A DNA stretch of 64,000 bases. Source: Acidobacteria bacterium SCN 69-37. GTDB lineage: Bacteria; Acidobacteriota; Vicinamibacteria; Vicinamibacterales; SCN-69-37. The DNA is taken from assembly GCA_001724025.1 (NCBI GenBank), contig MEDJ01000009.1:105777-169776 (forward strand). Direction: 5' to 3'. Below are positions 1 to 64,000 of this stretch, one piece after another. The translations under genes and the position numbers were made by a program. Within the stretch, counting starts at the first letter, position 1, and each line of letters starts with the position of its first letter. Under the pieces are notes generated by a model, which was not told the DNA's origin, made no database searches, and saw only the letters and a list, made by a program, of their open reading frames with translations.

Positions 1-516
1 CGCGAACGCCTCGATGTCGAGCACGACCGGGGTGCGGCCGGCCTGCGTGATGACGGCCGCGCGGTCGTCGATCCGGTCGCGCTTGGCGGCCACGAGGAGT
101 ACGTCGAGCGACGTCTTGGTGGCGTCATCGTCTCCGCCGACGACCTGATAGTCGAGCTGGACTTCGGAGAGATCGAACGGGATGTACTGTTCGGCCTCCC
201 ACGGAATGGCTTCGTTGAGCTCGGCCTGACTCATCGCCGGCAGCGACAGGCGCTTGACGATGACGGCGTGGCCGGAGAGCGCGGCGGCGACGCGGGCGCG
301 CTTGAGGCGGAGGCTGTCGAGCAGGCCGCTGACGGCCTCGCTGACGACCGTCGGCTCGGCGGCGGCGCCGTCCTGCAGACTGCCTTCGGGCACGGGCGCC
401 TCGCCGGCGGCCACCAGGGCCCACCCGCCTCGACCGCGACGAAGCACCACGGCCTTGACAGCGCTGGAGCCGATGTCGAGGCCGACCATGGGAGGGCGAA
501 ACGCGGAACCGAACAT
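1..516 (-). CDS. pilM: Type IV pilus assembly protein PilM, 3' part outside window
   Basis: The gene reads off the left edge of the window, so 172 N-terminal codons are visible. Residues 12-21 carry the actin-like nucleotide-binding motif GLDIGSSAVK, and the stretch around EAEQYIPFDLSEVQLDY is characteristic of PilM. In this family the protein is a cytoplasmic actin-like ATPase that binds the N-terminus of PilN and helps build the inner-membrane alignment complex of type IV pili. The start at 516 gives MFGSAFRPPMVGLDIG, which matches the short basic or hydrophobic lead of other PilM proteins; an internal ATG at 489 is the alternative. It is divergent from rplM. The rest of any pil operon lies outside the window. 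Confidence 0.88.
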   Translation of the reverse strand, partial: MFGSAFRPPMVGLDIGSSAVKAVVLRRGRGGWALVAAGEAPVPEGSLQDGAAAEPTVVSEAVSGLLDSLRLKRARVAAALSGHAVIVKRLSLPAMSQAELNEAIPWEAEQYIPFDLSEVQLDYQVVGGDDDATKTSLDVLLVAAKRDRIDDRAAVITQAGRTPVVLDIEAFA

Positions 517-711
517 AGCGCGGTCCAAGAAGGCAAGGGCAATGCCAACGCGTCAGCCGCGTGCCTCATTCCTGGTCCGTGCACCTGCCGCGCGAAAACA
601 GGCCCGTGAAATCGCGGTGCCGACGCGACTGTGTCGGCAGGTCGACACTTCTGTAAGGCATACCGACACCTGAGCCGATCGCAGAAACCGCAATTCGGGG
701 GTCGTCGGTGA

Positions 712-740
712 TTGACATATTTTCAATGGCCTCGTATCAT
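712..740 (+). promoter_or_regulatory. Sigma70-type promoter of rplM-rpsI
   Basis: A perfect -35 (TTGACA, 712-717) is followed after 17 nt by TATCAT (735-740). The rplM ATG lies at 781, leaving a leader of about 34 nt with a purine-rich AAAGGGCAGG ribosome-binding region. The surrounding spacer (517-780) separates rplM from divergent pilM and shows no gene. Confidence 0.75.
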
Positions 741-780
741 TTCGGTTTGCCGTCTCTTGGATTCGGCTGAAAGGGCAGGC

Positions 781-1212
781 ATGGCGACCGGCAGGACCAC
801 GACCGTGAAGACCGAGCGGCAGTGGCACATCATCGACGCAGACGGGAAGGTGCTGGGCCGCGTGGCCACCGAAGCCGCCCGCCTGCTGCAGGGCAAGCAC
901 AAGGCGACGTGGTCGCCGTTCCTCGACCAGGGGGATCACGTGATCGTCGTCAACGCGGCGCGCGTGCGTCTGACCGGGCAGAAGGAAGAACAGAAGTTGT
1001 ACCGCTATCACAGCGGCTACGAGGGCGGGCTGCGTGAGGAGCGCGCGAAGATCGTGCGCCAGAAGGATCCGGGCCGGCTCGTCGAAGAGGCGATTCGCGG
1101 GATGCTGCCGAAGACGAAGATGGGCAGCGCGATGTACCGCAAGTTGAAGGTCTACAAGAGGGGCGACCATCCGCACGCCGCCCAGAAACCTGCTTCGCTC
1201 GAGGTTGCGTAA
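781..1212 (+). CDS. rplM: 50S ribosomal protein L13
   Basis: L13 is a primary 23S rRNA-binding protein needed early in large-subunit assembly. The 143 residues contain the family signatures [19 protein letters not shown] near the N-terminus, GDHVIVVNA in the middle, and [13 protein letters not shown] near the end, which corresponds to the usual YxGxxHPHxAQxP motif. The ATG at 781 is preferred over upstream in-frame codons because it has a ribosome-binding region and the promoter at 712-740 ends upstream of it. The stop at 1212 is one base before the rpsI GTG at 1214, the usual rplM-rpsI pair. Confidence 0.97.
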
Positions 1213-1213
1213 C

Positions 1214-1606
1214 GTGGCTACTACGCAGTATTACGGCACGGGCCGCCGCAAGACGTCCACCGCCCGCGTGTTCCTCCGTCCCGGTTCCGGCACGCTCACC
1301 ATCAACGCGAAGCCGGTCGAAGCCAGCTTCCCCACCGAATCCCAGCGTCTCACCATCCGCCAGCCGCTCGTGGTCACCGAGACCCTCGAGCGGTTCGACG
1401 TGCTCGCGACAACCGCGGGCGGCGGCGTGGTCGGGCAGGCTGGTGCGCTCCGTCTGGGTATTGCCCGCGCCCTGGTGGAGTTCGATGAAGAACTGCGGGC
1501 GCCGCTGCGCAAGGCCGGCCTGCTCACGCGTGACCCGCGTGCGAAGGAACGCAAGAAGTACGGCCTGGCTGGAGCCCGCAAGCGCTTCCAGTTCAGCAAG
1601 CGGTAA
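1214..1606 (+). CDS. rpsI: 30S ribosomal protein S9
   Basis: S9 binds the 16S 3' major domain; its basic C-terminal tail reaches the decoding region near P-site tRNA. The 130-residue product starts [18 protein letters not shown] after a GTG and ends in the diagnostic [17 protein letters not shown] tail. The GTG at 1214 is one base after the rplM stop, so the two genes are translationally coupled. Length and composition are normal for the family. Confidence 0.97.
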
Positions 1607-1629
1607 TCGGTCAAAGGAGACGAGTCAGC

Positions 1630-2400
1630 TTGAGCGCGATCCCGATGAAAGACCTGTTGGAGGCCGGCGTGCACTTCGGCCACCAGACCAAACGCTGGAA
1701 TCCGAAGATGAAGCCGTACATCTTCGGCGAGCGCAACGGCATCTACATCATCGATCTCGGCCGGACCTCCAAGCTCTACCGCGAGGCCGCCGAGTTCGCG
1801 ACCAACCTGTCCGCGCAGGGCGGGACGATGCTGTTCGTCGGGACGAAGCGCCAGGCCCAGGATGCCATCGCCGAGGAAGCCCAGCGCTGCGGCATGTTCT
1901 ACGTGAACCAGCGCTGGCTGGGCGGGCTCCTGACCAACTTCTCCACCATCCAGCGCAGCCTCGCCCGGCTGCGTGAGCTCGAAGCGATGACCACCGACGG
2001 CCGGTACGACACGCTGTCGAAAAAGGAAATCGCCCGCCTCGAGAAGGAACGCCGCAAGCTGGCCAAGAACCTCGACGGGATCCGCGGCATGTCGCGCCTG
2101 CCCGACGTCGTCTTCATCGTCGACACGCGACACGAGCAGATTGCCGTCGACGAGGCCCGGAAGCTCAAGATCCCGGTCATCGGCGTGGTCGACACCAACT
2201 GCGATCCCGATCAGGTCGACTACGTGATCCCGGGCAACGACGATGCCCTGCGCTCGATCCGGCTCTTCTCGGCCGGCATGGCCGATGCCGTGCTCGCCGG
2301 CCGTGGAGTTGCCGAGGTCCACGCGGCCGACAATGCGTCCGACGGTCCGGCGGCGGCGCCCGAGCAACCGCAGGCCGCGCCCGCTGCCACGCCGGCCTAG
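1630..2400 (+). CDS. rpsB: 30S ribosomal protein S2
   Basis: S2 is a late-assembling small-subunit protein. The 256 residues include [20 protein letters not shown] at the N-terminus, the [15 protein letters not shown] stretch, and [10 protein letters not shown]. The C-terminus is an Ala/Pro/Glu-rich low-complexity tail. The start chosen is TTG at 1630, with AGGAG about 10 nt upstream; it gives [13 protein letters not shown], aligned with other S2 proteins, whereas the ATG at 1645 would remove the first residues. The gene closes the rplM-rpsI-rpsB unit: 23 nt separate it from rpsI and a strong terminator follows. Confidence 0.97.
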
Positions 2401-2429
2401 GCGCGTCGTCCAGAGGGTTCGACAATCAG

Positions 2430-2466
2430 GGGCCGGGGGTGCGTGGGCAGCCCCGGCCCTTTTTTT
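2430..2466 (+). terminator. Rho-independent terminator after rpsB
   Basis: GGGCCGGGG (2430-2438) pairs perfectly with CCCCGGCCC (2451-2459) around a 12-nt loop, followed by seven Ts (2460-2466). This is the clearest intrinsic terminator in the window and separates rpsB from tsf, which are usually cotranscribed. Confidence 0.88.
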
Positions 2467-2520
2467 CGTGCGTCCGGTCCGCCGGCCGCACGGCCCACTA
2501 CTCGATTCAGGAGTTCGTCC

Positions 2521-3117
2521 GTGGAAATTACCGCCGCATTGGTGAAGCAGCTCCGCGACCAGACCGGCGCGGGCATGATGGAATGCAAGGCCGCGCTGCA
2601 GGAAGCCGGGGGCAACCTCGAGGACGCTGTCACGATTCTCCGCAAGCGCGGGCTCGCGCAGGCGTCGAAGAAGTCGGGCCGGTCGACGAGCGAGGGGCTC
2701 ATCGGTTCGTACATCCACGCCGGCGGCAAGATCGGCGTACTCGTCGAGCTGAACTGCGAGTCGGACTTCGTCGCCCGTACCGAGGACTTCCAGAACCTGC
2801 TGAAGGAGGTTGCCCTCCAGGTGGCCGCCGCCAGCCCGACGTACGCGAAGCGCGAGGACGTGCCGGCCGACGTGCTCGAGCGCGAGCGCGCAATCTACCG
2901 TGCGCAGATGGAGAACTCGGGCAAGCCGGCACCGGTCATCGAGAAGATCGTCGAGGGCAAGCTCGGTAGTTTCTACGAACAGCACGTGCTCGTCGACCAG
3001 GCCTCGATCCGCGATCCGAAGACGACGGTCGGCCAGCTGATCCAGGCGACGATCGCCAAGCTCGGCGAGAACATCGCCGTCGCGCGGTTCGTGCGGTTCA
3101 AGGTCGGCGGCGAATAG
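2521..3117 (+). CDS. tsf: Elongation factor Ts
   Basis: EF-Ts is the guanine-nucleotide exchange factor for EF-Tu. The 198-residue product has the N-terminal UBA-like segment ITAALVKQLRDQTGAGMMECK, the TDFV-type exchange motif seen here as ELNCESDFVARTEDF, and one C-terminal core subdomain. It is of the short type (about 200 residues, compared with about 280 in E. coli), as in Thermus. GTG at 2521 is chosen because AGGAG lies about 10 nt upstream and it aligns with family N-termini. It follows the rpsB terminator, so it must have its own promoter or be fed by read-through. Confidence 0.96.
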   Translation: MEITAALVKQLRDQTGAGMMECKAALQEAGGNLEDAVTILRKRGLAQASKKSGRSTSEGLIGSYIHAGGKIGVLVELNCESDFVARTEDFQNLLKEVALQVAAASPTYAKREDVPADVLERERAIYRAQMENSGKPAPVIEKIVEGKLGSFYEQHVLVDQASIRDPKTTVGQLIQATIAKLGENIAVARFVRFKVGGE

Positions 3118-3200
3118 AGGCTGGAAGGCTGCGGGCCGGGAGGAGGCTGGCAGGCTGCCTCCCGGCCTCCTTCCCGCCTGTCGCCTCCCGGCCTTCCGTC
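3118..3200. repeat. GC-rich intergenic repeat, family A, tsf-pyrH
   Basis: This spacer consists of GGCTGGAAGGCTG / GGGAGG words on the left and their complements (CCTCC, CCTTCC, GCCTGTCGCCTCCC) on the right, forming an imperfect inverted repeat. Related copies fill other gene boundaries at 5913-5976, 14852-14949, 22451-22510, 28378-28450, 28990-29048, 36459-36500, 50495-50530, 57546-57630 and 62755-62816. The right end of this copy overlaps the pyrH promoter. Confidence 0.8.
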
Positions 3201-3206
3201 TATAAT
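3177..3206 (+). promoter_or_regulatory. Repeat-linked promoter of pyrH, probably leaderless
   Basis: CCTGTC (3177-3182) is followed by an 18-nt spacer made of the repeat end and then a perfect TATAAT (3201-3206). The GTG start of pyrH at 3215 lies only 8 nt after the -10, so transcription should begin at or within a base or two of the start codon. No Shine-Dalgarno sequence fits in that space. Confidence 0.6.
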
Positions 3207-3214
3207 CTCTCCCC

Positions 3215-3940
3215 GTGCCCGACACCACACCTGCCTACTCCCGCGTCCTCCTGAAACTCTCCGGCGAAGCCCTGATGGGCGATCAGGCCTACGGTATCGA
3301 TCCGAAGGTGGCCACCCAGATCGCGCAGGATATCGGCGAAATCCAGCAGCTCGGCGTCCAGGTGGGCGTGGTCATCGGGGGTGGCAACATCTTCCGCGGG
3401 CTGGCGGCCAGCGCCAAAGGCATGGACCGCGCCACGGCGGACTACATGGGCATGCTGGCCACGGTCATCAATGCCCTGGCGCTGCAGGACGCCCTCGAGA
3501 AAATCGGCGTCACCACGCGCGTGGTCACCGCCATCGAGATGCGCGCCGTGGCCGAGCCGTTCATCAGGCGCCGGGCCGTCCGCCACCTCGAGAAAGGCCG
3601 CGTCGTCGTCCTGGCGGCCGGGACGGGCAATCCCTACTTCACGACCGATACGGCCGCGGCGCTGCGCGCCAACGAGATCCGGGCCGAGGTCATCCTGAAG
3701 GGGACGAAGGTCGACGGCATCTACACGGCCGACCCGATGATCGACAAGACGGCCACGCGCTACGAGACCATCTCCTATCTTCAGGTGATCGGCGACGGCC
3801 TCAAGGTGATGGACTCGACGGCCATCACCCTCTGCATGGACAACAAGCTGCCGATCGTCGTCTTCAACCTGCGCCAGCCGGGGAACCTGCGCCGGGTGAT
3901 CGTCGGCGAACCCATCGGCACGACCGTCCGCGCGGACTGA
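3215..3940 (+). CDS. pyrH: Uridylate kinase (UMP kinase)
   Basis: UMP kinase phosphorylates UMP to UDP in de novo pyrimidine synthesis; the bacterial enzyme is a hexamer of the amino-acid-kinase fold. The 241 residues show [12 protein letters not shown] at the N-terminus, [27 protein letters not shown] and [11 protein letters not shown], all family signatures. GTG at 3215 aligns with the family N-terminus and sits 8 nt after a TATAAT box, implying leaderless initiation. The order tsf-pyrH-frr is conserved in many bacteria. Confidence 0.96.
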
Positions 3941-3992
3941 CCCCGGACGCGCGCGGGTTGCGTCGCGCCCCGCTCCCGAAGAGACTGTCACT

Positions 3993-4562
3993 ATGGATGT
4001 CACCGATCTGAAGAGCCTCTCTGCCGACGTCCGGAAGCGGATGGACGCGGCCGTCGAACACGTGCGCCGGGACCTGGCCGGCCTCCGCAGCGGCCGTGCC
4101 TCGGTCACCCTCCTCGATCCCGTGCAGGTCGAGGCCTACGGCACGCTGGTGCCGATCAACCAGGTGGCCACGCTGTCGATTCCCGAACCCACGGTCATCA
4201 TGGCCCAGCCGTTCGATCCGTCGCTCACGAGCGCGATCGAGCGGGCGATCCAGAAGAGTCCGCTGGGTCTGAACCCGGCCTCGGATGGCAAGGTGATCCG
4301 GATCCCCGTGCCGTCACTGACCGAGGAGCGACGCAAGGAACTCTCGCGGCTCGTGCACCGCTACGCCGAGGACGGCCGCAACGTCGTCCGCCAGGTGCGG
4401 CGCGAGGTGAACGATCGCGTCAAGAAGATGACGAAGGATCACGAGATTTCCGAGGACGCCGAACGACGGGGGCTCGACGAAATCCAGAAGATCACCGATC
4501 AGTTCATCAAGGCGATCGACGAGCTGCAGCAGAAGAAAGACGTGGAACTGATCGGTCGCTGA
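3993..4562 (+). CDS. frr: Ribosome recycling factor
   Basis: RRF splits post-termination ribosomes together with EF-G. The 189-residue product contains the conserved LAGLRSGRASVTLLDPVQVEAYG segment, the IPVPSLTEERRKEL motif and a C-terminal long helix with DEIQKITDQFI. The ATG at 3993 lies 52 nt after pyrH in the same orientation. Length matches the family (about 185). Confidence 0.97.
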   Translation: MDVTDLKSLSADVRKRMDAAVEHVRRDLAGLRSGRASVTLLDPVQVEAYGTLVPINQVATLSIPEPTVIMAQPFDPSLTSAIERAIQKSPLGLNPASDGKVIRIPVPSLTEERRKELSRLVHRYAEDGRNVVRQVRREVNDRVKKMTKDHEISEDAERRGLDEIQKITDQFIKAIDELQQKKDVELIGR

Positions 4563-4589
4563 GGGTGCGCCGTGCCGATGCGTCTGCGC

Positions 4590-4619
4590 TTGGCGCGCAG
4601 CCCGTCGACATGCTACACT
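4590..4619 (+). promoter_or_regulatory. Possible promoter of tRNA-Ala
   Basis: TTGGCG (4590-4595), an 18-nt spacer and TACACT (4614-4619) precede the tRNA 5' end by 58 nt. The match is moderate and based only on spacing and hexamer similarity. Confidence 0.35.
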
Positions 4620-4677
4620 CCGGGTTCGCTTGGCGACTGACACGTCGCGTGTGCGCCAGGTGAACGTGCTGCACCGT

Positions 4678-4753
4678 GGGCGGCTAGCTCAGCTGGGAGA
4701 GCGCCGCGTTCGCATCGCGGAGGTCGCGAGTTCGAGCCTCGCGCCGTCCACCA
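4678..4753 (+). tRNA. tRNA-Ala (anticodon CGC)
   Basis: A full cloverleaf folds by eye: acceptor GGGCGGC (4678-4684) with GCCGTCC (4743-4749), including the G3-U70 wobble pair that is the alanine identity element. The D stem is GCTC/GAGC, the anticodon stem CCGCG/CGCGG with loop TTCGCAT (anticodon CGC, 4711-4713), and the T stem GCGAG/CTCGC with loop TTCGAGC. A and an encoded CCA (4751-4753) end it, for a length of 76 nt. It reads GCG codons, which are common in this GC-rich genome. Confidence 0.95.
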
Positions 4754-4826
4754 CTCACCTGCAGGCTTCACACCGGCCTCGTCGAGTCACCACTCGCGAG
4801 GCCGTTGTCGTCGAGACGCACCGGTC

Positions 4827-5912
4827 ATGTCCCTACCCGCACGCCGCATCGGTATCCTCACGGGCGGCGGAGACGCGCCCGGCCTCAACGCCGTCATCCG
4901 CGCCGTCGTCCGATCGGCCACGACCGCCGGCATCGAGTGCATCGGGATCGAAGACAGCTTCGATGGCCTGATGTTCCCCGGCCGCACCCGACGGCTGACC
5001 GTGGCCGACGTGACCGGTCTCCATCGGCTCGGCGGCACCATCCTCGGCACGACCAACCGCGGCAACCCGTTCGCCTATCCGCAGAAGGACTCGGACGTGC
5101 CGGCCGACTACTCCGCCCGCGCCGTCGAACACTTCCACGCACTCGGCCTGTCGGCGCTGATCGTCATCGGCGGTGACGGCACGCTGGCGATTGCGCACGA
5201 GTTCCAGCGGCGCGGCGTGCCCATCGTCGGCGTGCCGAAGACGATCGACAACGACATCGTCGAAACGTCGATGACGTTCGGGTTCGACACGGCCGTCGCG
5301 TTCGCGACCGACGCGATCGATCGCCTGCACGCCACGGCCCACGCGCACCACCGCATCATGGTCGTGGAGGTGATGGGTCGCTACTCGGGCTGGATCGCCC
5401 TCTACGCGGCCATCGCCGGCGGCGCCGACGCAGCGCTGATTCCTGAGATTCCGTTCGAGTTGTCGCGCGTGGCCACGCACATCAACGCGCGCGACCTGCT
5501 GGGCGCGCGGTCGAGCATTGTCGTGGTGGCCGAGGGCGCGACGGCCGTCGGCGGTGCACGGATGGTCGTGGCCCCCACGCGGCCCGGCCAGGCCGAACGG
5601 CTGGGTGGCATCGCCGAGCGGATCTCGCACGCGCTCGAGCCGCTGACCGACAAGGAGAGCCGGCACGTCGTGCTCGGTCACCTCCAGCGCGGCGGCAGCC
5701 CGCTCGCCTTCGATCGCGTGCTGGCCACGCGCTTCGGCAGCCAGGCCGTCGACCTCGTGCAGCGGCGCCGCTTCGGTGTCATGGTGGCCCTGCGCGCCGA
5801 CCGCATCGTCGAGGTTCCGCTCGAATTCGTCGTCGGCCGGTCACGCCCGGTCCCGCTCGACAGCGACGTGATCCAGGTGGCCCGGAACATGGGCATGTGC
5901 CTGGGCGATTGA
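4827..5912 (+). CDS. pfkA: 6-phosphofructokinase
   Basis: The enzyme phosphorylates fructose 6-phosphate at the committed step of glycolysis. The 361 residues contain GILTGGGDAPGLNAVIR (9-25), GGDGT (115-119), PKTIDND (137-143) with the catalytic Asp, MGRYSGW, and GHLQRGGSP. The glycine in GGDGT is typical of ATP-dependent enzymes (PPi enzymes have Asp), while the lysine of PKTIDND is shared by PPi enzymes and by some ATP enzymes of the long/atypical group. ATP use is therefore likely but not certain. It stands alone after the tRNA and converges on the next gene across a repeat. Confidence 0.93.
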   Translation: MSLPARRIGILTGGGDAPGLNAVIRAVVRSATTAGIECIGIEDSFDGLMFPGRTRRLTVADVTGLHRLGGTILGTTNRGNPFAYPQKDSDVPADYSARAVEHFHALGLSALIVIGGDGTLAIAHEFQRRGVPIVGVPKTIDNDIVETSMTFGFDTAVAFATDAIDRLHATAHAHHRIMVVEVMGRYSGWIALYAAIAGGADAALIPEIPFELSRVATHINARDLLGARSSIVVVAEGATAVGGARMVVAPTRPGQAERLGGIAERISHALEPLTDKESRHVVLGHLQRGGSPLAFDRVLATRFGSQAVDLVQRRRFGVMVALRADRIVEVPLEFVVGRSRPVPLDSDVIQVARNMGMCLGD

Positions 5913-5976
5913 CGGAAGGCTTCCAGATTCCCGGGCTTCCTGCCTGCCTCCCAGCCTGCAGCCTCCCCCGCCTCCC
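5913..5976. repeat. GC-rich intergenic repeat, family A, between convergent genes
   Basis: The spacer is composed of CTTCCTGCCTGCCTCCCAGCCTGCAGCC-like words ending in CCGCCTCC. It lies between the 3' ends of pfkA and the convergent zinc-ribbon gene and contains no -10-like element at its end, unlike copies found at gene starts. Confidence 0.7.
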
Positions 5977-6180
5977 TCAGTGTTTGGTCTCGGGTCCGGG
6001 GCCGTGCTGGCGCATGGCGACCCAGAGCACCGGTCCGGGCGCCTCGTACTCGCGCGGGGTCTGGCAATACGGGCACGTGAAGCGGATGGTCTGCGGGGCT
6101 CCATCGTCGCAGGCCACGTCAATCGGCCCGCCACACGCTGGGCAGTTCAGCGGCACCACGACAGCAACGTGTTCGGCCAT
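5977..6180 (-). CDS. Small zinc-ribbon protein of unknown function
   Basis: This 67-residue protein has two CxxC knuckles, C13-x2-C16 and C36-x2-C39, arranged as a zinc ribbon (LNCPACGGPI and FTCPYCQTP), plus C24. No signal peptide or membrane segment is seen, so it should be cytoplasmic. Single-domain zinc ribbons of this size often bind RNA polymerase, RNA or partner proteins, but nothing in the sequence points to one role. It converges on pfkA and is divergent from lolA. GC3 is typical of real genes here. Confidence 0.7.
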   Translation of the reverse strand: MAEHVAVVVPLNCPACGGPIDVACDDGAPQTIRFTCPYCQTPREYEAPGPVLWVAMRQHGPGPETKH

Positions 6181-6263
6181 GCCCGATTATCTCCCGGGGT
6201 GCGTGAACTCGCGATGATCGGCCCGGCCCGGGTCCGGACCGTGGCAGGCCATGGCCGGCCGGG

Positions 6264-6269
6264 TAGAAT
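6264..6269 (+). promoter_or_regulatory. -10 element (TAGAAT) of lolA
   Basis: TAGAAT is followed by 9 nt and then the lolA ATG at 6279, so the mRNA would have a leader of only 2-3 nt. No family-A repeat lies here, and no convincing -35 is seen. Confidence 0.4.
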
Positions 6270-6278
6270 GGCAGGACC

Positions 6279-6977
6279 ATGCTGCGGCTGCCACGCGTCG
6301 TACGGGCCCCGGGGACCATCCCGCTCGTGGTCTTCGTTGCCTGCACGGCCTGCGCGGTCCTGATCCTCGACGGGTTGCCGGGATCGACGGCGCGCGCGCA
6401 GACCCCAACGCCGGCCGATCTGGCCGCGCGCATCCAGACGCGCTACGACACGATCAGGGACTTCACCGCGGACTTCACGCAGCGGCAGACGAGTCCCCTG
6501 CTGCCGAAGCCTGTCGTCGAACGCGGCGAGGTCCGGATCAAGAAGCCCGGCCGCATGCGCTGGATCTACACGACGGGCGACCGCAACCAGCTCATCTCCA
6601 ACGGCACGACGATTTACGCGTACTTCCCGCAGGACCGGTACGTCAGCCCCACGCCGATGCCGGCTGACGACGAGGCCACGACGGGATTGCTGTTCCTGGC
6701 CGGCCGCGGGAACCTGACGCGCGACTTCACGCCCACGATGCCGGCCGAGCAGGCGGCAGGCGAATGGCGGATCGTCCTGACGCCGCGCAATCGCGACGTC
6801 GAGTTCGACCAGCTGACCCTGGAAGTCGACAGGGCGTCGCTCGCCTTCCGCGGTCTCGAGATCCTCGATCCCCAGGGCGGCACGTCCGCGTTCCGCTTCA
6901 CGAACCTGCGCGAGAATCGCGGCCTGCCCGAGAGTGACTTCACGTTCGTCGTGCCGCGCGGCGTGGAGGTGCGCTGA
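6279..6977 (+). CDS. lolA: Outer-membrane lipoprotein carrier protein LolA
   Basis: LolA carries lipoproteins across the periplasm from the LolCDE exporter to the outer membrane. The 232-residue product starts with an unusually long signal sequence (hydrophobic about residues 14-38, probable cleavage after ARA), followed by the LolA fold: RYDTIRDFTADFTQRQ at its start and GRMRWIYTTGDRNQLISNG, the conserved half-barrel segment. The C-terminal SDFTFVVPRGVEV is typical. It directly precedes a secretin lipoprotein, with stop and GTG adjacent (TGA at 6975-6977, GTG at 6978), so the carrier may serve its own neighbour. Confidence 0.9.
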   Translation: MLRLPRVVRAPGTIPLVVFVACTACAVLILDGLPGSTARAQTPTPADLAARIQTRYDTIRDFTADFTQRQTSPLLPKPVVERGEVRIKKPGRMRWIYTTGDRNQLISNGTTIYAYFPQDRYVSPTPMPADDEATTGLLFLAGRGNLTRDFTPTMPAEQAAGEWRIVLTPRNRDVEFDQLTLEVDRASLAFRGLEILDPQGGTSAFRFTNLRENRGLPESDFTFVVPRGVEVR

Positions 6978-8732
6978 GTGCGGCGCGCGATCGCGGCGTG
7001 GAGTGCGACGCTGCTCGTCGCGGTCGCGGCCTGGGGCTGCGCCTCGTCCGGGTTGAACCAGGCGCGTGCGGCCGACCAGATGCAGGATCACGACCTGGCC
7101 GTGGCGCGCTACACGCGCGTGGTGCGCGAGCACCCGGACAACATCGAGGCCCGCCAGGGCCTCGAACGCGCGCGGCTCCGCGCGGCCGATGCCCACTTCC
7201 TCGCGGGTCGCCGGCTGGTAGCCCAGGGACGCTACGAGGACGCGCTGATCGAACTGCAGCTCGCCACCGAGCTCAATCCCGCCAACGCCGACGCCGATCG
7301 CGAACTGCAGCAGGCGCGTGTGGCGCTGCGGACCCAGTTGAGCGCCGATGCCGACAGCCGGACGCCGCTCCAGGTGCTGCTGGCGCGCACGCAGGCGCTG
7401 GAGCCCGCGAGCAACGACCTGCCGGGCACGCTCGAGGTCGACGTCCGTACCGGCTCGCAGTCGACGACGCGCGACGTCTATCAGCTGCTCGGACAGATCG
7501 CGCACGTCTCCGTGGCGTTCGATCCATCGGTCCGTCCCGTGCCGGCGCCGCTCAGCCTGCAGCGGGGCCTGTCGCTGCGCGCGGCCTTCGATGCCGTCGC
7601 CCGCGCCACGCGCACGTTCTTCATCGTCACGGCGCCCTCGACGATCCTGGTGGTCGCCGACACGCCGTCGGCGCGGCGCGAGCACGTCGAGGACGTCGTG
7701 CGGCAGTTCACGGTACAGAACGCGGATCTCAAGGAGACGATGGACGCGCTGCGCATCGTGGCCGATGCGCGGTACGTGGCGCCGGTCACCGGCACCAACA
7801 CGATCCTCGTCCGCGACACGCCCGATCGCATGCAGGTGATCGGGCGCTTCCTGGCCGCGTTCGACAAGGCGCGGCCCGAGGTCGTCGTCAACGTCGAGGT
7901 GCTCGAGGTCGATCGCACGCGGCTCACCGAGTATGGTCTGCAGTTGGCGTCGGCCGGATCGACGGGCATCGACGGTTCGGCCGACGTGAATCGCGACGGC
8001 CTCACGATCCAATCGCTGCGGAATCTCGGGCAGGCCGACGTCCTGATGACGAACATCCCGACGCTCTACTACCGGCTGCTCAAGACCGACTCGCGCACGC
8101 GCACGCTGGCCAATCCGCACCTGCGCATGACCGACGGCACGAACGGCACGGCCAACTTCGGGCAGCGGGTGCCGATCCCGCGGACGCGCATCGCCCCGAT
8201 CACGCAGGGCGGGCTCGACATCCAGCCACAGACGTCGTTCGACTACGAGTCGATCGGCGTCAACATCGGCATCACGCCGCGCACGCACCCGAACGATGAC
8301 GTGACGCTGGGGCTCGACATCGAGCTGAGCAGCCTCGGGGCGCCCGGCTTCGATGGGCTGCCGACGTTCGGATCGCGCAACGTGAAGACGTCGATCCGTC
8401 TGCGCGACGGCGAGACGAACATCCTGGCCGGCCTGATTCGCGAAGACGAGCGCGCGGAGCGACAGACCATTCCCGGCCTGGGCGACATCCCGGTGCTCGG
8501 GCAGCTGTTCGGCCGTACCCGGCGTGAAGCGCAGCAGACGGACGTCGTCATCATGCTGACGCCGCACATCGTCAGGTCGCTCGATCTGACCGAGGACGAC
8601 CTGCGGCCGCTGCGCCTGCCGCGCGACGGCGCCGGCAGCGTCGCGATCGAATCGGCCCCGATCGTCTTTCCGCCCCCGCGCGATCCGGGCGGTGTGCCGG
8701 TGCCAGGTCCCACGCCTGCGCCGGGATTCTGA
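6978..8732 (+). CDS. Secretin lipoprotein with N-terminal TPR repeats (GspD/PilQ type)
   Basis: The 584-residue protein begins with a lipoprotein signal (AAWGC, Cys at about 21). TPR-like helices follow (about 30-115), then an N-domain pair and the secretin core. Core hallmarks are VPIPRTRI, the repeat-strand segment SIRLRDGETNILAGLIREDE, IPGLGDIPVLGQLFG and TDVVIMLTPHIVR. Secretins form outer-membrane channels for type II secretion or type IV pili. A TPR lead fused to the secretin is seen in orphan secretins of Acidobacteriota and Planctomycetes. No other secretion genes are adjacent, so the system it serves is unknown. It begins immediately at the lolA stop. GTG start; the C-terminus is a Pro-rich tail. 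Confidence 0.88.
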   Translation: MRRAIAAWSATLLVAVAAWGCASSGLNQARAADQMQDHDLAVARYTRVVREHPDNIEARQGLERARLRAADAHFLAGRRLVAQGRYEDALIELQLATELNPANADADRELQQARVALRTQLSADADSRTPLQVLLARTQALEPASNDLPGTLEVDVRTGSQSTTRDVYQLLGQIAHVSVAFDPSVRPVPAPLSLQRGLSLRAAFDAVARATRTFFIVTAPSTILVVADTPSARREHVEDVVRQFTVQNADLKETMDALRIVADARYVAPVTGTNTILVRDTPDRMQVIGRFLAAFDKARPEVVVNVEVLEVDRTRLTEYGLQLASAGSTGIDGSADVNRDGLTIQSLRNLGQADVLMTNIPTLYYRLLKTDSRTRTLANPHLRMTDGTNGTANFGQRVPIPRTRIAPITQGGLDIQPQTSFDYESIGVNIGITPRTHPNDDVTLGLDIELSSLGAPGFDGLPTFGSRNVKTSIRLRDGETNILAGLIREDERAERQTIPGLGDIPVLGQLFGRTRREAQQTDVVIMLTPHIVRSLDLTEDDLRPLRLPRDGAGSVAIESAPIVFPPPRDPGGVPVPGPTPAPGF

Positions 8733-8749
8733 CCGGCGACAACCCCCGA

Positions 8750-8899
8750 TCAGTCCTGCCGCACGAGATCCGAGACCTTCCACCGCAGCACGGTGAGCGC
8801 GGGAACGAGACCGGCCGCGGCCACGGCACCGCACAGCGTGAGGGTCGCGGTCAGCCAGACGACGATGTCGACGGCGGACGTCTCAAACAGGTAGCGCTG
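8750..8899 (-). pseudogene. C-terminal remnant resembling an ADOP-type ABC permease
   Basis: Reading leftward from an in-frame TAG at about 8899 to the TGA at 8752-8750 gives RYLFETSAVDIVVWLTATLTL followed by a hydrophobic segment and GLVPALTVLRWKVSDLVRQD. This resembles the last transmembrane helix and tail of MacB/FtsX-like 'acidobacterial duplicated orphan permeases', which typically end LFETSPxDP...LPARRATRVDPMxALR. There is no start codon and no upstream part, so it is a fragment. Its truncation near 8900 marks the left edge of the accessory island. Confidence 0.5.
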
Positions 8900-8954
8900 C
8901 TACATTTACGCCTCGAAGCGACCGCTGACACGCCCGATCGCCGTGGCGCGTGGC

Positions 8955-9899
8955 CTACTCTACCCAGAGCCAGGCCGGAGCGTGCGCAGTCAGCGACACG
9001 TCCGTTGTGCGCACCTCAAGTAGATAACGCCCCGGCGCGAGCCCGGAGACATCGACGCGCAACAGCAGCCGACTGTGCATGGCATCGATGAAATGGTCGT
9101 AGCGCGGCAGGGGATCCTGCCAGCCGAAGCGAGTGGGGGCATCGTTGATACGGAAAATACCGCCGGTTCGTGCCGCCAGTGGGCGAAGGAAGTGCTCGCC
9201 TGGCCCAAGCGTCTTGTCCATGAGACTGCCCGACCAGAACGGCTCGTGCATGGCAAACACCGGAATCCCACGTTCGGCGGCTTCGGCCGCGGCATCAACG
9301 ACGCCAAGCCTGTTGGCCGTTGCGTGACCATCCGTCACCAACACGATGGCCCTGGGGACGGGTTGCGATTCCAAGAGCTGCGCGGCCGATGCCACCGCGT
9401 CCCAGATGGGCGATGGGCCGCTGGCATGCGCCGGGTCTATGGGCTCGAGCAGCATGCGCGCGGCCGCCAGAGTCTCGGCCCGATTCTCGGACCACGCCCC
9501 CGACGTCCACCCCTGGCTTCCCGCGAAACGCATGAGCAGCACGCGATCCCGCGGGCGCAGGCGATTGATGAATCCGTCTGCCATCCCGCTCACCATGCCC
9601 GATCGATCGTGCACGGCAAGGTTCGCGCCCGTTCGACCGCCGCGCAGCATGCTCATCGACACGTCAAAGAGGACGATCCAACTGACGGGCCGCCGTTCGA
9701 TCTCGACCGCGAGCAGTTGGCGCGGAACGCCGTCGACCACAACAGTCACGTCGCGCGTCTCGATCTGTCCCGGGAACGAACCCTCTGATCGCTCGACAAT
9801 GACAGAGACCGAGACGACTGACGTTTGCTTCGGCTGTCCCGTCGAAACAGTCGCGACCAATACCCAGGTGATCGCAAGCGGTCCCATCCGATGCATCAT
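8955..9899 (-). CDS. Secreted VWFA-domain protein with intact MIDAS
   Basis: The 314-residue protein has an N-terminal signal sequence, a short beta domain that includes TRDVTVVVDGVPRQLLA, and a von Willebrand A domain. That domain carries the metal-ion-dependent adhesion site DxSxS (FDVSMSML) and a later TDG (VLVTDGHATANR), so it can probably bind a divalent metal. It belongs to the VWFA-related family abundant in Acidobacteriota; ligands are unknown. It overlaps the upstream VWFA gene by 4 nt (ATGA) and is last in the five-gene minus-strand set that begins with the sigma-like gene at 12661. Confidence 0.8.
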   Translation of the reverse strand: MMHRMGPLAITWVLVATVSTGQPKQTSVVSVSVIVERSEGSFPGQIETRDVTVVVDGVPRQLLAVEIERRPVSWIVLFDVSMSMLRGGRTGANLAVHDRSGMVSGMADGFINRLRPRDRVLLMRFAGSQGWTSGAWSENRAETLAAARMLLEPIDPAHASGPSPIWDAVASAAQLLESQPVPRAIVLVTDGHATANRLGVVDAAAEAAERGIPVFAMHEPFWSGSLMDKTLGPGEHFLRPLAARTGGIFRINDAPTRFGWQDPLPRYDHFIDAMHSRLLLRVDVSGLAPGRYLLEVRTTDVSLTAHAPAWLWVE

Positions 9900-10861
9900 C
9901 GTGCGCCGTTGGAACGGAAGGTGCGCCTGGCGAACACCCTGGTGTCGGGCCGATCGACCCGGACTTCAACACGGTGCCGACGACCGTCGTCTTCTGGAGG
10001 ACTGAATCCAATGAGATAGTCGCGTCGAAGCCCTTCCACGACGCGGGTCATCGTGAGATCGAGGTCCTCGTCGTTGGCCACCTCCGCGTAGCCACCTCCA
10101 GTGTCTCGGCTCATGATCATCACCGGCCGCCCGTCGAAGATCCCGTACGACCGCGGCAGCGGTAGGCCGTAGATGAGCACGTTGTCAGTCAGCGCCCGGC
10201 GCGTCGCATCGCGCATGGACACACATCGCGAATCGGTGGCAGACGTCCCCCAGACTGCCGGCACACACCGGTCACGGTCATCGGGGCCGATAAAGACGAT
10301 GGCGCGCCGCCGGTGGTCATCCACAGCCTCGAAGGCATCCATCGCCAGGCTGGCAACAGTGCTCACGGCATTGATCGGCCCCGGCCACAGCTCTTCCTCG
10401 AGCACACGATGCAGGATCGCCTTGTCCGACGTGAGATGCGGGCTGAGCGCGATCTCGTCCGACATGCTGCCGATGACCGCGACATCGTCGTCTCCGAGCG
10501 CGTCGACGAGTGCCTTGCCGACCACCCGCTGCCGCGCGGCCGGCGCATAGTCCGACGATCGGTGCACTGCTGTGAAAATCAGAATAGCAACCGCCAACGG
10601 GCGCGGGGCGTTCGAAAAGACTTCGATTCGCGCCGACCGTCGGTCGACGAGCACACGAAAGTCCTCGCGGGTGAGGTCGCTGACGAGGTGTCCGTCCCGT
10701 CCGCGGACGGTAGCGGACACCTCGACTATTTCGACGCCACTTCGAAACACAACAGACGGACTATCCTGCGCACCCTGACCCGGTCCAACGCCGAACGCAT
10801 CGACACCGCCCGCGACACCGACGACGAGACCGATCCAGCTGACTCTCCTCAGAAACGTCAC
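9896..10861 (-). CDS. Secreted VWFA-related protein with degenerate MIDAS
   Basis: The 321-residue protein has a signal sequence, then the family's N-terminal beta module (VEIVEVSATVRGRDGHLVSDL, TREDFRVLVD) and a VWFA-like domain. The first MIDAS strand reads ILIFTAVHRSSD, lacking the DxSxS motif its neighbour has, so metal binding is doubtful. The C-terminus holds the VWFA-related ending DYLIGFSPPEDDGRRHRVEVRV. The GTG start at 10861 lies 21 nt after the Cys-rich protein gene. Tandem VWFA genes with and without MIDAS suggest a pair that acts together, which is inference. Confidence 0.78.
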   Translation of the reverse strand: MTFLRRVSWIGLVVGVAGGVDAFGVGPGQGAQDSPSVVFRSGVEIVEVSATVRGRDGHLVSDLTREDFRVLVDRRSARIEVFSNAPRPLAVAILIFTAVHRSSDYAPAARQRVVGKALVDALGDDDVAVIGSMSDEIALSPHLTSDKAILHRVLEEELWPGPINAVSTVASLAMDAFEAVDDHRRRAIVFIGPDDRDRCVPAVWGTSATDSRCVSMRDATRRALTDNVLIYGLPLPRSYGIFDGRPVMIMSRDTGGGYAEVANDEDLDLTMTRVVEGLRRDYLIGFSPPEDDGRRHRVEVRVDRPDTRVFARRTFRSNGAR

Positions 10862-10882
10862 CGAATCACCCGCTTCTCGTAC

Positions 10883-11194
10883 TCAGTAGCACGCGCACTC
10901 TGCCCAGCTCAACCACCAGCCGTTGCCTCCGTCCGAACTCTGACACGACGTCATCCAGGTGAGAGGCCCAGAGTAGTACTGCCAGCACAGGTAGTCGCAG
11001 ATACTCTCCGCGGTTCCGTCAGAACAGGGATCGGTTCCGAACCATCCGCAGGCCCAAATCGATACAGTCTGGCCGGATCCCCCGCTATAGCTGCACGGGA
11101 AGGCCATGGCATTTCGCGCCGGCCCCAATATGACTGCGACCGTCAGCAGTACGACGAACGCTCCACGTTTCATCCACCTTGTGTACCTCAGCAT
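10883..11194 (-). CDS. Small secreted Cys- and Trp-rich protein, unknown family
   Basis: This 103-residue protein has a basic start (MLRYTRWMKR), a hydrophobic core (GAFVVLLTVAVILG) and a probable signal-peptidase site after ARNAMA, residue 31. The mature 72 residues hold eight cysteines (34, 49, 57, 66, 70, 84, 100, 102), an even number suited to four disulfides, and seven tryptophans (47, 51, 71, 80, 93, 94, 97), ending in ECACY. I do not recognise the family. A GGGAG ribosome-binding site precedes the ATG. It lies 36 nt after a DsbA-like gene and 21 nt before VWFA genes, which suggests that the oxidoreductase folds it and the VWFA proteins meet it outside the membrane. Confidence 0.7.
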   Translation of the reverse strand: MLRYTRWMKRGAFVVLLTVAVILGPARNAMAFPCSYSGGSGQTVSIWACGWFGTDPCSDGTAESICDYLCWQYYSGPLTWMTSCQSSDGGNGWWLSWAECACY

Positions 11195-11230
11195 GTTCTT
11201 CTCCCTTCATTCACGACACGATTGTCACGC

Positions 11231-11959
11231 CTACGAGGCGCCAAGAATGCGCGTGATCATCAGTTCGAATTCCTCGAGTGGCCTGGCCCCCGCCACCGCC
11301 TCAGAGACGTCGACGAAGTTCCCTGCAGTCACCCGACCCGCGAAGAACGTCGGGGTTCCGCTCACCGCGAGTCCCCGCGCCAGTTCACCGTCAGACGTTA
11401 CGCGAGCGCTTACAGCGGCCTCGCTCAAGCAGGTATCGAATGCGATCAAATCCAGTCCGATCTCGCCGGCGTGTATTCTCAGATCATCGTCAGACAGGCG
11501 CATGGGCGGTGCGAACGCGAGGTCGTGAAACGGCCAGAAGGCGCTTTGTCGTGCCGCACACTCAGCCGCGATGGCGGCCGGGACGGCCCTGGAGTGTATC
11601 GGCAACGCAAAATGCCGGAACGCCAACTGTACTTGACCCGCATCAACGAACTTCTGCCGCAGACCTGGGAGCACCTCGGTAGCGAATCGTGCGCAGAAGG
11701 GGCACTCGAAGTCGGAGAACATCACCAACGCGATCGGCGCCTCCCTCGAACCCAGGATAGGCGCCCCCTCCAGCGACAACGGCTTATCCGGGATGGGGAG
11801 CGTCGGACTGCTTCCGGCAACGGCGGCAGTTCGTCCCGCAAGAGCCGTCCACGCCAGCAGTCCGGCAGCCCCAAACATGGCGACGGATGCCACGATATCC
11901 AGAAGGGCCCTGAGCGACACCCGTCGTATCGTCCCAGACTCTCGCTCTGGCTCTGACAT
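11231..11959 (-). CDS. Membrane-anchored DsbA/BdbD-like thiol oxidoreductase
   Basis: The 242-residue protein has one N-terminal transmembrane anchor (about 18-42) and then a DsbA-type thioredoxin domain. It has the active site CPFC at residues 86-89 in FSDFECPFCARFATEV, a helical insertion typical of DsbA (including a Cys in AAECAARQ), and the cis-proline loop SGTPTFFAG near 200. Such proteins introduce or reshuffle disulfides in exported proteins. An AGGAG site precedes the ATG. Its immediate neighbour downstream is the eight-cysteine secreted protein, the obvious candidate substrate. Another possible role is general disulfide formation. Confidence 0.87.
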   Translation of the reverse strand: MSEPERESGTIRRVSLRALLDIVASVAMFGAAGLLAWTALAGRTAAVAGSSPTLPIPDKPLSLEGAPILGSREAPIALVMFSDFECPFCARFATEVLPGLRQKFVDAGQVQLAFRHFALPIHSRAVPAAIAAECAARQSAFWPFHDLAFAPPMRLSDDDLRIHAGEIGLDLIAFDTCLSEAAVSARVTSDGELARGLAVSGTPTFFAGRVTAGNFVDVSEAVAGARPLEEFELMITRILGAS

Positions 11960-12027
11960 GACACTCTCCTAGATAGTGCAATTCGACATGCCACTTGGAC
12001 AGCGTGTCGTTCGCTATCGTTGTGCTT

Positions 12028-12056
12028 TCTATACGCCGCAGCGAGGCGATTTCCAA
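12028..12056 (-). promoter_or_regulatory. Promoter before the DsbA-like gene
   Basis: On the minus strand TTGGAA (complement of 12051-12056), a 17-nt spacer and TATAGA (complement of 12028-12033) lie in the 114-nt gap between the sigma-like gene and the DsbA-like gene. This would allow the last four genes of the set to be transcribed separately from the sigma-like gene. Confidence 0.45.
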
Positions 12057-12073
12057 CATGTGACGCTCGCCAC

Positions 12074-12661
12074 TCATGCTCTCGGCGCGCCGAGCGCGCG
12101 GCGGGCACGCATACGCAAACGTTCGGTCGTTCGCTTGACGAGCCGCCGCTGCTCGTCTTCGGAGAACTCGTCACCGCCCAGCAGCGATGCCAATCGTGCG
12201 ACGGTCCGTTCCCCGTCGACCCACGCTTCCAAGAACCGCCATTCCTCACTCGTCTTGCATAACCTCGTCGGTTCGATCACCCTTACGTCGCCGTCGCGGT
12301 CCTCGGCCGCCGTCATGACGATGGAGGCCCGCGCGACGGACGCTTCATTCGCGTGGCGGCGCAGTTCTCGTCGAATCATGTCGATCGCCAGTCTGACCGC
12401 CACGATGGCCAGAAACGTATCGAGGCGACTGCGCGACGGCTCGTAAATGGCGGGCGACTGAAGGTACTTGAGAATGGCATCCGACGCCGCGTCGGAAGCG
12501 GTGTCGACGTCAATGCCAGGCAATCGAATGCGGATCGCCAGTTTGAGCCTCGGGAGCAAGCAGGTCGCGAGTTGTTCCCGGACCTCGTCTCCACCGCTGC
12601 GCAACAGGCACTCGTGTAACGCGTTCAGATGCGACCGCAATTCATTCGTGTCGCGAGACAT
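12074..12661 (-). CDS. Sigma-70-family (ECF-like) RNA polymerase sigma factor
   Basis: The 195-residue protein has a sigma region-2-like helical core, with ATCLLPRLKLAIRIRLPG, an acidic DVDTASDAASDAILKYL stretch and RLDTFLAIVAVRLAIDMIRRE. A shorter C-terminal region resembles region 4 (EEWRFLEAWVDGERTVARLASLLGG), ending in a basic helix. Similarity is by pattern only, and region 4 is weak. The ATG at 12661 (MSRDTNELRSHL) fits better than an upstream in-frame ATG at 12757, which adds a Cys-containing lead unlike sigma factors. No anti-sigma gene is visible next to it. It probably drives the downstream DsbA/Cys-rich/VWFA genes. Confidence 0.68.
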   Translation of the reverse strand: MSRDTNELRSHLNALHECLLRSGGDEVREQLATCLLPRLKLAIRIRLPGIDVDTASDAASDAILKYLQSPAIYEPSRSRLDTFLAIVAVRLAIDMIRRELRRHANEASVARASIVMTAAEDRDGDVRVIEPTRLCKTSEEWRFLEAWVDGERTVARLASLLGGDEFSEDEQRRLVKRTTERLRMRARRALGAPRA

Positions 12662-12757
12662 GGCAACGCATCCGTACCGGCGCACTCCGATGGCGAGCGC
12701 CAGTCGACCGCGCAGTGCGTCGGGGGAGCATCCGCTGGTCTGCGCCGAGACAATCAC

Positions 12758-13025
12758 TACTTAGAGAGCGCGACCGTAACCCTTTTCTGGTCGTATGTCA
12801 ATCCACTCCGTCAGACGTCGAATTGGTTCAATCCGACAGGAAGAGATCGTTCCTATTACAGCCCGATGGCTAACTGGTCGCGAGGCCATCCTTGCGTTGG
12901 AAGTCGGCCACCGCGTGCGCGCCGATCCTGTAGTCGCGCTTCCGACCGATACACAATTGCGGCGTCTACAAACAGCTTCCGACGACGCCCCCGAGTGAGT
13001 GCGCCCACCGGGCGATTCGAGTTGA
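12758..13025. other. Spacer without a confident gene
   Basis: About 270 nt of lower-GC sequence. A 67-codon plus-strand frame (12795-12998, MSIHSVRRRIGSIRQEE...) has an ATG but no ribosome-binding site, mixed GC3 and no recognised family, so I do not call it a gene. The stretch separates the sigma-like gene from the divergent VWFA fragment. Confidence 0.4.
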
Positions 13026-13310
13026 GTGTCGATAACGTTCTCCGGCTCCGTGAGCCTACTGCTGCCTCTCGGCGCCACCCTGCCGCTGACGGGACCGGTG
13101 ACGGAAGCGCGAGCCGACACGCGGGCCTTTCGCTTGTTGGTCGACGTCGTTCATCTCGCTGTGTCGATGCTCGACGGAACGGCGTGCGGCACGCGCCCTC
13201 ACGACGAAGGACTTCACCGTATTCGAGGGCGACGTGGCTCGGCCGCTCCTCGAGTTCTCGGAGATCGACGTCCCGACCGCGCGCTCAGAACCTGGTTGCC
13301 GCGCCGGCGA
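13026..13310 (+). pseudogene. Frameshifted N-terminal fragment of a VWFA-related protein
   Basis: The first frame gives a signal-like lead and RAFRLLVDVVHLAVSMLDG. At about 13170 the homology moves to the next frame, giving ERRAARALTTKDFTVFEGD and then VARPLLEFSEIDVP. Together these match the canonical beginning of Acidobacteriota VWFA-related proteins (VDVVxLxVSVLD...RGLTxxDFxVxEDGxxxPIxxFSxxDxP). The frame change and the loss of everything after about 13310, where ParE begins on the other strand, show a decayed gene. It would be the third VWFA gene of the island. Confidence 0.62.
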
Positions 13311-13320
13311 TGGAACGCCG

Positions 13321-13617
13321 CTATGGCAGGTGGGTCGGCAGGTCCATGCGCTGATGAAGGATACGCAAGACCTCGATCGCGTCCGCGTCGTCCAGGCGGT
13401 AGACCACGACGTGCCGGCCGACGGTCTGCTTGAAGCAACCTTCGCGGATCTCGTCGATGGCCCGGCCCTTCTGGCTACCCGCGGCGAGAGCCTCGATGGT
13501 CCGCATGATGTCGTTCGTGTAGAGGTCGGCCTGGCCGGGACTCCATTGCCCCGCCGTGTAGCGCCAGATCCCGGCAAGGTCGGCTCGGGCTGCCGGCCGG
13601 AAGAGCACTCGCCTCAT
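13321..13617 (-). CDS. parE: ParE/RelE-family toxin
   Basis: The 98-residue protein fits the ParE fold. It begins RRVLFRPAARADLAGIWRYTAGQW, continues with AAGSQKGRAIDEIREGCFK and the basic strand HVVVYRLDDADAIEVLRILHQRMD near the end. ParE toxins poison DNA gyrase. The ATG overlaps the antitoxin stop by 4 nt (ATGA), the standard antitoxin-toxin coupling. The pair sits where a VWFA gene was interrupted, consistent with acquisition as part of the island. Confidence 0.88.
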   Translation of the reverse strand: MRRVLFRPAARADLAGIWRYTAGQWSPGQADLYTNDIMRTIEALAAGSQKGRAIDEIREGCFKQTVGRHVVVYRLDDADAIEVLRILHQRMDLPTHLP

Positions 13618-13871
13618 CCGCGGTGCTGCGCGCGCTGGTCTTTGAGGAAGGCGGCGTAGTCAAACGGCTCGGCTGGGCCACTGTCTTCCCCGGCAACGAT
13701 GGCCGCGCGCAGCGCCGCGACCCTGGCCGCGCGCGCTTCTTCGTGTTCTTCGAGGAGCCGCAGTCCCGCCCGGACCACCTCGCTGGCAGAGCCATAGCGC
13801 CCTTGCGAAACCTGGCGGTCGAGGAAGCTGTTGAAATGGTCTCCGAGATTGAATGACGTGGTCTTGGCCAT
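13614..13871 (-). CDS. parD: ParD-family antitoxin
   Basis: The 85-residue protein has the ribbon-helix-helix start MAKTTSFNLGDHFNSFLDRQ followed by the motif GRYGSASEVVRAGLRLLEEHE and an acidic C-terminal tail that would wrap ParE. The ATG at 13871 is preferred over an in-frame GTG/ATG further upstream because it aligns with ParD N-termini and leaves the AT-rich promoter/operator free. ParD normally represses its own operon. Confidence 0.9.
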   Translation of the reverse strand: MAKTTSFNLGDHFNSFLDRQVSQGRYGSASEVVRAGLRLLEEHEEARAARVAALRAAIVAGEDSGPAEPFDYAAFLKDQRAQHRG

Positions 13872-13885
13872 GGCGTTCTTCGACT

Positions 13886-13897
13886 TTGTAGCTACAA
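13886..13897 (-). promoter_or_regulatory. Palindromic operator before parD
   Basis: TTGTAGCTACAA is a perfect 12-bp palindrome 15 nt before the parD ATG, within the most AT-rich stretch of the region. TACTAT and TATATT boxes overlap or adjoin it on the minus strand. Placement and symmetry fit autorepression by a ribbon-helix-helix protein. Confidence 0.5.
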
Positions 13898-13928
13898 TAT
13901 AGTAATTATTGGTAGTCACCAAGACCAA

Positions 13929-14239
13929 CGCTATGCCCTACTGGCACCGGGCGGCGCGACGACTCGTCGACCCGCGCCAGCACGGTCGCCGGGTCGTGGG
14001 GATCACATCGATCACCTGCGTCAGCGACCTGCACGGGTCGCGGAACCGGTGGTGCCACACCTTCGAGATCAGGACGCGCGTGTGCGGCGATCGCGACGAC
14101 GAGCTGCGCAAGCGGCCGCGACGATGTGCGGAGACGCCTGACGGCCGTTGCGGAAGTCACAGTCGCGATGTGGCGCGACTGGTGGCAGCGGCTGTCGAAC
14201 AGACCGCGAGACCCTCGGGAGATCGAATCGACGACCTGC
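13929..14239. other. Gene-free spacer downstream of the toxin-antitoxin promoter
   Basis: About 310 nt with no reading frame that I can tie to a protein family. Short frames on both strands lack ribosome-binding sites and family signatures. It may be decayed mobile-element sequence given the repeats that follow, but I see no transposase motif. Confidence 0.35.
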
Positions 14240-14650
14240 GGCGGGCACGATCACCGGGCGCGGAAGGCACGATCAGCAGTCAGGGAAGTCACGATCACTG
14301 GTCAGGGAAGTAACAAAAGCACTCCGAGCAGCACGTAACCGATTGGCTACAGGCCACTTGTCGGATCGCGGAATCTTTCTCGTTTTGTGACCCGCGCGAC
14401 CGGTCACAGTGGTCGGCGAAAACGCTTTCACCGATCGTCCTGATCGTTTCAGGTGACCGGCACGGAGCGTTCGGGTGATCGGCGCCTGCCGTTCGGGTGC
14501 CTGCGGCGGTCGGTTCGGGCGATGACGATGACCCGGTTGCCCGATCAGCACAACCGGTTTCCCCTGTCGCGCCGACCCGTTCGCGTGGTCGGCGTGTCCC
14601 GTTCAGGTGATCGGCAGGCCCCGTTCAGGTGATCGGCGCACACCCTTGGT
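14240..14650. repeat. Clusters of short IS-end-like repeats without a transposase
   Basis: At the left, units of the form (A/G)GGCACGATCA...GTCAGGGAAGT recur (about 14245, 14265, 14290). At the right, units CGTTCAGGTGATCGGC or CGTTCGGGTGATCGGC recur in the other sense (about 14445, 14468, 14605, 14628). Both share GATCACC/GGTGATC, with about 22-23 nt between neighbouring units. Multiple short terminal repeats of this kind flank IS21-like elements. No transposase lies between them, so this may be a solo or collapsed element. Identification is by resemblance. Confidence 0.4.
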
Positions 14651-14820
14651 TCGATCGCGCGATCCCGTTCCACTGCCCCGCGCAACCGCTTGCAGTGATC
14701 GCGGTGACCGCTCCCGGTGATCCACGCGAGCCGACGGACGCCATGTCGTGCTGCGCGACGAGATTGGATTGCCGGAAGGCCCGGTGTCGGCCGCCGCGCA
14801 GTCTCCCGTGCGGGTCCATC

Positions 14821-14842
14821 CCCTGGGGCTGAAGCCCCAGGG
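14821..14842. repeat. Dispersed palindrome (REP-like), copy 1
   Basis: CCCTGGGGCT and its exact complement flank a GA centre, followed by GCTCCGAGCGTC. Four more copies occur at 21601, 22657, 37968 and 50531. Confidence 0.75.
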
Positions 14843-14851
14843 CTCCGAGCG

Positions 14852-14949
14852 TCTGGTCGCCTCGTAGCCCCGCAGCCTTGTAGCCCCGCGCCCCCGTCAC
14901 CTCCCGCCCTTCCAGCCTGCCTCCCAGGCTGCAGCCTCCCCGCCTCCCC
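14852..14949. repeat. GC-rich intergenic repeats at the murA 3' end
   Basis: A family-B stretch (CGTAGCCCCGCAGCCTTGTAGCCCC) runs directly into a family-A stretch (CCTTCCAGCCTGCCTCCCAGGCTGCAGCC, then CCCCGCCTCC), ending at the murA stop codon. No -10-like sequence follows. Confidence 0.7.
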
Positions 14950-16209
14950 CTATTCCCTCCGCTCCACGTCCGCGCCCAGATCCAGCAGGCGCGTCACGAG
15001 ATCGCCGTAGCCGCGCTCGACGGTCTCGACCTCGGTGAGCGTGCTCTGCCCCTCGGCCACGAGCGCCGCGGCAATCAGCGCCATGCCGGATCGGATGTCG
15101 CGGCTGTCGAGCAGGCGCCCGCGCAGCTTCGTCGGGCCGCTCACGATGATGCGGTGGGGATCGCACAGGAAGAGATCCGCGCGCATCGCGCTCAGCTGTT
15201 CGAGCGCGAAGAGCCGCAGTTCGTAGAGCCAGTCGTGCACGAGCGTCTGCCCCGTGGCCTGCGTGGCGAGCACCGTCACCAGGCTCACGATGTCCGAGGG
15301 AAATCCAGGCCAGAGCCCGGTCGTGACGCGGCGCGCCCCGACGAGCGTCGACGGCCCCACGGCAAACCGGCCGTCCTCGAGTTCGAACGCCAGCTGCATC
15401 TCGGCGAGCACAGCCGCAATCGGTTCGAGATCCTCGGCGTGGACACCCGTCACCGTCACGTCACCACCCGTCACGGCGCCGACCACGGCCCACGACGCCG
15501 CCTCGATATAGTCGCCGCGCAGCGTGTGCACCACCCCGCGCAGCCGCGCCGGCGGCTCGATGCGAATCGTGGACATGCCGATGCCCTCGACCTTCGCGCC
15601 CATCGCCTGGAGGAAGACGCACAGTTCTGCGACGTGCGGCTCGCACGCCGCGTTGCGGATCTCGGTGGGGCCCTTGGCCTGCGCCGCGGCGAGCAGCGCG
15701 GTCTCGGTGCCGGTGACCGACGCCTCGAGCAGGTACATCGACGCGCCCGTGAGGCCGTCCGGGGCCTCGAGGCAATGCCCCGACGGCCGTTCGATCAGCA
15801 CGGCGCCCATCTTCAGGAGCGCGCGCAGGTGCGTGGCAATCGACCGCCGGGCCGGGAAGTCGCCGCCGGGCGCGGCAATCACCGCGCGGCCCGTGCGCCC
15901 GATGAGCGCGCCGAGCAGCAGCACCGATCCGCGCAGCCGGCCAACCAGCGACGGATCGGGTTCGGACGTGTCGATCCGCCGGCTGGTGACGCGCACGGTC
16001 GTGCGATCGACGCGCTCGACGTCGGCGCCGAGCGATCGCAGCAGATCGATCATGACGGCCACGTCGCGGATCGGCGGCACGTTGCGCAGTTCGCAGGTCT
16101 CGGACGTCAGCAGGCATGCGGCCAGTAGCGGGAGTGCCGCGTTCTTGTTGCCCTCGACCGCAATGCGCCCCGACAGCCGCCGGCCGCCGTTGATGATCAA
16201 TTCAGCCAT
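14950..16209 (-). CDS. murA: UDP-GlcNAc 1-carboxyvinyltransferase MurA with Cys-to-Asp active site
   Basis: MurA transfers enolpyruvate from PEP to UDP-GlcNAc, the first committed step of peptidoglycan synthesis. The 419 residues keep the Lys-Asn pair (22-23, GNKNAALPLLA), the Arg after the catalytic loop (R122), GFPSDI, and DIRSGMALIAAAL. The loop reads APGGDFPARRSI: Asp117 replaces the Cys that reacts with fosfomycin (E. coli C115). Cys-to-Asp MurA enzymes (mycobacteria, chlamydiae) remain active and are fosfomycin-resistant, so the same is expected here. It is the last gene of the nagZ operon and overlaps murB by 8 nt. Confidence 0.95.
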   Translation of the reverse strand: MAELIINGGRRLSGRIAVEGNKNAALPLLAACLLTSETCELRNVPPIRDVAVMIDLLRSLGADVERVDRTTVRVTSRRIDTSEPDPSLVGRLRGSVLLLGALIGRTGRAVIAAPGGDFPARRSIATHLRALLKMGAVLIERPSGHCLEAPDGLTGASMYLLEASVTGTETALLAAAQAKGPTEIRNAACEPHVAELCVFLQAMGAKVEGIGMSTIRIEPPARLRGVVHTLRGDYIEAASWAVVGAVTGGDVTVTGVHAEDLEPIAAVLAEMQLAFELEDGRFAVGPSTLVGARRVTTGLWPGFPSDIVSLVTVLATQATGQTLVHDWLYELRLFALEQLSAMRADLFLCDPHRIIVSGPTKLRGRLLDSRDIRSGMALIAAALVAEGQSTLTEVETVERGYGDLVTRLLDLGADVERRE

Positions 16210-17149
16210 GTCGAAACGTCCCCAGGTACACGATCTCGTCGCGAAGTTCCACGCCGAACCGCGCCCGCACCGCAGCCCTGGCGCGCTCGATCAAGGCGCG
16301 CACGTCCTCCGCGCTCGCCTGCCCCTCGTTGACGATGAAGTTGGCGTGGCGCTCGGAAATGCGGGCCCCGCCCTGCACCGCGCCCTTGAGTCCCGCCCGA
16401 TCGACGAGCGCGCCCGCGGATCGCGGGATCCCGTCGGGCAGCGACTCTCCCACCGCCGGATTCTGGAAGATGCAGCCCGCGCTCGGCAATGCGAGCGGCT
16501 GTGTGGCCTTGCGATAGTGCAGCGACGCGCGCGCGCGGTCGCGGAGCGTCGTCACGTCGCCCCGTGACACGGCCAGCGTGGCGGACACGACGACCTCGTG
16601 CGTCCGCTGCAGACGGCTCGTGTCGTACGCGAACCCCATCTCCGCGGTCGGCACGTCACTGAGCGTGCCGTCACGCGTGACGAGCCGCACCGTGCGCACG
16701 AGATCGCCGATGTTCTGTCCGCTCCAGTGCGCGTTGCCGTAGATGGCGCCGCCCACGGTCCCGGGCGTCCCGGCCCACGCCTCGACGCCCGCCAGGCCCC
16801 TGCCGATCGTCCAGCGCACGAGACCGTTGATGGTGACGCCCGACCCGGCGCGCACGCTCGCGTCGTCCGGCTGATCGATGTCGACGAGTCGCAGCCGTAC
16901 GACCACGCCGGGCACGCCCGCGTCGGCCACGAGCAGGTTCGATCCGCCGCCCAGCACGGTCACGGGCACGCCGGCGGCCGCAGCATCGCGCACGAGCGCC
17001 TGCACCTGATCCTCGGACGACACGTCGGCCAGCCACTCGGCCGGCCCGCCGACGCGGAAGGTCGTCAGCGGCGCGAGCGGCGCGTCGGGCTGCCAGCGAT
17101 CCGGTCCGAGCGCCGCGGCCCAGCGGGTCGCGAAGTCCGTGCGCGTCAT
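16202..17149 (-). CDS. murB: UDP-N-acetylenolpyruvoylglucosamine reductase
   Basis: MurB is the flavoprotein that reduces the MurA product to UDP-MurNAc with NADPH. The 315 residues contain VTVLGGGSNLLVAD (FAD binding), GTPGTVGGAIYGNAHWSG and SAGCIFQNPAVG, where a Cys occupies the usual Ser proton-donor position, as in a number of MurB proteins. Glu near the C-terminus is in the NFIVNEGQASAEDV segment. The ATG at 17149 overlaps the mpl stop (ATGA), so the large upstream extension in the same frame is not used. It lies between mpl and murA. Confidence 0.95.
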   Translation of the reverse strand: MTRTDFATRWAAALGPDRWQPDAPLAPLTTFRVGGPAEWLADVSSEDQVQALVRDAAAAGVPVTVLGGGSNLLVADAGVPGVVVRLRLVDIDQPDDASVRAGSGVTINGLVRWTIGRGLAGVEAWAGTPGTVGGAIYGNAHWSGQNIGDLVRTVRLVTRDGTLSDVPTAEMGFAYDTSRLQRTHEVVVSATLAVSRGDVTTLRDRARASLHYRKATQPLALPSAGCIFQNPAVGESLPDGIPRSAGALVDRAGLKGAVQGGARISERHANFIVNEGQASAEDVRALIERARAAVRARFGVELRDEIVYLGTFRHG

Positions 17150-18549
17150 CCGCGCCTCAGCGCCTCGAGCAGTTTCGCGTGGATGCCGTCGAATCCGCCG
17201 TTCGACATGATGACCACCAGGTCGCCGGCCCGCGCCTCGGCCGCGATGACCTCGACGATGGCCGGCACGTCCGGCAGTTCGCGCGCGTGTCCGCCGCGGC
17301 GGTTGATGTCGCGCACCAGGTCGCCCACCTGCAGCCGCTCGTCGTCGGGCAGCGTCGTGCGGAAGACCGCGGCGATGATGACCTCGTCTGGAGCCGCCTC
17401 GACGAACGCCCGCGCGAAATCCTGCTGGAAGACGCGGCGGCACGACGTGGCCGACCGCGGCTCGAACACGGCCCACACGCGTCGATCGGGGAACGACGCA
17501 CGAATCGCACGCAGCGTCTCGAGGATGGCCGTGGGATGGTGCGCGAAGTCGTCATACACAGCGACGTCGCGCACGGTGCCGCGCAGTTCGAGCCGACGAC
17601 GCACGCCGGCGAAGCTCTCGAGGCCGCGCTGCATGTCGGCCGGCGACAGGCCCGCGGCATGGCCGGCCGCAATCGCCGCCAGCGCGTTGCGCACGTTGTG
17701 GTGTCCGTGGAGCGGCGACGTGAACGTGGCGTAGGGGTCGGATCCCCGCCACACGTCGAACCGCACGCGGCCCCCGCCCGCCGCGATGCCCGTGGCGCGC
17801 CAGTCGGCTGCCGGCGCGTCGATGCCGAACGTCTCGACCGGCGCCCGCGAGGCACCGGCCAGCGCCAGCGCCTCGGGACTGTCGGCGCCGATCAGCACGC
17901 GGCCGCTCCGCGGCACGAGCGTCAGGAACCGGCGGAACGCCGTCCGCAGCGCGTCCATGTCCGGATAGATGTCGGCGTGGTCGTACTCGAGGTTCCCGAG
18001 CACCGCGATGTCCGGGAGGTACTTCAGGAACTTGGCGGTCTTGTCGAAGAACGCGCTGTCGTACTCGTCGCCCTCGATGACGAAATCCCGGCCGCGTCCC
18101 AGCCGGTAGCTGCCCTCGAAGTTGAGCGCGATGCCGCCGACGAGCATGCTCGGATCGCGTCCGGCGGCGGTCAGCAGCCACCCGGTCAGCGCCGTGGTCG
18201 TCGTCTTGCCGTGCGTCCCGGCGAGCACGATCGATCGCGCCTGCCACAGGAAGTGCTCGCGGATGGCCTCGGGCAGCGACATGTAGCGGATCTTGCGGTC
18301 GAGCACTTCCTCGAGTTCGGGATTGCCGCGCGAGATGGCGTTACCCACGATGACGAGATCGATCGCCGGGGTGACGTGCGCCACGTCGTACCCGTTGAAG
18401 ACGCGGATCTGCTCCTTCACGAGGAAGTCGCTCATCGGCGGGTACATCGCGTGGTCGGATCCCTGCACGTCGTGCCCGCGTTGCCGGAGCATCGCCGCCA
18501 GGGTGCCCATGGCGGTGCCGCAAATCCCGATGAAGTGAATGGTGGCCAT
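17146..18549 (-). CDS. mpl: UDP-MurNAc : L-Ala-gamma-D-Glu-meso-DAP ligase (Mpl)
   Basis: Mpl attaches recycled murein tripeptide to UDP-MurNAc, returning it to peptidoglycan synthesis. The 467-residue Mur-ligase protein has the N-terminal HFIGICGTAMGTLAAML and SDHAMYPPMSDFL that distinguish Mpl from MurC. It also has the ATP site GTHGKTTTT (about 113-121), and EGDEYDSAFFDK, NLEYDHADIYPD and DDFAHHPTAI. The overlap with murB and the 3-nt gap from ldcA place it in a single operon with NagZ and LdcA, the two other recycling enzymes. Confidence 0.93.
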   Translation of the reverse strand: MATIHFIGICGTAMGTLAAMLRQRGHDVQGSDHAMYPPMSDFLVKEQIRVFNGYDVAHVTPAIDLVIVGNAISRGNPELEEVLDRKIRYMSLPEAIREHFLWQARSIVLAGTHGKTTTTALTGWLLTAAGRDPSMLVGGIALNFEGSYRLGRGRDFVIEGDEYDSAFFDKTAKFLKYLPDIAVLGNLEYDHADIYPDMDALRTAFRRFLTLVPRSGRVLIGADSPEALALAGASRAPVETFGIDAPAADWRATGIAAGGGRVRFDVWRGSDPYATFTSPLHGHHNVRNALAAIAAGHAAGLSPADMQRGLESFAGVRRRLELRGTVRDVAVYDDFAHHPTAILETLRAIRASFPDRRVWAVFEPRSATSCRRVFQQDFARAFVEAAPDEVIIAAVFRTTLPDDERLQVGDLVRDINRRGGHARELPDVPAIVEVIAAEARAGDLVVIMSNGGFDGIHAKLLEALRRG

Positions 18550-18552
18550 GAC

Positions 18553-19494
18553 TCAGACTGCGGCAGCGTCGGTGATGACGAGGCGCGGGCGCGTCGTGCC
18601 GATGACGCGCGTCTCGACGCCGAGCGGCACACTGACGAACGGCGTGGTCGTGTGCCCGGTGGGAAACCCGAACAGGACCGGGCCCGGGAAATCCGCCAGG
18701 CTCTCGGCGCACACCTCGCGCGCCGTGAGCGCCCCGCCCGGCTCGTCGCACGCGCGCATCTGGCCCAGCACGATCGCCGAGGCCCGCGCCAGCACGCCGG
18801 CCAGCCGCAACTGCGTCAGCATGCGCTGCAGACGATACGGCCGTTCGCCGACGTCCTCGAGCAGCAGGACCGATCCGGCGGGCGGCATGAACGCGTACGG
18901 CGTCCCCAGCGACGCGGTCAGCTGCGTGATCGTCCCGCCGAACAGCGGACCTGCGGCCTCGCCCGGCACGATCGCCTCGATACCGTCGGGCGCCAGTTCC
19001 CCCAGCGGCTCCGGACCGAGCGATCTCAGGAACGACGCTTCGTCATAGCCGGCCGGTCCGCACGCCAGGCGGCGATCGAGCATCGCACCGTGCACGGACG
19101 TGACGCCCACGCCGAGCGTGAGCCAGGTGTGCAGCGACGTGAGATCGCTGTAGCCGACGAACGCCGGCGGATGTTCGGGCAGATCGGCGGCCGAGAGCAG
19201 CGGCAACGTCTCCACGCTGCCGTAGCCGCCACGCACGGCGACAATCGCGTCGACATCGGGGCGGGCCCACGCGGCCTTCAGTGCGGCAGCCCGCACCACG
19301 GCGGATCCGGCGACCGTCGCGCGCCGATCGAACACCGTCTCGTCGTAGTCGACCAGGAAGCCAAGACGCTGGAGTTCGGCGACGCCGCGATCGAACTCGG
19401 CGCGATCGAAGCCGCTGGCCGGCGCTACGAGGACCACGCGACTGCCGGGGCCGGCGGCGCGGCACTTGCGCAGGCCGGCCGTCGTGCGGCTCAC
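18553..19494 (-). CDS. ldcA: Muropeptide L,D-carboxypeptidase LdcA
   Basis: LdcA removes the terminal D-Ala from cytoplasmic murein tetrapeptides to give tripeptides, the substrate of Mpl. The 313-residue S66-family product shows SRVVLVAPASGFDRAEF at the start, AVRGGYGSVETLPLL, the nucleophile segment FVGYSDLTSLH, GGTITQLTASLGTPY, and a late FPTGHTTTPFVSVPLG with the catalytic His. The GTG at 19494 overlaps the nagZ stop (GTGA). A much longer same-frame extension exists but runs through nagZ and is not used. Confidence 0.93.
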   Translation of the reverse strand: MSRTTAGLRKCRAAGPGSRVVLVAPASGFDRAEFDRGVAELQRLGFLVDYDETVFDRRATVAGSAVVRAAALKAAWARPDVDAIVAVRGGYGSVETLPLLSAADLPEHPPAFVGYSDLTSLHTWLTLGVGVTSVHGAMLDRRLACGPAGYDEASFLRSLGPEPLGELAPDGIEAIVPGEAAGPLFGGTITQLTASLGTPYAFMPPAGSVLLLEDVGERPYRLQRMLTQLRLAGVLARASAIVLGQMRACDEPGGALTAREVCAESLADFPGPVLFGFPTGHTTTPFVSVPLGVETRVIGTTRPRLVITDAAAV

Positions 19495-20573
19495 GCCCAC
19501 GCGGCCATCTCGGCGGCGACGATCTGGTGCTCGGGACACCCGACGACCTCGAGCCCGACGGGACGCCCCACGGCCGCCTCCTGCATCCGCACCTTCACCC
19601 GATGCTGTCGCGCCAGCGCGTCGTCGAGGCGCGCCGACGTCAGGTCGCCGGATTCGGCAGCGCGGATGAGCGCCTCGATCGCGCTCACCTGCTCGTCGAG
19701 CGTGTGATTGCACAGCAGCACGGCGTCGCAGCCCGCCCGCACGGCAGCGACGGCCGCGTCCCCGGGGGTGTGCGTGTCGCTCACCGCCTTCATCCCGAGA
19801 TCGTCGCTGATGACGACGCCCGGAAAGGCGAGCGTCTGCTTGAGCAAACCGCTGATGATGGCCGGTGAAAACGTGGCCACGTACCCGGCGTCGATCGCCG
19901 GCAGGGACACGTGCGCCGTCATGATCGTGGCTACGCCGGCCTCGATGGCCTTGACGAACGGGATGAACTCCAGCGCCTCCATCCGGCGGCGATCGTGTTC
20001 GAGCGTGGGCAGCGCCTCGTGCGAGTCGACGTCCGTGTCGCCGTGCCCGGGAAAGTGCTTCCCGCACGCCGCCACGCCCTGCGCCTGGAGCGCGCGCACG
20101 ATCGCGGCGCCGAGCCGCCCCACGGTCTCGGCCTGATCCGACAGGGCGCGATCGCCAATCACCGGATTGCCCGCGTTGGTGTGGACGTCCACGACCGGCG
20201 CGTAATCGAGGGTGATCCCGACCGCGCGCAGCTCGGTCGCGAGGGCCTCGGCAAAGCGCGTGGCGAGCTGCTCGTCGCCGCTCCGCCCGATCGTCACGGC
20301 CGGCGGCCACTCGGTGAACGGCGTGCGCAGCCGCGCGACGCGGCCACCCTCCTGATCGACGCTGATCCAGATCGGCCACTCGCGGCGCAGTGCCGCGATC
20401 TCGCGCGACAGGTCGGCGACCTGCGATGGCGAGTCCACGTTGCGCGCGAAGTAGATCACGCCGCCGAGATCGAAGTCGCTGATGAGCCGGCGCAGATCGT
20501 CCGGCGCCGTGTGTCCCGGGAAGCCGAGGATCGCGAGCCGCCCGGCCTGACGCCGGAAATCGCGGAGTGACAT
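19491..20573 (-). CDS. nagZ: Beta-N-acetylhexosaminidase NagZ
   Basis: NagZ (GH3) cleaves GlcNAc from anhydro-muropeptides in peptidoglycan recycling. The 360 residues contain SVDQEGGRVARL, the KHFPGHGDTDVDSHEALP catalytic-loop motif and the nucleophile in VISDDLGMKAVSD. No signal peptide is present, as expected for the cytoplasmic enzyme. It is the first gene of the operon nagZ-ldcA-mpl-murB-murA. Its ATG lies 9 nt after a TATAAT box that is shared as a palindrome with the divergent kinase gene, so its mRNA would be nearly leaderless. Confidence 0.94.
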   Translation of the reverse strand: MSLRDFRRQAGRLAILGFPGHTAPDDLRRLISDFDLGGVIYFARNVDSPSQVADLSREIAALRREWPIWISVDQEGGRVARLRTPFTEWPPAVTIGRSGDEQLATRFAEALATELRAVGITLDYAPVVDVHTNAGNPVIGDRALSDQAETVGRLGAAIVRALQAQGVAACGKHFPGHGDTDVDSHEALPTLEHDRRRMEALEFIPFVKAIEAGVATIMTAHVSLPAIDAGYVATFSPAIISGLLKQTLAFPGVVISDDLGMKAVSDTHTPGDAAVAAVRAGCDAVLLCNHTLDEQVSAIEALIRAAESGDLTSARLDDALARQHRVKVRMQEAAVGRPVGLEVVGCPEHQIVAAEMAAWA

Positions 20574-20582
20574 GCGCCCGCC

Positions 20583-20590
20583 ATTATAAT
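20583..20590. promoter_or_regulatory. Symmetric -10 element shared by nagZ and the GHMP kinase
   Basis: The sequence TATAAT occurs on the plus strand at 20585-20590 and on the minus strand at 20588-20583, inside the palindrome CATTATAATG. Plus-strand transcription would start near the GTG at 20597 and minus-strand transcription near the ATG at 20573. Both messages would be essentially leaderless, and the two genes would compete for or share one open complex. Confidence 0.65.
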
Positions 20591-20596
20591 GCGCCG

Positions 20597-21589
20597 GTGC
20601 GCATCGACTCCTCGGCGCCGACCCGCATCGATCTGGCCGGCGGCACCTACGACATCTGGCCGCTGTACCTCTTTCACGACAAGGCGCAGACGCTCAACGC
20701 GGCCATCAGCCTGCGGGCGCGCTGCACCCTCACGTCGCGCCGCGACTATCGCATCCGCCTCGTGTCCGAGGACACGGGCGAGGACATCGACGCCGCCGAT
20801 CCGTCGTCGCTGCCGCTCGATCGCCTGCCGCTCGTCTCGCGCCTCGTCAAACACTTCGGCGCGCGCGGGCTCGAGGTGCGCACGCGTGCCGAGTCGCCCG
20901 TCGGCGCGGGCATCGCCGGGTCGTCGGCCATGAACATCGCCCTCTGCGGCGCCCTGGCCGCGTGGACGGGACGGCCGATGAGCGACGACGACATCCTGAC
21001 GACGGCGATGAACATCGAGGCGCAGGTCATCCGCGTGCCGACAGGCGTACAGGACTATCGCCCGGCGTTCTACGGTGGCCTGTCGGCGATCGAACTCGGC
21101 GTCGGCGGGGTGCGACGTGTGGCCCTCGACCTCGCGCCCGGCGATCTGCAGCGACGACTCGTCCTGGCCTACACCGGGGCGTCGCGCAACTCGGGCATCA
21201 ACAACTGGGACGTGATGGTGCGCCGCATCAACGGCGATCCCGAGGTCATTGCCGCGTTCGACGCCATCAGACAGGCGGCCGCGACGATGCGGGACGCGCT
21301 CGAGGCCGGCGACTGGCCCACCGTCGGCGCACAGATGGCCGCCGAGTGGCAGGCCCGCAAACGGCTCGCGCCCGGCGTCACCACGCCGGAGATCGATCAA
21401 CTGCTCGACCGCGCGCGGTTTGCCGGCGCGATCGCGGGCAAGGTGTGTGGGGCCGGCGGCGGGGGGTGCCTGATCTGCCTGGTGGATCCGGCGCGCAAGA
21501 CGGATGTCGAAGCCTCGCTCGCCGCCGGATGCGCCACGGTCCTGCCGTTCGGCATCGAGACCGACGGGCTCGTCGTCGAGAAGCGCTGA
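20597..21589 (+). CDS. GHMP-family sugar kinase
   Basis: The 330-residue protein (GTG at 20597, 6 nt after TATAAT) has the GHMP motifs: APTRIDLAGGTYD at the start, the ATP-binding loop ESPVGAGIAGSSAMNIAL and the C-terminal VCGAGGGGCLICL. It is closest in pattern to D-glycero-D-manno-heptose-7-phosphate kinase-like and fucokinase-like proteins, but the substrate cannot be read from sequence. Because it is divergent from nagZ and shares its promoter, a role in salvaging an amino sugar from murein is possible. That is inference only; heptose or other sugar phosphorylation is equally allowed. Confidence 0.82.
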   Translation: MRIDSSAPTRIDLAGGTYDIWPLYLFHDKAQTLNAAISLRARCTLTSRRDYRIRLVSEDTGEDIDAADPSSLPLDRLPLVSRLVKHFGARGLEVRTRAESPVGAGIAGSSAMNIALCGALAAWTGRPMSDDDILTTAMNIEAQVIRVPTGVQDYRPAFYGGLSAIELGVGGVRRVALDLAPGDLQRRLVLAYTGASRNSGINNWDVMVRRINGDPEVIAAFDAIRQAAATMRDALEAGDWPTVGAQMAAEWQARKRLAPGVTTPEIDQLLDRARFAGAIAGKVCGAGGGGCLICLVDPARKTDVEASLAAGCATVLPFGIETDGLVVEKR

Positions 21590-21600
21590 TTGATCTGTCC

Positions 21601-21622
21601 CCCCGAGGCTGAAGCCTCGGGG
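21601..21622. repeat. Dispersed palindrome, copy 2
   Basis: CCCCGAGGCT, GA, and the exact complement AGCCTCGGGG, followed by GCTCC as in the other copies. It lies between the convergent GHMP kinase and RodZ-like genes, where the hairpin could also act as a transcript end. Confidence 0.75.
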
Positions 21623-21640
21623 CTCCGGATGCCCCGCGAT

Positions 21641-22438
21641 CTACGGCGCGCTGCCCTCGGCCAGGAACGTCGCGGCGTTGTCGCGCGTGATGCGCGTGCG
21701 GACGCGCGCGCCCGCGCTGCCGAGCGGCCGTCCCGGGCGGCCATCGATCGTCAGGCGTACGGCGCCGGCACTGCCCACGTCGAGCAGGACCTCGCGCGTC
21801 ACCTCGACGCGCTGCTGCTCACCGGCGCGGTACAACCGCGCCACGGGCTTGCCGCCGTCGACGCTCATCTCGACCCAGCAATCTGCCGTGAAGTCGAGTT
21901 CCAGGTTCATCGTCTCGGCCTGGGCCTCGGCCGTCGTCTCGACCGGCGGCACCACGGGGTCGGCCGGGGCGGGCGGCAGCAGCACGGGCGCCGCCGGGAC
22001 CTCGGCCTCGGTCGTCGTCTCCGCGGGGCGCTGCAGCATCACGCGCACCCGCCACGTGATCAGCGCCACGACCGCGATCACCACCACCAGGATCGCCATC
22101 CGCAGCAGGATCAGCGCGCGCTTCTGCCGCTCGAGGAACTGACGATCGTCCTGCGTGATCTCCGGACGACGAGCCGCCCGACGTTCAGCCGCCTCGCGCT
22201 CGCTCTGCTCGAGCGCCGCGATGAATCGCGACACCGTCTGCTCGGGATCCATGCCGACCTCGACGGCGTACGCGCGTACGAACGATCGGCCGAAGATGCC
22301 GCCGGGCAGGCGGCTGAAATCGTTGCGCTCGAGCGCTTCGAGCGCGACCACCGAGATCTTCGTCCGTGTTTCCATCTCGCGCAGCGACACCCCTGCCGCT
22401 TCACGCGCCTGCTTGAGGTCTTCACCCAGCTGATCCAT
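21641..22438 (-). CDS. RodZ-like protein (HTH domain, one membrane helix, DUF4115)
   Basis: The protein (265 residues from ATG 22438) has an N-terminal HTH_25 helix-turn-helix, DQLGEDLKQAREAAGVSLRE with SVVALEALERNDFSRLP. A basic juxtamembrane stretch, one transmembrane helix (ILLRMAILVVVIAVVALITW), a Pro/Ala-rich linker and a C-terminal beta domain with DCWVEMSVDGG follow. RodZ links MreB filaments to the elongasome in rod-shaped bacteria. No mreB is nearby. A GTG at 22450 in the same frame overlaps the probable -10 and is less likely. Confidence 0.85.
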   Translation of the reverse strand: MDQLGEDLKQAREAAGVSLREMETRTKISVVALEALERNDFSRLPGGIFGRSFVRAYAVEVGMDPEQTVSRFIAALEQSEREAAERRAARRPEITQDDRQFLERQKRALILLRMAILVVVIAVVALITWRVRVMLQRPAETTTEAEVPAAPVLLPPAPADPVVPPVETTAEAQAETMNLELDFTADCWVEMSVDGGKPVARLYRAGEQQRVEVTREVLLDVGSAGAVRLTIDGRPGRPLGSAGARVRTRITRDNAATFLAEGSAP

Positions 22439-22448
22439 CGGCCGGGAC

Positions 22449-22480
22449 ACTGTATCAAGAGAAGGCGGGGAGGCTGCAGG
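22449..22480 (-). promoter_or_regulatory. Repeat-linked promoter of the RodZ-like gene
   Basis: Minus strand: CCTGCA (complement of 22475-22480), then GCCTCCCCGCCTTC, six more bases and TACAGT (complement of 22449-22454). The ATG at 22438 is 10 nt downstream, so the leader would be only a few nucleotides. The 20-nt spacer is longer than in the other members of the class. Confidence 0.45.
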
Positions 22481-22835
22481 CGGGAAGGAGGTTGGAAGGC
22501 TGCGGAAGGCTACGAGGTTACGGGGCAGGCGGCACGGCGGCTCGGCCGCGGGCGGCTCGGCGGCACGGCGGCGGGCGGCTGGGCTACGGCAGGGAACGGC
22601 GCCGCCCGCCGGCCGCGGCAGCTACGCGGGCGTAGGCGACGAGGCGCTCGGCGTTCGGAGCCCTGGGGCTTCACCAGGGGCGGACGGATGGACGGCTACG
22701 AGGCGACAAGGCTACGGGACTACGGGGCTGCGCTATGGCGGCGGGCGGCACGGCGGCTGGGCACACGGCTGCGGGCTGCGAGGCTGCGGGGCGACAAGGC
22801 CACGGCTGCCAGAGGCCGTGTCGCCGCGCCGCAGT
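22451..22835. repeat. Gene-free block of intergenic repeats, including palindrome copy 3
   Basis: About 385 nt hold family-A sequence (22461-22510), then degenerate GGCGGCACGGCGGCTGGG-like tandem words and family-B words (GGCTACGAGGCGACAAGGC). Palindrome copy 3 lies at 22657-22681 in inverse orientation, preceded by CGTTCGGAGCCC. No gene is supported: frames exist on both strands only because the sequence is almost stop-free GC repeats. Confidence 0.65.
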
Positions 22836-23504
22836 CTACGGCGCCTGCAGGCGTGCACGGAATTCGGCGACAGCCTGGCGGGGGCCCAGGGCGTCGTGCG
22901 CGCGGCCGGGCGGCAGGAATGCACTGATCGCCGCGATCCCGACAGCGCCGGCGTCGAGACACGACGTCACGCGCTCCGGTGTCACGCCCCCGATCGCCAC
23001 GACAGGCCGCGCCACCCGCGCCACCGTGTCCGCCAGCGCGACGACGCCAGCGGCCGGACGGCCGGGCCCCTTCGACTCGGACGGAAACACCGTCCCGAAA
23101 TACAGGTAGTCGCACGCCGCCCGATCGGCGGGCATGTCGCCGACGTGAATCGATCGGCCGACGAGCAGATCTGCGGCGAGCACGCGCACGCGATCGGCCG
23201 CGAGACCGGCCGCTGGCAGGTGCACGCCTGCCGCGCCAGCGGCCAGGGCCACGTCGAGCCTGTCGTTCACGATCACGCGCGTTGCCGAGCCGCCTGCGCG
23301 CGCGACGAGACGGGCGACGAACGCCCAGAGCACGCGGGCGTCGAGGTCGCGCTCGCGGACCTGCACGACATCGACACCGGCCGCGATGGCCTCGTCGATC
23401 TGGGACTCGAGTGCCAGGAGCGCCTGCGCCGGCGTGCGCGCGTCGGGCGCGAGCCGCTGGCGACTGGTGACGAGGTGCAGGCTGAGCGGCGGCAGGGATC
23501 TCAC
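22836..23504 (-). CDS. Thiamine phosphate synthase / TenI-family protein
   Basis: The 222-residue TIM-barrel protein shows VDVVQVRERDLDARVL, VIVNDRLDVALAAGAAGVHLP, CDYLYFGTVFPSESKGP and VVAIGGVTPERV. These are signatures of ThiE, which couples HMP-PP and THZ-P to thiamine phosphate, and of TenI, its aminotransferase-like relative. Without other thi genes nearby the two cannot be separated by context, though the motifs fit ThiE well. The GTG at 23504 overlaps the stop of the small membrane-protein gene by 4 nt (GTGA). It is the last gene of the ffh-rpsP transcription direction. Confidence 0.83.
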   Translation of the reverse strand: MRSLPPLSLHLVTSRQRLAPDARTPAQALLALESQIDEAIAAGVDVVQVRERDLDARVLWAFVARLVARAGGSATRVIVNDRLDVALAAGAAGVHLPAAGLAADRVRVLAADLLVGRSIHVGDMPADRAACDYLYFGTVFPSESKGPGRPAAGVVALADTVARVARPVVAIGGVTPERVTSCLDAGAVGIAAISAFLPPGRAHDALGPRQAVAEFRARLQAP

Positions 23505-23761
23505 GAATCGGCGACGTCGGATCCGGTCGGGCGCCGCCCGAGCCGCGCGGCCAGCGCGGTCCAGAGATCGGCGAGCCCGACCACCACCGTCAGCAGGCCG
23601 ACGCCGACGACCAGGGCGCGCATGCCCTGCGTGGCCATGACCTGGCGGATCCACGGCATCACGTCGGCGAAGTAGTTGAACCGCCACCAGTCCGTCCACG
23701 GGGCGGCCATCAGGATCAACCCGGCCTCGACGAGATAGACCGCTATGAATACTCGGGTCAT
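23501..23761 (-). CDS. Small two-helix membrane protein, unknown function
   Basis: The 86-residue protein has two hydrophobic segments, about 4-20 (FIAVYLVEAGLILMAAPW) and about 46-68 (MRALVVGVGLLTVVVGLADLW), joined by an aromatic, Trp-rich loop (WTDWWRFNYFADVMPWI). I do not recognise a family. It is coupled by overlap to the thiamine phosphate synthase-like gene and begins within 38 nt after rnhB on the same strand. The ATG at 23761 is chosen because the longer frame would overlap rnhB. Confidence 0.6.
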   Translation of the reverse strand: MTRVFIAVYLVEAGLILMAAPWTDWWRFNYFADVMPWIRQVMATQGMRALVVGVGLLTVVVGLADLWTALAARLGRRPTGSDVADS

Positions 23762-23798
23762 GAAACGAATGGCCGGCTCCTCGCGACGGGGACAGGCG

Positions 23799-24425
23799 TC
23801 AGTCGGCCATCGTATCAAACAGCGCCGAAGGCCTGAACGACCGGCGATGGACGTCGGAATAGCCGTAGCGGATGACGGCCTCGAGGTGGGCCGCCGTGCC
23901 GTAGCCTTTGTGGCGATCGAAACCGTAGCGCGGATCGCGCGCGTGCAGTTCGCACATCAGCCGATCGCGCGTGACCTTGGCGAGGATGGACGCTGCGGCC
24001 ACGGCCGTGCAGCGACGGTCGCCACCGACCACGGCCCGCTGGGCCATCGGCAGCCGGGGAATGCGGAAGCCATCGACCAGGACGAAGTCGGGCGACGGCG
24101 CCAGGGCCGCGACGGCCTGGCGCATCGCCTCGAGCGACGCCTGGTGGATGTTGAGTCGATCGATCTCGGCCGGCTCGATGACCGCCACGTACCAGCAGAT
24201 CGCGGCGCGCCGAATCCGGTCGGCGAGCCGCTCGCGCTGCGGGGCCGGCACGGCCTTCGAATCGGCAATGCCGGACACGTACACGAGCGGATCGAGGACC
24301 ACGGCCGCCGCGACGACGGGTCCGGCCAGGCAGCCACGTCCCACCTCGTCCACCCCGGCCACATGGCGATACCCGGACCGCCGTGCGGCATTCTCGAGGG
24401 TGCGTGAGGCCCGGGGACGCGCCAT
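23799..24425 (-). CDS. rnhB: Ribonuclease HII
   Basis: RNase HII cuts the RNA strand of RNA-DNA hybrids and removes misincorporated ribonucleotides. The 208 residues contain the metal-binding VDEVGRGCLAGPVVAAAVVL, ADSKAVPAPQRERL, FVLVDGF and AAASILAKVTRDRLM. It follows rplS by 25 nt, the standard rplS-rnhB order. Confidence 0.95.
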   Translation of the reverse strand: MARPRASRTLENAARRSGYRHVAGVDEVGRGCLAGPVVAAAVVLDPLVYVSGIADSKAVPAPQRERLADRIRRAAICWYVAVIEPAEIDRLNIHQASLEAMRQAVAALAPSPDFVLVDGFRIPRLPMAQRAVVGGDRRCTAVAAASILAKVTRDRLMCELHARDPRYGFDRHKGYGTAAHLEAVIRYGYSDVHRRSFRPSALFDTMAD

Positions 24426-24450
24426 CCAGCCGACCGCCGATCGTGCGGAC

Positions 24451-24798
24451 TCAGGCCGGGCGCTTCTGTTCCTTCATGCGCGCCGCCTTGCCGCGCAGGC
24501 CGCGCAGGAAGTAGAGCTTGGCGCGACGGACCTTGGCGCTGCGCACGATCTCGATCCGGTCGATGATCGGCGAGTGCAGCGGGAAGATGCGCTCGACGCC
24601 CTGGCCGAACGACACCTTGCGGACCGTGAACGTGGCACGCACGCCACCCCTGTGCATCCCGATGACCAGGCCTTCGAACACCTGGATGCGCTCCTTCTCG
24701 CCCTCGCGCACCTTCACGTGCACGCGGACCGTGTCGCCCGACCGCATCGCCGGCTTCTCGGTCAGGTGGGGCTTTTCGACGGTTTCAATCGCCTTCAT
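24451..24798 (-). CDS. rplS: 50S ribosomal protein L19
   Basis: L19 lies at the 30S-50S interface. The 115 residues show [50 protein letters not shown] and [20 protein letters not shown]. It starts 3 nt after the trmD stop. Confidence 0.97.
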
Positions 24799-24801
24799 CG
24801 C

Positions 24802-25560
24802 TCACTCCTCTTCTGTCCTGTCGTCCGCGCCGGTCGTCGACCGCGCCACGTACGCGCGCCGTTCCTCGTCGGTGAGGTCGGCCTGTGCCATCAATTCCGG
24901 GCGCCGCTCGCACGTGCGCCGTATCCGTTGTTCGCGACGCCAGCTGTCGATCGCGGCGTGATTCCCCGACAGGAGCACCTCGGGAACCTTCAGTCCCCGG
25001 AACTCCGCCGGACGTGTGTAGTGCGGGTGATCGAGCAGTCCCCGCACGAACGAGTCGATCTCCACCGAGCCCGCGTCGCCCACCACGCCGGGGACGAGTC
25101 GCGTCACCGCGTCGAGCAGCACCAGCGCCGGCAGTTCCCCGCCCGTCAGCACGTAGTCCCCGATCGAGACCTCGTGCGTGACCAGCGTCTCGGTCACCCG
25201 CTCGTCGACCCCCTCGTACCGGCCGCAGATGACGACGAGCCGATCGAGCCGGCTCATCGCGTCGGCCATCGCGTGGGTCAACGTCCGGCCCTGCGGCGAC
25301 ATCAGCACGACGGCCGAGGCCGGTCCGCGTTCGGCGGTAATCGCTTCCACCGCCCGCCAGATCGGCTCGGGCTTCATCACCATCCCCGGTCCGCCACCGT
25401 ACGGCACGTCGTCGACCGTCCGGTGCCGATCGTCGGTGAACGCCCGCAGGTCGCGGACCCGCAGATCGACCACCCCGCGCTCGCGCGCCCGCCCGACCAC
25501 GCCCGCCGCGAGGGCGGACTCGACCAGGTCCGGGAAGATCGTGATGACGTCGGCAATCAT
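24802..25560 (-). CDS. trmD: tRNA (guanine-N1-)-methyltransferase TrmD
   Basis: TrmD makes m1G37 in tRNAs, protecting the reading frame. The 252-residue SPOUT protein has [29 protein letters not shown], the trefoil-knot SAM-binding segments [13 protein letters not shown] and [13 protein letters not shown], and [20 protein letters not shown]. The start overlaps the rimM stop by 4 nt. Confidence 0.97.
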
Positions 25561-26090
25561 CGCCGCGCCGGCCGATTCAGTTCGATCAACCCCGCCGGCG
25601 GATCGATCACGATGAGCCGGGCCGCTGGATCGATCCGCGTGCAGATGGCCTCGCTGAACGGAATCAGCACCTCGCCCCCCTCGTCAATCACCAGGAGCGG
25701 GATGCCCGTCGCCAGATCCACGCGCGCCACCGGTCCCACGTCGCGCCCGTCAGCCGTCTGGACGCGGCACCCGACGAGATCGAACGCGTAGAACGCACCC
25801 GGCCCCAGCGGCTTCACGTCCTCGGCCGGCACCCGGAGTTCGATCCCCCGCAGCGTCTCGGCCTCGCTGATGGTCTCGACGCCCTCGAAGCCCACGACCC
25901 AGCGCCCCTCGTGCTCGCGCCGGGCCGACACGACCACCGGTTCCCCCCGGCCGTCGCGCTCACGATAGAGCACCGAGCCGACCGCGAACCGCTCGTGCGG
26001 AAAGTCGGTCTCCGGCATCACCACCACGTGCCCCTTGTTGTGATGGGGCCGGATGATGCGGCCGACGGTGACCATGGAGGCCCAGAGCAT
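25557..26090 (-). CDS. rimM: Ribosome maturation factor RimM
   Basis: RimM binds S19 and aids 30S head maturation. The 177 residues comprise an N-terminal RimM domain ([21 protein letters not shown], a degenerate form of the usual GxIxxxxGxKGEVxV) and a C-terminal PRC barrel ([31 protein letters not shown]). The start at 26090 ([10 protein letters not shown]) lies at the edge of the inverted repeat; an internal ATG at 26075 (MVTVGRI) is also plausible. It is coupled to trmD. Confidence 0.9.
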
Positions 26091-26097
26091 GAGAGCA

Positions 26098-26280
26098 ACT
26101 TAGAAGTAAGAAGTAAGAAGGAAGTTAGAAGTCGATACAACTGAGAAGTTAGAAGTTAGAAGTTCCAACCTGGAAGTCGAATTCGCCCTTCGTACTTCCG
26201 ACTTCTCACTTCCAACTTCGAGCCTGCGGTCCCGCAGGCGGGGACTTCTTACTTCTTACTTCTCACTTCACACTTCCCTC
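26098..26280. repeat. Low-GC inverted repeat of GAAGTAA words inside the ribosomal operon
   Basis: The left arm GAAGTAAGAAGTAAGAAG (26103-26120) is the exact complement of the right arm at 26245-26262. Further GAAGTTAGAAGTT and ACTTCCAACTTC words lie inside, plus a small hairpin, CCTGCGG-TC-CCGCAGG (26223-26238). The block separates rimM from khpA, which otherwise sit head-to-tail in one transcription unit. Its base composition is quite unlike the surroundings, suggesting insertion of a MITE-like element. No reading frame of note lies inside. Confidence 0.75.
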
Positions 26281-26281
26281 T

Positions 26282-26524
26282 CTACTCGTCCACGAACTCG
26301 ACGGCGACCTTGCGGTCGTCGAGTTCGCCGGCCGCGGCCGCCAGCGTCCGGAGCGCAGTGGCCGTGCGTCCCTGGCGGCCGATGACCCGGCCGAGTTCGC
26401 CCGGGGCCATCGACAGCTCGACGACCGTCTGGCCGCGACGGTCCGCTTCCGTCACCTCGACCTCGTCAGGACTGGCGGCCAGGGCCCGGGCCACGACCTC
26501 GACGACGTCCCGTGCGCGGCTCAC
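26282..26524 (-). CDS. khpA: KH-domain RNA-binding protein KhpA
   Basis: The 80-residue protein is a single type-II KH domain with the GxxG loop in GELGRVIGRQGRTATALRTL. KhpA proteins bind RNA broadly and usually pair with KhpB/Jag; the gene commonly sits between rpsP and rimM, as here. Its start overlaps the rpsP stop by 4 nt. Confidence 0.93.
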   Translation of the reverse strand: MSRARDVVEVVARALAASPDEVEVTEADRRGQTVVELSMAPGELGRVIGRQGRTATALRTLAAAAGELDDRKVAVEFVDE

Positions 26525-26793
26525 GACGCGGCCGGTGCCTCGGCCGCCGGCACCACCGGCACCGGAGCCCTGTGGATCAGCGTGCGCAGCGTGTTGGACG
26601 GCTGCGCGCCCTTGCCGAGCCAGTGCGCGAGCCGCTCGCGATCGACCTCGAGCTGTTCGGGCTGCTTGCGCGGGTCGTAGTACCCCAGCACCTCGATGAA
26701 CCGGCCATCACGCGCCGACGCGCTCTCCGTGACGACAACGCGGTAAACCGGACGATTCTTCGAACCGGCCCGCCGCAGACGAATCGCGACCAT
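26521..26793 (-). CDS. rpsP: 30S ribosomal protein S16
   Basis: S16 binds the 16S 5' domain and is needed for 30S assembly. The 90 residues start VAIRLRRAGSKNRPVYRVVV, then RDGRFIEVLGYYDPRK and a Pro/Ala-rich tail. It follows ffh after a 154-nt leader containing hairpins and is coupled to khpA. Confidence 0.97.
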   Translation of the reverse strand: MVAIRLRRAGSKNRPVYRVVVTESASARDGRFIEVLGYYDPRKQPEQLEVDRERLAHWLGKGAQPSNTLRTLIHRAPVPVVPAAEAPAAS

Positions 26794-26812
26794 GTGTGTC
26801 TCCCTCTCCCGC

Positions 26813-26907
26813 GGGGGTCGATCCCCCGTCTCCTGTAATGGCCGCAGGCCCCTGCCTGCGGTTCATCGCCGTGCCCGAACACTTCGAATGGTGGTTCGGT
26901 TCACCAT
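26813..26907 (-). promoter_or_regulatory. Three hairpins in the ffh-rpsP spacer
   Basis: Between ffh and rpsP lie ATGGTG-8 nt-CACCAT (26884-26903 region), CCGCAGG-6 nt-CCTGCGG (26842-26861) and the perfect palindrome GGGGGTCGATCCCCC (26813-26827), the last ending 19 nt before the rpsP ATG. They could be an attenuator, a processing site or a ribosomal-protein autoregulatory structure. No T-run follows, so a plain terminator is unlikely. Confidence 0.35.
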
Positions 26908-26947
26908 CGAGCGGCCGTGCTGCCACGCAGCCGTGCCACCCCGCGTA

Positions 26948-28303
26948 CTACCGCATCCCTCGCAGCATGCCCATCATCCGCTGCCGACCCTTCCGCCCCT
27001 GCGTCATGCCGGTCATCGTCTTGAGCATCTTCCGCATCTCGACGAACTGCTTCAGCAGACGGTTGACGTCCTCGACCTTCGTGCCGCTCCCCTTCGCAAT
27101 CCGCTTCCGGCGGCTGCCGTTGAGAATCGCGTGGTTGCGCCGCTCGCCGGCGGTCATCGAGTTGATGATCGCCTCGACGCGCGCCAGTTGCCCGTCGTCG
27201 ATCTGCGCGCGCTGCTCGTTGAGCTGCTTGAGGTTCCCCAGGCCGGGAATCATCCCCAGCACCTGCTCGAGCGGGCCCATCTTCTTGATGGTGCGCAGCT
27301 GATCGCGGAAATCCTCGAGCGTGAAGTCGTCGAGCCGTGTCTTGCTCTGGAGCCGCTCCCGGCTCTCGTCGTCGATCGCCTCCTCGGCGCGCTCGATGAG
27401 CGAGAGCACGTCGCCCATGCCGAGCATGCGCGACACCAGCCTGTCGGCCTGGAACGCCTCGAAATCCTGCGGGCGCTCGCCCATGCCGACGAACGCGATC
27501 GGCACGCCCACGACACCGACCACCGACAGCGCCGCGCCGCCGCGCGCATCGCCGTCCATCTTCGTCAGGACGACGCCGGTCGTGCCGACGCGGTGATGGA
27601 ACTCGCCCGCGCTCTTGACCGCGTCCTGCCCGGTCATCGCATCGGCGACGTACAGCAGATCCGTGGGTTCGACAGCCGCCTTGATGGCCTCGAGTTCGCC
27701 CATCAGGTCGTCGTCGATGTGCAGACGGCCCGCGGTGTCGACGATGAGCGTGTCGAAGCCGAGGTTCTTCGTCTCGACCAGCGCACCCTTCGCACGCACG
27801 ACGGGATCGAGTTCCCCGGCCGGATCGTGGACACGCGCGCCAATCTGCCCGGCCAGCACCGACAGCTGCTGGATAGCGGCCGGCCGGCGCACGTCGGTCG
27901 AGACGAGCATCGCGTGCCGCCCCTGCTTCGCCAGGAGCCGCGCGAGTTTCGCCGACGACGTGGTCTTGCCCGATCCCTGCAGCCCCAGCATCAGGACGAC
28001 GCGCGGCGTCTTCGGGACGGGCGGCAGGCCCCCGGTCGTGTCGCCGAACAGCGCGAGCATCTCGTCGCGCACGATGCGCACGACGTGCTGGTCCGGCGTG
28101 AGGCTCTTCAACACCTCGTCGCCGACCGCCTTCACCCGCACGCGTTCGATGAACGCCTTGACGACGCGGAAGTTGACGTCGGCCTCGAGCAGCGCCAGCC
28201 TGATTTCGCGCAGCGCGACGTCGACCGTCGCCTCGGTGAGACGAGCCTCACCGCGGAGCGACTTGAAGACGTCCTGCAGACGCGTGCTGAGCGATTCGAA
28301 CAT
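26948..28303 (-). CDS. ffh: Signal recognition particle protein Ffh
   Basis: Ffh binds 4.5S RNA and signal sequences and docks with FtsY. The 451 residues include the N domain, then the G domain with GLQGSGKTTSSAKLA, DVRRPAAIQQL, DTAGRLH, TKMDGDARGG and GMGERPQDFEAF. The Met-rich M domain carries the RNA-binding signature SRRKRIAKGSGTKVEDVNRLLKQF in its middle and ends GMLRGMR. ftsY is encoded elsewhere in the window (31976). Confidence 0.97.
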   Translation of the reverse strand: MFESLSTRLQDVFKSLRGEARLTEATVDVALREIRLALLEADVNFRVVKAFIERVRVKAVGDEVLKSLTPDQHVVRIVRDEMLALFGDTTGGLPPVPKTPRVVLMLGLQGSGKTTSSAKLARLLAKQGRHAMLVSTDVRRPAAIQQLSVLAGQIGARVHDPAGELDPVVRAKGALVETKNLGFDTLIVDTAGRLHIDDDLMGELEAIKAAVEPTDLLYVADAMTGQDAVKSAGEFHHRVGTTGVVLTKMDGDARGGAALSVVGVVGVPIAFVGMGERPQDFEAFQADRLVSRMLGMGDVLSLIERAEEAIDDESRERLQSKTRLDDFTLEDFRDQLRTIKKMGPLEQVLGMIPGLGNLKQLNEQRAQIDDGQLARVEAIINSMTAGERRNHAILNGSRRKRIAKGSGTKVEDVNRLLKQFVEMRKMLKTMTGMTQGRKGRQRMMGMLRGMR

Positions 28304-28377
28304 GACCGGCGTATGCCCCGACCAGACCGGGCCCCGAACGGGCTAACCGGTTCCAGTGCAAACGGATATGGTACATG

Positions 28378-28450
28378 AAAGAAGGCGGGAAGGCTACAGG
28401 CTGGGAGGAGGCTGGAAGGCTTCCGGGCTGGGAGGCCGGGAGGCTGTCGG
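28378..28450. repeat. GC-rich intergenic repeat, family A, upstream of ffh
   Basis: G-rich orientation (GGCGGGAAGGCTACAGGCTGGGAGG, GGAAGGC, GGGAGGC). It is the inverse of the copy at 28990-29048, so the broken four-helix-bundle gene lies between inverted copies. On the minus strand, CGCCTTC is followed by TTTCATG and TACCAT, about 65 nt before the ffh ATG. Confidence 0.65.
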
Positions 28451-28526
28451 GAAACAGGACGCGAGGTGCGCCTCGGGCACCGACGCGTCAGGGCCGATGG
28501 CGTGCGGCTTGCTTCTCCGGACGGGC

Positions 28527-28911
28527 ATGAGAGACCACAGACCACACGAAGCTGCGCGCGTTTCAGGAGGCCGACGCGCTGGTCCTGGCCACGTACGAAC
28601 TGACCCGGCAGATGCCGGACGGTGAGCGCTTCGGCCTTCAACTCCAGTTGCGCCGCGCCGCGGTCTCGGCCGCCTGCAACATCGTCGAAGGCGCGACGAG
28701 AGTCGGCACGAATGACTACTGCCGGTTTCTGGAGATCTCGCGCGGATCCGCACGCGAATGCGCCTATCTGCTCCGCTTGGCCAGCCGCCTCAGGCTCCTG
28801 CCGGACCGCGCCGACGCGCTCTCAACCCGCTACGAGGGCCTGTCCGCTGGCCTGTTCTCTGCGATCGGTCGCTTGCGAACCGGGTCTTCCCTTCCCGGCC
28901 ACCGTCAATAG
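28527..28911 (+). pseudogene. Four-helix-bundle protein gene broken by a 7-bp tandem duplication
   Basis: From about 28540 the frame reads TKLRAFQEADALVLATYELT, QMPDGERFGLQLQLRRAAVS, AACNIVEGATRVGTNDYC and FLEISRGSARECAYLLRLA, the S23/four-helix-bundle family. The family start, M-RDH-(x)KLxAFQxAD, is encoded by ATG at 28527, but GACCACA occurs twice (28533-28539 and 28540-28546), shifting the frame. Removing one copy gives MRDHTKLRAFQEAD exactly. As written there is no start codon in frame before the internal ATG at 28612, which would give a 99-residue product lacking the first helix. Related proteins include the 23S rRNA insertion proteins and Avd of diversity-generating retroelements; no reverse transcriptase is present here. 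Confidence 0.8.
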
Positions 28912-28989
28912 AGTCCCGCGGCGAGTCTCTCGTTTCCTTCCGCCCTGTTGGCGACCAAGCCTGGGCGAAGGCCAACCGGCTGCCACTCC

Positions 28990-29048
28990 ATCCGCCCGTA
29001 GCCTTCCCGCCTTCCAGCCTCCTCCCAGCCTGCAGCCTCCCCGCCTCC
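28990..29048. repeat. GC-rich intergenic repeat, family A, at the ribBA 3' end
   Basis: C-rich orientation (CCTTCCCGCCTTCCAGCCTCC, CCAGCCTGCAGCC, CCCCGCCTCC), ending at the ribBA stop codon, with the CCTCC rather than CCTTC ending seen at gene starts. Confidence 0.7.
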
Positions 29049-30290
29049 CTACACCGTCTTCAGCCGGTGCCCCAGCTTTTCCTTCTTGGTCTTGAGGTAG
29101 CGGCGCGTGAACTCGGAGGTCGGGGCGATTTCGAGCGGCAGGGTTTCGCAGACCGACAGGCCGTAGCCTTCGAGGCCGACGAACTTGCGTGGATTGTTGG
29201 TCAGCAGCCGCATCGTCCGCACGTTGAGATCGCGCAGGATCTGGGCCCCGATGCCGTAGTCGCGCTGGTCGGCCTTGAAGCCGAGCTTCTCGTTGGCCTC
29301 GACCGTGTCGAGGCCCTGGTCCTGCAGCGCGTAGGCGCGAATCTTGTTGCCGAGGCCGATGCCGCGGCCTTCCTGGTTCAGATACAGGAGCACGCCGCGC
29401 CCCTCGGCCGCGATTCGCTGCATGGCCGCGTCGCGCTGCGTGCCGCAGTCACACCGGGTCGAGTGAAACACATCCCCGGTGAGGCACTTCGAGTGGACGC
29501 GCACCATCACGTCGTCGCCGTCGCCAATCTCGCCGTAGACCAGCGCCACGTGCTCGGCGCCGTCGATCTCGCTCTCGTACGCGTGGATGGTGAACGTCCC
29601 GAACTCGGTCGGCAACTGCGCCGCGGCCACGCGGCGCACGAGGCTCTCGACACGCATCCGGTAGCTGATGAGATCGGCAATCGTGATCATCAGCAGCTTG
29701 TGGCGCCGCGCGAACTTCGCCAGTTCGGGCACACGCGCCATCGAGCCATTCTCGTTCATCACCTCGCAGATCACGCCGGCGGGCGTCAGGCCGGCCAGGC
29801 GCGCCAGGTCCACCGCGGCTTCCGTCTGCCCGGCCCGCACCAGCACGCCGCCATCGCGCGCCCGCAGCGGGAACATGTGCCCGGGCCGCGCCAGGTCCTC
29901 GGCCTGCGTGGCCGGATCGACGGCGGCCAGGATCGTGGCCGCGCGGTCGGCGGCGGAAATCCCGGTGGTCGTCCGGCCCTTCGCCTCGATCGACACCGTG
30001 AACGCCGTGCCGAACGACGCGCTGTTGCGCGTCACCATCGCCGGCAGTTCCAGCTGATCGAGCCGCTCGCCCGTCATCGGCAGGCAGATCAGTCCGCGGC
30101 CGTATCGGGCCATGAAGTTGATCGCCTCGGGCGTCACCTTCTCGGCCGCCATCGTGAGATCGCCCTCGTTCTCGCGATCTTCATCGTCGATGACGATGAC
30201 CATGCGGCCGGCGCGGATATCGGCGACGGCGTCGGCAACGGAAGCAAACGGACTGCGTGTCGAGGCGGCGTTCGAAGAGCGCTTGGTCAT
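29049..30290 (-). CDS. ribBA: Bifunctional 3,4-DHBP synthase / GTP cyclohydrolase II
   Basis: The 413-residue fusion provides both entry substrates of riboflavin synthesis. The N-terminal DHBP synthase half has [32 protein letters not shown] and [16 protein letters not shown]. The C-terminal GTP cyclohydrolase II half has the zinc site [15 protein letters not shown] and [19 protein letters not shown], ending [16 protein letters not shown]. The ATG at 30290 lies 2 nt after the ribE stop; the longer same-frame extension overlaps ribE and is not used. Confidence 0.96.
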
Positions 30291-30292
30291 GA

Positions 30293-30913
30293 TCAGAGGC
30301 CGGGGAGGCACGAGGCCGCGTTGACGCCGCGGACGTCCATCGCCCGCAGTACGTACTTGCCGAGTACGTCGAACTCGAGGTTCACACGATCGCCAGCCGC
30401 GGCCGCGGCCAGCGTGGTGTGCGCGAACGTGAACGGGATGATCTGCGCCACGACCTGCAGGCCATCGATGGCCGCCACGGTCAGGCTGATGCCGTCGATC
30501 GCAATCGATCCCTTCGGAATCACCAGCGCGGCCATGGACTCGGGCATCGCGACAACGAGCCGCCAGGCCTCGCCGTCCTGGCGCAGTTCGACGATCCGGC
30601 CCGTGGCATCGATGTGGCCGAGCACGAAGTGCCCGCCAATCCGCGTGTCGGCCCGGACGGCGCGCTCGAGGTTGACGCGTCGGCCCGGCACCAGGTCCCC
30701 GAGGGCCGTGACGCCGAGCGTGACAGGAGCGACGTCGGCGGCAAAGCCGTCGCGATCGACCTCGACGGCAGTCAGGCACACGCCGTTGACCGCCACGCTG
30801 TCGCCCGGCTGCAGGTCGGCCGCGAACGGCGTCTGCACGCGTAGGCGACCGCCTGTGGCCGAGGCGCTCATCGCCTCCACCTGTCCGGTGGCTTCAATCA
30901 ATCCTGTGAACAT
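30293..30913 (-). CDS. ribE: Riboflavin synthase alpha subunit
   Basis: This enzyme dismutates lumazine to riboflavin. The 206 residues start [15 protein letters not shown] and form two lumazine-binding barrels: the first with [13 protein letters not shown] and the second with [16 protein letters not shown], each preceded by a GHFVLGHID-type linker. It overlaps ribD by 20 nt. The lumazine synthase gene (ribH) is not adjacent and is not seen before the next family-A repeat. Confidence 0.95.
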
Positions 30914-31982
30914 CGCACTCCGTCAGCCGGTCCGCCCCCAGGACCTGCGCGCGCCCGGTCCCCGACGCCAGCGTCCGTCTCACGATGGCGGCAGCCGGAA
31001 CGCCGGCGCCCAGCACATGGGGCGTGACCACGGCCTGCACCCGATCGATCACGTCGGCATCGGCGAGCGCGTCGTGCAGGGCGGGTCCGCCCTCGACGAG
31101 CAGCGAGACGATGTTCCGTCGCCCCAGCCGTTCGAGCACCGGACGCAGGGCGCGATCCTCGAAGACCTCGATCTCGATCCCGAGCCGCTCGAGTGCGACA
31201 AAATGCGCCGCCCGACGCTCGCGCGTCGTCGTCGACGTGACCATTATGACCGGGCCGCTCGAACGCGTCGAGAACAGCCGCGCCGACGCCGGCACACGGC
31301 CGCGCCAGTCGAACACGACGCGCACGAGCGGCCGTGCCCGATAGACCTCGCGCGCGGTCAGCCGCGGGTCGTCGACGAGCACCGTGCCCGCACCCACAGC
31401 AATCGCGTCGATAGCCGCGCGCTGTCGCTGGAAATATCTGTCGGCGATGCGGCCCGTCAGCCGGACCGGCCTGTCGCCGGGCCCGACGAAGCCGTCGGCC
31501 GAGACGGCGGCCTTGGCCACCACCCACGGACGTCCGCGCGTCACCCAGGTGAAGAACGCGGCGTGCTGTGCGCTCGCGTCGGTGCGGCCCACGCCCAGCG
31601 TGACGGGAATCCCGTGTGCGAGCAGGAACGCCAGCCCGCGGCCCGCCACGCGCGGATTCGGATCGGCCACGGCCACGACGACGCGCCGCACACCCGCGGC
31701 GACCACGCGTTCGACACAGGGCCCCGTGCGGCCTGTGTGCGAACAGGGCTCGAGCGTGACGTACAGCGTGCCGCCGCGCGCCCGGGATCCGGCCGCTTCG
31801 AGCGCCACGACCTCGGCGTGCGGTCCGCCGGCCGGCGCGGTCGTGCCTTGGCCCACGACGATCCCGTCAGCGTCGACGACCACGGCGCCGACGGAAGGAT
31901 TCGGGCTCGTGCGTCCGCAGCCGCGCCCGGCCCAGAACGCCGCGCGCGCCATGAACGCCTGGTCGACAGCCGCGTCTACCAC
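30894..31982 (-). CDS. ribD: Bifunctional riboflavin deaminase/reductase RibD
   Basis: RibD performs the deamination and side-chain reduction steps of riboflavin synthesis. The 362 residues carry the N-terminal cytidine-deaminase zinc motif (PHAEVVAL, LEPCSHTGRTGPCVERV) and the C-terminal DHFR-like reductase with KAAVSADGFVG, AGTVLVDDPRLTAR and LLVEGGPALHDAL. GTG at 31982 overlaps the ftsY stop by 7 nt, indicating coupling; an ATG at 31952 is an alternative. Confidence 0.94.
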   Translation of the reverse strand: MVDAAVDQAFMARAAFWAGRGCGRTSPNPSVGAVVVDADGIVVGQGTTAPAGGPHAEVVALEAAGSRARGGTLYVTLEPCSHTGRTGPCVERVVAAGVRRVVVAVADPNPRVAGRGLAFLLAHGIPVTLGVGRTDASAQHAAFFTWVTRGRPWVVAKAAVSADGFVGPGDRPVRLTGRIADRYFQRQRAAIDAIAVGAGTVLVDDPRLTAREVYRARPLVRVVFDWRGRVPASARLFSTRSSGPVIMVTSTTTRERRAAHFVALERLGIEIEVFEDRALRPVLERLGRRNIVSLLVEGGPALHDALADADVIDRVQAVVTPHVLGAGVPAAAIVRRTLASGTGRAQVLGADRLTECDVHRID

Positions 31983-32929
31983 TTCTCCGTGAAGAGCGCG
32001 TCGACGTAGGCCGCGGCATCGAACGGCAGGAGGTCATCGATGCCCTCGCCAACCCCGATGTAGCGGATGGGCAGCTTCAAATCGTGCGCAATCGCCACGG
32101 CCACGCCGCCCTTGGCCGTGCCGTCGAGCTTGGTCAGCACGATGCCGCTCGCGCCGCTGGCGGCCATGAACTCGCGGGCCTGCACGAGACCGTTCTGTCC
32201 CACGGTGGCGTCGAGCACGAGCAGCACGTCGTGCGGCGCGCCGGGCACCTCGCGCCCGACCACGCGACGGATCTTGTCGAGCTCGGCCATCAGGTTCGCG
32301 CGCGTGTGCAGCCGGCCCGCCGTGTCGACGAGGACGATGTCACGCCCGCGCGCCTTGGCCGCGGTCACGGCGTCGAACGTGACGGCGGCCGGATCCGATC
32401 CCGTCTGCGCGCGGACGAGATCGACATCGGCGCGTTCGGCCCACACGGCCAGTTGCTCGACGGCCGCGGCGCGGAACGTGTCGGCCGCGCACACCATCAC
32501 CGAGTGCCCCTCGCACTTCAACTGGTTCGCGAGCTTGCCCACCGTCGTCGTCTTGCCGGTGCCGTTGACGCCGACGATGAGCACGACGTGCGGCCTCGTC
32601 GCGATCGCGGGCGCAGGCTTCACGTCGGTGAGGATCGCGCGCATCACGCGTCCCACCCGATCGCGCAGCGTCCCCTGCCGATCCGCCTTCACCGCCTCGA
32701 CGATGCGCTCGGTAGCGGTGAGGCCGACGTCTGCCGTGAGCAGCGCGTCCTCGAGCGCCTCCAGCGTGTCGACGGTCACCGCCCGGCCAGCCACGGGCGC
32801 GCCGCCCGCTGCGGCCGCCGGTGCGTCGGCGGCCAGTGCCTCGGCGTCCTCGACCGTGCCGAGCCGCTCCCGAATCTGCTGCGCCGTCTTGGCCAGCCCT
32901 TCCCGAATCCGCGAGAACAACGACGCCAC
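31976..32929 (-). CDS. ftsY: Signal recognition particle receptor FtsY
   Basis: FtsY is the membrane-associated SRP receptor GTPase. The 317 residues lack the long acidic A domain of E. coli FtsY, having only an Ala-rich stretch before the NG domain: VGVNGTGKTTTVGKLA, CAADTFRAAAVEQL, DTAGRLHTRANLM, TKLDGTAKGG, IRYIGVGEGIDDL. It begins 3 nt after gpsA and is coupled to ribD, an uncommon order (gpsA-ftsY-ribDEBA). Confidence 0.97.
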   Translation of the reverse strand: MASLFSRIREGLAKTAQQIRERLGTVEDAEALAADAPAAAAGGAPVAGRAVTVDTLEALEDALLTADVGLTATERIVEAVKADRQGTLRDRVGRVMRAILTDVKPAPAIATRPHVVLIVGVNGTGKTTTVGKLANQLKCEGHSVMVCAADTFRAAAVEQLAVWAERADVDLVRAQTGSDPAAVTFDAVTAAKARGRDIVLVDTAGRLHTRANLMAELDKIRRVVGREVPGAPHDVLLVLDATVGQNGLVQAREFMAASGASGIVLTKLDGTAKGGVAVAIAHDLKLPIRYIGVGEGIDDLLPFDAAAYVDALFTEKW

Positions 32930-32932
32930 GCC

Positions 32933-33946
32933 TTACCCGATCCTTTCCGTTTCGATCTTCTGCGGCCGCAGCATCAGGCACTCCAGCGCCTCGCGCGGCG
33001 TCCGTTGTCCGGCCAGGACGTCGGCCATCTGGGCGGCGATCGGTAGTTCGACGCCATAGCGTTCGCCCAGCGCGAGCGCCGCCGTGGTGGTCCTGATGCC
33101 CTCGGCCACCATCCGCATGCTGCCGACGATCGCCTCGAGCGATCGCCCGCGTCCCAGTTCGATCCCCACGTGGTGGTTGCGGCTGAGCGATCCGGTACAC
33201 GTCAGCACGAGGTCGCCCAGTCCGCTCAATCCGGCCATCGTGTCGCGGTGCCCGCCCATGGCGCAGGCCAGGCGCGAGACCTCCGCCAGGCCGCGCGTGA
33301 CGAGCGCCGCCAGCGCGTTGTGCCCCAGGCCCAGCCCCTCGACCACGCCAGCGGCAATCGCGATGACGTTCTTCAGCGCCCCGCCCACCTCGACGCCAAC
33401 CACGTCGTCCGATCCATAGAGGCGGAAGTACGACGCGCGGAACTCGTCCTGCACGGCGCGCACGGCCTCGGCTTCGGTCGACGCGGCAACGAGTGCGGTC
33501 GGCGCGCCTTGCGCGACCTCGGACGCGAAGCTCGGGCCGGAGAGGACGACGACCGGCGACCGCCCGGCGGTCTCGGTCGAGAGCACCTCGGACATCCGCA
33601 TCAGCGTGTCGTTCTCGAGCCCCTTGGTGGCGCTCACCAGGATGACCCCGGCGGCCAGGTGCGGCGTCGCCTCGTGGACCACGGCACGCAGCCCGTGCGA
33701 GGGCACGGCCACGACGACGAACCGCGCCCCGCTCACGGCGCGGGCCAGATCCCCGGTGGGCGCGATGCGGTCCGAGAGCGCGATCCCGGGCAGGTAGGCC
33801 CGGTTCGCGCGATCCTGCCGGAGCGCCTCCACCAATGAGGGATCGCGACCCCACAGGGTCACGTGTTGTCCGGCGTTCGCCAGGTGCACCGCCAGCGCGG
33901 TTCCCCAGCTGCCGGCGCCGAGCACGGCGGCACGATCATTTGGCAC
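32933..33946 (-). CDS. gpsA: Glycerol-3-phosphate dehydrogenase [NAD(P)+]
   Basis: GpsA makes sn-glycerol 3-phosphate for phospholipids. The 337 residues have the Rossmann motif LGAGSWGTALAVHLANAG, the ATKGLENDTLMRM loop, VVLSGPSFASEVAQG, and GALKNVIAIAAGVVEGL with the catalytic Lys. GTG at 33946 is 6 nt after TACAAT (minus strand, complement of 33953-33958), implying a leaderless message. It leads the operon gpsA-ftsY-ribD-ribE-ribBA. Confidence 0.96.
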   Translation of the reverse strand: MPNDRAAVLGAGSWGTALAVHLANAGQHVTLWGRDPSLVEALRQDRANRAYLPGIALSDRIAPTGDLARAVSGARFVVVAVPSHGLRAVVHEATPHLAAGVILVSATKGLENDTLMRMSEVLSTETAGRSPVVVLSGPSFASEVAQGAPTALVAASTEAEAVRAVQDEFRASYFRLYGSDDVVGVEVGGALKNVIAIAAGVVEGLGLGHNALAALVTRGLAEVSRLACAMGGHRDTMAGLSGLGDLVLTCTGSLSRNHHVGIELGRGRSLEAIVGSMRMVAEGIRTTTAALALGERYGVELPIAAQMADVLAGQRTPREALECLMLRPQKIETERIG

Positions 33947-33952
33947 GCGGGA

Positions 33953-33958
33953 ATTGTA
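33953..33958 (-). promoter_or_regulatory. -10 element (TACAAT) of gpsA
   Basis: TACAAT on the minus strand with exactly 6 nt between it and the GTG start of gpsA. No family-A repeat is present here, showing that the leaderless arrangement is not confined to repeat-linked promoters. Confidence 0.5.
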
Positions 33959-34056
33959 ATGCTGACGCTTCTCGAGACCGGTAGCCTATAGGGGCGCCAG
34001 CGCCCTGGCGCATCCCTTGCTGGATCCCGTTCGGGAACGGCCGGAAGGAGTCACGT

Positions 34057-34644
34057 ATGTATCCAAAAACGCACAGTCTGACCGCAGTCGTGGTCACTGC
34101 CTGTCTCGTCGTCGCAGCCCTGGTGTCGCCGGCGGCCGCGCAGGAGCCTGCCGCGCGATTCTATGGACTGCTCGTGAACATGCAGTCGGAGTATCCCGGG
34201 CAGGGCACGACCCCGGTCAACATCGTGGTCAATCGCTGGTCGACCGACGACGAACAGGAGCGCGTGACGACCACCGTGCTCGAGCAGGGGCCGAAGGCGC
34301 TGCTGAGCCTGCTGGGGAAGATGCCGGCCGTCGGATCCGTCGCGCCCATCGGCGGGGTGGGATTCAACGTCCCCTACGCCACGGTTTCGCGAAGCCCTGA
34401 CGGCCTCGAGCACATCCTCATCCTGAGCGATCGCCCGATGTCCTTCCTCGAGCGCTGGTATGGCGGCCGGTCGACCGACTACCCGTTCCTGCTGATCGAG
34501 ATGACGATCAAGCCCGACGGCAACGGTGATGGGCAGGTGATCGTGGCCGGGCGCCTGAGCGCGGACAAGTTCAACAAGACGCTCGTCATCGAGAACCTGG
34601 AAATCCAGCCGATGCAGCTGCGCAATCTCAAGCGCGAGCAGTGA
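34057..34644 (+). CDS. Secreted protein of unknown function
   Basis: The 195-residue protein has a clear signal peptide (VVVTACLVVAALVSPAAAQ, cleavage after AAA or AAAQ). The mature domain contains IVVNRWSTDDEQERVTTTVLEQG, then GVGFNVPYATVSRSPDG, LIEMTIKPDGNGDGQVI and LVIENLEIQPMQL. I do not recognise a named family, but the layout resembles small periplasmic proteins common in Acidobacteriota. GGAAGGAG precedes the ATG. It stands alone between gpsA (divergent) and a convergent zinc-binding membrane protein. Confidence 0.75.
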   Translation: MYPKTHSLTAVVVTACLVVAALVSPAAAQEPAARFYGLLVNMQSEYPGQGTTPVNIVVNRWSTDDEQERVTTTVLEQGPKALLSLLGKMPAVGSVAPIGGVGFNVPYATVSRSPDGLEHILILSDRPMSFLERWYGGRSTDYPFLLIEMTIKPDGNGDGQVIVAGRLSADKFNKTLVIENLEIQPMQLRNLKREQ

Positions 34645-34666
34645 TGTGCCCGCCCGCCGCCGGGGT

Positions 34667-35122
34667 TCACCCGGCGACGCGGCGTCGAGTGATCGAGGTG
34701 ACGGTGGCCGACGCGGCCGCCGGCGCCTCTGCGCGGGCGGCGCCCAGGCCGGCACGCTTGACGGCCAGGGCCTGACGCTGTTTCTCCAGCATCGCGGCCC
34801 GGCGGGCGGCGGCGGGCAGCTTCGACGGGTCGTAGCCGCTGAACCGGACGACGGGCGCGCTGTCGTGCTCGTCGAGCCCGGCCGGCCACGAGCGCCCGCA
34901 CTGATCGCAGTACCAGCGCGCCGGCGTCCGGCTGCCGTCCGCGTTCGTCGTCGGTGGCAGCAGTCCGAGCCGGCCGCCGTGCCGGCACCGGCCGAACCAG
35001 TACAGCAGCAGCCCGGCTGCGGCCGCGGCCGCGGCGACGCCCATCATCACGGGTGCCGCCACGGCCAGCCCCCCGACGACGAGCATGCCCCCTGTCCAGA
35101 TGAAGACGTGTTGGCGAGTCAT
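34667..35122 (-). CDS. Membrane protein with a zinc-ribbon-like segment
   Basis: The 151-residue protein (ATG at 35122) has two close hydrophobic helices (VFIWTGGMLVVGGLAVAAP, MMGVAAAAAAAGLLLYWFG). A cytoplasmic tail follows with CRHGGRLG and WYCDQCGRSWPAG, a possible split zinc ribbon, then a basic Ala-rich C-terminus. An ATG at 35200 would add more Cys/His (ATDPHREFCTPP). Function unknown. It is divergent from recA and would share its upstream region. Confidence 0.55.
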   Translation of the reverse strand: MTRQHVFIWTGGMLVVGGLAVAAPVMMGVAAAAAAAGLLLYWFGRCRHGGRLGLLPPTTNADGSRTPARWYCDQCGRSWPAGLDEHDSAPVVRFSGYDPSKLPAAARRAAMLEKQRQALAVKRAGLGAARAEAPAAASATVTSITRRRVAG

Positions 35123-35302
35123 CGGCCTGATGGAACGCGAGGGCCTGTCCTCCCCTGTCAGGGGCGGGGTGCAGAATTCGCGATGTGGGTCGGTGGCCAT
35201 CTGGCAGAAACTGCAATCGTCCGCCGATGGGGCGAAAGTCTGCGTAGCCACTAAATATTTGATAAACCTAAGGATAGACACGACGTGCCTATCGATCTTC
35301 GC

Positions 35303-35331
35303 TTGACACCCGGCTGGCACGTTCCTAGAAT
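35303..35331 (+). promoter_or_regulatory. Promoter of recA
   Basis: TTGACA (35303-35308), a 17-nt spacer and TAGAAT (35326-35331) lie 55 nt before the recA ATG. GTTC occurs at 35321-35324 and 35335-35338, straddling the -10; a LexA-type operator is possible but the spacing (10 nt) does not match the half-site spacing (N7) known in alphaproteobacteria. Confidence 0.75.
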
Positions 35332-35386
35332 CTCGTTCGGTCCGGCCACGGTCGCCCCTTTTGGCGGCGCGGCACCAAGGAGTCAC

Positions 35387-36427
35387 ATGGCAGCATCACC
35401 AGAACGCACGGACAAGGAAGACCGGACGGACAAGGAACGTCTGAAGGCGGTCGAACTCGCGTTTGGCCAGATCGAGAAGCAGTTCGGCAAGGGCGCGATC
35501 ATGCGGCTGGGCGGCAAGGAAATCGCCCCGATCCCGGCCATCTCGACCGGTTCGATCAGTCTCGATTGGGCCCTAGGTGTGGGCGGCCTGCCGCGCGGGC
35601 GCGTCATCGAGATCTTCGGCCCGGAATCGTCGGGCAAGACCACGCTGGCGCTCCAGACCATCGCCCAGGCGCAGAAGCTCGGCGGCGTTGCGGCGTTCGT
35701 CGACGCGGAACACGCGCTCGATGCGCAGTACTCGCAGAAGCTCGGCGTCGATCTCGAGAACCTCCTCGTCTCGCAGCCCGACAACGGCGAGCAGGCGCTC
35801 GAGATCACCGAGGTCCTCATCCGCTCCAACGGCGTCGACGTCGTCGTCGTCGACTCGGTGGCCGCACTGGTCCCGCGCGCGGAAATCGAGGGCGAGATGG
35901 GCGAGGCCCAGATGGGCCTGCAGGCGCGCCTGATGTCGCAGGCCCTGCGCAAGCTCACGGGCGTCGTGGCGAAGTCGAAGACGTGCCTGATCTTTATTAA
36001 CCAGCTCCGCGAGAAGATCGGCGTCATGTTCGGCAACCCGGAAACGACCACCGGCGGTCGCGCGCTGAAGTTCTACTCGTCGGTGCGCATCGACATCCGC
36101 CGCATCGGGGCCATCAAGGACGGGGACCAGATGGTGGGCGGCCGCACGCGCGCCAAGGTCGTGAAGAATAAGGTGGCCCCGCCGTTCCGCGAGGCCGAGT
36201 TCGACATGATGTACGGCGAAGGGATCTCGCGTGAAGGCGACCTGCTCGATCAGGGCGTGGAGCGCAAGATCATCGAGAAGAGCGGAACCTGGTTCTCGTA
36301 CGGCAGCGACAGACTCGGCCAGGGTCGCGAGAACGCCAAGACGTTCCTCAGGCAGCACCCGGACATGGCGAGCGAGATCGAAATGAAGCTCCGCAAGGAG
36401 ATGGGGCTGCCGGTGGCCACGGAGTAG
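35387..36427 (+). CDS. recA: Recombinase RecA
   Basis: RecA forms filaments on single-stranded DNA, drives strand exchange and stimulates LexA cleavage. The 346 residues contain the Walker A site GPESSGKTT (about 69-77), [58 protein letters not shown] and the C-terminal domain. ATG at 35387 has AAGGAG upstream; a longer same-frame lead covers the promoter and is not used. Unlike many genomes, no recX follows. Confidence 0.98.
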
Positions 36428-36436
36428 CACACGGAA

Positions 36437-36458
36437 GGGGCGACGCGTGCGTCGCCCC
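36437..36458 (+). terminator. Hairpin after recA
   Basis: GGGGCGACGC (36437-36446) and GCGTCGCCCC (36449-36458) pair completely around GT, 9 nt after the recA stop. No T-run follows, so it may act as a Rho-dependent or 3'-stabilising structure. Confidence 0.5.
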
Positions 36459-36478
36459 GCCTCCCTGCCTCCTTCCAG

Positions 36479-36507
36479 CCTGCCGCCTCCCCGCCTTCAT
36501 ATACACT
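36479..36507 (+). promoter_or_regulatory. Repeat-linked promoter of the PIG-L deacetylase gene
   Basis: CCTGCC (36479-36484), GCCTCCCCGCCTTC (36485-36498), ATA, and TACACT (36502-36507); then exactly 6 nt to the ATG at 36514. The upstream part (36459-36478) is family-A repeat. Confidence 0.6.
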
Positions 36508-36513
36508 CCGCCC

Positions 36514-37959
36514 ATGCCCCGTCTCGTCGCGTCCCTGTGTGCTGTCGTCGCGTTCGCGCTGATTGTCCGGTCTCCGGTCGCCCGCGCGCAGGCTCCGGCG
36601 ACGGCGACGGCGCCCCTCGACTTCTCGTTCCGCGCCGACGGCAGCCGGTGGCTCCCGGTGACCGTAACAGGTGGCGGCACTACCTACGACGTGCCGTGGC
36701 CGGAAACCACCGGGCCGGCGTGGGACACGGCGCTGCTGGCCGTGGGCGTCGCGACACCCCCGCTGCCGGCAACGCCGGCCCCGGCGGCAGATGAAACCGC
36801 GACACCGGCTCCCCTGCCCCCAACACCGTACGTCGAGATCACCGCCGGCTCGTACCGCGACAGACAGTATTTCCGCGCGGGCGAGACAGGGCCACGCTGG
36901 CTCAATGTGTCGGCCCTGCGCGACGTCGTCACGCCCGGCACCGCCGTGCGCCTGCGGACCGAGGGCATGACGATTGGCACGGGGCCCTCGACCCTGCGCC
37001 TGTTCGACGCGCGCCCCGACCTGTCGAAGACCGTCCTCGTCCTGGCCCCGCACCCGGACGACGCGGAGATCGCGGCCTTTGCCCTCTATGCGACGACAAC
37101 GGCGACCGTGGCGACGGTCACCGCCGGTAACGCCGGCTCCCCCACTTATGAAGCCGTGTTCGACGACGACGAGGAAGCGGCGCAGTATCACTTCAAGGGG
37201 CGGGTGCGCGTCATCGACAGCATCACGGTCCCGTGGCAGGGCGGCGTGCCGCCGGAGCGGGCCGTGAACCTGGGCTACTTCGATGCGCGGCTCGGGACGA
37301 TGTTCGAGGCGCCCGCTCAGGTTGTCCCCGAGATGTATGGACCAAATACGGACGTGGGGCAGTACCGGCAGTACAACGTCAGCCCGCTCGTGCGCCGGGG
37401 ATCGCGATCCTCGACGTGGCAGAACCTCGTGGCCGACCTCGAGGCGCTGTTGCGGCGCGTGAAGCCCACGGTCATTGCCGCACCGCACCCGCAGCTCGAC
37501 TCGCATCGCGACCACCAGTTCACGACCGTCGCGCTCGTGGAGGCGCTGGCCCGGTGGCGACGTGACGTGACGCTGCTGCTCTACACCAATCACGCCGACA
37601 GCAATCGTTATCCGTACGGACCAGCGGGCACGATCCTGTCACTGCCTGCCGTCAGCGCGCCCGTGGAACTCGATCGCGTGTTCTCGCTGCCCGTGCCTGT
37701 CGATCTGCAGCGCCGCAAGCTGTTCGCGCTCGAGTCCATGCACGACCTGCGCTACTCCCCGACGCGACAGTACCAGCTCGCGATTGGCGATGGGCGCACA
37801 ATCCAGCCCGAGAAGCCCGGCCCCGGGCCCGACATCACGTACCTGCGCCGCGGTCCACGTTCGAACGAGCTGTTCTTCGTCTACGACCAGGATACGGTCA
37901 AGCCGATGATCGACGCGTTCCTCGCCCCGTGGCGCGCCAGGGCGGCCGGTAGTCGGTAG
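36514..37959 (+). CDS. Secreted PIG-L family deacetylase
   Basis: The 481-residue protein has a signal peptide (SLCAVVAFALIVRSPVARA). An N-terminal beta domain of about 130 residues with Pro/Ala-rich inserts follows, then a PIG-L/LmbE domain carrying the zinc motif VLAPHPDDAEIAAFAL and a second site, APHPQLDSHRDHQF. PIG-L enzymes remove N-acetyl from GlcNAc-containing glycans or conjugates; an exported form may act on cell-surface sugars. The ATG lies 6 nt after TACACT, suggesting a leaderless message. The stop lies in a GGTAGTC tandem repeat. Confidence 0.85.
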   Translation: MPRLVASLCAVVAFALIVRSPVARAQAPATATAPLDFSFRADGSRWLPVTVTGGGTTYDVPWPETTGPAWDTALLAVGVATPPLPATPAPAADETATPAPLPPTPYVEITAGSYRDRQYFRAGETGPRWLNVSALRDVVTPGTAVRLRTEGMTIGTGPSTLRLFDARPDLSKTVLVLAPHPDDAEIAAFALYATTTATVATVTAGNAGSPTYEAVFDDDEEAAQYHFKGRVRVIDSITVPWQGGVPPERAVNLGYFDARLGTMFEAPAQVVPEMYGPNTDVGQYRQYNVSPLVRRGSRSSTWQNLVADLEALLRRVKPTVIAAPHPQLDSHRDHQFTTVALVEALARWRRDVTLLLYTNHADSNRYPYGPAGTILSLPAVSAPVELDRVFSLPVPVDLQRRKLFALESMHDLRYSPTRQYQLAIGDGRTIQPEKPGPGPDITYLRRGPRSNELFFVYDQDTVKPMIDAFLAPWRARAAGSR

Positions 37960-37991
37960 TCGGTAGTCCCCTGGGGCTGAAGCCCCCAGGG
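37948..37991. repeat. Three GGTAGTC tandem units and palindrome copy 4
   Basis: GGTAGTC is repeated three times (about 37948-37968), with the stop codon of the deacetylase gene falling inside the array. CCCTGGGGCT-GA-AGCCCC-C-AGGG follows directly (37968-37991, one extra C), then GCTCC. A change of one 7-nt unit would alter the last residues of the protein. Confidence 0.7.
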
Positions 37992-38100
37992 CTCCACGGA
38001 TTTGCCGGTCGTCTGCCACGATCCGATTCCCGAGGGCTCGACGCGGATGGCGACATCGCGGACGCCGTCCGCGTTCTGTCACGACTGCCTGCTGTCGTAG

Positions 38101-38865
38101 TCAGACGCGCGGTTCGCGGCGCCGCGCCGAGAATTGACGCGGCGTCGTGTCGGACTCCCCGACCTCGTGTTCTACCTGACGTTCGGCGTCGCGCAGGTGA
38201 TCGAGCATGGCCCGCTGGGCGATGTGACTGTTGCGATCGCGGATGGCCTGGTAGATCCGCCGGTGCTTGTCGACGAGCATCGGCAGGCTGCGATCGGCCG
38301 GCAGGGTCGAACGTCGCGCCTCGAAGAAGCGGCGCGAGACCATCTCGACGATCGACGCGAGAATCGCATTGCCCGAGGCCTGGGCGACGGTCTTGTGGAA
38401 GAGCAGGTCGTAGTCGAGAAAGCGCCTCGGGTTGCCGACCGATGCCGACATGCCGTTGAGCGCGGCCCCCAGCGCCGCGATGTCGTCGGACGTGGCGCGC
38501 TCGGCCGCCATCCCCGCCACCCACGACTCGAGCGCGCGACGCGCCTCGAACATCTCGCGGCGCGACAGGCCGTGCAGCGCCGACAGGAAGTGGAACTGTT
38601 CGCTGTCGAGCACGAGCGGCCCGTCGGCCACGAACGTGCCGGCCCCGTGCCTGATCGCCAGCACGCCCTGCGTGGCCAGCGCCTGCAGGCCCGCGCGGAT
38701 CGTCGTCCGGCTCAGCCCGAGCTGCCGGGCCAGCTCGCGTTCGGGTGGGAGGCGTTCACCGCGATCGAGTTCGCCACGCTGGATCCTGTCGCGAATGTGA
38801 TCGGTGACACGGCGCGTGGCCGTCCCTAGCCTGTGGGTGGCGACAACGGCGGATCGGGAACTCAT
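38101..38865 (-). CDS. GntR/FadR-family transcriptional regulator
   Basis: The 254-residue protein has an N-terminal winged HTH (VTDHIRDRIQRGELDRGERLPP, then ERELARQLGLSRTTIRAGL) and a C-terminal all-helical FCD ligand domain (LDYDLLFHKTVAQASGN, HRRIYQAIRDRNSHIAQRAM) with metal-binding His residues. Such regulators sense small carboxylates or sugar acids. The start at 38865 (MSSRSAVV) is preferred over an ATG at 38910. It is divergent from the esterase gene, a likely target by position. Confidence 0.88.
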   Translation of the reverse strand: MSSRSAVVATHRLGTATRRVTDHIRDRIQRGELDRGERLPPERELARQLGLSRTTIRAGLQALATQGVLAIRHGAGTFVADGPLVLDSEQFHFLSALHGLSRREMFEARRALESWVAGMAAERATSDDIAALGAALNGMSASVGNPRRFLDYDLLFHKTVAQASGNAILASIVEMVSRRFFEARRSTLPADRSLPMLVDKHRRIYQAIRDRNSHIAQRAMLDHLRDAERQVEHEVGESDTTPRQFSARRREPRV

Positions 38866-39056
38866 GGCGGAGGGCACGGCACCGGGGGGCGCGTGCGACA
38901 GTATCAGCACGACAAGACGAGAGGGTCAAGCGAGACGCGCGGCCGATCGGGCCGCGGCTGGTGCCGGTGCGGGCGACGCGCGGCGCGAGAGGGGGGATTC
39001 GGCAGGTGGGCGGTGTAACATCTCCGGACACGCGATCCGTGGCCCGGAGGCTCGAC

Positions 39057-40640
39057 GTGTCTCGATTGTTCCGACTGAGTGTCCCCGTTGCCCTCGCGGC
39101 GGCCTGCTCGACGATGGCCTGCATGAGTGCTCCTCCCCCGCCCTTCACCCAGGTCACCGTGAGCGGAGGCGCGATCGAAGGTCTCGCGCCAAACGACGCG
39201 GGTGTCCGCGCGTTCCTGGGGATTCCATACGCGGCACCCCCTGTCGGCCCGAAGCGCTGGATGGCCCCTGAACCGGTGCCGGCATGGACCGGCGTCCGCA
39301 CGGCCACGGCCTTCGGGGCGCGCTGCGTGCAGACGACGCCGTTTGCCGACATGATTTTCCGCAGCGTCGACGAGAGCGAGGACTGCCTGACGCTGTCCGT
39401 CTGGACGCCGGCCGGGGCCCCGACCGATCGTCTTCCGGTGATGGTGTGGATTCACGGCGGTGGCTTTTTCGCGGGTGCCAGCGACGAGGGGCGTCACGAG
39501 GGGACGGCCCTGGCCGAGCGTGGCGTGGTCCTCGTGACGATCAACTACCGGCTCGGCGTCCTGGGATTTCTTGCCCACCCCGAACTCACGGCCGAATCGC
39601 CGACGCACAGTTCGGGCAACTACGGCCTGCTCGATCAAGTGGCGGCCCTGCGATGGGTCCGCGACAACATCGCGGCGTTCGGCGGCGATCCGGGCAACGT
39701 CACGATCTTCGGCGAGTCGGCTGGATCGTTTTCGGTCAGCGCCCTCATGGCCTCGCCGCTCACGACCGGCCTGTTCCACAAGGCCATCGGCCAGAGCGGG
39801 GCGTTCTTCTCGCGCCTGTCATTGCCCGTCGTGCCGCTGGCGCGCGCCGAGGCCGACGGCGTCGAGTTCGCGCGCACGGTGGGCGCCGCGTCTCTGGCCG
39901 ACCTGCGCGCCGCGGCACCCGCCGATCTCACCGCCCACGTCGGCCCCAACCCCACGCGATTCGCGCCCATCGTCGATGGACACCTGCTGACAGGCGATCC
40001 GTGGGACGTCTTTGCCGCTGGCCAGCAGCAGCGCGTGCCGCTGCTGGCCGGCTGGAACTCCGCCGAGAGCCAGCAGCCGCCCACGACCATCGCCGCCGTG
40101 CGCGCGCAACTGCGTCGGCAGTTCCCCGCGGACACAGCCGAGGCCCTGCGGCTGTATCCGACGGACACGGACAGCGACGCCACGCAATCGGCCACGGCGC
40201 TGGCCAGCGATCTCTTCATCGGCTACAACACTTGGAAGTGGATCGAGGTGCACGCGGCCACGTCGGGGATGCCCGTCTACCGGTACCTCTTCGATCATGT
40301 GATCCCCACGACCACCGGCGATCCCGCGGCCGACAGTCCGGGGGCGGCGCACGCCACGGACATCGAATTCGTCTTCGACACCCTCGACACGCGCGCGCTC
40401 GCCTGGCGCGACGTGGACCGGCGCGTGGCCGACACCTTCGGCGCGTACTGGACGACGTTCGCGAAGACCGGGGATCCCAACGGGGAGGCGCTGCCGGCCT
40501 GGCCGGCGTGGAACGCGGCCAGCCGCCAGATCCTGCGGCTGACCGGCACGCCGGCGGCTCTGGACGAGCCTCATCGCGCACGCTACGTGCTGCTCGATCG
40601 CACCGAGCAGCGACTGCGGGATCAGGATCCATGGCACTGA
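39057..40640 (+). CDS. Type-B carboxylesterase lipoprotein
   Basis: The 527-residue alpha/beta hydrolase has a lipoprotein-type lead (VALAAAC, Cys at about 17). It carries the oxyanion segment VWIHGGGFFAGASDE, the nucleophile elbow FGESAGSFSV, and late acid and His positions (AHATDIEFVFDTLD). The family hydrolyses carboxylic esters. GTG at 39057 has GGAGG upstream and avoids a non-secretory N-terminal extension. Its last 10 nt overlap the next gene, so the two are coupled. GC-rich shadow frames run alongside but lack motifs. Confidence 0.9.
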   Translation: MSRLFRLSVPVALAAACSTMACMSAPPPPFTQVTVSGGAIEGLAPNDAGVRAFLGIPYAAPPVGPKRWMAPEPVPAWTGVRTATAFGARCVQTTPFADMIFRSVDESEDCLTLSVWTPAGAPTDRLPVMVWIHGGGFFAGASDEGRHEGTALAERGVVLVTINYRLGVLGFLAHPELTAESPTHSSGNYGLLDQVAALRWVRDNIAAFGGDPGNVTIFGESAGSFSVSALMASPLTTGLFHKAIGQSGAFFSRLSLPVVPLARAEADGVEFARTVGAASLADLRAAAPADLTAHVGPNPTRFAPIVDGHLLTGDPWDVFAAGQQQRVPLLAGWNSAESQQPPTTIAAVRAQLRRQFPADTAEALRLYPTDTDSDATQSATALASDLFIGYNTWKWIEVHAATSGMPVYRYLFDHVIPTTTGDPAADSPGAAHATDIEFVFDTLDTRALAWRDVDRRVADTFGAYWTTFAKTGDPNGEALPAWPAWNAASRQILRLTGTPAALDEPHRARYVLLDRTEQRLRDQDPWH

Positions 40641-41425
40641 CGTTCATCGCCCCGGCCGTGCTGGCCGGCGCCCTGCTGCTGGTGCCGACCGGGACCGACG
40701 CGCGCCAGTCGTTCGACATCTACGCGAGCATCGAACGCGCGGCGGATGCGAGCGCGGCCGCGGCCCTCGACGACGTGACGCCGCAGATCGAGCCCAGCGC
40801 AATCCCGAGCGGCCCGTCAACCTTCCACGGCGCCGTCGTCGATTCGCTGCGCCTGCTGATGATCGAGCACAGCACGCGGATCGCCTTTCAGGCCAAGACG
40901 CGCCGCGAACTGGGCGGCCCGTTCTGGCAAGACTACCGGCGCTCGGTGAAGATTCCCGATACTTGGGAAGATGGCGACAGCTGGGCGGTCAATTACGTGG
41001 GCCACCCGATTCACGGCGCGGCCTCCGGGTTCATCTGGCTCGATCACGAGGACGGCGCTCACGATCCGGACATCGGCTTTTCACGCGCGTACTGGGGCAG
41101 CCGGGGACGGGCGACCGCATGGGCCGCGGTCTACAGCGTGCAGTTCGAGTTCGGTCCGCTGAGCGAAGCCTCGATCGGGAACGTGGGCCTGCGCGAGGGC
41201 ACGACGGGCTGGGTCGATCACGTGGTAACGCCGGCCGGCGCGCTCGGGTTCATGGTGGCCGAGGACGCCATCGACCGCTATCTCGTGCGCCGCATCGAGG
41301 GGTGGACGTCCAATCGCGTGCTGCGCGCCGCCGCCCGCATGCTCCTCAACCCGAGCCGGACGTTATCGAACACCGCCCAGGGACGACTCCCCTGGTTCCG
41401 CGTCGCCCGGCCGCTCCAGTACTGA
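40631..41425 (+). CDS. Secreted protein, possibly DUF3943-like
   Basis: The 264-residue protein starts with a signal peptide (FIAPAVLAGALLLVPTGTDA). It contains FWQDYRRSVKIPDTWEDGDS, WAVNYVGHPIHGAASGFIWL and EDAIDRYLVRRIEG, resembling the DUF3943 group of outer-membrane-associated proteins with a Tyr-x2-His-Pro motif. Function is unknown. It overlaps the esterase gene by 10 nt, and its 3' end overlaps the convergent mnhG end by about 63 nt. Confidence 0.72.
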   Translation: MALTFIAPAVLAGALLLVPTGTDARQSFDIYASIERAADASAAAALDDVTPQIEPSAIPSGPSTFHGAVVDSLRLLMIEHSTRIAFQAKTRRELGGPFWQDYRRSVKIPDTWEDGDSWAVNYVGHPIHGAASGFIWLDHEDGAHDPDIGFSRAYWGSRGRATAWAAVYSVQFEFGPLSEASIGNVGLREGTTGWVDHVVTPAGALGFMVAEDAIDRYLVRRIEGWTSNRVLRAAARMLLNPSRTLSNTAQGRLPWFRVARPLQY

Positions 41426-41761
41426 CGCCGAGCGCGCGTGAGCGTCATCGCTCCGTTCGTCGAGAACGGTGCCGTCCCAGCGCGGGACGTCCGTCAGCGC
41501 CGCGGCGCGAGCCACGGCGTGCGTGGCCACCGGCGTGGTGAGCATGACGAACGCGGCGATGCTCGCCGCCCGCGCCACCGATCCGCTCTCCGCCAGGTCG
41601 ATGGCCGTACCGAGCAGCAGGCACGCGAGCCCGAGCGTCGATGCCTTCGACGTCGCCTGCATGCGCGTGAGCAGGTCCGGCATGCGCAGGGTTCCCACGG
41701 CGGCCAGCAGCGCGAACGTCGCGCCGACGATCCAGAGCGACGCCGACAGCCAGGCCAGCAT
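41363..41761 (-). CDS. mnhG: Na+/H+ antiporter subunit G (MnhG/MrpG)
   Basis: The 132-residue protein has three membrane helices and the family motif FALLAAVGTLRMPDLLTRMQATSKASTLG. The C-terminal 40 residues are a polar tail longer than usual. ATG at 41761 overlaps the mnhF stop (TGATG). Last gene of the complete mnhABCDEFG operon, whose seven subunits assemble into one Na+(Li+)/H+ antiporter related to complex I. Confidence 0.92.
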   Translation of the reverse strand: MLAWLSASLWIVGATFALLAAVGTLRMPDLLTRMQATSKASTLGLACLLLGTAIDLAESGSVARAASIAAFVMLTTPVATHAVARAAALTDVPRWDGTVLDERSDDAHARSASVLERPGDAEPGESSLGGVR

Positions 41762-42024
41762 CACAGCCCCTTCCGTTCGATGTATCGCGCGTACGCGATC
41801 GTGCTGACGAACGCGATGAGGGCGATGATCAGCGCCGTGTCGAGGAACGACCGCTGGCCCGTCGCCGCCGCGGCGACGACCAGCAGGCCGACCGACAACG
41901 TGCCGAGCAGGTCGGCGGCCACGACGCGATCGGGCACCGACGGCCCGAGCGCCAGGCGGAGCATGGCGCAGGCAGCCGCCAGTGCCAGCATGAACATGGC
42001 GATGGAGATAGCGGTGGTCAACAT
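41761..42024 (-). CDS. mnhF: Na+/H+ antiporter subunit F (MnhF/MrpF)
   Basis: An 87-residue protein with three helices: AISIAMFMLALAAACAMLRL, LGPSVPDRVVAADLLGTLSV (the PDRVVAxD motif is diagnostic), and FLDTALIIALIAFVSTIAYARY. ATG at 42024 gives a normal length; an in-frame start at 42057 would overlap mnhE and add 11 residues. Confidence 0.9.
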   Translation of the reverse strand: MLTTAISIAMFMLALAAACAMLRLALGPSVPDRVVAADLLGTLSVGLLVVAAAATGQRSFLDTALIIALIAFVSTIAYARYIERKGL

Positions 42025-42049
42025 CTGCACTCCAGACAGCGCGGCCGTT

Positions 42050-42520
42050 TCAGGCAAACAGCCTGACGACGCGACGTTCGTATCCGTTCTTCAATTCAGC
42101 CCTGGTGGCCTCGGGCGTCTCCATGTGCATCACGTGGACGTACATCGTGTGCCGATCCTCGGAAATGTCGAGCGCGATGCTCCCGGGCGTGAGGTTCACC
42201 AGCGTGGTGAACATCAGGATCTCGGCATCACTCTTCACGTCGAGCGGCACGCGGACGACGGCGGGCCGCAGCATCCGGTTCGGCCTGATGACGTCGAGCG
42301 CGAGTTTCAGGTTGGCCCGCACGAAGTCGTACGCCAGGAACGCGGACAGACTGAGGAAAGGCCCCACCTTCCCCAGATACTGGGGCGGCAGTGCCCCGCC
42401 CCGCGTCAGGACCTGCAGGACCAGGTAGCCGATGCCGTAGCCGATCGCCAGGTTCGCAAGCGACAACTGGCCCTGGAGGGCCGTCCACGCGAGCGCGAGC
42501 AGGAGGTTGGCAAACAGCAT
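42050..42520 (-). CDS. mnhE: Na+/H+ antiporter subunit E (MnhE/MrpE)
   Basis: The 156-residue protein has N-terminal hydrophobic segments (MLFANLLLALAWTALQGQLS) and a cytoplasmic domain with LMFTTLVNLTPGSIALDISED and VHVMHMETPE, the MnhE signature. It starts immediately after mnhD. Confidence 0.93.
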   Translation of the reverse strand: MLFANLLLALAWTALQGQLSLANLAIGYGIGYLVLQVLTRGGALPPQYLGKVGPFLSLSAFLAYDFVRANLKLALDVIRPNRMLRPAVVRVPLDVKSDAEILMFTTLVNLTPGSIALDISEDRHTMYVHVMHMETPEATRAELKNGYERRVVRLFA

Positions 42521-42521
42521 G

Positions 42522-44012
42522 CTACCGCCCCCGTCCCAGCCCCGAGTCGAGCACGGCGCGAATGTAGTCCTGCGGGGCGAGCAACTGATCCGCCGCACGC
42601 GTCGTCATCCGGAAGAGTGGCTCGGCGCCGACGGTCATCCCGACGATGAGCAGGCTGAGCGCGACGACGGGCACCATCAGCGGCCGACTCGGTGTCGGCG
42701 CCACGGCCGGCTTCGTGGCCGGCTTCCAGAACGCCTCGTCCCAGAGCCTGGCAATCGACACGATCGTCAGCAGGCCCACCACGAGCACGACGGCCCCGGT
42801 GACGTAGAAGCCCGCCCCGAACGTCCCGCGCAGGACGGCGAGCTTGCCGATGAATCCCGACAGCGGCGGCAGGCCCGCCAGCGAGAACATCGGGATCAGC
42901 GCTATCACCCCGGTCCACGGGTGATCGCGGTAGAGCGAGCCGAGCGCCGCGAGATCCGTGGTCCGGCGCAGTTGGAGCAGGATGCCGCTGACGAAGAACA
43001 GTGTCGTGATCACCAGGATGTGGTGCGCGAGGTACAGCAGCGATCCGGCCATCGCCGCCGAGGTGCCGATCGACAGCCCGATGGTCGTGTAGCCGATGTG
43101 GCCGATCAGGTTGAACGCGAGCACGCGGCGGAAATCGCGCTGTGACAGCGCCCCGATCAGGCCGAGGAGCATCGTGGCGATCGACATCCACAGCAGCAGC
43201 GTGAGCGGCCATGGGGAGCCATCGCGGAACAGCAGCGAGAAGACGCGGATCAGCGCGTAGATGCCCACCTTCGTGAGCAGGCCGGCGAAGACGGCCCCGA
43301 TGGGCGCGGGCGGCAGCGGGTACGAGGCCGGCAGCCAGAAGAGGAAGGGGAACAGCGCGGCCTTGATGCCGAATGCCGTGAGGAACAGCATCGCCAGCAC
43401 GAGATCGAGGCCCGGCTCGTGGCGCGACGGCCACACGGCGGCCAGATCCGCCATGTTCAGCGTGCCGGCACTGCCGTACAGCAGGCCGAGCCCGGTCAGG
43501 AAGACGGCCGAGGCCAGCAGGTTGATGGTGACGTAGTTGAAGGCCGCGGCCACCTGATCGTTCGTCCGATGCAGGGCCATCAGCACGAACGACGCCATCA
43601 GCATGATCTCGAAGAACACGTAGAGGTTGAAGAGATCGCCCGTCAGGAAGGCCCCCGCCACCCCCATGAACAGAATCTGCAGCAGCGGATGGTAGCCGTA
43701 GGCCTCGCGGCGCGGATCGACGCCACCGAACGAGGCCGCGCACGCGGCCATGCCGACGATGCCGACCGCCACGACGAGCATCGACGAGAACACGTCAGCG
43801 ACGAGCGTGATGCCGAACGGCGCGGGCCAATCGCCCATCTGCGCCACGACATAGCCCTGCTGCTGGACCTGGAGGAACAGCACGAGCGCCGCGGCGAGCT
43901 GCGCGAACGATCCGGTGAACGCAATCCAGCGCTGCTGCGCCGGTTTCGCAGGCGCCAGCAGCAGCACGACCGCCGTGCACAACGGCACGATGATCGGCAG
44001 GACGAGCGTCAT
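42522..44012 (-). CDS. mnhD: Na+/H+ antiporter subunit D (MnhD/MrpD)
   Basis: A 496-residue polytopic protein of the complex I ND2/4/5 family with about 14 helices. LTGDLFNLYVFFEIMLMASF contains the conserved Glu; AAALFPFLFWLPASYPLPPA-type text and LIGALSQRDFRRVLAFNLIG carry the Lys/His residues of the proton path. It overlaps mnhC by 4 nt. Confidence 0.95.
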   Translation of the reverse strand: MTLVLPIIVPLCTAVVLLLAPAKPAQQRWIAFTGSFAQLAAALVLFLQVQQQGYVVAQMGDWPAPFGITLVADVFSSMLVVAVGIVGMAACAASFGGVDPRREAYGYHPLLQILFMGVAGAFLTGDLFNLYVFFEIMLMASFVLMALHRTNDQVAAAFNYVTINLLASAVFLTGLGLLYGSAGTLNMADLAAVWPSRHEPGLDLVLAMLFLTAFGIKAALFPFLFWLPASYPLPPAPIGAVFAGLLTKVGIYALIRVFSLLFRDGSPWPLTLLLWMSIATMLLGLIGALSQRDFRRVLAFNLIGHIGYTTIGLSIGTSAAMAGSLLYLAHHILVITTLFFVSGILLQLRRTTDLAALGSLYRDHPWTGVIALIPMFSLAGLPPLSGFIGKLAVLRGTFGAGFYVTGAVVLVVGLLTIVSIARLWDEAFWKPATKPAVAPTPSRPLMVPVVALSLLIVGMTVGAEPLFRMTTRAADQLLAPQDYIRAVLDSGLGRGR

Positions 44013-44359
44013 GCGCTCCCTTCAGACCGGATGTCGTCGACGTCGTCGGATCCGAGCGACTGGTGGACGCGGTGCGCCAGCACGAGTGTGAACGCCAGGA
44101 CGCCGAATCCGATGACGATCGCCGTGAGAATGAGCGCTTGAGGGACCGGATCGGCGTAGGGGGCGATCGGCTCGAGTTCACCGGGCGGAATCACCGGCGG
44201 GTTCGATCGCGTCAGGCCGCCAGCCGCGAAGATCAGGATGTTCGTGCCGTTCGAGAGCAGACCGAGACCGATGATGATCTGCGCCAGTCGGCGCCGCAGC
44301 ATGAGATATAACCCCGTGGCGTAGAGCACGCCCGAGACGATGGCGAAGACCAGTTCCAT
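44009..44359 (-). CDS. mnhC: Na+/H+ antiporter subunit C (MnhC/MrpC)
   Basis: A 116-residue NuoK-like protein with three helices: LVFAIVSGVLYATGLYLMLR, IIIGLGLLSNGTNILIFAAG, and DPVPQALILTAIVIGFGVLA, the last being the diagnostic MrpC segment. ATG at 44359 lies 2 nt after mnhB. Confidence 0.94.
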   Translation of the reverse strand: MELVFAIVSGVLYATGLYLMLRRRLAQIIIGLGLLSNGTNILIFAAGGLTRSNPPVIPPGELEPIAPYADPVPQALILTAIVIGFGVLAFTLVLAHRVHQSLGSDDVDDIRSEGSA

Positions 44360-44361
44360 CG

Positions 44362-44748
44362 TCAGGCCTCCGCCAGGGTGAAGGTCATCGTCAGGACCAC
44401 GCCGATGACCACGAGGAAGACGCCGACGTCGAAGAGCGCGGGCGAGCCGAGGCCGCCCCACCAGAGCGCGGTCAGAAACGGCAGGCCCTGCGCCGACGCG
44501 AGCAGCCCGCTGCCGAGGGCCACCAGCAACCCGACGCCCAGCAGCCGTTCGGGATCGACGAGCAGTGCGCGGCGCGCGGCCGCGACGCCGAAGGCAAAGG
44601 CCTGCAGCGCGTAGGCCGCCGAAACGATGAGGCCGGCCACGAAGCCGCCGCCGGGCTCGTTGTGGCCGCGTCCGAGCATGAAGAGCGCGAACAGCAGCAG
44701 CAGCGGCATCAACACGCGCGTTGCGACCTGGAGAATGAGCGAGTTCAC
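44362..44748 (-). CDS. mnhB: Na+/H+ antiporter subunit B (MnhB/MrpB)
   Basis: A 128-residue four-helix membrane protein with [40 protein letters not shown] and [18 protein letters not shown], the MnhB domain. Overlaps mnhA by 4 nt. Confidence 0.94.
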
Positions 44749-47033
44749 GGGCGCCCCCGCTCGTCGGCACCGATCCGCAGCAGCGCGTGCACGCCGATGG
44801 CGGCCACCACCAGCACGGTAATTTCCCCCATCGTGTCGAAACCGCGGAAGTCCACGAGGATGACGTTGACGATGTTCCGGCCGTGCCCGACGGTCGCACT
44901 CATCTCGGCGAAATAGTGGGACAGCCGCGAGGTGCCGTCGCCGGTGCCCACGAGCAGCACGAGCGTGCCCACGACGACGCCCACGACGCCGGCGACGATG
45001 GCGTCACGCATCCGGATGAGGCGCGAGGACAGGTGCGCGAACGAGCCGAACATGCGGAAGACGAGGACGAAGATGACGGCCGTCAGCGTCTCGACGGAGA
45101 ACTGCGTCATCGCCAGGTCCGGCGCCCCGTAGGTGACGAAGAGTAGTGCAACGCCGTAGCCGACAGCGCCGAGCGCGAGCACGGCGCGCATGCTCGACGT
45201 GGCCCGGGCCGCCATCACCGCACCGGCGCAGATCACGAGCGCGATCACCATCTCGTAGGCGCGCAACGGTGTCAGCGCCTCGATCGACCATCCACCCCCG
45301 CCGAGGAACAGGCCGCTGCTGATCAGGAACGCGGTCGTGACGATGAGGACCAGGACGTACGACCGCAGAGAGCGGCTGTACAGAGCTGGCGCGACGAACG
45401 CGCTCACCGCATCCAGCAGACGCAGGGTCACGACGTACACACGCTCGCTGCCCACCGAGCCCGGCAGTCCCTTCCGCAGGACCGCACGTTGCGTGTAGAG
45501 CCCGCCGGCCAGCGCCAGCGTGAGGACGCTCAGGCCGAGCACCGGCGTGAAACCGTGCCACAACACCAGCGCCACCGGTGTGAAGGCTCCGGTCACGCTC
45601 GCCGCGGCCAGGGCAATGGGCGTATTGACGATGCCGGGCACGAGGGCGAACACCACGCCGGCCAGGGCGAGGAACAGCGGACCGAACCACATGGGCCAGG
45701 CAGGCTCGTGGGCCGCGTCGAAGCGGGACGGCCGCGCACCGGTGAACGGCCCGACGCCGGTGACGAGCCCGGCCATGCCCGACAGCGCATTGGCCGCGAC
45801 CGAGATGGCCAGCAGCAGACCGGCTGCGCCCGCGTACTGCCACTCGGCCTCGTAGAACAGTTCCTTGCCGAAGAATCCGAAGAACAGCGGCACGCCCATC
45901 ATCGAGGCCGCGGCCAGGGCGGCGGCGAGCGCCGTGCGCGGCATCACGGTGCGCAGGCCGGCCAGTTGTGTCACGTCACGCGTGCCGGCCTCGTGATCGA
46001 TCGCGCCGGCCACCATGAAGAGCGTCCCCTTGTACGCGGCGTGCGCGATCATGTAGACGACGGCCGCGACAATCGCCCCCGGCGTGCCGATGCCGATCAT
46101 CAGGACCAGCGATCCGAGGGCGCTCACGGTGGAAAACGCGAGCACGCGCTTGAGGTCGGTCTCCTGTACCGACCGCCAGGCGGCCCCCACCATCGTGATG
46201 CCGCCGACGACCAGCAGCGTCGTGCTCCAGAGCGTGGTGCCGCCGAGAATCGGCATCATCCGGGCAATCAGGTACACGCCCGCCTTGACCATCGTGGCCG
46301 AATGCAGGTACGCGCTCACGGGCGTGGGCGCCGCCATCGCGTTCGGCAGCCAGAAATGGAATGGCACCTGGGCAGACTTGGTGAACGCCGCCAGCAGGAA
46401 CAGCAGCGTGCACGCCAGATAGGTCGGGTGTGCGGTGACGTCGATGCCGCTGCGGATCACGCCCGACACCGTCGTCTCGCCGGTGATCTGCGCCAGGAGC
46501 ACGGTGCCGCCCAGCAGCGCAATGCCGCCGGCCGCGGTGACGAGCAGCGCCTGCATGGCCGCCGCGCGGGCAGCGGGCGTGTCGTGTTCGAACCCGATCA
46601 GCATGAACGAGGCAAAGCCCGTCAGCTCCCAGAACACGAAGAGCGCGAACAGGTTGTCCGACAGCACCACGCCAAGCATCGCGCCCATGAACACGAAGAG
46701 CCAGGCGAGCAGCCGGGCCAGGTGCGGGTGGCCCTTCAGGTACGCCGACGCGAACAGCACGATGAGGGCGCCGATGATCGTGATCATCAGCGCGAAGAGC
46801 AGGCCGAGGCCATCGAGCGTGAACTGGAGCGTCAGGCCGAGGCTCGGGGCCCACGCGAGCGAGACGACCTGCGTCCCCTCGACGGCGACGCGCGTGCGCA
46901 GCTCGTGTTCGAACACCACGGCGAGCAGCGCCGGCCACACGGCCAGCCATCGCGCGCGTGTCGGCCAGCGCCCGGCCACGAGGGCGGCAACCAGCGCAAA
47001 CACGAACGGCGACAGCACGAGGAGCGGAATCAT
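44745..47033 (-). CDS. mnhA: Na+/H+ antiporter subunit A (MnhA/MrpA)
   Basis: The largest subunit (762 residues from ATG 47033; a TTG at 47063 would add ten). Complex I-like core helices include [20 protein letters not shown] with the conserved Glu. [20 protein letters not shown] and [20 protein letters not shown] are the discontinuous-helix region, and [19 protein letters not shown] follows. The C-terminal third carries the MrpA-specific DUF4040 ([20 protein letters not shown]) and an MrpB-like segment ([20 protein letters not shown]). First gene of the operon; a TATTGT box lies near 47066-47071. Confidence 0.95.
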
Positions 47034-47154
47034 CAACTGGTCGATGCAGATCGGGCCGGACAATACGATGGCCCAGGTGCGCAGGACGCCCGACGATTCG
47101 GGGGCCGCTGCAGAATTCTAACGGAAAGACCGGGCACTCCTGGCACAGGCGACG

Positions 47155-47197
47155 CAAAAAAGCGGCCGGGACGGACGCGCACGCGTCCTCCCGGCCC
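47155..47197 (-). terminator. Rho-independent terminator after the CsgG-like gene
   Basis: On the minus strand a long stem, GGCCGGGA-GGACGCG pairing with CGCGTCC-GTCCCGGCC, is followed by GC and six Ts (complement of 47156-47161). It isolates the CsgG-like gene from mnhA downstream. Confidence 0.8.
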
Positions 47198-47240
47198 GGG
47201 TCCCTGTCGGCCCGCGGCGGCGGGCGTGTCGATACGCCCG

Positions 47241-48146
47241 CTACTCGATGGTGTCGTTCACGCGCACTTCACCTTCGACGATCCGGCAGACGGACGACTG
47301 CGAGAGCACCTGCGTCACCTCGATGACCGCCACCTTGCCGACCACCCGATCGAGCACGCGCCCGTCGGCATCCTTGATTTCATCGGTCACCCGGCTCACG
47401 TCGAAGCGCTGGCCCACGGTCACGCCGCCGGCCTGGCCACGGTTGATGTAGACGAGCTTCTCCTTCAGTCCGACGACCTGCCCGCCAGGTGCCGCGGGTG
47501 CGGCGGCCTTGAGCGTGCCGGCCTGCTGGCCGAGGCGCTGCACCACCTGCTCGATGGCCGGCCGCAGGGCCTCCTGTGCCGCGCCTTGATCGAAGTTCCG
47601 CTCACCGCCGGTGCCACGGAACGATCCACCGCCCATCCGCTTGTTTCCCTGCCCCTCGGCCGCGACGAGGATTTCGCCCGTCTCGGTGCTGACCAGCCGG
47701 ACGTCGACCTTCGCCTCGGCATTCGTCACCGACGCGCCAATGCCGCCGAACGCCCTGATCGATCCGCCCGTGCGCTCCACCGAGAACTGCGTGATCGACC
47801 CGGTGAGGATGAACTGCACGCCGAGCAGTTTGCCGATGCGGGCCGCCGTCGACGTGTCCACCGCGCCTGTCTGCCCGAGCTTCTGTTCGGCCATGATGGC
47901 CTCCAGCTGGGACCGCTCGACGACGGTGAAGTTCCCGCCCTTGATCAACTGCGTCACCAGCTCGTCGGCTGCGGCCTCGCCGAGGTGATCGCCCCACCAG
48001 CTCCACGAGCTGTTGTTGGCAAAGTTCATGACGGCGACACGCGGGCGCCCCTGCGCCTGCTGGGCCAGCGCCGGCACCACCGACGCGACGCACAGCGCAG
48101 AGACGACCGCAACAGCGACGGTCAACGATCGGGATGCACGGACCAT
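47241..48146 (-). CDS. CsgG/HfaB-family secreted protein with FlgT-like C-terminal domain
   Basis: The 301-residue protein has a signal peptide (MVRASRSLTVAVAVVSALCV, ending ALAQ) without a convincing lipobox. A CsgG-like domain follows: RVAVMNFANNSSWSWWGDHL, TVVERSQLEAIMAEQKLGQT, IGKLLGVQFILTGSITQFSV, and FDQGAAQEALRPAIEQVVQR. The C-terminal module (KLVYINRGQAGGVTVGQRFD) resembles the FlgT C-terminal domain. CsgG proteins form outer-membrane export pores, but forms of this type without the lipid anchor have unknown roles. No curli subunits are nearby. A TATAAT box (minus strand, about 48168-48173) and GGAGG precede the ATG. Confidence 0.83.
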   Translation of the reverse strand: MVRASRSLTVAVAVVSALCVASVVPALAQQAQGRPRVAVMNFANNSSWSWWGDHLGEAAADELVTQLIKGGNFTVVERSQLEAIMAEQKLGQTGAVDTSTAARIGKLLGVQFILTGSITQFSVERTGGSIRAFGGIGASVTNAEAKVDVRLVSTETGEILVAAEGQGNKRMGGGSFRGTGGERNFDQGAAQEALRPAIEQVVQRLGQQAGTLKAAAPAAPGGQVVGLKEKLVYINRGQAGGVTVGQRFDVSRVTDEIKDADGRVLDRVVGKVAVIEVTQVLSQSSVCRIVEGEVRVNDTIE

Positions 48147-48301
48147 GGGTAAGCCTCCAGACCGCGGATTATAAGCGACGGCGGGCCACCGCGACCCGTA
48201 TCCGGAGACGCACGGGCCCTTCTGGTAGACTCTCGGCATCGAACCAGACGATGGTGCGCACGTCTTCCCGCCCCGGGGTGCTGGATCGGGTCCGGCCCGC
48301 G

Positions 48302-49261
48302 ATGCCTTCACCAGCTTCATCCTTTCGGCCCCGCCCCTGGCTGCTGCTGACGGCAGTCGCAGCGCTCTTCCTGTTCGGCGCGTGCGCCCGCGACACGCCC
48401 GCCGCTGCACAGCCCGACACGACCCGGATCGCCCTGATTGCCGGCCGGCCGAGCCATCCGCCCGGGATGCACGAGTTCCGGGCCGGCGCCTTGCTCATGC
48501 AGAAGGGCCTGGCGGGCGTGGCGGGCCTGCAGGTGGACGTGTACCCGATGGGGTGGCCGTCGAAGATCGTCGACGGCCAGGAGGTCGACGACCACGCGGC
48601 GCTCGAGGACGCGGATGCCGTATTGATTTACGCTGACGGCGGCAGCGGGCACCCGGCCCTGCAGCGCGATCACCAGGCGGTCCTCGATCGCCTCGCCGCG
48701 CGCGGTGTCGGGCTCGGCTTCGCGCACTACGCCGTCGAAGTCCCGCCGGGCGCGGACGGTGGCGACGCGATGCTGCGCTGGAACGGCGGCTTCTACGAGC
48801 ACCTCTACTCGGTCAACCCGATGTGGCGGCCGGAGTTCACGTCGCTGCCCACCCATCCGATCACGCGCGGTGTCGGGCCGTTCGCCACGCATGACGAGTG
48901 GTACTTCAACATGCGCTGGACCGGCGACGCGGCCGCACGCGCGCGAATCACGCCGCTCCTCGTGGCGCGCCCCGACGACGCGGTGCGCCGGGGCCCGTAC
49001 GTGAGCCCGCCCGGGCCGTACGATCACATCATCGCGGACAGCGGCCGTGACGAGACGATGATGTGGGCGTACGAGCGCGCGGATGGCGGCCGCAGTTTCG
49101 GGTTCACCGGCGGCCACACGCACGCCAACTGGGGGGACGTGAACCAGCGGCGGATCGTACTCAACGCCCTCCTCTGGATCGCCGGGATGGACGTGCCGGC
49201 CGGCGGCGTGGTCGACACGATCACCGCCGCGGATCTGACGATGAACCTGGACGATAAGTAG
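48302..49261 (+). CDS. ThuA-domain lipoprotein
   Basis: The 319-residue protein (from ATG 48302) has a lipoprotein signal ending LFLFGAC. A ThuA-like glutamine-amidotransferase fold follows, with IALIAGRPSHPPGMHEF, HYAVEVPPGADGGD, THPITRGVGPFATHDEWYFN and GFTGGHTHANWGD. ThuA-like domains occur in sugar-catabolic and heme- or PQQ-linked proteins in Acidobacteriota and Planctomycetes; substrates are unknown. An ATG at 48251 in the same frame would add 17 residues before the signal. Confidence 0.82.
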   Translation: MPSPASSFRPRPWLLLTAVAALFLFGACARDTPAAAQPDTTRIALIAGRPSHPPGMHEFRAGALLMQKGLAGVAGLQVDVYPMGWPSKIVDGQEVDDHAALEDADAVLIYADGGSGHPALQRDHQAVLDRLAARGVGLGFAHYAVEVPPGADGGDAMLRWNGGFYEHLYSVNPMWRPEFTSLPTHPITRGVGPFATHDEWYFNMRWTGDAAARARITPLLVARPDDAVRRGPYVSPPGPYDHIIADSGRDETMMWAYERADGGRSFGFTGGHTHANWGDVNQRRIVLNALLWIAGMDVPAGGVVDTITAADLTMNLDDK

Positions 49262-49297
49262 CCACGGACGACGGGGGCCGCGCAGACGCAGCCAGGA

Positions 49298-49960
49298 TCA
49301 GAGGCCGAAGAAGGTCTTCGTCCGCGTCCAGATGATCGGCATCGAGTCGGTCAGCTGGTGGCCGTCGTCGACCAGCAGCAGGTCGGCCGTCGGCCGTGTG
49401 GCGCACCAGCGCTCGACCATCCCCGCGTCGACCACGTCGTCCTGACGCCCCTGGATCACGAGCATGGGGCGATCGAGCCGGAGGTCGAAAGCGTCACGAT
49501 CGATGGCGCTGGCGTAGAGCGCGTAGCCGACGGTGCGCGGTTCGCCGAGGGCGTAGTGAAAGACCGTGACCGTCCCGGCCTCCCGCCACGCGTCAATCGC
49601 GTACGGCCCGAGGTGCGTCAGTCGGTTGCCGCCGAAATCGAGCGCGGGCGCCAGCAGCACGAGACGATCAACGCGCCGGCCGGCATCGGCCGCCGCCGCA
49701 TGCACGGCGACGTACGCGCCGAGGCTCGACCCGATGAGCGCCACGGGCCCGGCCCCGGCCGCCTCGATGGCCGCCAGCGTCTGGTCGATCATCCGCGTGA
49801 CGGTCAGCGTCTCGAACGCCGGCTGGTTGAAATCCGGGCACGTGTATCCGACCCCGCGCGCGGCGCACTCCTGCGCGAACACCCGCGCCTTCGACGACGC
49901 GGGCGACGAGGCGAATCCGTGCAGGTAGATGACGTGGCGGACCGGGGTCGTCTCGCGCAT
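49298..49960 (-). CDS. YqiA/UPF0227-like alpha/beta hydrolase
   Basis: The 220-residue protein fits the YqiA esterase group. It has HVIYLHGFASSPASSKARVF at the start, the nucleophile elbow VALIGSSLGAYVAVHAA, and late Asp and His (VIQGRQDDVVD; LVDDGHQLTDSM). No export signal, so cytoplasmic. Small acyl-ester substrates are likely by family. ATG at 49960 is close to the SET-domain gene stop at 49965. Confidence 0.88.
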   Translation of the reverse strand: MRETTPVRHVIYLHGFASSPASSKARVFAQECAARGVGYTCPDFNQPAFETLTVTRMIDQTLAAIEAAGAGPVALIGSSLGAYVAVHAAAADAGRRVDRLVLLAPALDFGGNRLTHLGPYAIDAWREAGTVTVFHYALGEPRTVGYALYASAIDRDAFDLRLDRPMLVIQGRQDDVVDAGMVERWCATRPTADLLLVDDGHQLTDSMPIIWTRTKTFFGL

Positions 49961-49964
49961 CCCG

Positions 49965-50480
49965 TCAGATGACCGTCGTGCAGCCGGGACGGCAGAGGCA
50001 CGCGATCCCGGCGCCCCCCTCGGTCTCGTAGTTGTAAGTCAGTTCCTCGCCCTTGCGGATGTTGCGGGCCGCGCGAATCCAGATCATGTCACCGACGATC
50101 TGCGTATAGCAGTTCGGCCGGCACCGGTGATTGATGAACCGCGCGATGTTCCCACCCACCGCCGCGTCGCGCACAGTCTTGCGGTTGAGGATGAAACACC
50201 AGATGCAGCCCTGCTTCAGGTAACGCTTCTCGCGCTTGTCACTTTCCTTCCACGAAATCTTCTCGCCGGCATAGTGCACGATGCGCGAATTCTTGGTGAT
50301 CGGCTCGAGCGCGTAGACACCCCACCCCGCGATCTTCGACTTGCGGCGCTCGATGGCCTTCAGCGGCGCTGTGGGTTCCACGGAGGCGCGACGGGCAGGA
50401 CGCGATGGCCTGGCTGTCGTCTTCCCGTTCGTGTGCTTGACGCTCTTCTTCCTGACAGTCTTCAAGGGACGAGTGGACAC
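49965..50480 (-). CDS. SET-domain protein-lysine methyltransferase
   Basis: The 171-residue protein opens with a highly basic, Lys/Arg/Pro/Thr-rich stretch (about residues 1-35, VSTRPLKTVRKKSVKH and onward). A SET domain follows: SKIAGWGVYALEPITKNSRI with VHYAGEKISW, the knot motif GNIARFINHRCRPNCYTQIV, RKGEELTYNYET and a post-SET zinc motif CLCRPGC. The fold transfers methyl from SAM to lysine. Bacterial examples are scattered and probably of eukaryote-linked or chlamydial-type origin, and the target is unknown. GTG at 50480 is 8 nt after TAGAAT, suggesting leaderless translation; the longer same-frame extension runs through repeats. Confidence 0.88.
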   Translation of the reverse strand: MSTRPLKTVRKKSVKHTNGKTTARPSRPARRASVEPTAPLKAIERRKSKIAGWGVYALEPITKNSRIVHYAGEKISWKESDKREKRYLKQGCIWCFILNRKTVRDAAVGGNIARFINHRCRPNCYTQIVGDMIWIRAARNIRKGEELTYNYETEGGAGIACLCRPGCTTVI

Positions 50481-50488
50481 GACGGGAG

Positions 50489-50517
50489 ATTCTACAGGAA
50501 GGCGGGGAGGCGACAGG
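50489..50517 (-). promoter_or_regulatory. Repeat-linked promoter of the SET-domain gene
   Basis: Minus strand: CCTGTC (complement of 50512-50517), GCCTCCCCGCCTTC (complement of 50498-50511), CTG, TAGAAT (complement of 50489-50494), then 8 nt to the GTG at 50480. Confidence 0.6.
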
Positions 50518-50603
50518 CGGGAAGACGTTCGGAGCCCCGGAGCTTCGGCCTCGGGGAAGACGCGAAGAAGGCTACAGGGCGACGAGGCCACACGGCGGCG
50601 GGT
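50518..50603. repeat. Intergenic repeats including palindrome copy 5
   Basis: Family-A sequence is followed by the palindrome in inverse orientation (50531-50556, preceded by CGTTCGGAGCCC exactly as in copy 3). Family-B-like words (AGGCTACAGGGCGACGAGGCC) run up to the dnaE2 stop codon. Confidence 0.65.
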
Positions 50604-53600
50604 TCAGTGAAAGTCGTAGGAAGCGATGACGGGACCGACGCGGCGCAGCGGGTGAATGCGTTCGGCTTTCACGGACACGACCCCGTGCTGGTTCTGGAGA
50701 ATGCCGTCGACGATCAGGTAGGGCTCGTCGACGATGGTGCGGTTGAAGCGATCGAACACGTCGGGCTGGACGATGACGTTGGCGATGCCGGATTCGTCTT
50801 CCATCGAGAGGAAGACGAATCCTTTCGCCGTGCCCGGACGCTGGCGTGTGATGACCGCCCCGGCCACGCGGACACGCCGGCCGGCGTGTCCGCGTGGCAG
50901 GTCGCTGGCACGCTGCACGCCGCGCGCCGTCAGCGACGCGCGGACGAAGGCCATCGGGTGCGGGCCGATCGACAGCCCGCTCGTGTCGTAGTCGGCCCGC
51001 ACCCGCTCGGCCAGGGTCATGGAGGCGAGCGGGGCGGCGGCCGTGGCCGCCGTCCCGCCCGCCCCCAACTCATCGCTGAGCAGCGGGCCGGCCGGACGGC
51101 CGGCCCGCTCGGCCTGCCAGAGCGCCGTTCGGCGGTCCCCGCCGAACGACGCGAGGGCGCCGGCCTCGGCCAGCGCCCGCATCTCCTCCTGCCGCACGTC
51201 CGCGGCGCGCACGAGCGCATCCAGGCTCGAAAACCGCTGCCCCGATCGTCCCCCGGGAGGCTGCGCGCCCGTCGTCTCCGCGATCCGCTGCCCGGCGCCT
51301 TCCCGCAGGCCGCGCACGTAGCGCAGCCCCATCCGGATGATCCCGTCGGGCTGCACCACACAGTTCCACGCCGAGACCTGCACGTCGATCGGGGCGAAGC
51401 GCACGCCGCGCCGCTGCGCGTCCTTGACGAGCGTGGCCGGATGATAAAACCCCATCGGCTGGTTGTTGAGGAGGGCCGTGTAGAACGCCTCCGCGTGGTG
51501 CACCTTGAGAAACGCACTCGCGTAAGCCAGCAGGGCGAAGCTGGCGGCGTGGGACTCGGGAAACCCGAAGAGCGCGAACGACGTGATCGCCTCTACCACC
51601 CGATCGGCCGGCGCGCCCGTGATGCCGTTCTTCGCCATCCCCTCGCGCAACCGCGTCTCGATCGCCCGCATCCGCGCTACCGATCGCTTGAATCCCATGG
51701 CCCGGCGCAGTTCCTCGGCTTCCCCGCCCGAAAATCCGGCCACGATCATGGCCATGCGGAGCAACTGCTCCTGGAACAGGGGCACGCCCTTCGTACGTTT
51801 CAGCACCGGTTCGAGTGACGGATGCGGATAGGTCACCGGCTCGCGCTCGTCCCGGCGCGCGAAATACGGGTGCACCATGTTGCCGACAATGGGTCCGGGC
51901 CTGATGATGGCCACTTCCACCACGAGGTCGTAGAACACCCGGGGCCTGAGACGCGGCAGCGTCGCCATCTGGGCGCGCGATTCCACCTGGAACACGCCGA
52001 CGGTATCGGCGCGGGTCAGCAGATCGTAGACGGCCGTGTCCGTCGTCTCCATGCGCGCGAGATCGAAGACCGACTGATCCCAATCGCCGAAGACCGACGC
52101 CCCGGGGCTCCGCGGAGGCTCCGCCAGGGGCCTGGCGATCATCCGCCTCGATCCATCGTCGCGCCCGTTGACGATGTCGATGGCTTCCTCGAGCACGGCC
52201 ATCATGCCGAGGCCGAGCAGATCGACCTTGATGAGGCCGAGATCCGCGCAGTCGTCCTTGTCCCACTGCACCACCACCCGTCCGGGCATGGCGGCGTTCT
52301 CGATCGGCACCACCTCGTCGAGCCGTCCCTGGCACAGCACCATGCCCCCGGAGTGCTGACTGAGATGTCTCGGCAGATCCTGCATCGCGCCCCACAGCGT
52401 CGCGAACTGCCGGTACCGCCGGTCCCCGGGATCGAGGCCGGCCTCGCGGAGGTGGCGCGCCAGGGTATCGGCCGGATCGACGAACTCGAACGGCGTCATC
52501 GCCTTCGCGAGCCGCCCCACGTCGCCGGCGTCGAGGTCGAGGACCTTGCCGAGTTCGCGCGCGGCGCTGCGTCCGCGATACGAGATGACGTTGGCCGTCA
52601 TGGCCGCTCCGAGCCGGCCGTAGCGCTGGTAGACGTACTGGATGACGCGCTCGCGACGCTCGCCGCTCGGCAGATCCAGATCGATGTCGGGCCACTCGCG
52701 ACGCTCGGCCGAGAGGAACCGCTCGAACAGCAGATCCATCCCGACGGGATCGACAGCCGTGATGCCGAGCGCGTAGCACACGGCGCTGTTGGCCGCCGAC
52801 CCGCGCCCCTGCACGAGGATGCGCTGTTCGCGGCAGAACCGGATGATGTCCCAGACGATCAGGAAATAGCCGGCCAGGTCGAGCTGCGCGATCAGCGCGA
52901 GCTCGCGCTCGATCTGCGCCCGCGCCCTGTCGTGGTACGGACGATAACGATCGCGGGCCCCGGCCTGCACGAGTTGGCGCAGGTAGGCATCCTGCGTCCC
53001 GCCGTCGGGAACTGGATAGGTGGGAAAGCGATAACCGAGATCGGCCAGGGTGAACTCGAGCCGCTCGGCCAGCGCGGCGGTTCCAGCCAGCGCCTCGGGC
53101 AGATCCGAGAACAGCCGGGCCATGGCCTGCGGCGACTTGAGGTGCCGCTCGGCATTCTCCGTGAGCCGCCGGCCGGCGCGGGCGAGCGTGGTGTGGTGCC
53201 TGATGCAGGTGAGCACGTCGTAGAGCGGCCGCTCCCCGGGCGTGGCGAACCGCACGCCGTTCGAGGCCATCACCGGCACCTGGAACCTCGTGCCGAGTTC
53301 GAGGAGCTGCTGCAGGCCGGCCTGCTCGTCGCGCCGCAGGTGCCGCTGCAGTTCCATCCGGACGTTGTCGCGGCCGAAGATGCCGACGATCCGATCGACG
53401 AGGGCCACGATGTCGTGCCGATGGCCGCGCAGGATCCCGTGTCCGATCAGCGCCACGAGTCCCGACGTCTCGCCCGCGAAATCGTCGAGCGTCAGGGCGG
53501 CGGCCCCTTTGGGCGCACGCAGGTGCGCCTGGCTGATCAGTCGGCACAGGCGCCGGTAGCCTTCGGCACTGGCCACCAGCACGGGCAGGGTCCACCGCCG

Positions 53601-53837
53601 GCCGGTCCGTCCGCCGCCCGGCCCTTCGGCCGCCATCGTCACCTCGGCCCCGACGATGGCCCGGATCCCGGCGGCCCGCGCCGCCCTGTAGAACTGTGGC
53701 GCCCCGTACATCCCGTCCCGGTCGAGCAGCGCCAGCGCCGGATACCCCAACGCCGCTGCCCGCTCCACCAGCGCCGACGGCAGCGATGCCCCATCGAGAA
53801 ACGAAAACGCCGACGCCGCATGGAGTTCGAGATACAT
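50604..53837 (-). CDS. dnaE2: Error-prone DNA polymerase DnaE2 (ImuC)
   Basis: The 1077-residue C-family polymerase has the PHP domain first (YLELHAASAFSFLDGASLP). Palm motifs follow with the catalytic acids (PDIDLDLPSGERRERVIQYV, VDLLGLGMMAVL), then the helix-hairpin-helix and the OB fold (RVRVAGAVITRQRPGTAKGF, FLSMEDESGIANVIVQPDVF). DnaE2 works with ImuA and ImuB in damage-induced mutagenesis. It lies 18 nt after imuB on the same strand. The start at 53837 matches the family N-terminus. Confidence 0.96.
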   Translation of the reverse strand: MYLELHAASAFSFLDGASLPSALVERAAALGYPALALLDRDGMYGAPQFYRAARAAGIRAIVGAEVTMAAEGPGGGRTGRRWTLPVLVASAEGYRRLCRLISQAHLRAPKGAAALTLDDFAGETSGLVALIGHGILRGHRHDIVALVDRIVGIFGRDNVRMELQRHLRRDEQAGLQQLLELGTRFQVPVMASNGVRFATPGERPLYDVLTCIRHHTTLARAGRRLTENAERHLKSPQAMARLFSDLPEALAGTAALAERLEFTLADLGYRFPTYPVPDGGTQDAYLRQLVQAGARDRYRPYHDRARAQIERELALIAQLDLAGYFLIVWDIIRFCREQRILVQGRGSAANSAVCYALGITAVDPVGMDLLFERFLSAERREWPDIDLDLPSGERRERVIQYVYQRYGRLGAAMTANVISYRGRSAARELGKVLDLDAGDVGRLAKAMTPFEFVDPADTLARHLREAGLDPGDRRYRQFATLWGAMQDLPRHLSQHSGGMVLCQGRLDEVVPIENAAMPGRVVVQWDKDDCADLGLIKVDLLGLGMMAVLEEAIDIVNGRDDGSRRMIARPLAEPPRSPGASVFGDWDQSVFDLARMETTDTAVYDLLTRADTVGVFQVESRAQMATLPRLRPRVFYDLVVEVAIIRPGPIVGNMVHPYFARRDEREPVTYPHPSLEPVLKRTKGVPLFQEQLLRMAMIVAGFSGGEAEELRRAMGFKRSVARMRAIETRLREGMAKNGITGAPADRVVEAITSFALFGFPESHAASFALLAYASAFLKVHHAEAFYTALLNNQPMGFYHPATLVKDAQRRGVRFAPIDVQVSAWNCVVQPDGIIRMGLRYVRGLREGAGQRIAETTGAQPPGGRSGQRFSSLDALVRAADVRQEEMRALAEAGALASFGGDRRTALWQAERAGRPAGPLLSDELGAGGTAATAAAPLASMTLAERVRADYDTSGLSIGPHPMAFVRASLTARGVQRASDLPRGHAGRRVRVAGAVITRQRPGTAKGFVFLSMEDESGIANVIVQPDVFDRFNRTIVDEPYLIVDGILQNQHGVVSVKAERIHPLRRVGPVIASYDFH

Positions 53838-53855
53838 AAGGCCCTGTGGTTCCTG

Positions 53856-55415
53856 CTAATCGAACACCCCCTCCGCCTCCCACGCCCCTGTCCCCCGATG
53901 GCGTGCCAGGCGATAGACGAGACCGTCGGCCAGTTCCACGTCCCACTCGTCGCGATCCCACGTGGCGGCAGCGTCCGTATCCCACCAGGCCCCTGACGTG
54001 CGCCACGGTCCCGCACAGGCCCGCACGGCCATGGCCCTGTCGTGCGGGGTGAACCAGGCCACCTGCGCGGGTCGGCCCCGCGCGACCTCCACCTGCACGG
54101 GACGCGGCCGACGCCAGCGCCGCAGGTGGGCCGGCACGGGGGCCCGCTCCCCGGGTCCTGCCTCTGCTGCCAGGATCGGCTCCGTCACCGTGGAGAACCC
54201 CGTCATCGCCGCCGACTGCATCGCCTCACGCGCCTCTGCTGCCAGGATCGGCTCCGTCACCGTGGAGCCGGACGATGGCGGCAGGAACGGCGCGAGCCCG
54301 CAGGCCCGGCCATCGTGCGTATCGAGCACCACGGGCGATCCCACGCGTCCCTCGCCACAGAGGGCCGTCAGGCGTGCCAGCAGCGTCGACACCCGTTCGG
54401 GGGACGGTGTGGCCCTCGCGAGCAGCGACCCCTGCACGATGCGTCCGGGCACGACGTCCAGCTGCAGATCGACAACATCGATCCCGGCATCGGGCGGATG
54501 GGATTCGAGGTCGAGCAGGATCAACGTGCGCAGCACCTTCGCGTCGCGGATCGGGGCCGGCAGCGCCAGCGTCCGGACGTGATGCGCCCGCGTCGTCAAC
54601 GTCAGCGTCGTCCGGATCGCCACGGCCCCGCGATCGGCCTGCTCGAGATGACGCGCCAGCCGATCGCACTGGCGCGCCAGCACGAACGACAGCGGCTCGA
54701 GCCCCTCGATCGGCCACTCGAGCTCGATGCGATCGACGAACTCCCGCGCCTGCGCGATCGGGACGAGCGGCACCACGTCTTCCCCACAGGCCGCCTGGTG
54801 CAGCCGGACGCCCGACGCCCCCAGGCGGGCCCGGACATCGGCGCGCGACAGGGCGGCCAGGGCGCCACAGGTGTCGATCCCCCATCGTTCCAGGGTGGCC
54901 AGCCGATCGCGATAGGACCGGAACGAGGCGTCCCCCGGAGTCGACGTTCCAGGGCTTCCGCCGCCGCTCTTCGAGCTTCGGCGGACAGGCCGGTGATCCG
55001 CCGCCGTCCGGATAGCGACGGCAGCCTCGGTATGCCGACGCACACCAGCCACATGGCGATCGAGTTCGGTGATCGCCAGCAGGTGCGTGAGCGGCAGCGG
55101 CGCCAGCATGGCGGCGTCGGTGCCCACCGCCCCCAGCGTGAGGCCCGCGCGGGCGTGCGCCAGCACCCAGGCCGTCGTCATCGTGCCGGCCAGCGCCAGT
55201 CGCACGGGAAGCCCCGCGGCAGCGGCCTGGGCCAGCACCTCGCGCGCCACCACCGCGGGCGGCCCGCAGACACGCCCCAATCCCGACACGTCGCACACAA
55301 CGGCCGCGCGGCCACACGGGGTCACGCGCGGCGACACTGCACGGGCCACCTGCTCGATCGCCCCGTGCGGGGCCGGCGGATCTGCCGCGTCGTACACCAG
55401 GCAGGCGATCAGCAC
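53856..55415 (-). CDS. imuB: Y-family-like protein ImuB with an internal repeat
   Basis: The 519-residue protein is a catalytically dead Y-family relative that bridges DnaE2 and the beta clamp. Visible features are VLIACLVYDAADPP at the start (no catalytic acid pair), the fingers/thumb region with YRDRLATLERWGIDTCGALA and LSRADVRARLGASGVRLHQA, a little-finger-like section, and a C-terminal ImuB tail (AVRACAGPWRTSGAWWDT, RDEWDVELADGLVYRLARHR). GTG at 55415 overlaps the imuA stop by 7 nt. A 12-residue block, STVTEPILAAEA, occurs twice in the linker, encoded by the 36-bp repeat at 54160 and 54232. Confidence 0.9.
   Translation of the reverse strand: MLIACLVYDAADPPAPHGAIEQVARAVSPRVTPCGRAAVVCDVSGLGRVCGPPAVVAREVLAQAAAAGLPVRLALAGTMTTAWVLAHARAGLTLGAVGTDAAMLAPLPLTHLLAITELDRHVAGVRRHTEAAVAIRTAADHRPVRRSSKSGGGSPGTSTPGDASFRSYRDRLATLERWGIDTCGALAALSRADVRARLGASGVRLHQAACGEDVVPLVPIAQAREFVDRIELEWPIEGLEPLSFVLARQCDRLARHLEQADRGAVAIRTTLTLTTRAHHVRTLALPAPIRDAKVLRTLILLDLESHPPDAGIDVVDLQLDVVPGRIVQGSLLARATPSPERVSTLLARLTALCGEGRVGSPVVLDTHDGRACGLAPFLPPSSGSTVTEPILAAEAREAMQSAAMTGFSTVTEPILAAEAGPGERAPVPAHLRRWRRPRPVQVEVARGRPAQVAWFTPHDRAMAVRACAGPWRTSGAWWDTDAAATWDRDEWDVELADGLVYRLARHRGTGAWEAEGVFD
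54160..54267. repeat. 36-bp in-frame direct repeat inside imuB
   Basis: Identical sequence at 54160-54195 and 54232-54267; the offset is 72 bp (24 codons), so the reading frame is kept. The copies encode STVTEPILAAEA, separated by REAMQSAAMTGF, between the little-finger region and the C-terminal tail. Confidence 0.9.
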
Positions 55416-56146
55416 GCGCCCTCCCAGGCCGTCCGCCGGGACGCCTCCCCTGTCGTCACCCCGGTGGCCGACCGCACCACCCATGACGGCTGGAACCCGG
55501 CCAGCCGGCGACTCTGCACCTGATCGCCCTGCCACACGGCACGTCCTTCCAACAGGACGGACACCCCGCGCGCGCTGCGCCCCACGGGCGCGTCGGCCAG
55601 GAGCAGCGCCACCGTGTCCTGCGGTTCGACGACCTGGGCCAGCCGCAGCCACGTGATGGACGGCAGCGCCTGGAGGCACCGCGCGGGGATGTCCCGCAGA
55701 TCCAGCGCGACCACGGCGAAGCCCCCGGCCCGGAGGATCTGATCGCCGGCGCGCACGGCCTGCTTCACGGCCTGCTCAATCACCCCGGGCCGAGCCTGCT
55801 CCACCATCACCGGAGCCCCGCGCACCCACAACACCCGATCGAGGCAGACCCCGGCTGCGGCGGCCGTGGCCGGATCGAACCGATCGAGGGCATCGACGAG
55901 AGCCACGACCTGACCCTGGCGCGTGGCCTGCGCCAGCGTGGCCAACAGCAGGTGCGTGCGCCCCGATGACGACGCCCCGACGACTTCGGAGAGCGCCCCC
56001 AGACTCCAGCCGCCGCCGAGCCGGTGATCGACAGCCAGCCACCCGGTCGCCAGCCGGCGCGGCGGTGCCGCCATCGCCGGCAGGGCGCTGCCCAGGTTCC
56101 GGGTCTGCAACAACGTTTCGAGGGAACGGACCGCAGCCGACGCCAT
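55409..56146 (-). CDS. imuA: RecA-like mutasome protein ImuA
   Basis: The 245-residue protein belongs to the ImuA/SulA-like group of RecA-fold proteins. It has TGWLAVDHRLGGGWSLGALS with EVVGASSSGRTHLLLATLA (a Walker A-like loop in which Arg replaces the usual Lys), VVALVDALDRFDPATAAAAG, FAVVALDLRDIPARCL and a C-terminal section with RGVSVLLEGRAVWQGDQVQS. ImuA supports recruitment of ImuB and DnaE2. ATG at 56146 (MASAAVRSLETLLQ) is preferred over an in-frame ATG at 56200, which overlaps the promoter. Confidence 0.88.
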   Translation of the reverse strand: MASAAVRSLETLLQTRNLGSALPAMAAPPRRLATGWLAVDHRLGGGWSLGALSEVVGASSSGRTHLLLATLAQATRQGQVVALVDALDRFDPATAAAAGVCLDRVLWVRGAPVMVEQARPGVIEQAVKQAVRAGDQILRAGGFAVVALDLRDIPARCLQALPSITWLRLAQVVEPQDTVALLLADAPVGRSARGVSVLLEGRAVWQGDQVQSRRLAGFQPSWVVRSATGVTTGEASRRTAWEGAC

Positions 56147-56167
56147 GTTTGCCTTTCTTTCGCCAAC

Positions 56168-56216
56168 AAGAGGCGGAGCGGCAGTATACGCACGGCTCAC
56201 GAGGCGATCAAGAGGC
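56168..56216 (-). promoter_or_regulatory. imuA promoter flanked by a direct repeat
   Basis: Minus strand: TTGATC (complement of 56206-56211), a 17-nt spacer and TATACT (complement of 56183-56188). CGCCTCTTG occurs twice, overlapping the -35 (about 56208-56216) and downstream of the -10 (about 56167-56175). The repeat is a candidate operator for the damage-response repressor; known LexA boxes do not match it obviously. Confidence 0.5.
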
Positions 56217-56273
56217 GAAAATCCGTCGCGGTAAACTGCCGGCGATCCCGAGAGGTAAGATGCGTAGCCGCTC

Positions 56274-57545
56274 GTGACACACAGCCCCGCCGAACGTCCA
56301 CCCCAGCCAGCCGATCAGCCCCGTCCGTGGCTCGCCCGGGCCGCCGGCTCCCTCGCCCATCGCAACTACCGGCTGCTGTGGTGCGCGGCCCTGGGGTCGA
56401 CCATCGGCACCTGGATGCAGAAGTACGCCCAGGGGCTGCTGGTCTACGACCTCACGAAATCGACGTTCTACCTCGGGCTCGACGATTTCCTGAGCCAGCT
56501 GCCGATCCTGCTCCTGATGCTGATTGGCGGCGTGATTGCCGATCGGCACGATCGCCGCTGGCTGCTGACGATCTCGCAGTACGTGCAGGCGTTCTCGGCC
56601 TTCATGCTCGCGGCCCTCGTCTGGACGGGCTACGTCCACGTTGCCTGGGTCTTCGCGCTGTCGTTCGTCTCGGGGTGCGGCCAGGCCTTCGGCGGACCGG
56701 CCTACCAGGCGATGATCCCGTCGCTCGTCCCCAAGCGCGATCTGCCGAACGCCATCGCCCTGAACTCGTCGCAGTTCAATCTCTCGCGCGTGCTCGGCCC
56801 GAGCGGCGGCGCCATCGTACTGGCCACCATCGGCACGGCGTGGTGCTTCTTCGTCAACGGGCTGTCCTTCTTCCTCGTCGTCATCGCGCTGGCGGCCCTG
56901 CGGCTGCCGAAACACGTGCCGGCCCCGACGCACCAGGCCGTGTCGACCGAACTGCGCAGCGGCCTGCACTACGTCCGCGACAACCGCGTCGTCCTCGCGT
57001 TGACGATCCTCGTGACGCTGAGCACGTTCCTGACCATGCCGCTGCAGACGATGCTGCCGGCGTTCGCCAACGAGGTGCTCTCGGGCGCCGGGCGCGCCGA
57101 GACGCGCCTGTCGTTCCTGATGGCCTCCCAGGGGCTGGGCGCCATCGTCGGCGCGCTGCTCATCGGCATGCTCGACGCCACGCCCCACCTCTGGCGCATC
57201 CTGCTGAGCGTGCAGATCGTCCTGGGCCTGCTGATCGGGGCCTTCGCGCTGTCGACCTCGCTGCCGACCAGCCTGGGCCTGCTCTTCCTGATCGGCATTT
57301 TCTTCATGGCCCTGTTCTCGCTGAGCTTCTCGCTCGTGCAGATGACGGTGCCCGACGCGCTGCGCGGCCGCGTGGTGGCAATCTACATGGTGGCCCTGCG
57401 CGGCGGCGGCCCGATCGGCGCCCTGGTCGCCGGCGGGCTGGCCGATCGCTTCTCCGCCCCGGCAGTCATGGCCATCAACGGCCTCCTGCTCGCCCTGATC
57501 TCGAGCGGCGTCCTCGCCCTCAAACGAGGCCGGGCGCTGGCATAG
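56274..57545 (+). CDS. Major facilitator superfamily exporter (EntS-like)
   Basis: A 423-residue, 12-helix transporter with LAHRNYRLLWCAALGSTIGT, the A-loop motif GGVIADRHDRRWLLT and its second copy in VAGGLADRFSAPAV, SLVPKRDLPNAIALNSSQFN and NLSRVLGPSGGAIVLATIGT. These place it in the MFS_3 group, with EntS and macrolide exporters. Substrate unknown. GTG at 56274, 12 nt after TAAGAT. It is divergent from the imu operon. Confidence 0.88.
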   Translation: MTHSPAERPPQPADQPRPWLARAAGSLAHRNYRLLWCAALGSTIGTWMQKYAQGLLVYDLTKSTFYLGLDDFLSQLPILLLMLIGGVIADRHDRRWLLTISQYVQAFSAFMLAALVWTGYVHVAWVFALSFVSGCGQAFGGPAYQAMIPSLVPKRDLPNAIALNSSQFNLSRVLGPSGGAIVLATIGTAWCFFVNGLSFFLVVIALAALRLPKHVPAPTHQAVSTELRSGLHYVRDNRVVLALTILVTLSTFLTMPLQTMLPAFANEVLSGAGRAETRLSFLMASQGLGAIVGALLIGMLDATPHLWRILLSVQIVLGLLIGAFALSTSLPTSLGLLFLIGIFFMALFSLSFSLVQMTVPDALRGRVVAIYMVALRGGGPIGALVAGGLADRFSAPAVMAINGLLLALISSGVLALKRGRALA

Positions 57546-57630
57546 GAGGCTGGGAGGCTGCAGCCTGGGAGGCGGGGAGAGGCGAGAAGCCTTCCAGCCT
57601 CCTTCCAGCCTGCCGCCTCCCCGCCTTCAG
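57546..57630. repeat. GC-rich intergenic repeat, family A, both orientations
   Basis: GGAGGCTGGGAGGCTGCAGCC (G-rich arm) is followed by CCTTCCAGCCTCC, CCTTCCAGCCTGCC (C-rich arm), an imperfect inverted repeat like that at 3118-3200, ending in GCCTCCCCGCCTTC-AG next to the -10 of the response regulator gene. Confidence 0.75.
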
Positions 57631-57636
57631 TAGAAT
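57609..57636 (+). promoter_or_regulatory. Repeat-linked promoter of the response regulator gene
   Basis: CCTGCC (57609-57614), GCCTCCCCGCCTTC (57615-57628), AG, TAGAAT (57631-57636), then 7 nt to the GTG at 57644. An in-frame ATG at 57635 overlaps the -10 and cannot be the start of this transcript. Confidence 0.6.
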
Positions 57637-57643
57637 GCCCCTC

Positions 57644-58342
57644 GTGGCCCGCATCCTCGTCGTCGAAGACAGCCAGGACATCGCCGAGTTGCTGAAGCAC
57701 TACCTGGAGCGGGCCGGGCACGAGGTCGCGATGGTCCCGGCCGGGACCGACGTGATGCCGCGGGTGCGCGTCCAGGTGCCGGATCTCGTGGTGCTCGATC
57801 TCATGCTGCCCGGCATGGATGGCCTGCTCGTCTGCCAGGCGCTCCGGCACGATCCGGCCACGGCCGCCGTGCCCATCCTCATGGTGACGGCGCGTGGTGA
57901 AGAGAGCGATCGCATCCGCGGCCTCGAACTGGGCGCCGACGACTACGTCGTCAAGCCGTTCAGTCCGAAAGAAGTGGTGGCGCGCGTGGCGGCCCTGCTG
58001 CGACGTATCGACAGGCCGGCTACGACGGCCACCGGCCTGCTGCGCCACGGTCCCATCACGATCGATCGCGATCGCCATGTCGTCCAGGTGCAGGGCGAGG
58101 CCATCCGGCTGACGGCCAAGGAATTCCTCCTGCTGCAGTACCTGATCGAACACCGCGGCCGCGTCCTGTCGCGGGATCTGCTGCTCACAGATGTATGGGG
58201 TTACCAGTACACGGGCGGCACGCGCACGGTCGACGTCCACGTCCGCCGGCTGCGCGAGAAGATCCCGCTGCTCGCCACCGCCCTGACCACGATCAAGCAG
58301 TTCGGCTACCGCCTCGAAGATCCGTCCCCGGCGGCGTCGTGA
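57644..58342 (+). CDS. OmpR/PhoB-family response regulator
   Basis: The 232-residue protein has a receiver domain with the acidic pocket (VVEDSQD), phospho-acceptor Asp in LVVLDLMLPGMDG, Thr/Ser in LMVTARGE and Lys in VVKPFSP. A winged-helix DNA-binding domain follows (IRLTAKEFLLLQYLIEHRGR, RTVDVHVRRLREKI, IKQFGYRLED). It overlaps the downstream kinase gene by 4 nt, so they form a pair. With phosphate-transport genes next door a PhoB-like role is plausible. Confidence 0.92.
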   Translation: MARILVVEDSQDIAELLKHYLERAGHEVAMVPAGTDVMPRVRVQVPDLVVLDLMLPGMDGLLVCQALRHDPATAAVPILMVTARGEESDRIRGLELGADDYVVKPFSPKEVVARVAALLRRIDRPATTATGLLRHGPITIDRDRHVVQVQGEAIRLTAKEFLLLQYLIEHRGRVLSRDLLLTDVWGYQYTGGTRTVDVHVRRLREKIPLLATALTTIKQFGYRLEDPSPAAS

Positions 58343-60090
58343 CCTTCCGGACCCGCACGTTCCTCGGCATTCTGCTCGCGTCGGCCGTGGCGCTGGGCAC
58401 GTCGACGCTGCTCGTCGAACGATCGCTGCGGCAGTTCCAGTACGACGACATTCGCGACAGCCTGCTGAGCCAGGCCCGGCTGGCCGCCTACCTGCTCGCC
58501 CTCCAGCCGGCCACGACCGACGAGGCCGCCATCGACGACGAAGCCGACGAACTCGCGGCGCTGCTGCAGGTGCGCGTGACGCTGCTGGCCGCCGACGGCC
58601 GGGTGCTGGGCGAATCCGAGATCGACGGCCCCTCGCTCCAGACGCTCGAGAACCACGCGCACCGGCGCGAGGTCGAGGGCGCGGGACAGACGGGCACGGG
58701 CACCGCCATCCGCCCGAGCACGACGACCACGGTCGAAACCATGTACGCGGCGGTGGTCGTCGATCGGGGCCCGGTCCGGTACGTCAGGCTGGCCCTGCCG
58801 CTGACGCGCATCGACGATCGCGTCGCCACGCTGCGCCGCCTCGCGTTCATCGGCCTGGCAGCCGGGCTGCTCGTGGCCCTGATCGCGACGGCCATCACGT
58901 CGCGGCTGCTCAGCCGGCGCCTCCAGGTGATCGTCGAGACGGCACGGCGTTACAGGGCCGGCGATTTCAGCCGGCCGACGCGCGATCACCGGGGAGACGA
59001 GCTCGGCACGGTGGCCAGCGTGCTCGACACGACGGCGCGCGAGCTCGGCGCGCGGCTGTCGGAAATGGAGCGCGAACGCGCGCACACCGACGCCATCCTG
59101 CACGGCATGGTCGAGGGGGTCCTGCTCGTCGATCGCGATGGCCGCGTCGTGCTGACGAACCCGGCCGCGCGGAGCCTGCTCCAGATGCGCGGCCCCTCGG
59201 GCGGCCTGCATTACCTGGAAGTGGTACGGCAGCCGGCCATTGCCGGGGTCATGGCCGCGGTGCTCGCCGACACGCCGTCGGCGCCCGTGGAAATCGAGAT
59301 CGATCGGGATCCCAAACGTCGCGTGATGGCCAGCGTCGTCCCCGTCTCGCCGCAGCGTGGCGGGGGTGCCGTCCTGGTCCTGCACGACATCACGGACCTG
59401 CGGCACGCCGATCAGGTACGGCGCGACTTCGTCGCCAATGTCTCCCACGAATTGCGGACGCCACTCACGGCCATCCGCGGATACGTCGAGGCGTTGCTCG
59501 ACGCGCCCGCCGATCCCGACGAGGCCCGCCAGTTCCTCGAGGTGATCGCGCGCCACGCGCTGCGCATGGAACGGCTCGTGCGCGACCTGCTCCGCCTGGC
59601 CCGGCTCGACGCCGGCCAGGAGCCGCTCGAACGGATCCCGTGTCCCGTGGCGGGCATCGTCAACGCCGTCGCGGCCGATCTCGATCCGCTGCTGACCGGA
59701 CGCCGCCAGACACTCGTGCGCGACCTGGCCGGCGAGGCCGCGACGGTGACCGGCGATCCGGCCAAGCTGCAGGACATTCTCCGGAACCTGATCGAGAACG
59801 CGTCGAACTACAGCCCCGAAGGGTCGACGATCGAGATCGGCGCGCGGCGTCAGGAGGACGGCGTGGTGATGACGGTAGCCGATCGGGGCCCGGGGATCCC
59901 GGAGGCCGACCTGCCGCGCATTTTCGAGCGGTTCTACAGGGCCGACCGATCGCGGTCCCGCGCCCCTGGCGGCACGGGCCTCGGCCTGTCCATCGTGCGC
60001 CACCTCGTCGGCCTGCACGGCGGCACGATCACCGCGGCCAACCGCCACGGCGGCGGCGCGGTGTTCACGATGTGGGTGCCTGAGGCTTGA
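58339..60090 (+). CDS. PhoR-like sensor histidine kinase
   Basis: The 583-residue kinase has two membrane helices (about 8-25, LGILLASAVALGTSTLLV; and RRLAFIGLAAGLLVALIATA) around a periplasmic sensor region. A HAMP segment, a PAS domain (HTDAILHGMVEGVLLVDRDG) and the catalytic core follow, with H box NVSHELRTPLTAIRGYVEAL, N box LRNLIENASNYSPEGS, then DRGPGIPEADLPRIFERFYR and GGTGLGLSIVRHLV. HAMP-PAS-kinase order is that of PhoR. GTG start overlaps the regulator stop (GTGA). Confidence 0.93.
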   Translation: MTFRTRTFLGILLASAVALGTSTLLVERSLRQFQYDDIRDSLLSQARLAAYLLALQPATTDEAAIDDEADELAALLQVRVTLLAADGRVLGESEIDGPSLQTLENHAHRREVEGAGQTGTGTAIRPSTTTTVETMYAAVVVDRGPVRYVRLALPLTRIDDRVATLRRLAFIGLAAGLLVALIATAITSRLLSRRLQVIVETARRYRAGDFSRPTRDHRGDELGTVASVLDTTARELGARLSEMERERAHTDAILHGMVEGVLLVDRDGRVVLTNPAARSLLQMRGPSGGLHYLEVVRQPAIAGVMAAVLADTPSAPVEIEIDRDPKRRVMASVVPVSPQRGGGAVLVLHDITDLRHADQVRRDFVANVSHELRTPLTAIRGYVEALLDAPADPDEARQFLEVIARHALRMERLVRDLLRLARLDAGQEPLERIPCPVAGIVNAVAADLDPLLTGRRQTLVRDLAGEAATVTGDPAKLQDILRNLIENASNYSPEGSTIEIGARRQEDGVVMTVADRGPGIPEADLPRIFERFYRADRSRSRAPGGTGLGLSIVRHLVGLHGGTITAANRHGGGAVFTMWVPEA

Positions 60091-60156
60091 AAGGCTCAGG
60101 CTACTGGGCTACGCCTTGTAGCCTCGTCGCCTTTCCAGCGTCGTAGCCCCCGCCCC
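60091..60156. repeat. Intergenic repeat, family B, between convergent genes
   Basis: Words such as GGCTACTGGGCTACGCC, TTGTAGCCTCGTCGCC and CGTCGTAGCCCCCGCCCCC fill the spacer between the kinase and Pit gene 3' ends. Similar words occur at 14860, 22690-22800 and 62675-62745. Confidence 0.6.
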
Positions 60157-61155
60157 CTAGGGCCGCACCATCCGGATCGCCGAGTACATGAGGGCGCCAA
60201 GTGTGGCCGAGGCGGGAATCGTGAGGATCCAGGCCCAGACGATCTGCCGCGCCACGCCCCAGCGCACGGCGCTCAGCCGGCGCGTGGCGCCCACGCCGAC
60301 GATGGCGCCGGTAATCGTGTGGGTGGTGCTGATGCCGACGCCCATGGCCGTGGCTGTCGCAATCGCCACGGCCGCACCGGTCTCGGCGGCGAAGCCGCCC
60401 ATCGGCTGCAGCTTGGTGATCTTCGATCCCATCGTCTTGATGATGCGCCAGCCGCCGCTGAGCGTGCCGAGCGCAATGGCCGTATACGCGGCAATCTCCA
60501 CCCAGATGGGAATGTGGAACGTGCTGATGTAGCCGCCGGTGAACAGCGCCCCGGCAATGATGCCCATCGTCTTCTGCGCGTCGTTGGCCCCGTGCATCAG
60601 GCTGTAGGTGGCGGCCGAGACGAGCTGCAGCTTGCGGAACCAGCGATCGGCGGCCGTCGGCGTCGCGTTCCGGCACACCCAGTAGATGGTCGTCATCAGC
60701 AGCAGCCCGACGATCAGGCCGATGAGCGGCGCCAGGACGATGAAGATGATCGTCTTGATCCAGCCCGAGACGATGATGGCCCCGAAGCCGGCCTTGGCCA
60801 CGGCGGCCCCGGCGTACCCGCCGAACAGGGCGTGCGAGGAACTGGTGGGCAGCGCGAAATACCAGGTGATCAGGTTCCAGATGATGGCGCCGGTCAGTCC
60901 GCCGAGGATCACCGACTGCGTCACCACCGCCAGGTCGACCATCCCGGATCCGACGGTCCGCGCCACGGCCGTGCCGACGACGGCGGCGGCGGCGAAATTG
61001 AAGAACGCGGCCCACAGCACAGCCAGGCCGGGTGAGAGCACGCGGGTCGAGACGACGGTGGCGATGGAATTGGCGGCGTCGTGGAATCCGTTGATGTAAT
61101 CGAAGATGAGCGCGACGATGATGATGAGGCCGATGGTGCTGAAGATCAGGCTCAC
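60157..61155 (-). CDS. pit: Low-affinity inorganic phosphate transporter, Pit family
   Basis: The 332-residue membrane protein has the PHO4 family motif twice, FDYINGFHDAANSIATVVST near the start and LMHGANDAQKTMGIIAGALF in the second half. It also has NLITWYFALPTSSSHALFGG and GISTTHTITGAIVGVGATRR. Pit carriers move metal-phosphate with protons. GTG at 61155, 14 nt after the DUF47 gene, as usual for this pair. Confidence 0.94.
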   Translation of the reverse strand: MSLIFSTIGLIIIVALIFDYINGFHDAANSIATVVSTRVLSPGLAVLWAAFFNFAAAAVVGTAVARTVGSGMVDLAVVTQSVILGGLTGAIIWNLITWYFALPTSSSHALFGGYAGAAVAKAGFGAIIVSGWIKTIIFIVLAPLIGLIVGLLLMTTIYWVCRNATPTAADRWFRKLQLVSAATYSLMHGANDAQKTMGIIAGALFTGGYISTFHIPIWVEIAAYTAIALGTLSGGWRIIKTMGSKITKLQPMGGFAAETGAAVAIATATAMGVGISTTHTITGAIVGVGATRRLSAVRWGVARQIVWAWILTIPASATLGALMYSAIRMVRP

Positions 61156-61169
61156 GGGATCGGCCCCTC

Positions 61170-61793
61170 TCAACCGTGCTTGACGACGACGCCTTCGATC
61201 ACGTTGGCGGCGTCCTCGCAGCGGTCGGTGATCACCTCGAGCACGTCGTACATGTCCTTCCACTTGAGGATGGTGATGGGATCGGTCTCGGTGGCGAACA
61301 GGGTCTGCACGACTTCCTGGTAGAGCCGATCGGCCTCGTTCTCGAGCCTGTTGATCTCGACCGCGTGCGGGTGGACCGGTTTCTTGTGGGCGAGCGCGTC
61401 GAGCGCCGCGTGCAGGCGGTCGGACGCGGCCGACACCGTGTGCGCCAGTTCGCGGGCGCCGGGCCTCACGCGCTGCAGCATGTACATCCGGACCAGCGCG
61501 GCCGCGTGATCGATGGCGTCCATCACGTCGTCGAGGCTGGTCGCGAGCGCGTAGAGGTCCTCGCGGTCGAACGGGGTGACGAACGTCCGGTGCAGGCGCT
61601 GGATGGTGTCGTGCGTCAGGGCGTCGCAGCGGTGTTCGGCGTCCTTGATGTGGTCGACGAAGGCCAGGTCCGGTGGTTCATGGGCCAGCAACTGTTCGAG
61701 TAACCCAGCGGCCTTCTGGATCTCGTCGGCCATCTGGCCGAACAGGTCGAAGAACTGCTCGTCCTTCGGAAGGAACGAAAACGACAATGACAC
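61170..61793 (-). CDS. DUF47/PhoU-like Pit accessory protein
   Basis: The 207-residue all-helical protein has FLPKDEQFFDLFGQMADEIQ, DHIKDAEHRCDALTHDTIQR, TPFDREDLYALATSLDDVMD and RCEDAANVIEGVVVKHG, signatures of the DUF47 family that accompanies Pit transporters and probably tunes their activity. It is divergent from the second response regulator across the Pho-box-like sequence. Confidence 0.92.
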   Translation of the reverse strand: MSLSFSFLPKDEQFFDLFGQMADEIQKAAGLLEQLLAHEPPDLAFVDHIKDAEHRCDALTHDTIQRLHRTFVTPFDREDLYALATSLDDVMDAIDHAAALVRMYMLQRVRPGARELAHTVSAASDRLHAALDALAHKKPVHPHAVEINRLENEADRLYQEVVQTLFATETDPITILKWKDMYDVLEVITDRCEDAANVIEGVVVKHG

Positions 61794-61879
61794 GATGTCT
61801 CCCCTCGTCCTGCCGCTCCCGGGTCATGCCTGGAGCGGGGGGCCTGGTCCCGGGGTGGGTCCGAGCCCGGGACGATTGT

Positions 61880-61921
61880 AACGGCAACGTCACGATCGGC
61901 CGTAACGGACATTTAACGGAC
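61880..61921. promoter_or_regulatory. Pho-box-like direct repeats
   Basis: TAACGG occurs at 61880-61885, 61904-61909 and 61915-61920. The last two are within TAACGGA-CATT-TAACGGA, a 7-4-7 arrangement with the 11-bp period typical of PhoB sites, although the half-site differs from the E. coli CTGTCAT. It lies between the divergent DUF47-pit and response-regulator genes, 41 nt before the latter's start. Regulation of one or both by a PhoB-like protein is inferred. Confidence 0.5.
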
Positions 61922-61961
61922 GCGTGACCGGCAGGAAACCCGGGCCCCCTACGCTCGGACC

Positions 61962-62672
61962 ATGCACGCTCCGGCGATTCCGCGCATCCTGGTGGTCGAC
62001 GACGAGGTCGATCTGGCCCAACTGATCAAGCACGCGCTCGAACGCGGGCGCGACGCGACCGTCGACATCGTGGCCAGCGGGGATGCCGCGCTCGAGGCCG
62101 TCAAGGCGTCGCCGCCCGACCTCGTGCTGCTGGATCTCAACCTGCCGGTGGTCGATGGCACGGACGTCTGCCGCCGTCTCCGGGCACACCCGGCGACGGC
62201 GACGCTGCCCGTGATCATGCTGACCGCCCGGACGGCCGAGGCCGATCGGGTGTCGGGCCTGGATCTGGGCGCCCACGACTACATCACCAAGCCGTTCAGC
62301 CTGCGCGAACTGGCCGCCCGCGTGCGCGCCGTGCTCCGGCGACGGCGGGCGGAGGCCGGCGATGCGACGGCGCGTTACAGCGGCCGCCATTTGACCGCCG
62401 ACTTCGATGCCGTCCAGGTGACGGTCGACGGCGTGCCCGTCCGGCTGACGCGGCGCGAGTTCGATCTGCTCAGGTGTCTGGTGGAGAACCGGCACCGGGT
62501 GCTCTCGCGGGACCGGCTGCTCGAACGCGTGTGGGGGTATACGACGTCGATCGAAACGCGCGCCGTCGACGTCCACGTCGGCCGCCTGCGCGCCAAGCTC
62601 GGCGTCGCCGGTCCCCAGATCGAAACCGTCGTCGGCCTCGGCTACCGCTTCGTCGAGCAGCCCCCCACGTAG
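61962..62672 (+). CDS. Second OmpR/PhoB-family response regulator
   Basis: The 236-residue protein has RILVVDDEVD, phospho-acceptor in LVLLDLNLPVVDG, IMLTARTAE and YITKPFS in the receiver domain, and a winged helix with VRLTRREFDLLRCLVENRHR, RAVDVHVGRLRAKLG and VVGLGYRFVE. No histidine kinase adjoins it; the kinase at 58339 has its own partner, so it may be an orphan or share that kinase. TACGCT lies 6 nt before the ATG, again suggesting a leaderless message. Confidence 0.92.
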   Translation: MHAPAIPRILVVDDEVDLAQLIKHALERGRDATVDIVASGDAALEAVKASPPDLVLLDLNLPVVDGTDVCRRLRAHPATATLPVIMLTARTAEADRVSGLDLGAHDYITKPFSLRELAARVRAVLRRRRAEAGDATARYSGRHLTADFDAVQVTVDGVPVRLTRREFDLLRCLVENRHRVLSRDRLLERVWGYTTSIETRAVDVHVGRLRAKLGVAGPQIETVVGLGYRFVEQPPT

Positions 62673-62816
62673 CCGTGTGGCCATGCAGCCCTGCCGCGTC
62701 CCCGTGGCCTTGTAGCCTCGTAGCCTCGCAGTCTCGTAGCCCCACATCGCCCGCAGCGTCTACGTAACCTTCCAGCCTTCCAGCCTCCTCCCCGCCCGTC
62801 GCCTCCCCGCCTTCTG
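62673..62816. repeat. Intergenic repeats B then A upstream of glgC
   Basis: Family-B words (GTAGCCGTGTGGCCATGCAGCC, TTGTAGCCTCGTAGCCTCGCA) are followed by family-A words (CCTTCCAGCCTTCCAGCCTCC), ending in GCCTCCCCGCCTTC-TG directly before the glgC -10. Confidence 0.7.
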
Positions 62817-62822
62817 TACAAT
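62795..62822 (+). promoter_or_regulatory. Repeat-linked promoter of glgC
   Basis: CCCGTC (62795-62800), GCCTCCCCGCCTTC (62801-62814), TG, TACAAT (62817-62822), then exactly 6 nt to the GTG at 62829. Confidence 0.6.
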
Positions 62823-62828
62823 TCCCCC

Positions 62829-64000
62829 GTGCACGACGTCCTCACGATCATCCTGGGCGGGGGGCGCGGGACGCGGCTCTTCCCGCTCACGCAACTGCGA
62901 TCGAAGCCGGCCGTGCCCATTGGCGGGAAGTGGCGGCTGATCGACATCCCGATCAGCAACTGCCTGCATGCCGGGCTCGAGCGGATCTACGTGCTGACGC
63001 AGTTCAACTCCGCATCGCTCAACCGCCACATCGCGCAGACGTACCGCATGGACCTGTTCTCGGGCGGTTTCGTCGAGGTGCTGGCCGCCGAGCAGACGCC
63101 CGAGGGCGAACAGTGGTTCCAGGGCACGGCTGACGCGGTGCGCCAGGCGGCGCGGCACTTCCGGGATCTCGACGCGGAGTATTACCTGATTCTCGCCGGC
63201 GATCACATCTACCGGATGGACTTCGCCGACATCCTCGAGTCGCACGTCGAGCGGGACGCCGACATCACGATTGCCACGCAGCCGGTCCCGGCCGACCTGG
63301 CCACGGGCCTCGGCCTGCTCCGGCTCGACGTGACCGGGCAGATCATCGGGTTCGAGGAGAAGCCGCAGCCCGAACGGCTCGCCGCCCTGGGCTCGAGCGC
63401 GCCCCTCAATTCGCCGTTCGGGGCCCTGACGGCCGAACGACCGTTCCTCGCGTCGATGGGCATCTACGTCTTCTCGCGCGACGTCCTGCACGATCTGCTG
63501 CGCAGCAACCCGTCGGTCGACTTCAGCCGCGGCATCATCCCGGCCGCAATCGCCACCCACAACGTCCAGCCCTACCTCTACCGCGGCTACTGGGCGGACG
63601 TCGGCACGGTGGCCTCGTTCTACGACGTGAACCTGATGTTCACGCGGCGCGGATCGCCGTTCAACTTCTTCCATCCGACACGGCCCATCTACACGCACCC
63701 GCGGTTCCTGCCGGCCGCGCGGCTGCACGAGAGTCATGTCGATGGCGTGCTGATTGCCGAGGGCGCGTATCTCGACACGTGCGAGATTCACCACAGTGTC
63801 GTGGGCGTGCGCGCGATGATTCACCGCGGCGCCCGCATCACCAATTCGGTCCTGCTCGGCGCCGACAGCTACGACGAACGGGTCTCGGACACGGCAGTTG
63901 GGATCGGTCCCGACGTGGTGCTCGACAAGGTCATCGTGGACAAGAACGCCCGCATCGGCGCCGGCGCGCGCCTGGTCAACGAGGCCGGGATCGAACACTT
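62829..64000 (+). CDS. glgC: Glucose-1-phosphate adenylyltransferase, 3' part outside window
   Basis: GlgC makes ADP-glucose for glycogen. About 390 codons are visible of a usual 410-430. The start HDVLTIILGGGRGTRLFPLT includes the nucleotide-binding loop; RSKPAVPIGGKWRLIDIPIS, YYLILAGDHIYRMDF, GFEEKP, PFLASMGIYVFSRDVL and GYWADVGTVASFYDVNLM follow. The C-terminal left-handed beta-helix contains SVLLGADSYDE and IVDKNARIGAGARL. GTG at 62829 is 6 nt after TACAAT, so the message should be leaderless. Confidence 0.95.
   Translation, partial: MHDVLTIILGGGRGTRLFPLTQLRSKPAVPIGGKWRLIDIPISNCLHAGLERIYVLTQFNSASLNRHIAQTYRMDLFSGGFVEVLAAEQTPEGEQWFQGTADAVRQAARHFRDLDAEYYLILAGDHIYRMDFADILESHVERDADITIATQPVPADLATGLGLLRLDVTGQIIGFEEKPQPERLAALGSSAPLNSPFGALTAERPFLASMGIYVFSRDVLHDLLRSNPSVDFSRGIIPAAIATHNVQPYLYRGYWADVGTVASFYDVNLMFTRRGSPFNFFHPTRPIYTHPRFLPAARLHESHVDGVLIAEGAYLDTCEIHHSVVGVRAMIHRGARITNSVLLGADSYDERVSDTAVGIGPDVVLDKVIVDKNARIGAGARLVNEAGIEH

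What the first reader, a model, noticed from the sequence alone, without database searches (positions are those of the whole stretch)
8955..12661. Candidate undescribed secretion/folding operon: sigma factor, DsbA-like oxidoreductase, Cys/Trp-rich secreted protein, two VWFA proteins
Five genes lie on one strand with gaps of 114, 36, 21 and -4 nt. The centrepiece is a 103-residue exported protein whose mature 72 residues hold 8 Cys and 7 Trp and match no family I know. A membrane-anchored CPFC oxidoreductase is directly upstream and two VWFA proteins directly downstream, under a sigma-like regulator. The sequence shows the genes and spacing. That the oxidoreductase oxidises the small protein, and that the VWFA proteins display, bind or sense it, is inference.
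Basis: partly seen in the sequence, partly recalled or inferred. Interest (0 to 1): 0.8.

Follow-up and report, generated by a model that had tools for sequence, protein, structure and literature searches.

The report
Disulfide-folding cassette for variable Cys-rich proteins
An acidobacterium carries a mobile-looking gene set that pairs its own disulfide-forming enzyme with a fast-changing, cysteine-rich exported protein, and the same pairing recurs at about ten other places with different cysteine-rich proteins, which points to an undescribed secretion or competition module whose job is still unknown.

Summary
The five genes are real and placed as described. The 103-aa protein has no family, and a sequence search of 162 genomes of its order found no credible homologue. 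The DsbA-like gene gave the way in. It belongs to a clade of 11 genes (support 87/87) in six genomes. Strict criteria place an exported Cys-rich ORF beside 7 of 11; inspection gives 10 of 11. Non-clade DsbA loci give 1 of 52 and 0 of 79 (Fisher about 4e-6 and 4e-8; criteria set after first sight). The Cys-rich proteins are nearly unalignable, though six of ten share CDxxC. Partners also recur: VWFA at 5 of 11 loci, ADOP MacB-like permease at 5 of 11, and a C-terminal ADOP scrap just after the window's VWFA genes. The sigma-like gene recurs at one other locus only. The cassette is accessory: GC 63% against 69%, and the nearest relative has murA and the secretin gene 95 bp apart where the window holds 6.2 kb. 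Another genome carries a sister cassette beside the same murA. Best reading: a dedicated oxidase folds a diversifying Sec-exported protein, then handled by MacB-like/VWFA partners, as DsbA and MacAB-TolC handle enterotoxin STII. Folding partnership likely; export and purpose inferred.

The parts
12074..12661 (-). sigma-70-like regulator (region 2); ORF may begin at GTG 12757
   Evidence: Pfam Sigma70_r2 29.8 bits; relative at G067 beside another DsbA/Cys-rich pair
11231..11959 (-). membrane-anchored DsbA-like thiol oxidoreductase, CPFC, cis-Pro TP motif
   Evidence: Thioredoxin_4/DSBA; clade of 11; closest solved structures by sequence are BdbD and DsbA proteins
10883..11194 (-). 103-aa exported Cys/Trp-rich protein, predicted substrate
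   Evidence: no Pfam/NCBIfam family; only chance-level antibody matches in PDB sequences; CDxxC motif shared with five other such proteins
9896..10861 (-). exported VWFA protein, TIGR03436, degenerate metal-binding motif
   Evidence: 93.7 bits, cut-off 81.25; motif read by eye
8955..9899 (-). exported VWA protein with DVSMS metal-binding motif; tandem partner of the preceding gene
   Evidence: VWA_2 26.5 bits, just under cut-off 27; the two VWA genes recur in tandem in G073 and G001
8750..8899 (-). remnant of ADOP permease C-terminus (no start codon, preceded by stops)
   Evidence: TIGR03434 E 9e-4 aligned to profile 756-801 of 803, the only family hit in NCBIfam; no Pfam hit
8733..14949 (.). 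accessory insertion between secretin-like gene and murA; also holds ParDE-like genes 13321-13928
   Evidence: same-genus G064 has murA and secretin 95 bp apart; cluster GC 0.634 against 0.69 for the window

Best explanation
This is an accessory, horizontally moving cassette that makes and processes a Cys-rich secreted protein. The small protein is exported by Sec. The co-encoded membrane-anchored DsbA-like enzyme then forms its disulfides in the periplasm and is recharged by the genome's single DsbB. In the ancestral layout a MacB-like ADOP permease and VWFA proteins act on the folded product in the periplasm or at the outer membrane, most likely moving it out. In the window the permease has been lost, so the VWFA pair, or a permease elsewhere in the genome, would have to do this step. 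Shown: genes, spacing, recurrence, diversity of the Cys-rich partner, insertion at a hotspot. Inferred: substrate relation, direction of the redox reaction, export role, and a final use in antagonism or signalling.
For: DsbA clade of 11 with 87/87 support. Cys-rich exported ORF beside 7 of 11 by strict rule, against 1 of 52 and 0 of 79 non-clade DsbA loci; by inspection three more: L045 about 76-101 aa with 9 Cys, L048 with four C-terminal Cys, L051 Gly/Cys-rich membrane protein. ADOP permeases at L043, L045, L047, L048, L050 against none in 304 kb of control sequence. VWFA at the window, two G072 loci, G062 and G070. ADOP scrap in the window. One DsbB over cut-off in the genome. Closest solved relatives by sequence are DsbA-type proteins such as BdbD. 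Precedent: STII goes Sec, then DsbA, then MacAB-TolC (PMC5985334).
Against: No direct evidence of substrate relation or transcription; no sigma-70-type promoter match in the region. ADOP permeases lack an ATPase domain of their own and none is intact in the window. VWFA and ADOP each occur at only about half of the loci. At G062 no Cys-rich gene was seen beside the DsbA. Whether the enzyme is an oxidase or an isomerase cannot be told from sequence.
Confidence: 0.5

Rival explanations
1. The Cys-rich proteins are diversifying antagonistic or bacteriocin-like effectors, and the ADOP/VWFA partners give export or self-protection; the cassette is a competition module kept by rapid turnover.
For: Patchy, multi-copy, low-GC insertions (three clade loci in the window's genome, three in G072, two in G070), near-zero similarity between partners while the DsbA stays 35-42% identical, a shared hotspot beside murA holding different content in G070.
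Against: No immunity gene, no toxin-family match, no defence-family match; no activity data.
Confidence: 0.2
2. The cassette is a redox or metal sensing system: the Cys-rich protein is a sensor or sink, the DsbA-like protein resets it, and the sigma factor controls the response.
For: A sigma-like gene starts the window operon and one other locus.
Against: The sigma relative was found at only 2 of 11 loci; no anti-sigma gene was seen in the window cluster; the Cys-rich proteins are too diverse for one sensory chemistry.
Confidence: 0.1
3. Unrelated accessory genes landed together in an insertion hotspot, and DsbA and the Cys-rich gene are neighbours by chance.
For: The block is an insertion with ParDE-like genes at its edge.
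Against: The same pairing recurs at unlinked loci far above controls; VWFA and ADOP recur too.
Confidence: 0.05

Closest known systems
STII enterotoxin pathway of E. coli (Sec, DsbA, MacAB-TolC)
   Same: Small Sec-exported disulfide protein, DsbA-type oxidase, MacB-type periplasmic permease (PMC5985334).
   Different: Here the oxidase is dedicated and co-encoded, the permease is ADOP without an ATPase domain (only a remnant in the window), and VWFA proteins are added; no MacA or TolC seen in the clusters.
Dedicated Bdb oxidases with sublancin-type bacteriocins (own knowledge)
   Same: Thiol oxidase encoded beside a small disulfide peptide; BdbD is among the nearest solved relatives of P0002.
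   Different: No leader peptidase transporter and no glycosyltransferase; the substrate has a Sec-type signal and 8 Cys.
NVEALA and related Cys-containing small secreted proteins of Bacteroidota with redoxin neighbours (own knowledge)
   Same: Small secreted Cys proteins near thioredoxin-fold genes.
   Different: P0003 matched no Pfam or NCBIfam model at E up to 1; no direct comparison with NVEALA proteins was made.
Acidobacterial VWFA (TIGR03436) and ADOP (TIGR03434) modules
   Same: P0004 is a TIGR03436 member; a VWFA pair next to ADOP occurs without DsbA in G073.
   Different: Here the pair is joined to a DsbA and a Cys-rich protein.

Membership tests
DsbA/Thioredoxin_4 thiol oxidoreductases | thioredoxin fold family score and CxxC | tested here: met
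   79 bits, cut-off 23.2; C86-P-F-C89 with both Cys invariant in the ten-row alignment
DsbA/Thioredoxin_4 thiol oxidoreductases | cis-proline loop T-P | tested here: met
   T202 and P203 invariant
DsbA/Thioredoxin_4 thiol oxidoreductases | net oxidase activity | not testable with these tools
   needs redox assay; one DsbB partner gene present in the genome, no VKOR
TIGR03436 acidobacterial VWFA (P0004) | score over curated cut-off | tested here: met
   93.7 bits, cut-off 81.25
TIGR03436 acidobacterial VWFA (second gene, P0005) | score over curated cut-off | tested here: not met
   13.1 bits; general VWA_2 26.5 of 27
ADOP permease TIGR03434 | full-length duplicated permease in the window | tested here: not met
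   only a 49-aa C-terminal remnant, E 9e-4
ADOP permease TIGR03434 (sister loci) | score over curated cut-off 622.3 | tested here: not met
   five permeases at 358-467 bits, E below 1e-100: divergent relatives
ECF sigma factor | sigma region 2 plus TIGR02937 cut-off | tested here: inconclusive
   Sigma70_r2 passes (29.8 of 24); TIGR02937 25.2 of 42.9
MacAB-TolC/STII type export | MacB with ATPase, MacA, TolC in the cluster | tested here: not met
   none seen among the genes read in the clusters; the ADOP tested has MacB_PCD and FtsX domains only
known Cys-rich peptide families | match to a Pfam, NCBIfam or PDB sequence | tested here: not met
   (only weak antibody matches)
known anti-phage defence systems | match to PADLOC models | tested here: not met

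The most novel reading that the evidence does not exclude
A previously undescribed, mobile secretion or competition system of Acidobacteriota in which each copy pairs a dedicated disulfide oxidase with its own unrelated-looking Cys-rich exported protein, processed by ADOP permeases and VWFA proteins, two abundant acidobacterial families whose function is unknown.
Probability: 0.3. Interest if true: 0.8.

Novelty: new variant of a known kind. Interest (0 to 1): 0.6.

Why it matters
ADOP permeases and TIGR03436 VWFA proteins are abundant in Acidobacteriota and, to my knowledge, have no assigned function. A compact cassette tying them to a dedicated oxidase and a small secreted protein makes that function testable. 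The diversity of the Cys-rich partners also suggests a source of unexplored disulfide-rich secreted proteins.

Tried and rejected
Sequence search for homologues of the small protein: one 0.005 hit in G006 lies among genes that look like core amino-acid biosynthesis and was rejected; genome contigs gave none. Cys-rich profile hits in G092 and in G276/G313 rejected: the first lies among core metabolic genes with no exported Cys-rich ORF, the second matches a Cys motif inside a response regulator. AlphaFold of P0003 alone: pLDDT 54, not used. My own six-sequence model of ADOP C-termini did not detect the window remnant above shuffles and Pfam missed it; only the curated TIGR03434 model did, so the remnant is moderately, not strongly, supported. 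Literature searches for ADOP, NVEALA and acidobacterial Cys-rich/DsbA systems found nothing on the cassette. Defence-system reading rejected.

Full report
Observation. The small protein has 72 mature residues with 8 Cys and 7 Trp, and no family in Pfam or NCBIfam. The first gene passes Sigma70_r2 only. The second passes Thioredoxin_4 and DSBA. The fourth passes TIGR03436; the fifth is a VWA just under the Pfam cut-off.

The small protein alone leads nowhere: no credible homologue in 162 genomes of the order or in the genome-contig collection. The neighbouring DsbA-like gene does lead somewhere. Its closest relatives in the order form a clade of 11 genes, with the window gene inside it, at 87/87 support. 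They lie in six genomes: the window's own genome three times (window, C23, C1), G072 three times, G070 twice, and G062, G067 and G001 once each.

Around these genes I looked for exported Cys-rich ORFs. The finds on the same strand are: window 103 aa with 8 Cys; G067 101 aa with 8; G072 174 aa with 22 plus 88 aa with 7, 223 aa with 30, and about 76-101 aa with 9; own C23 78 aa with 6; G001 103 aa with 10; G070 101 aa with 10. Own C1 has a protein ending in four Cys, and the second G070 gene sits beside a Gly/Cys-rich membrane protein. G062 has none visible. With one fixed strict rule and 1.5 kb flanks, 7 of 11 clade loci have such an ORF, against 1 of 52 non-clade acidobacterial DsbA loci (itself doubtful) and 0 of 79 others. 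The rule was set after first sight of the cases, so the Fisher values (4e-6, 4e-8) are indicative. One further case, L119, has a 170-aa protein with 18 Cys just before a DsbA with an N-terminal extension; the rule missed it because of an over-long ORF call.

The Cys-rich proteins are almost unalignable. Still, CDxxC occurs in 6 of 10, where shuffles that keep Cys positions give 1.5 on average and never 6 in 2000 (motif chosen after inspection). A profile of them finds only these loci in the order, and nothing convincing in 396 phylum genomes.

Other partners recur. VWFA of TIGR03436 type: window, two G072 clusters, G062, G070 (the two G072 ones score below the cut-off). The genome has 21 such hits in 4.43 Mb, so about 5% of 5-kb neighbourhoods would hold one by chance. 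ADOP permeases: G067, the third G072 cluster, own C23, own C1, G070, none in 304 kb of control sequence. TPR and carboxypeptidase-regulatory-like proteins also appear. In G070 the order is Cys-rich, DsbA, TPR, VWFA, ADOP. In the window, just past the second VWFA gene, a 49-residue fragment matches the last positions (756-801 of 803) of the ADOP model, which suggests a lost permease in the expected place. A tandem pair of VWFA genes next to ADOP, without DsbA or Cys-rich gene, exists in G073. The sigma relative appears once more, in G067.

The block is accessory. Its GC is 0.634 against 0.69. In the same-genus genome G064 murA and the secretin-like gene stand 95 bp apart, while the window has 6.2 kb there; in G070 a sister cluster lies beside the same murA.

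Mechanism. Shown: gene content, recurrence, diversity of partners, insertion. From family knowledge: P0002 is a membrane-anchored thiol oxidoreductase with CPFC and a cis-Pro loop, nearest by sequence to BdbD and DsbA structures; the genome has one DsbB and no VKOR. Inferred: it oxidises the Cys-rich protein after Sec export, and ADOP/VWFA partners handle the folded product. The nearest worked example is STII, which is exported by Sec, oxidised by the Dsb system and pushed out by MacAB-TolC (PMC5985334). This is likeness of working, not membership.

Limits.

Noticed in passing
window 13321-13928: ParE/ParD-like toxin-antitoxin gene pair within the same insertion, between the cassette and murA (recognised by eye, not tested against families).
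   Followed up: no
window 8733-14949; L188 6614-6709; L050 6393-7643: The junction between murA and the secretin-like gene behaves as an insertion hotspot: 95 bp in G064, 6.2 kb in the window, a sister cluster beside murA in G070.
   Followed up: yes
L119 5968-7582: Acidobacteriota record with a 170-aa, 18-Cys exported protein directly before a DsbA with an N-terminal extension resembling SurA (by eye): a second, separate oxidase/Cys-rich pairing.
   Followed up: partly
rows for G444, G374, G359, G267 and others: Several acidobacterial DsbA relatives have an in-frame TGA, as could be expected for selenocysteine in the NF041057 (seleno)lipoprotein family.
   Followed up: no
L198 1052-5854: PadR-like regulator, ADOP permease and two tandem VWFA genes, the same VWFA pair as in the window but without DsbA or Cys-rich gene.
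   Followed up: partly
L048 1-12000 (own genome C1 start): Low-GC (0.616) region with transposase-like sequence at the contig end, ADOP, a Cys-tailed protein and a clade DsbA.
   Followed up: partly
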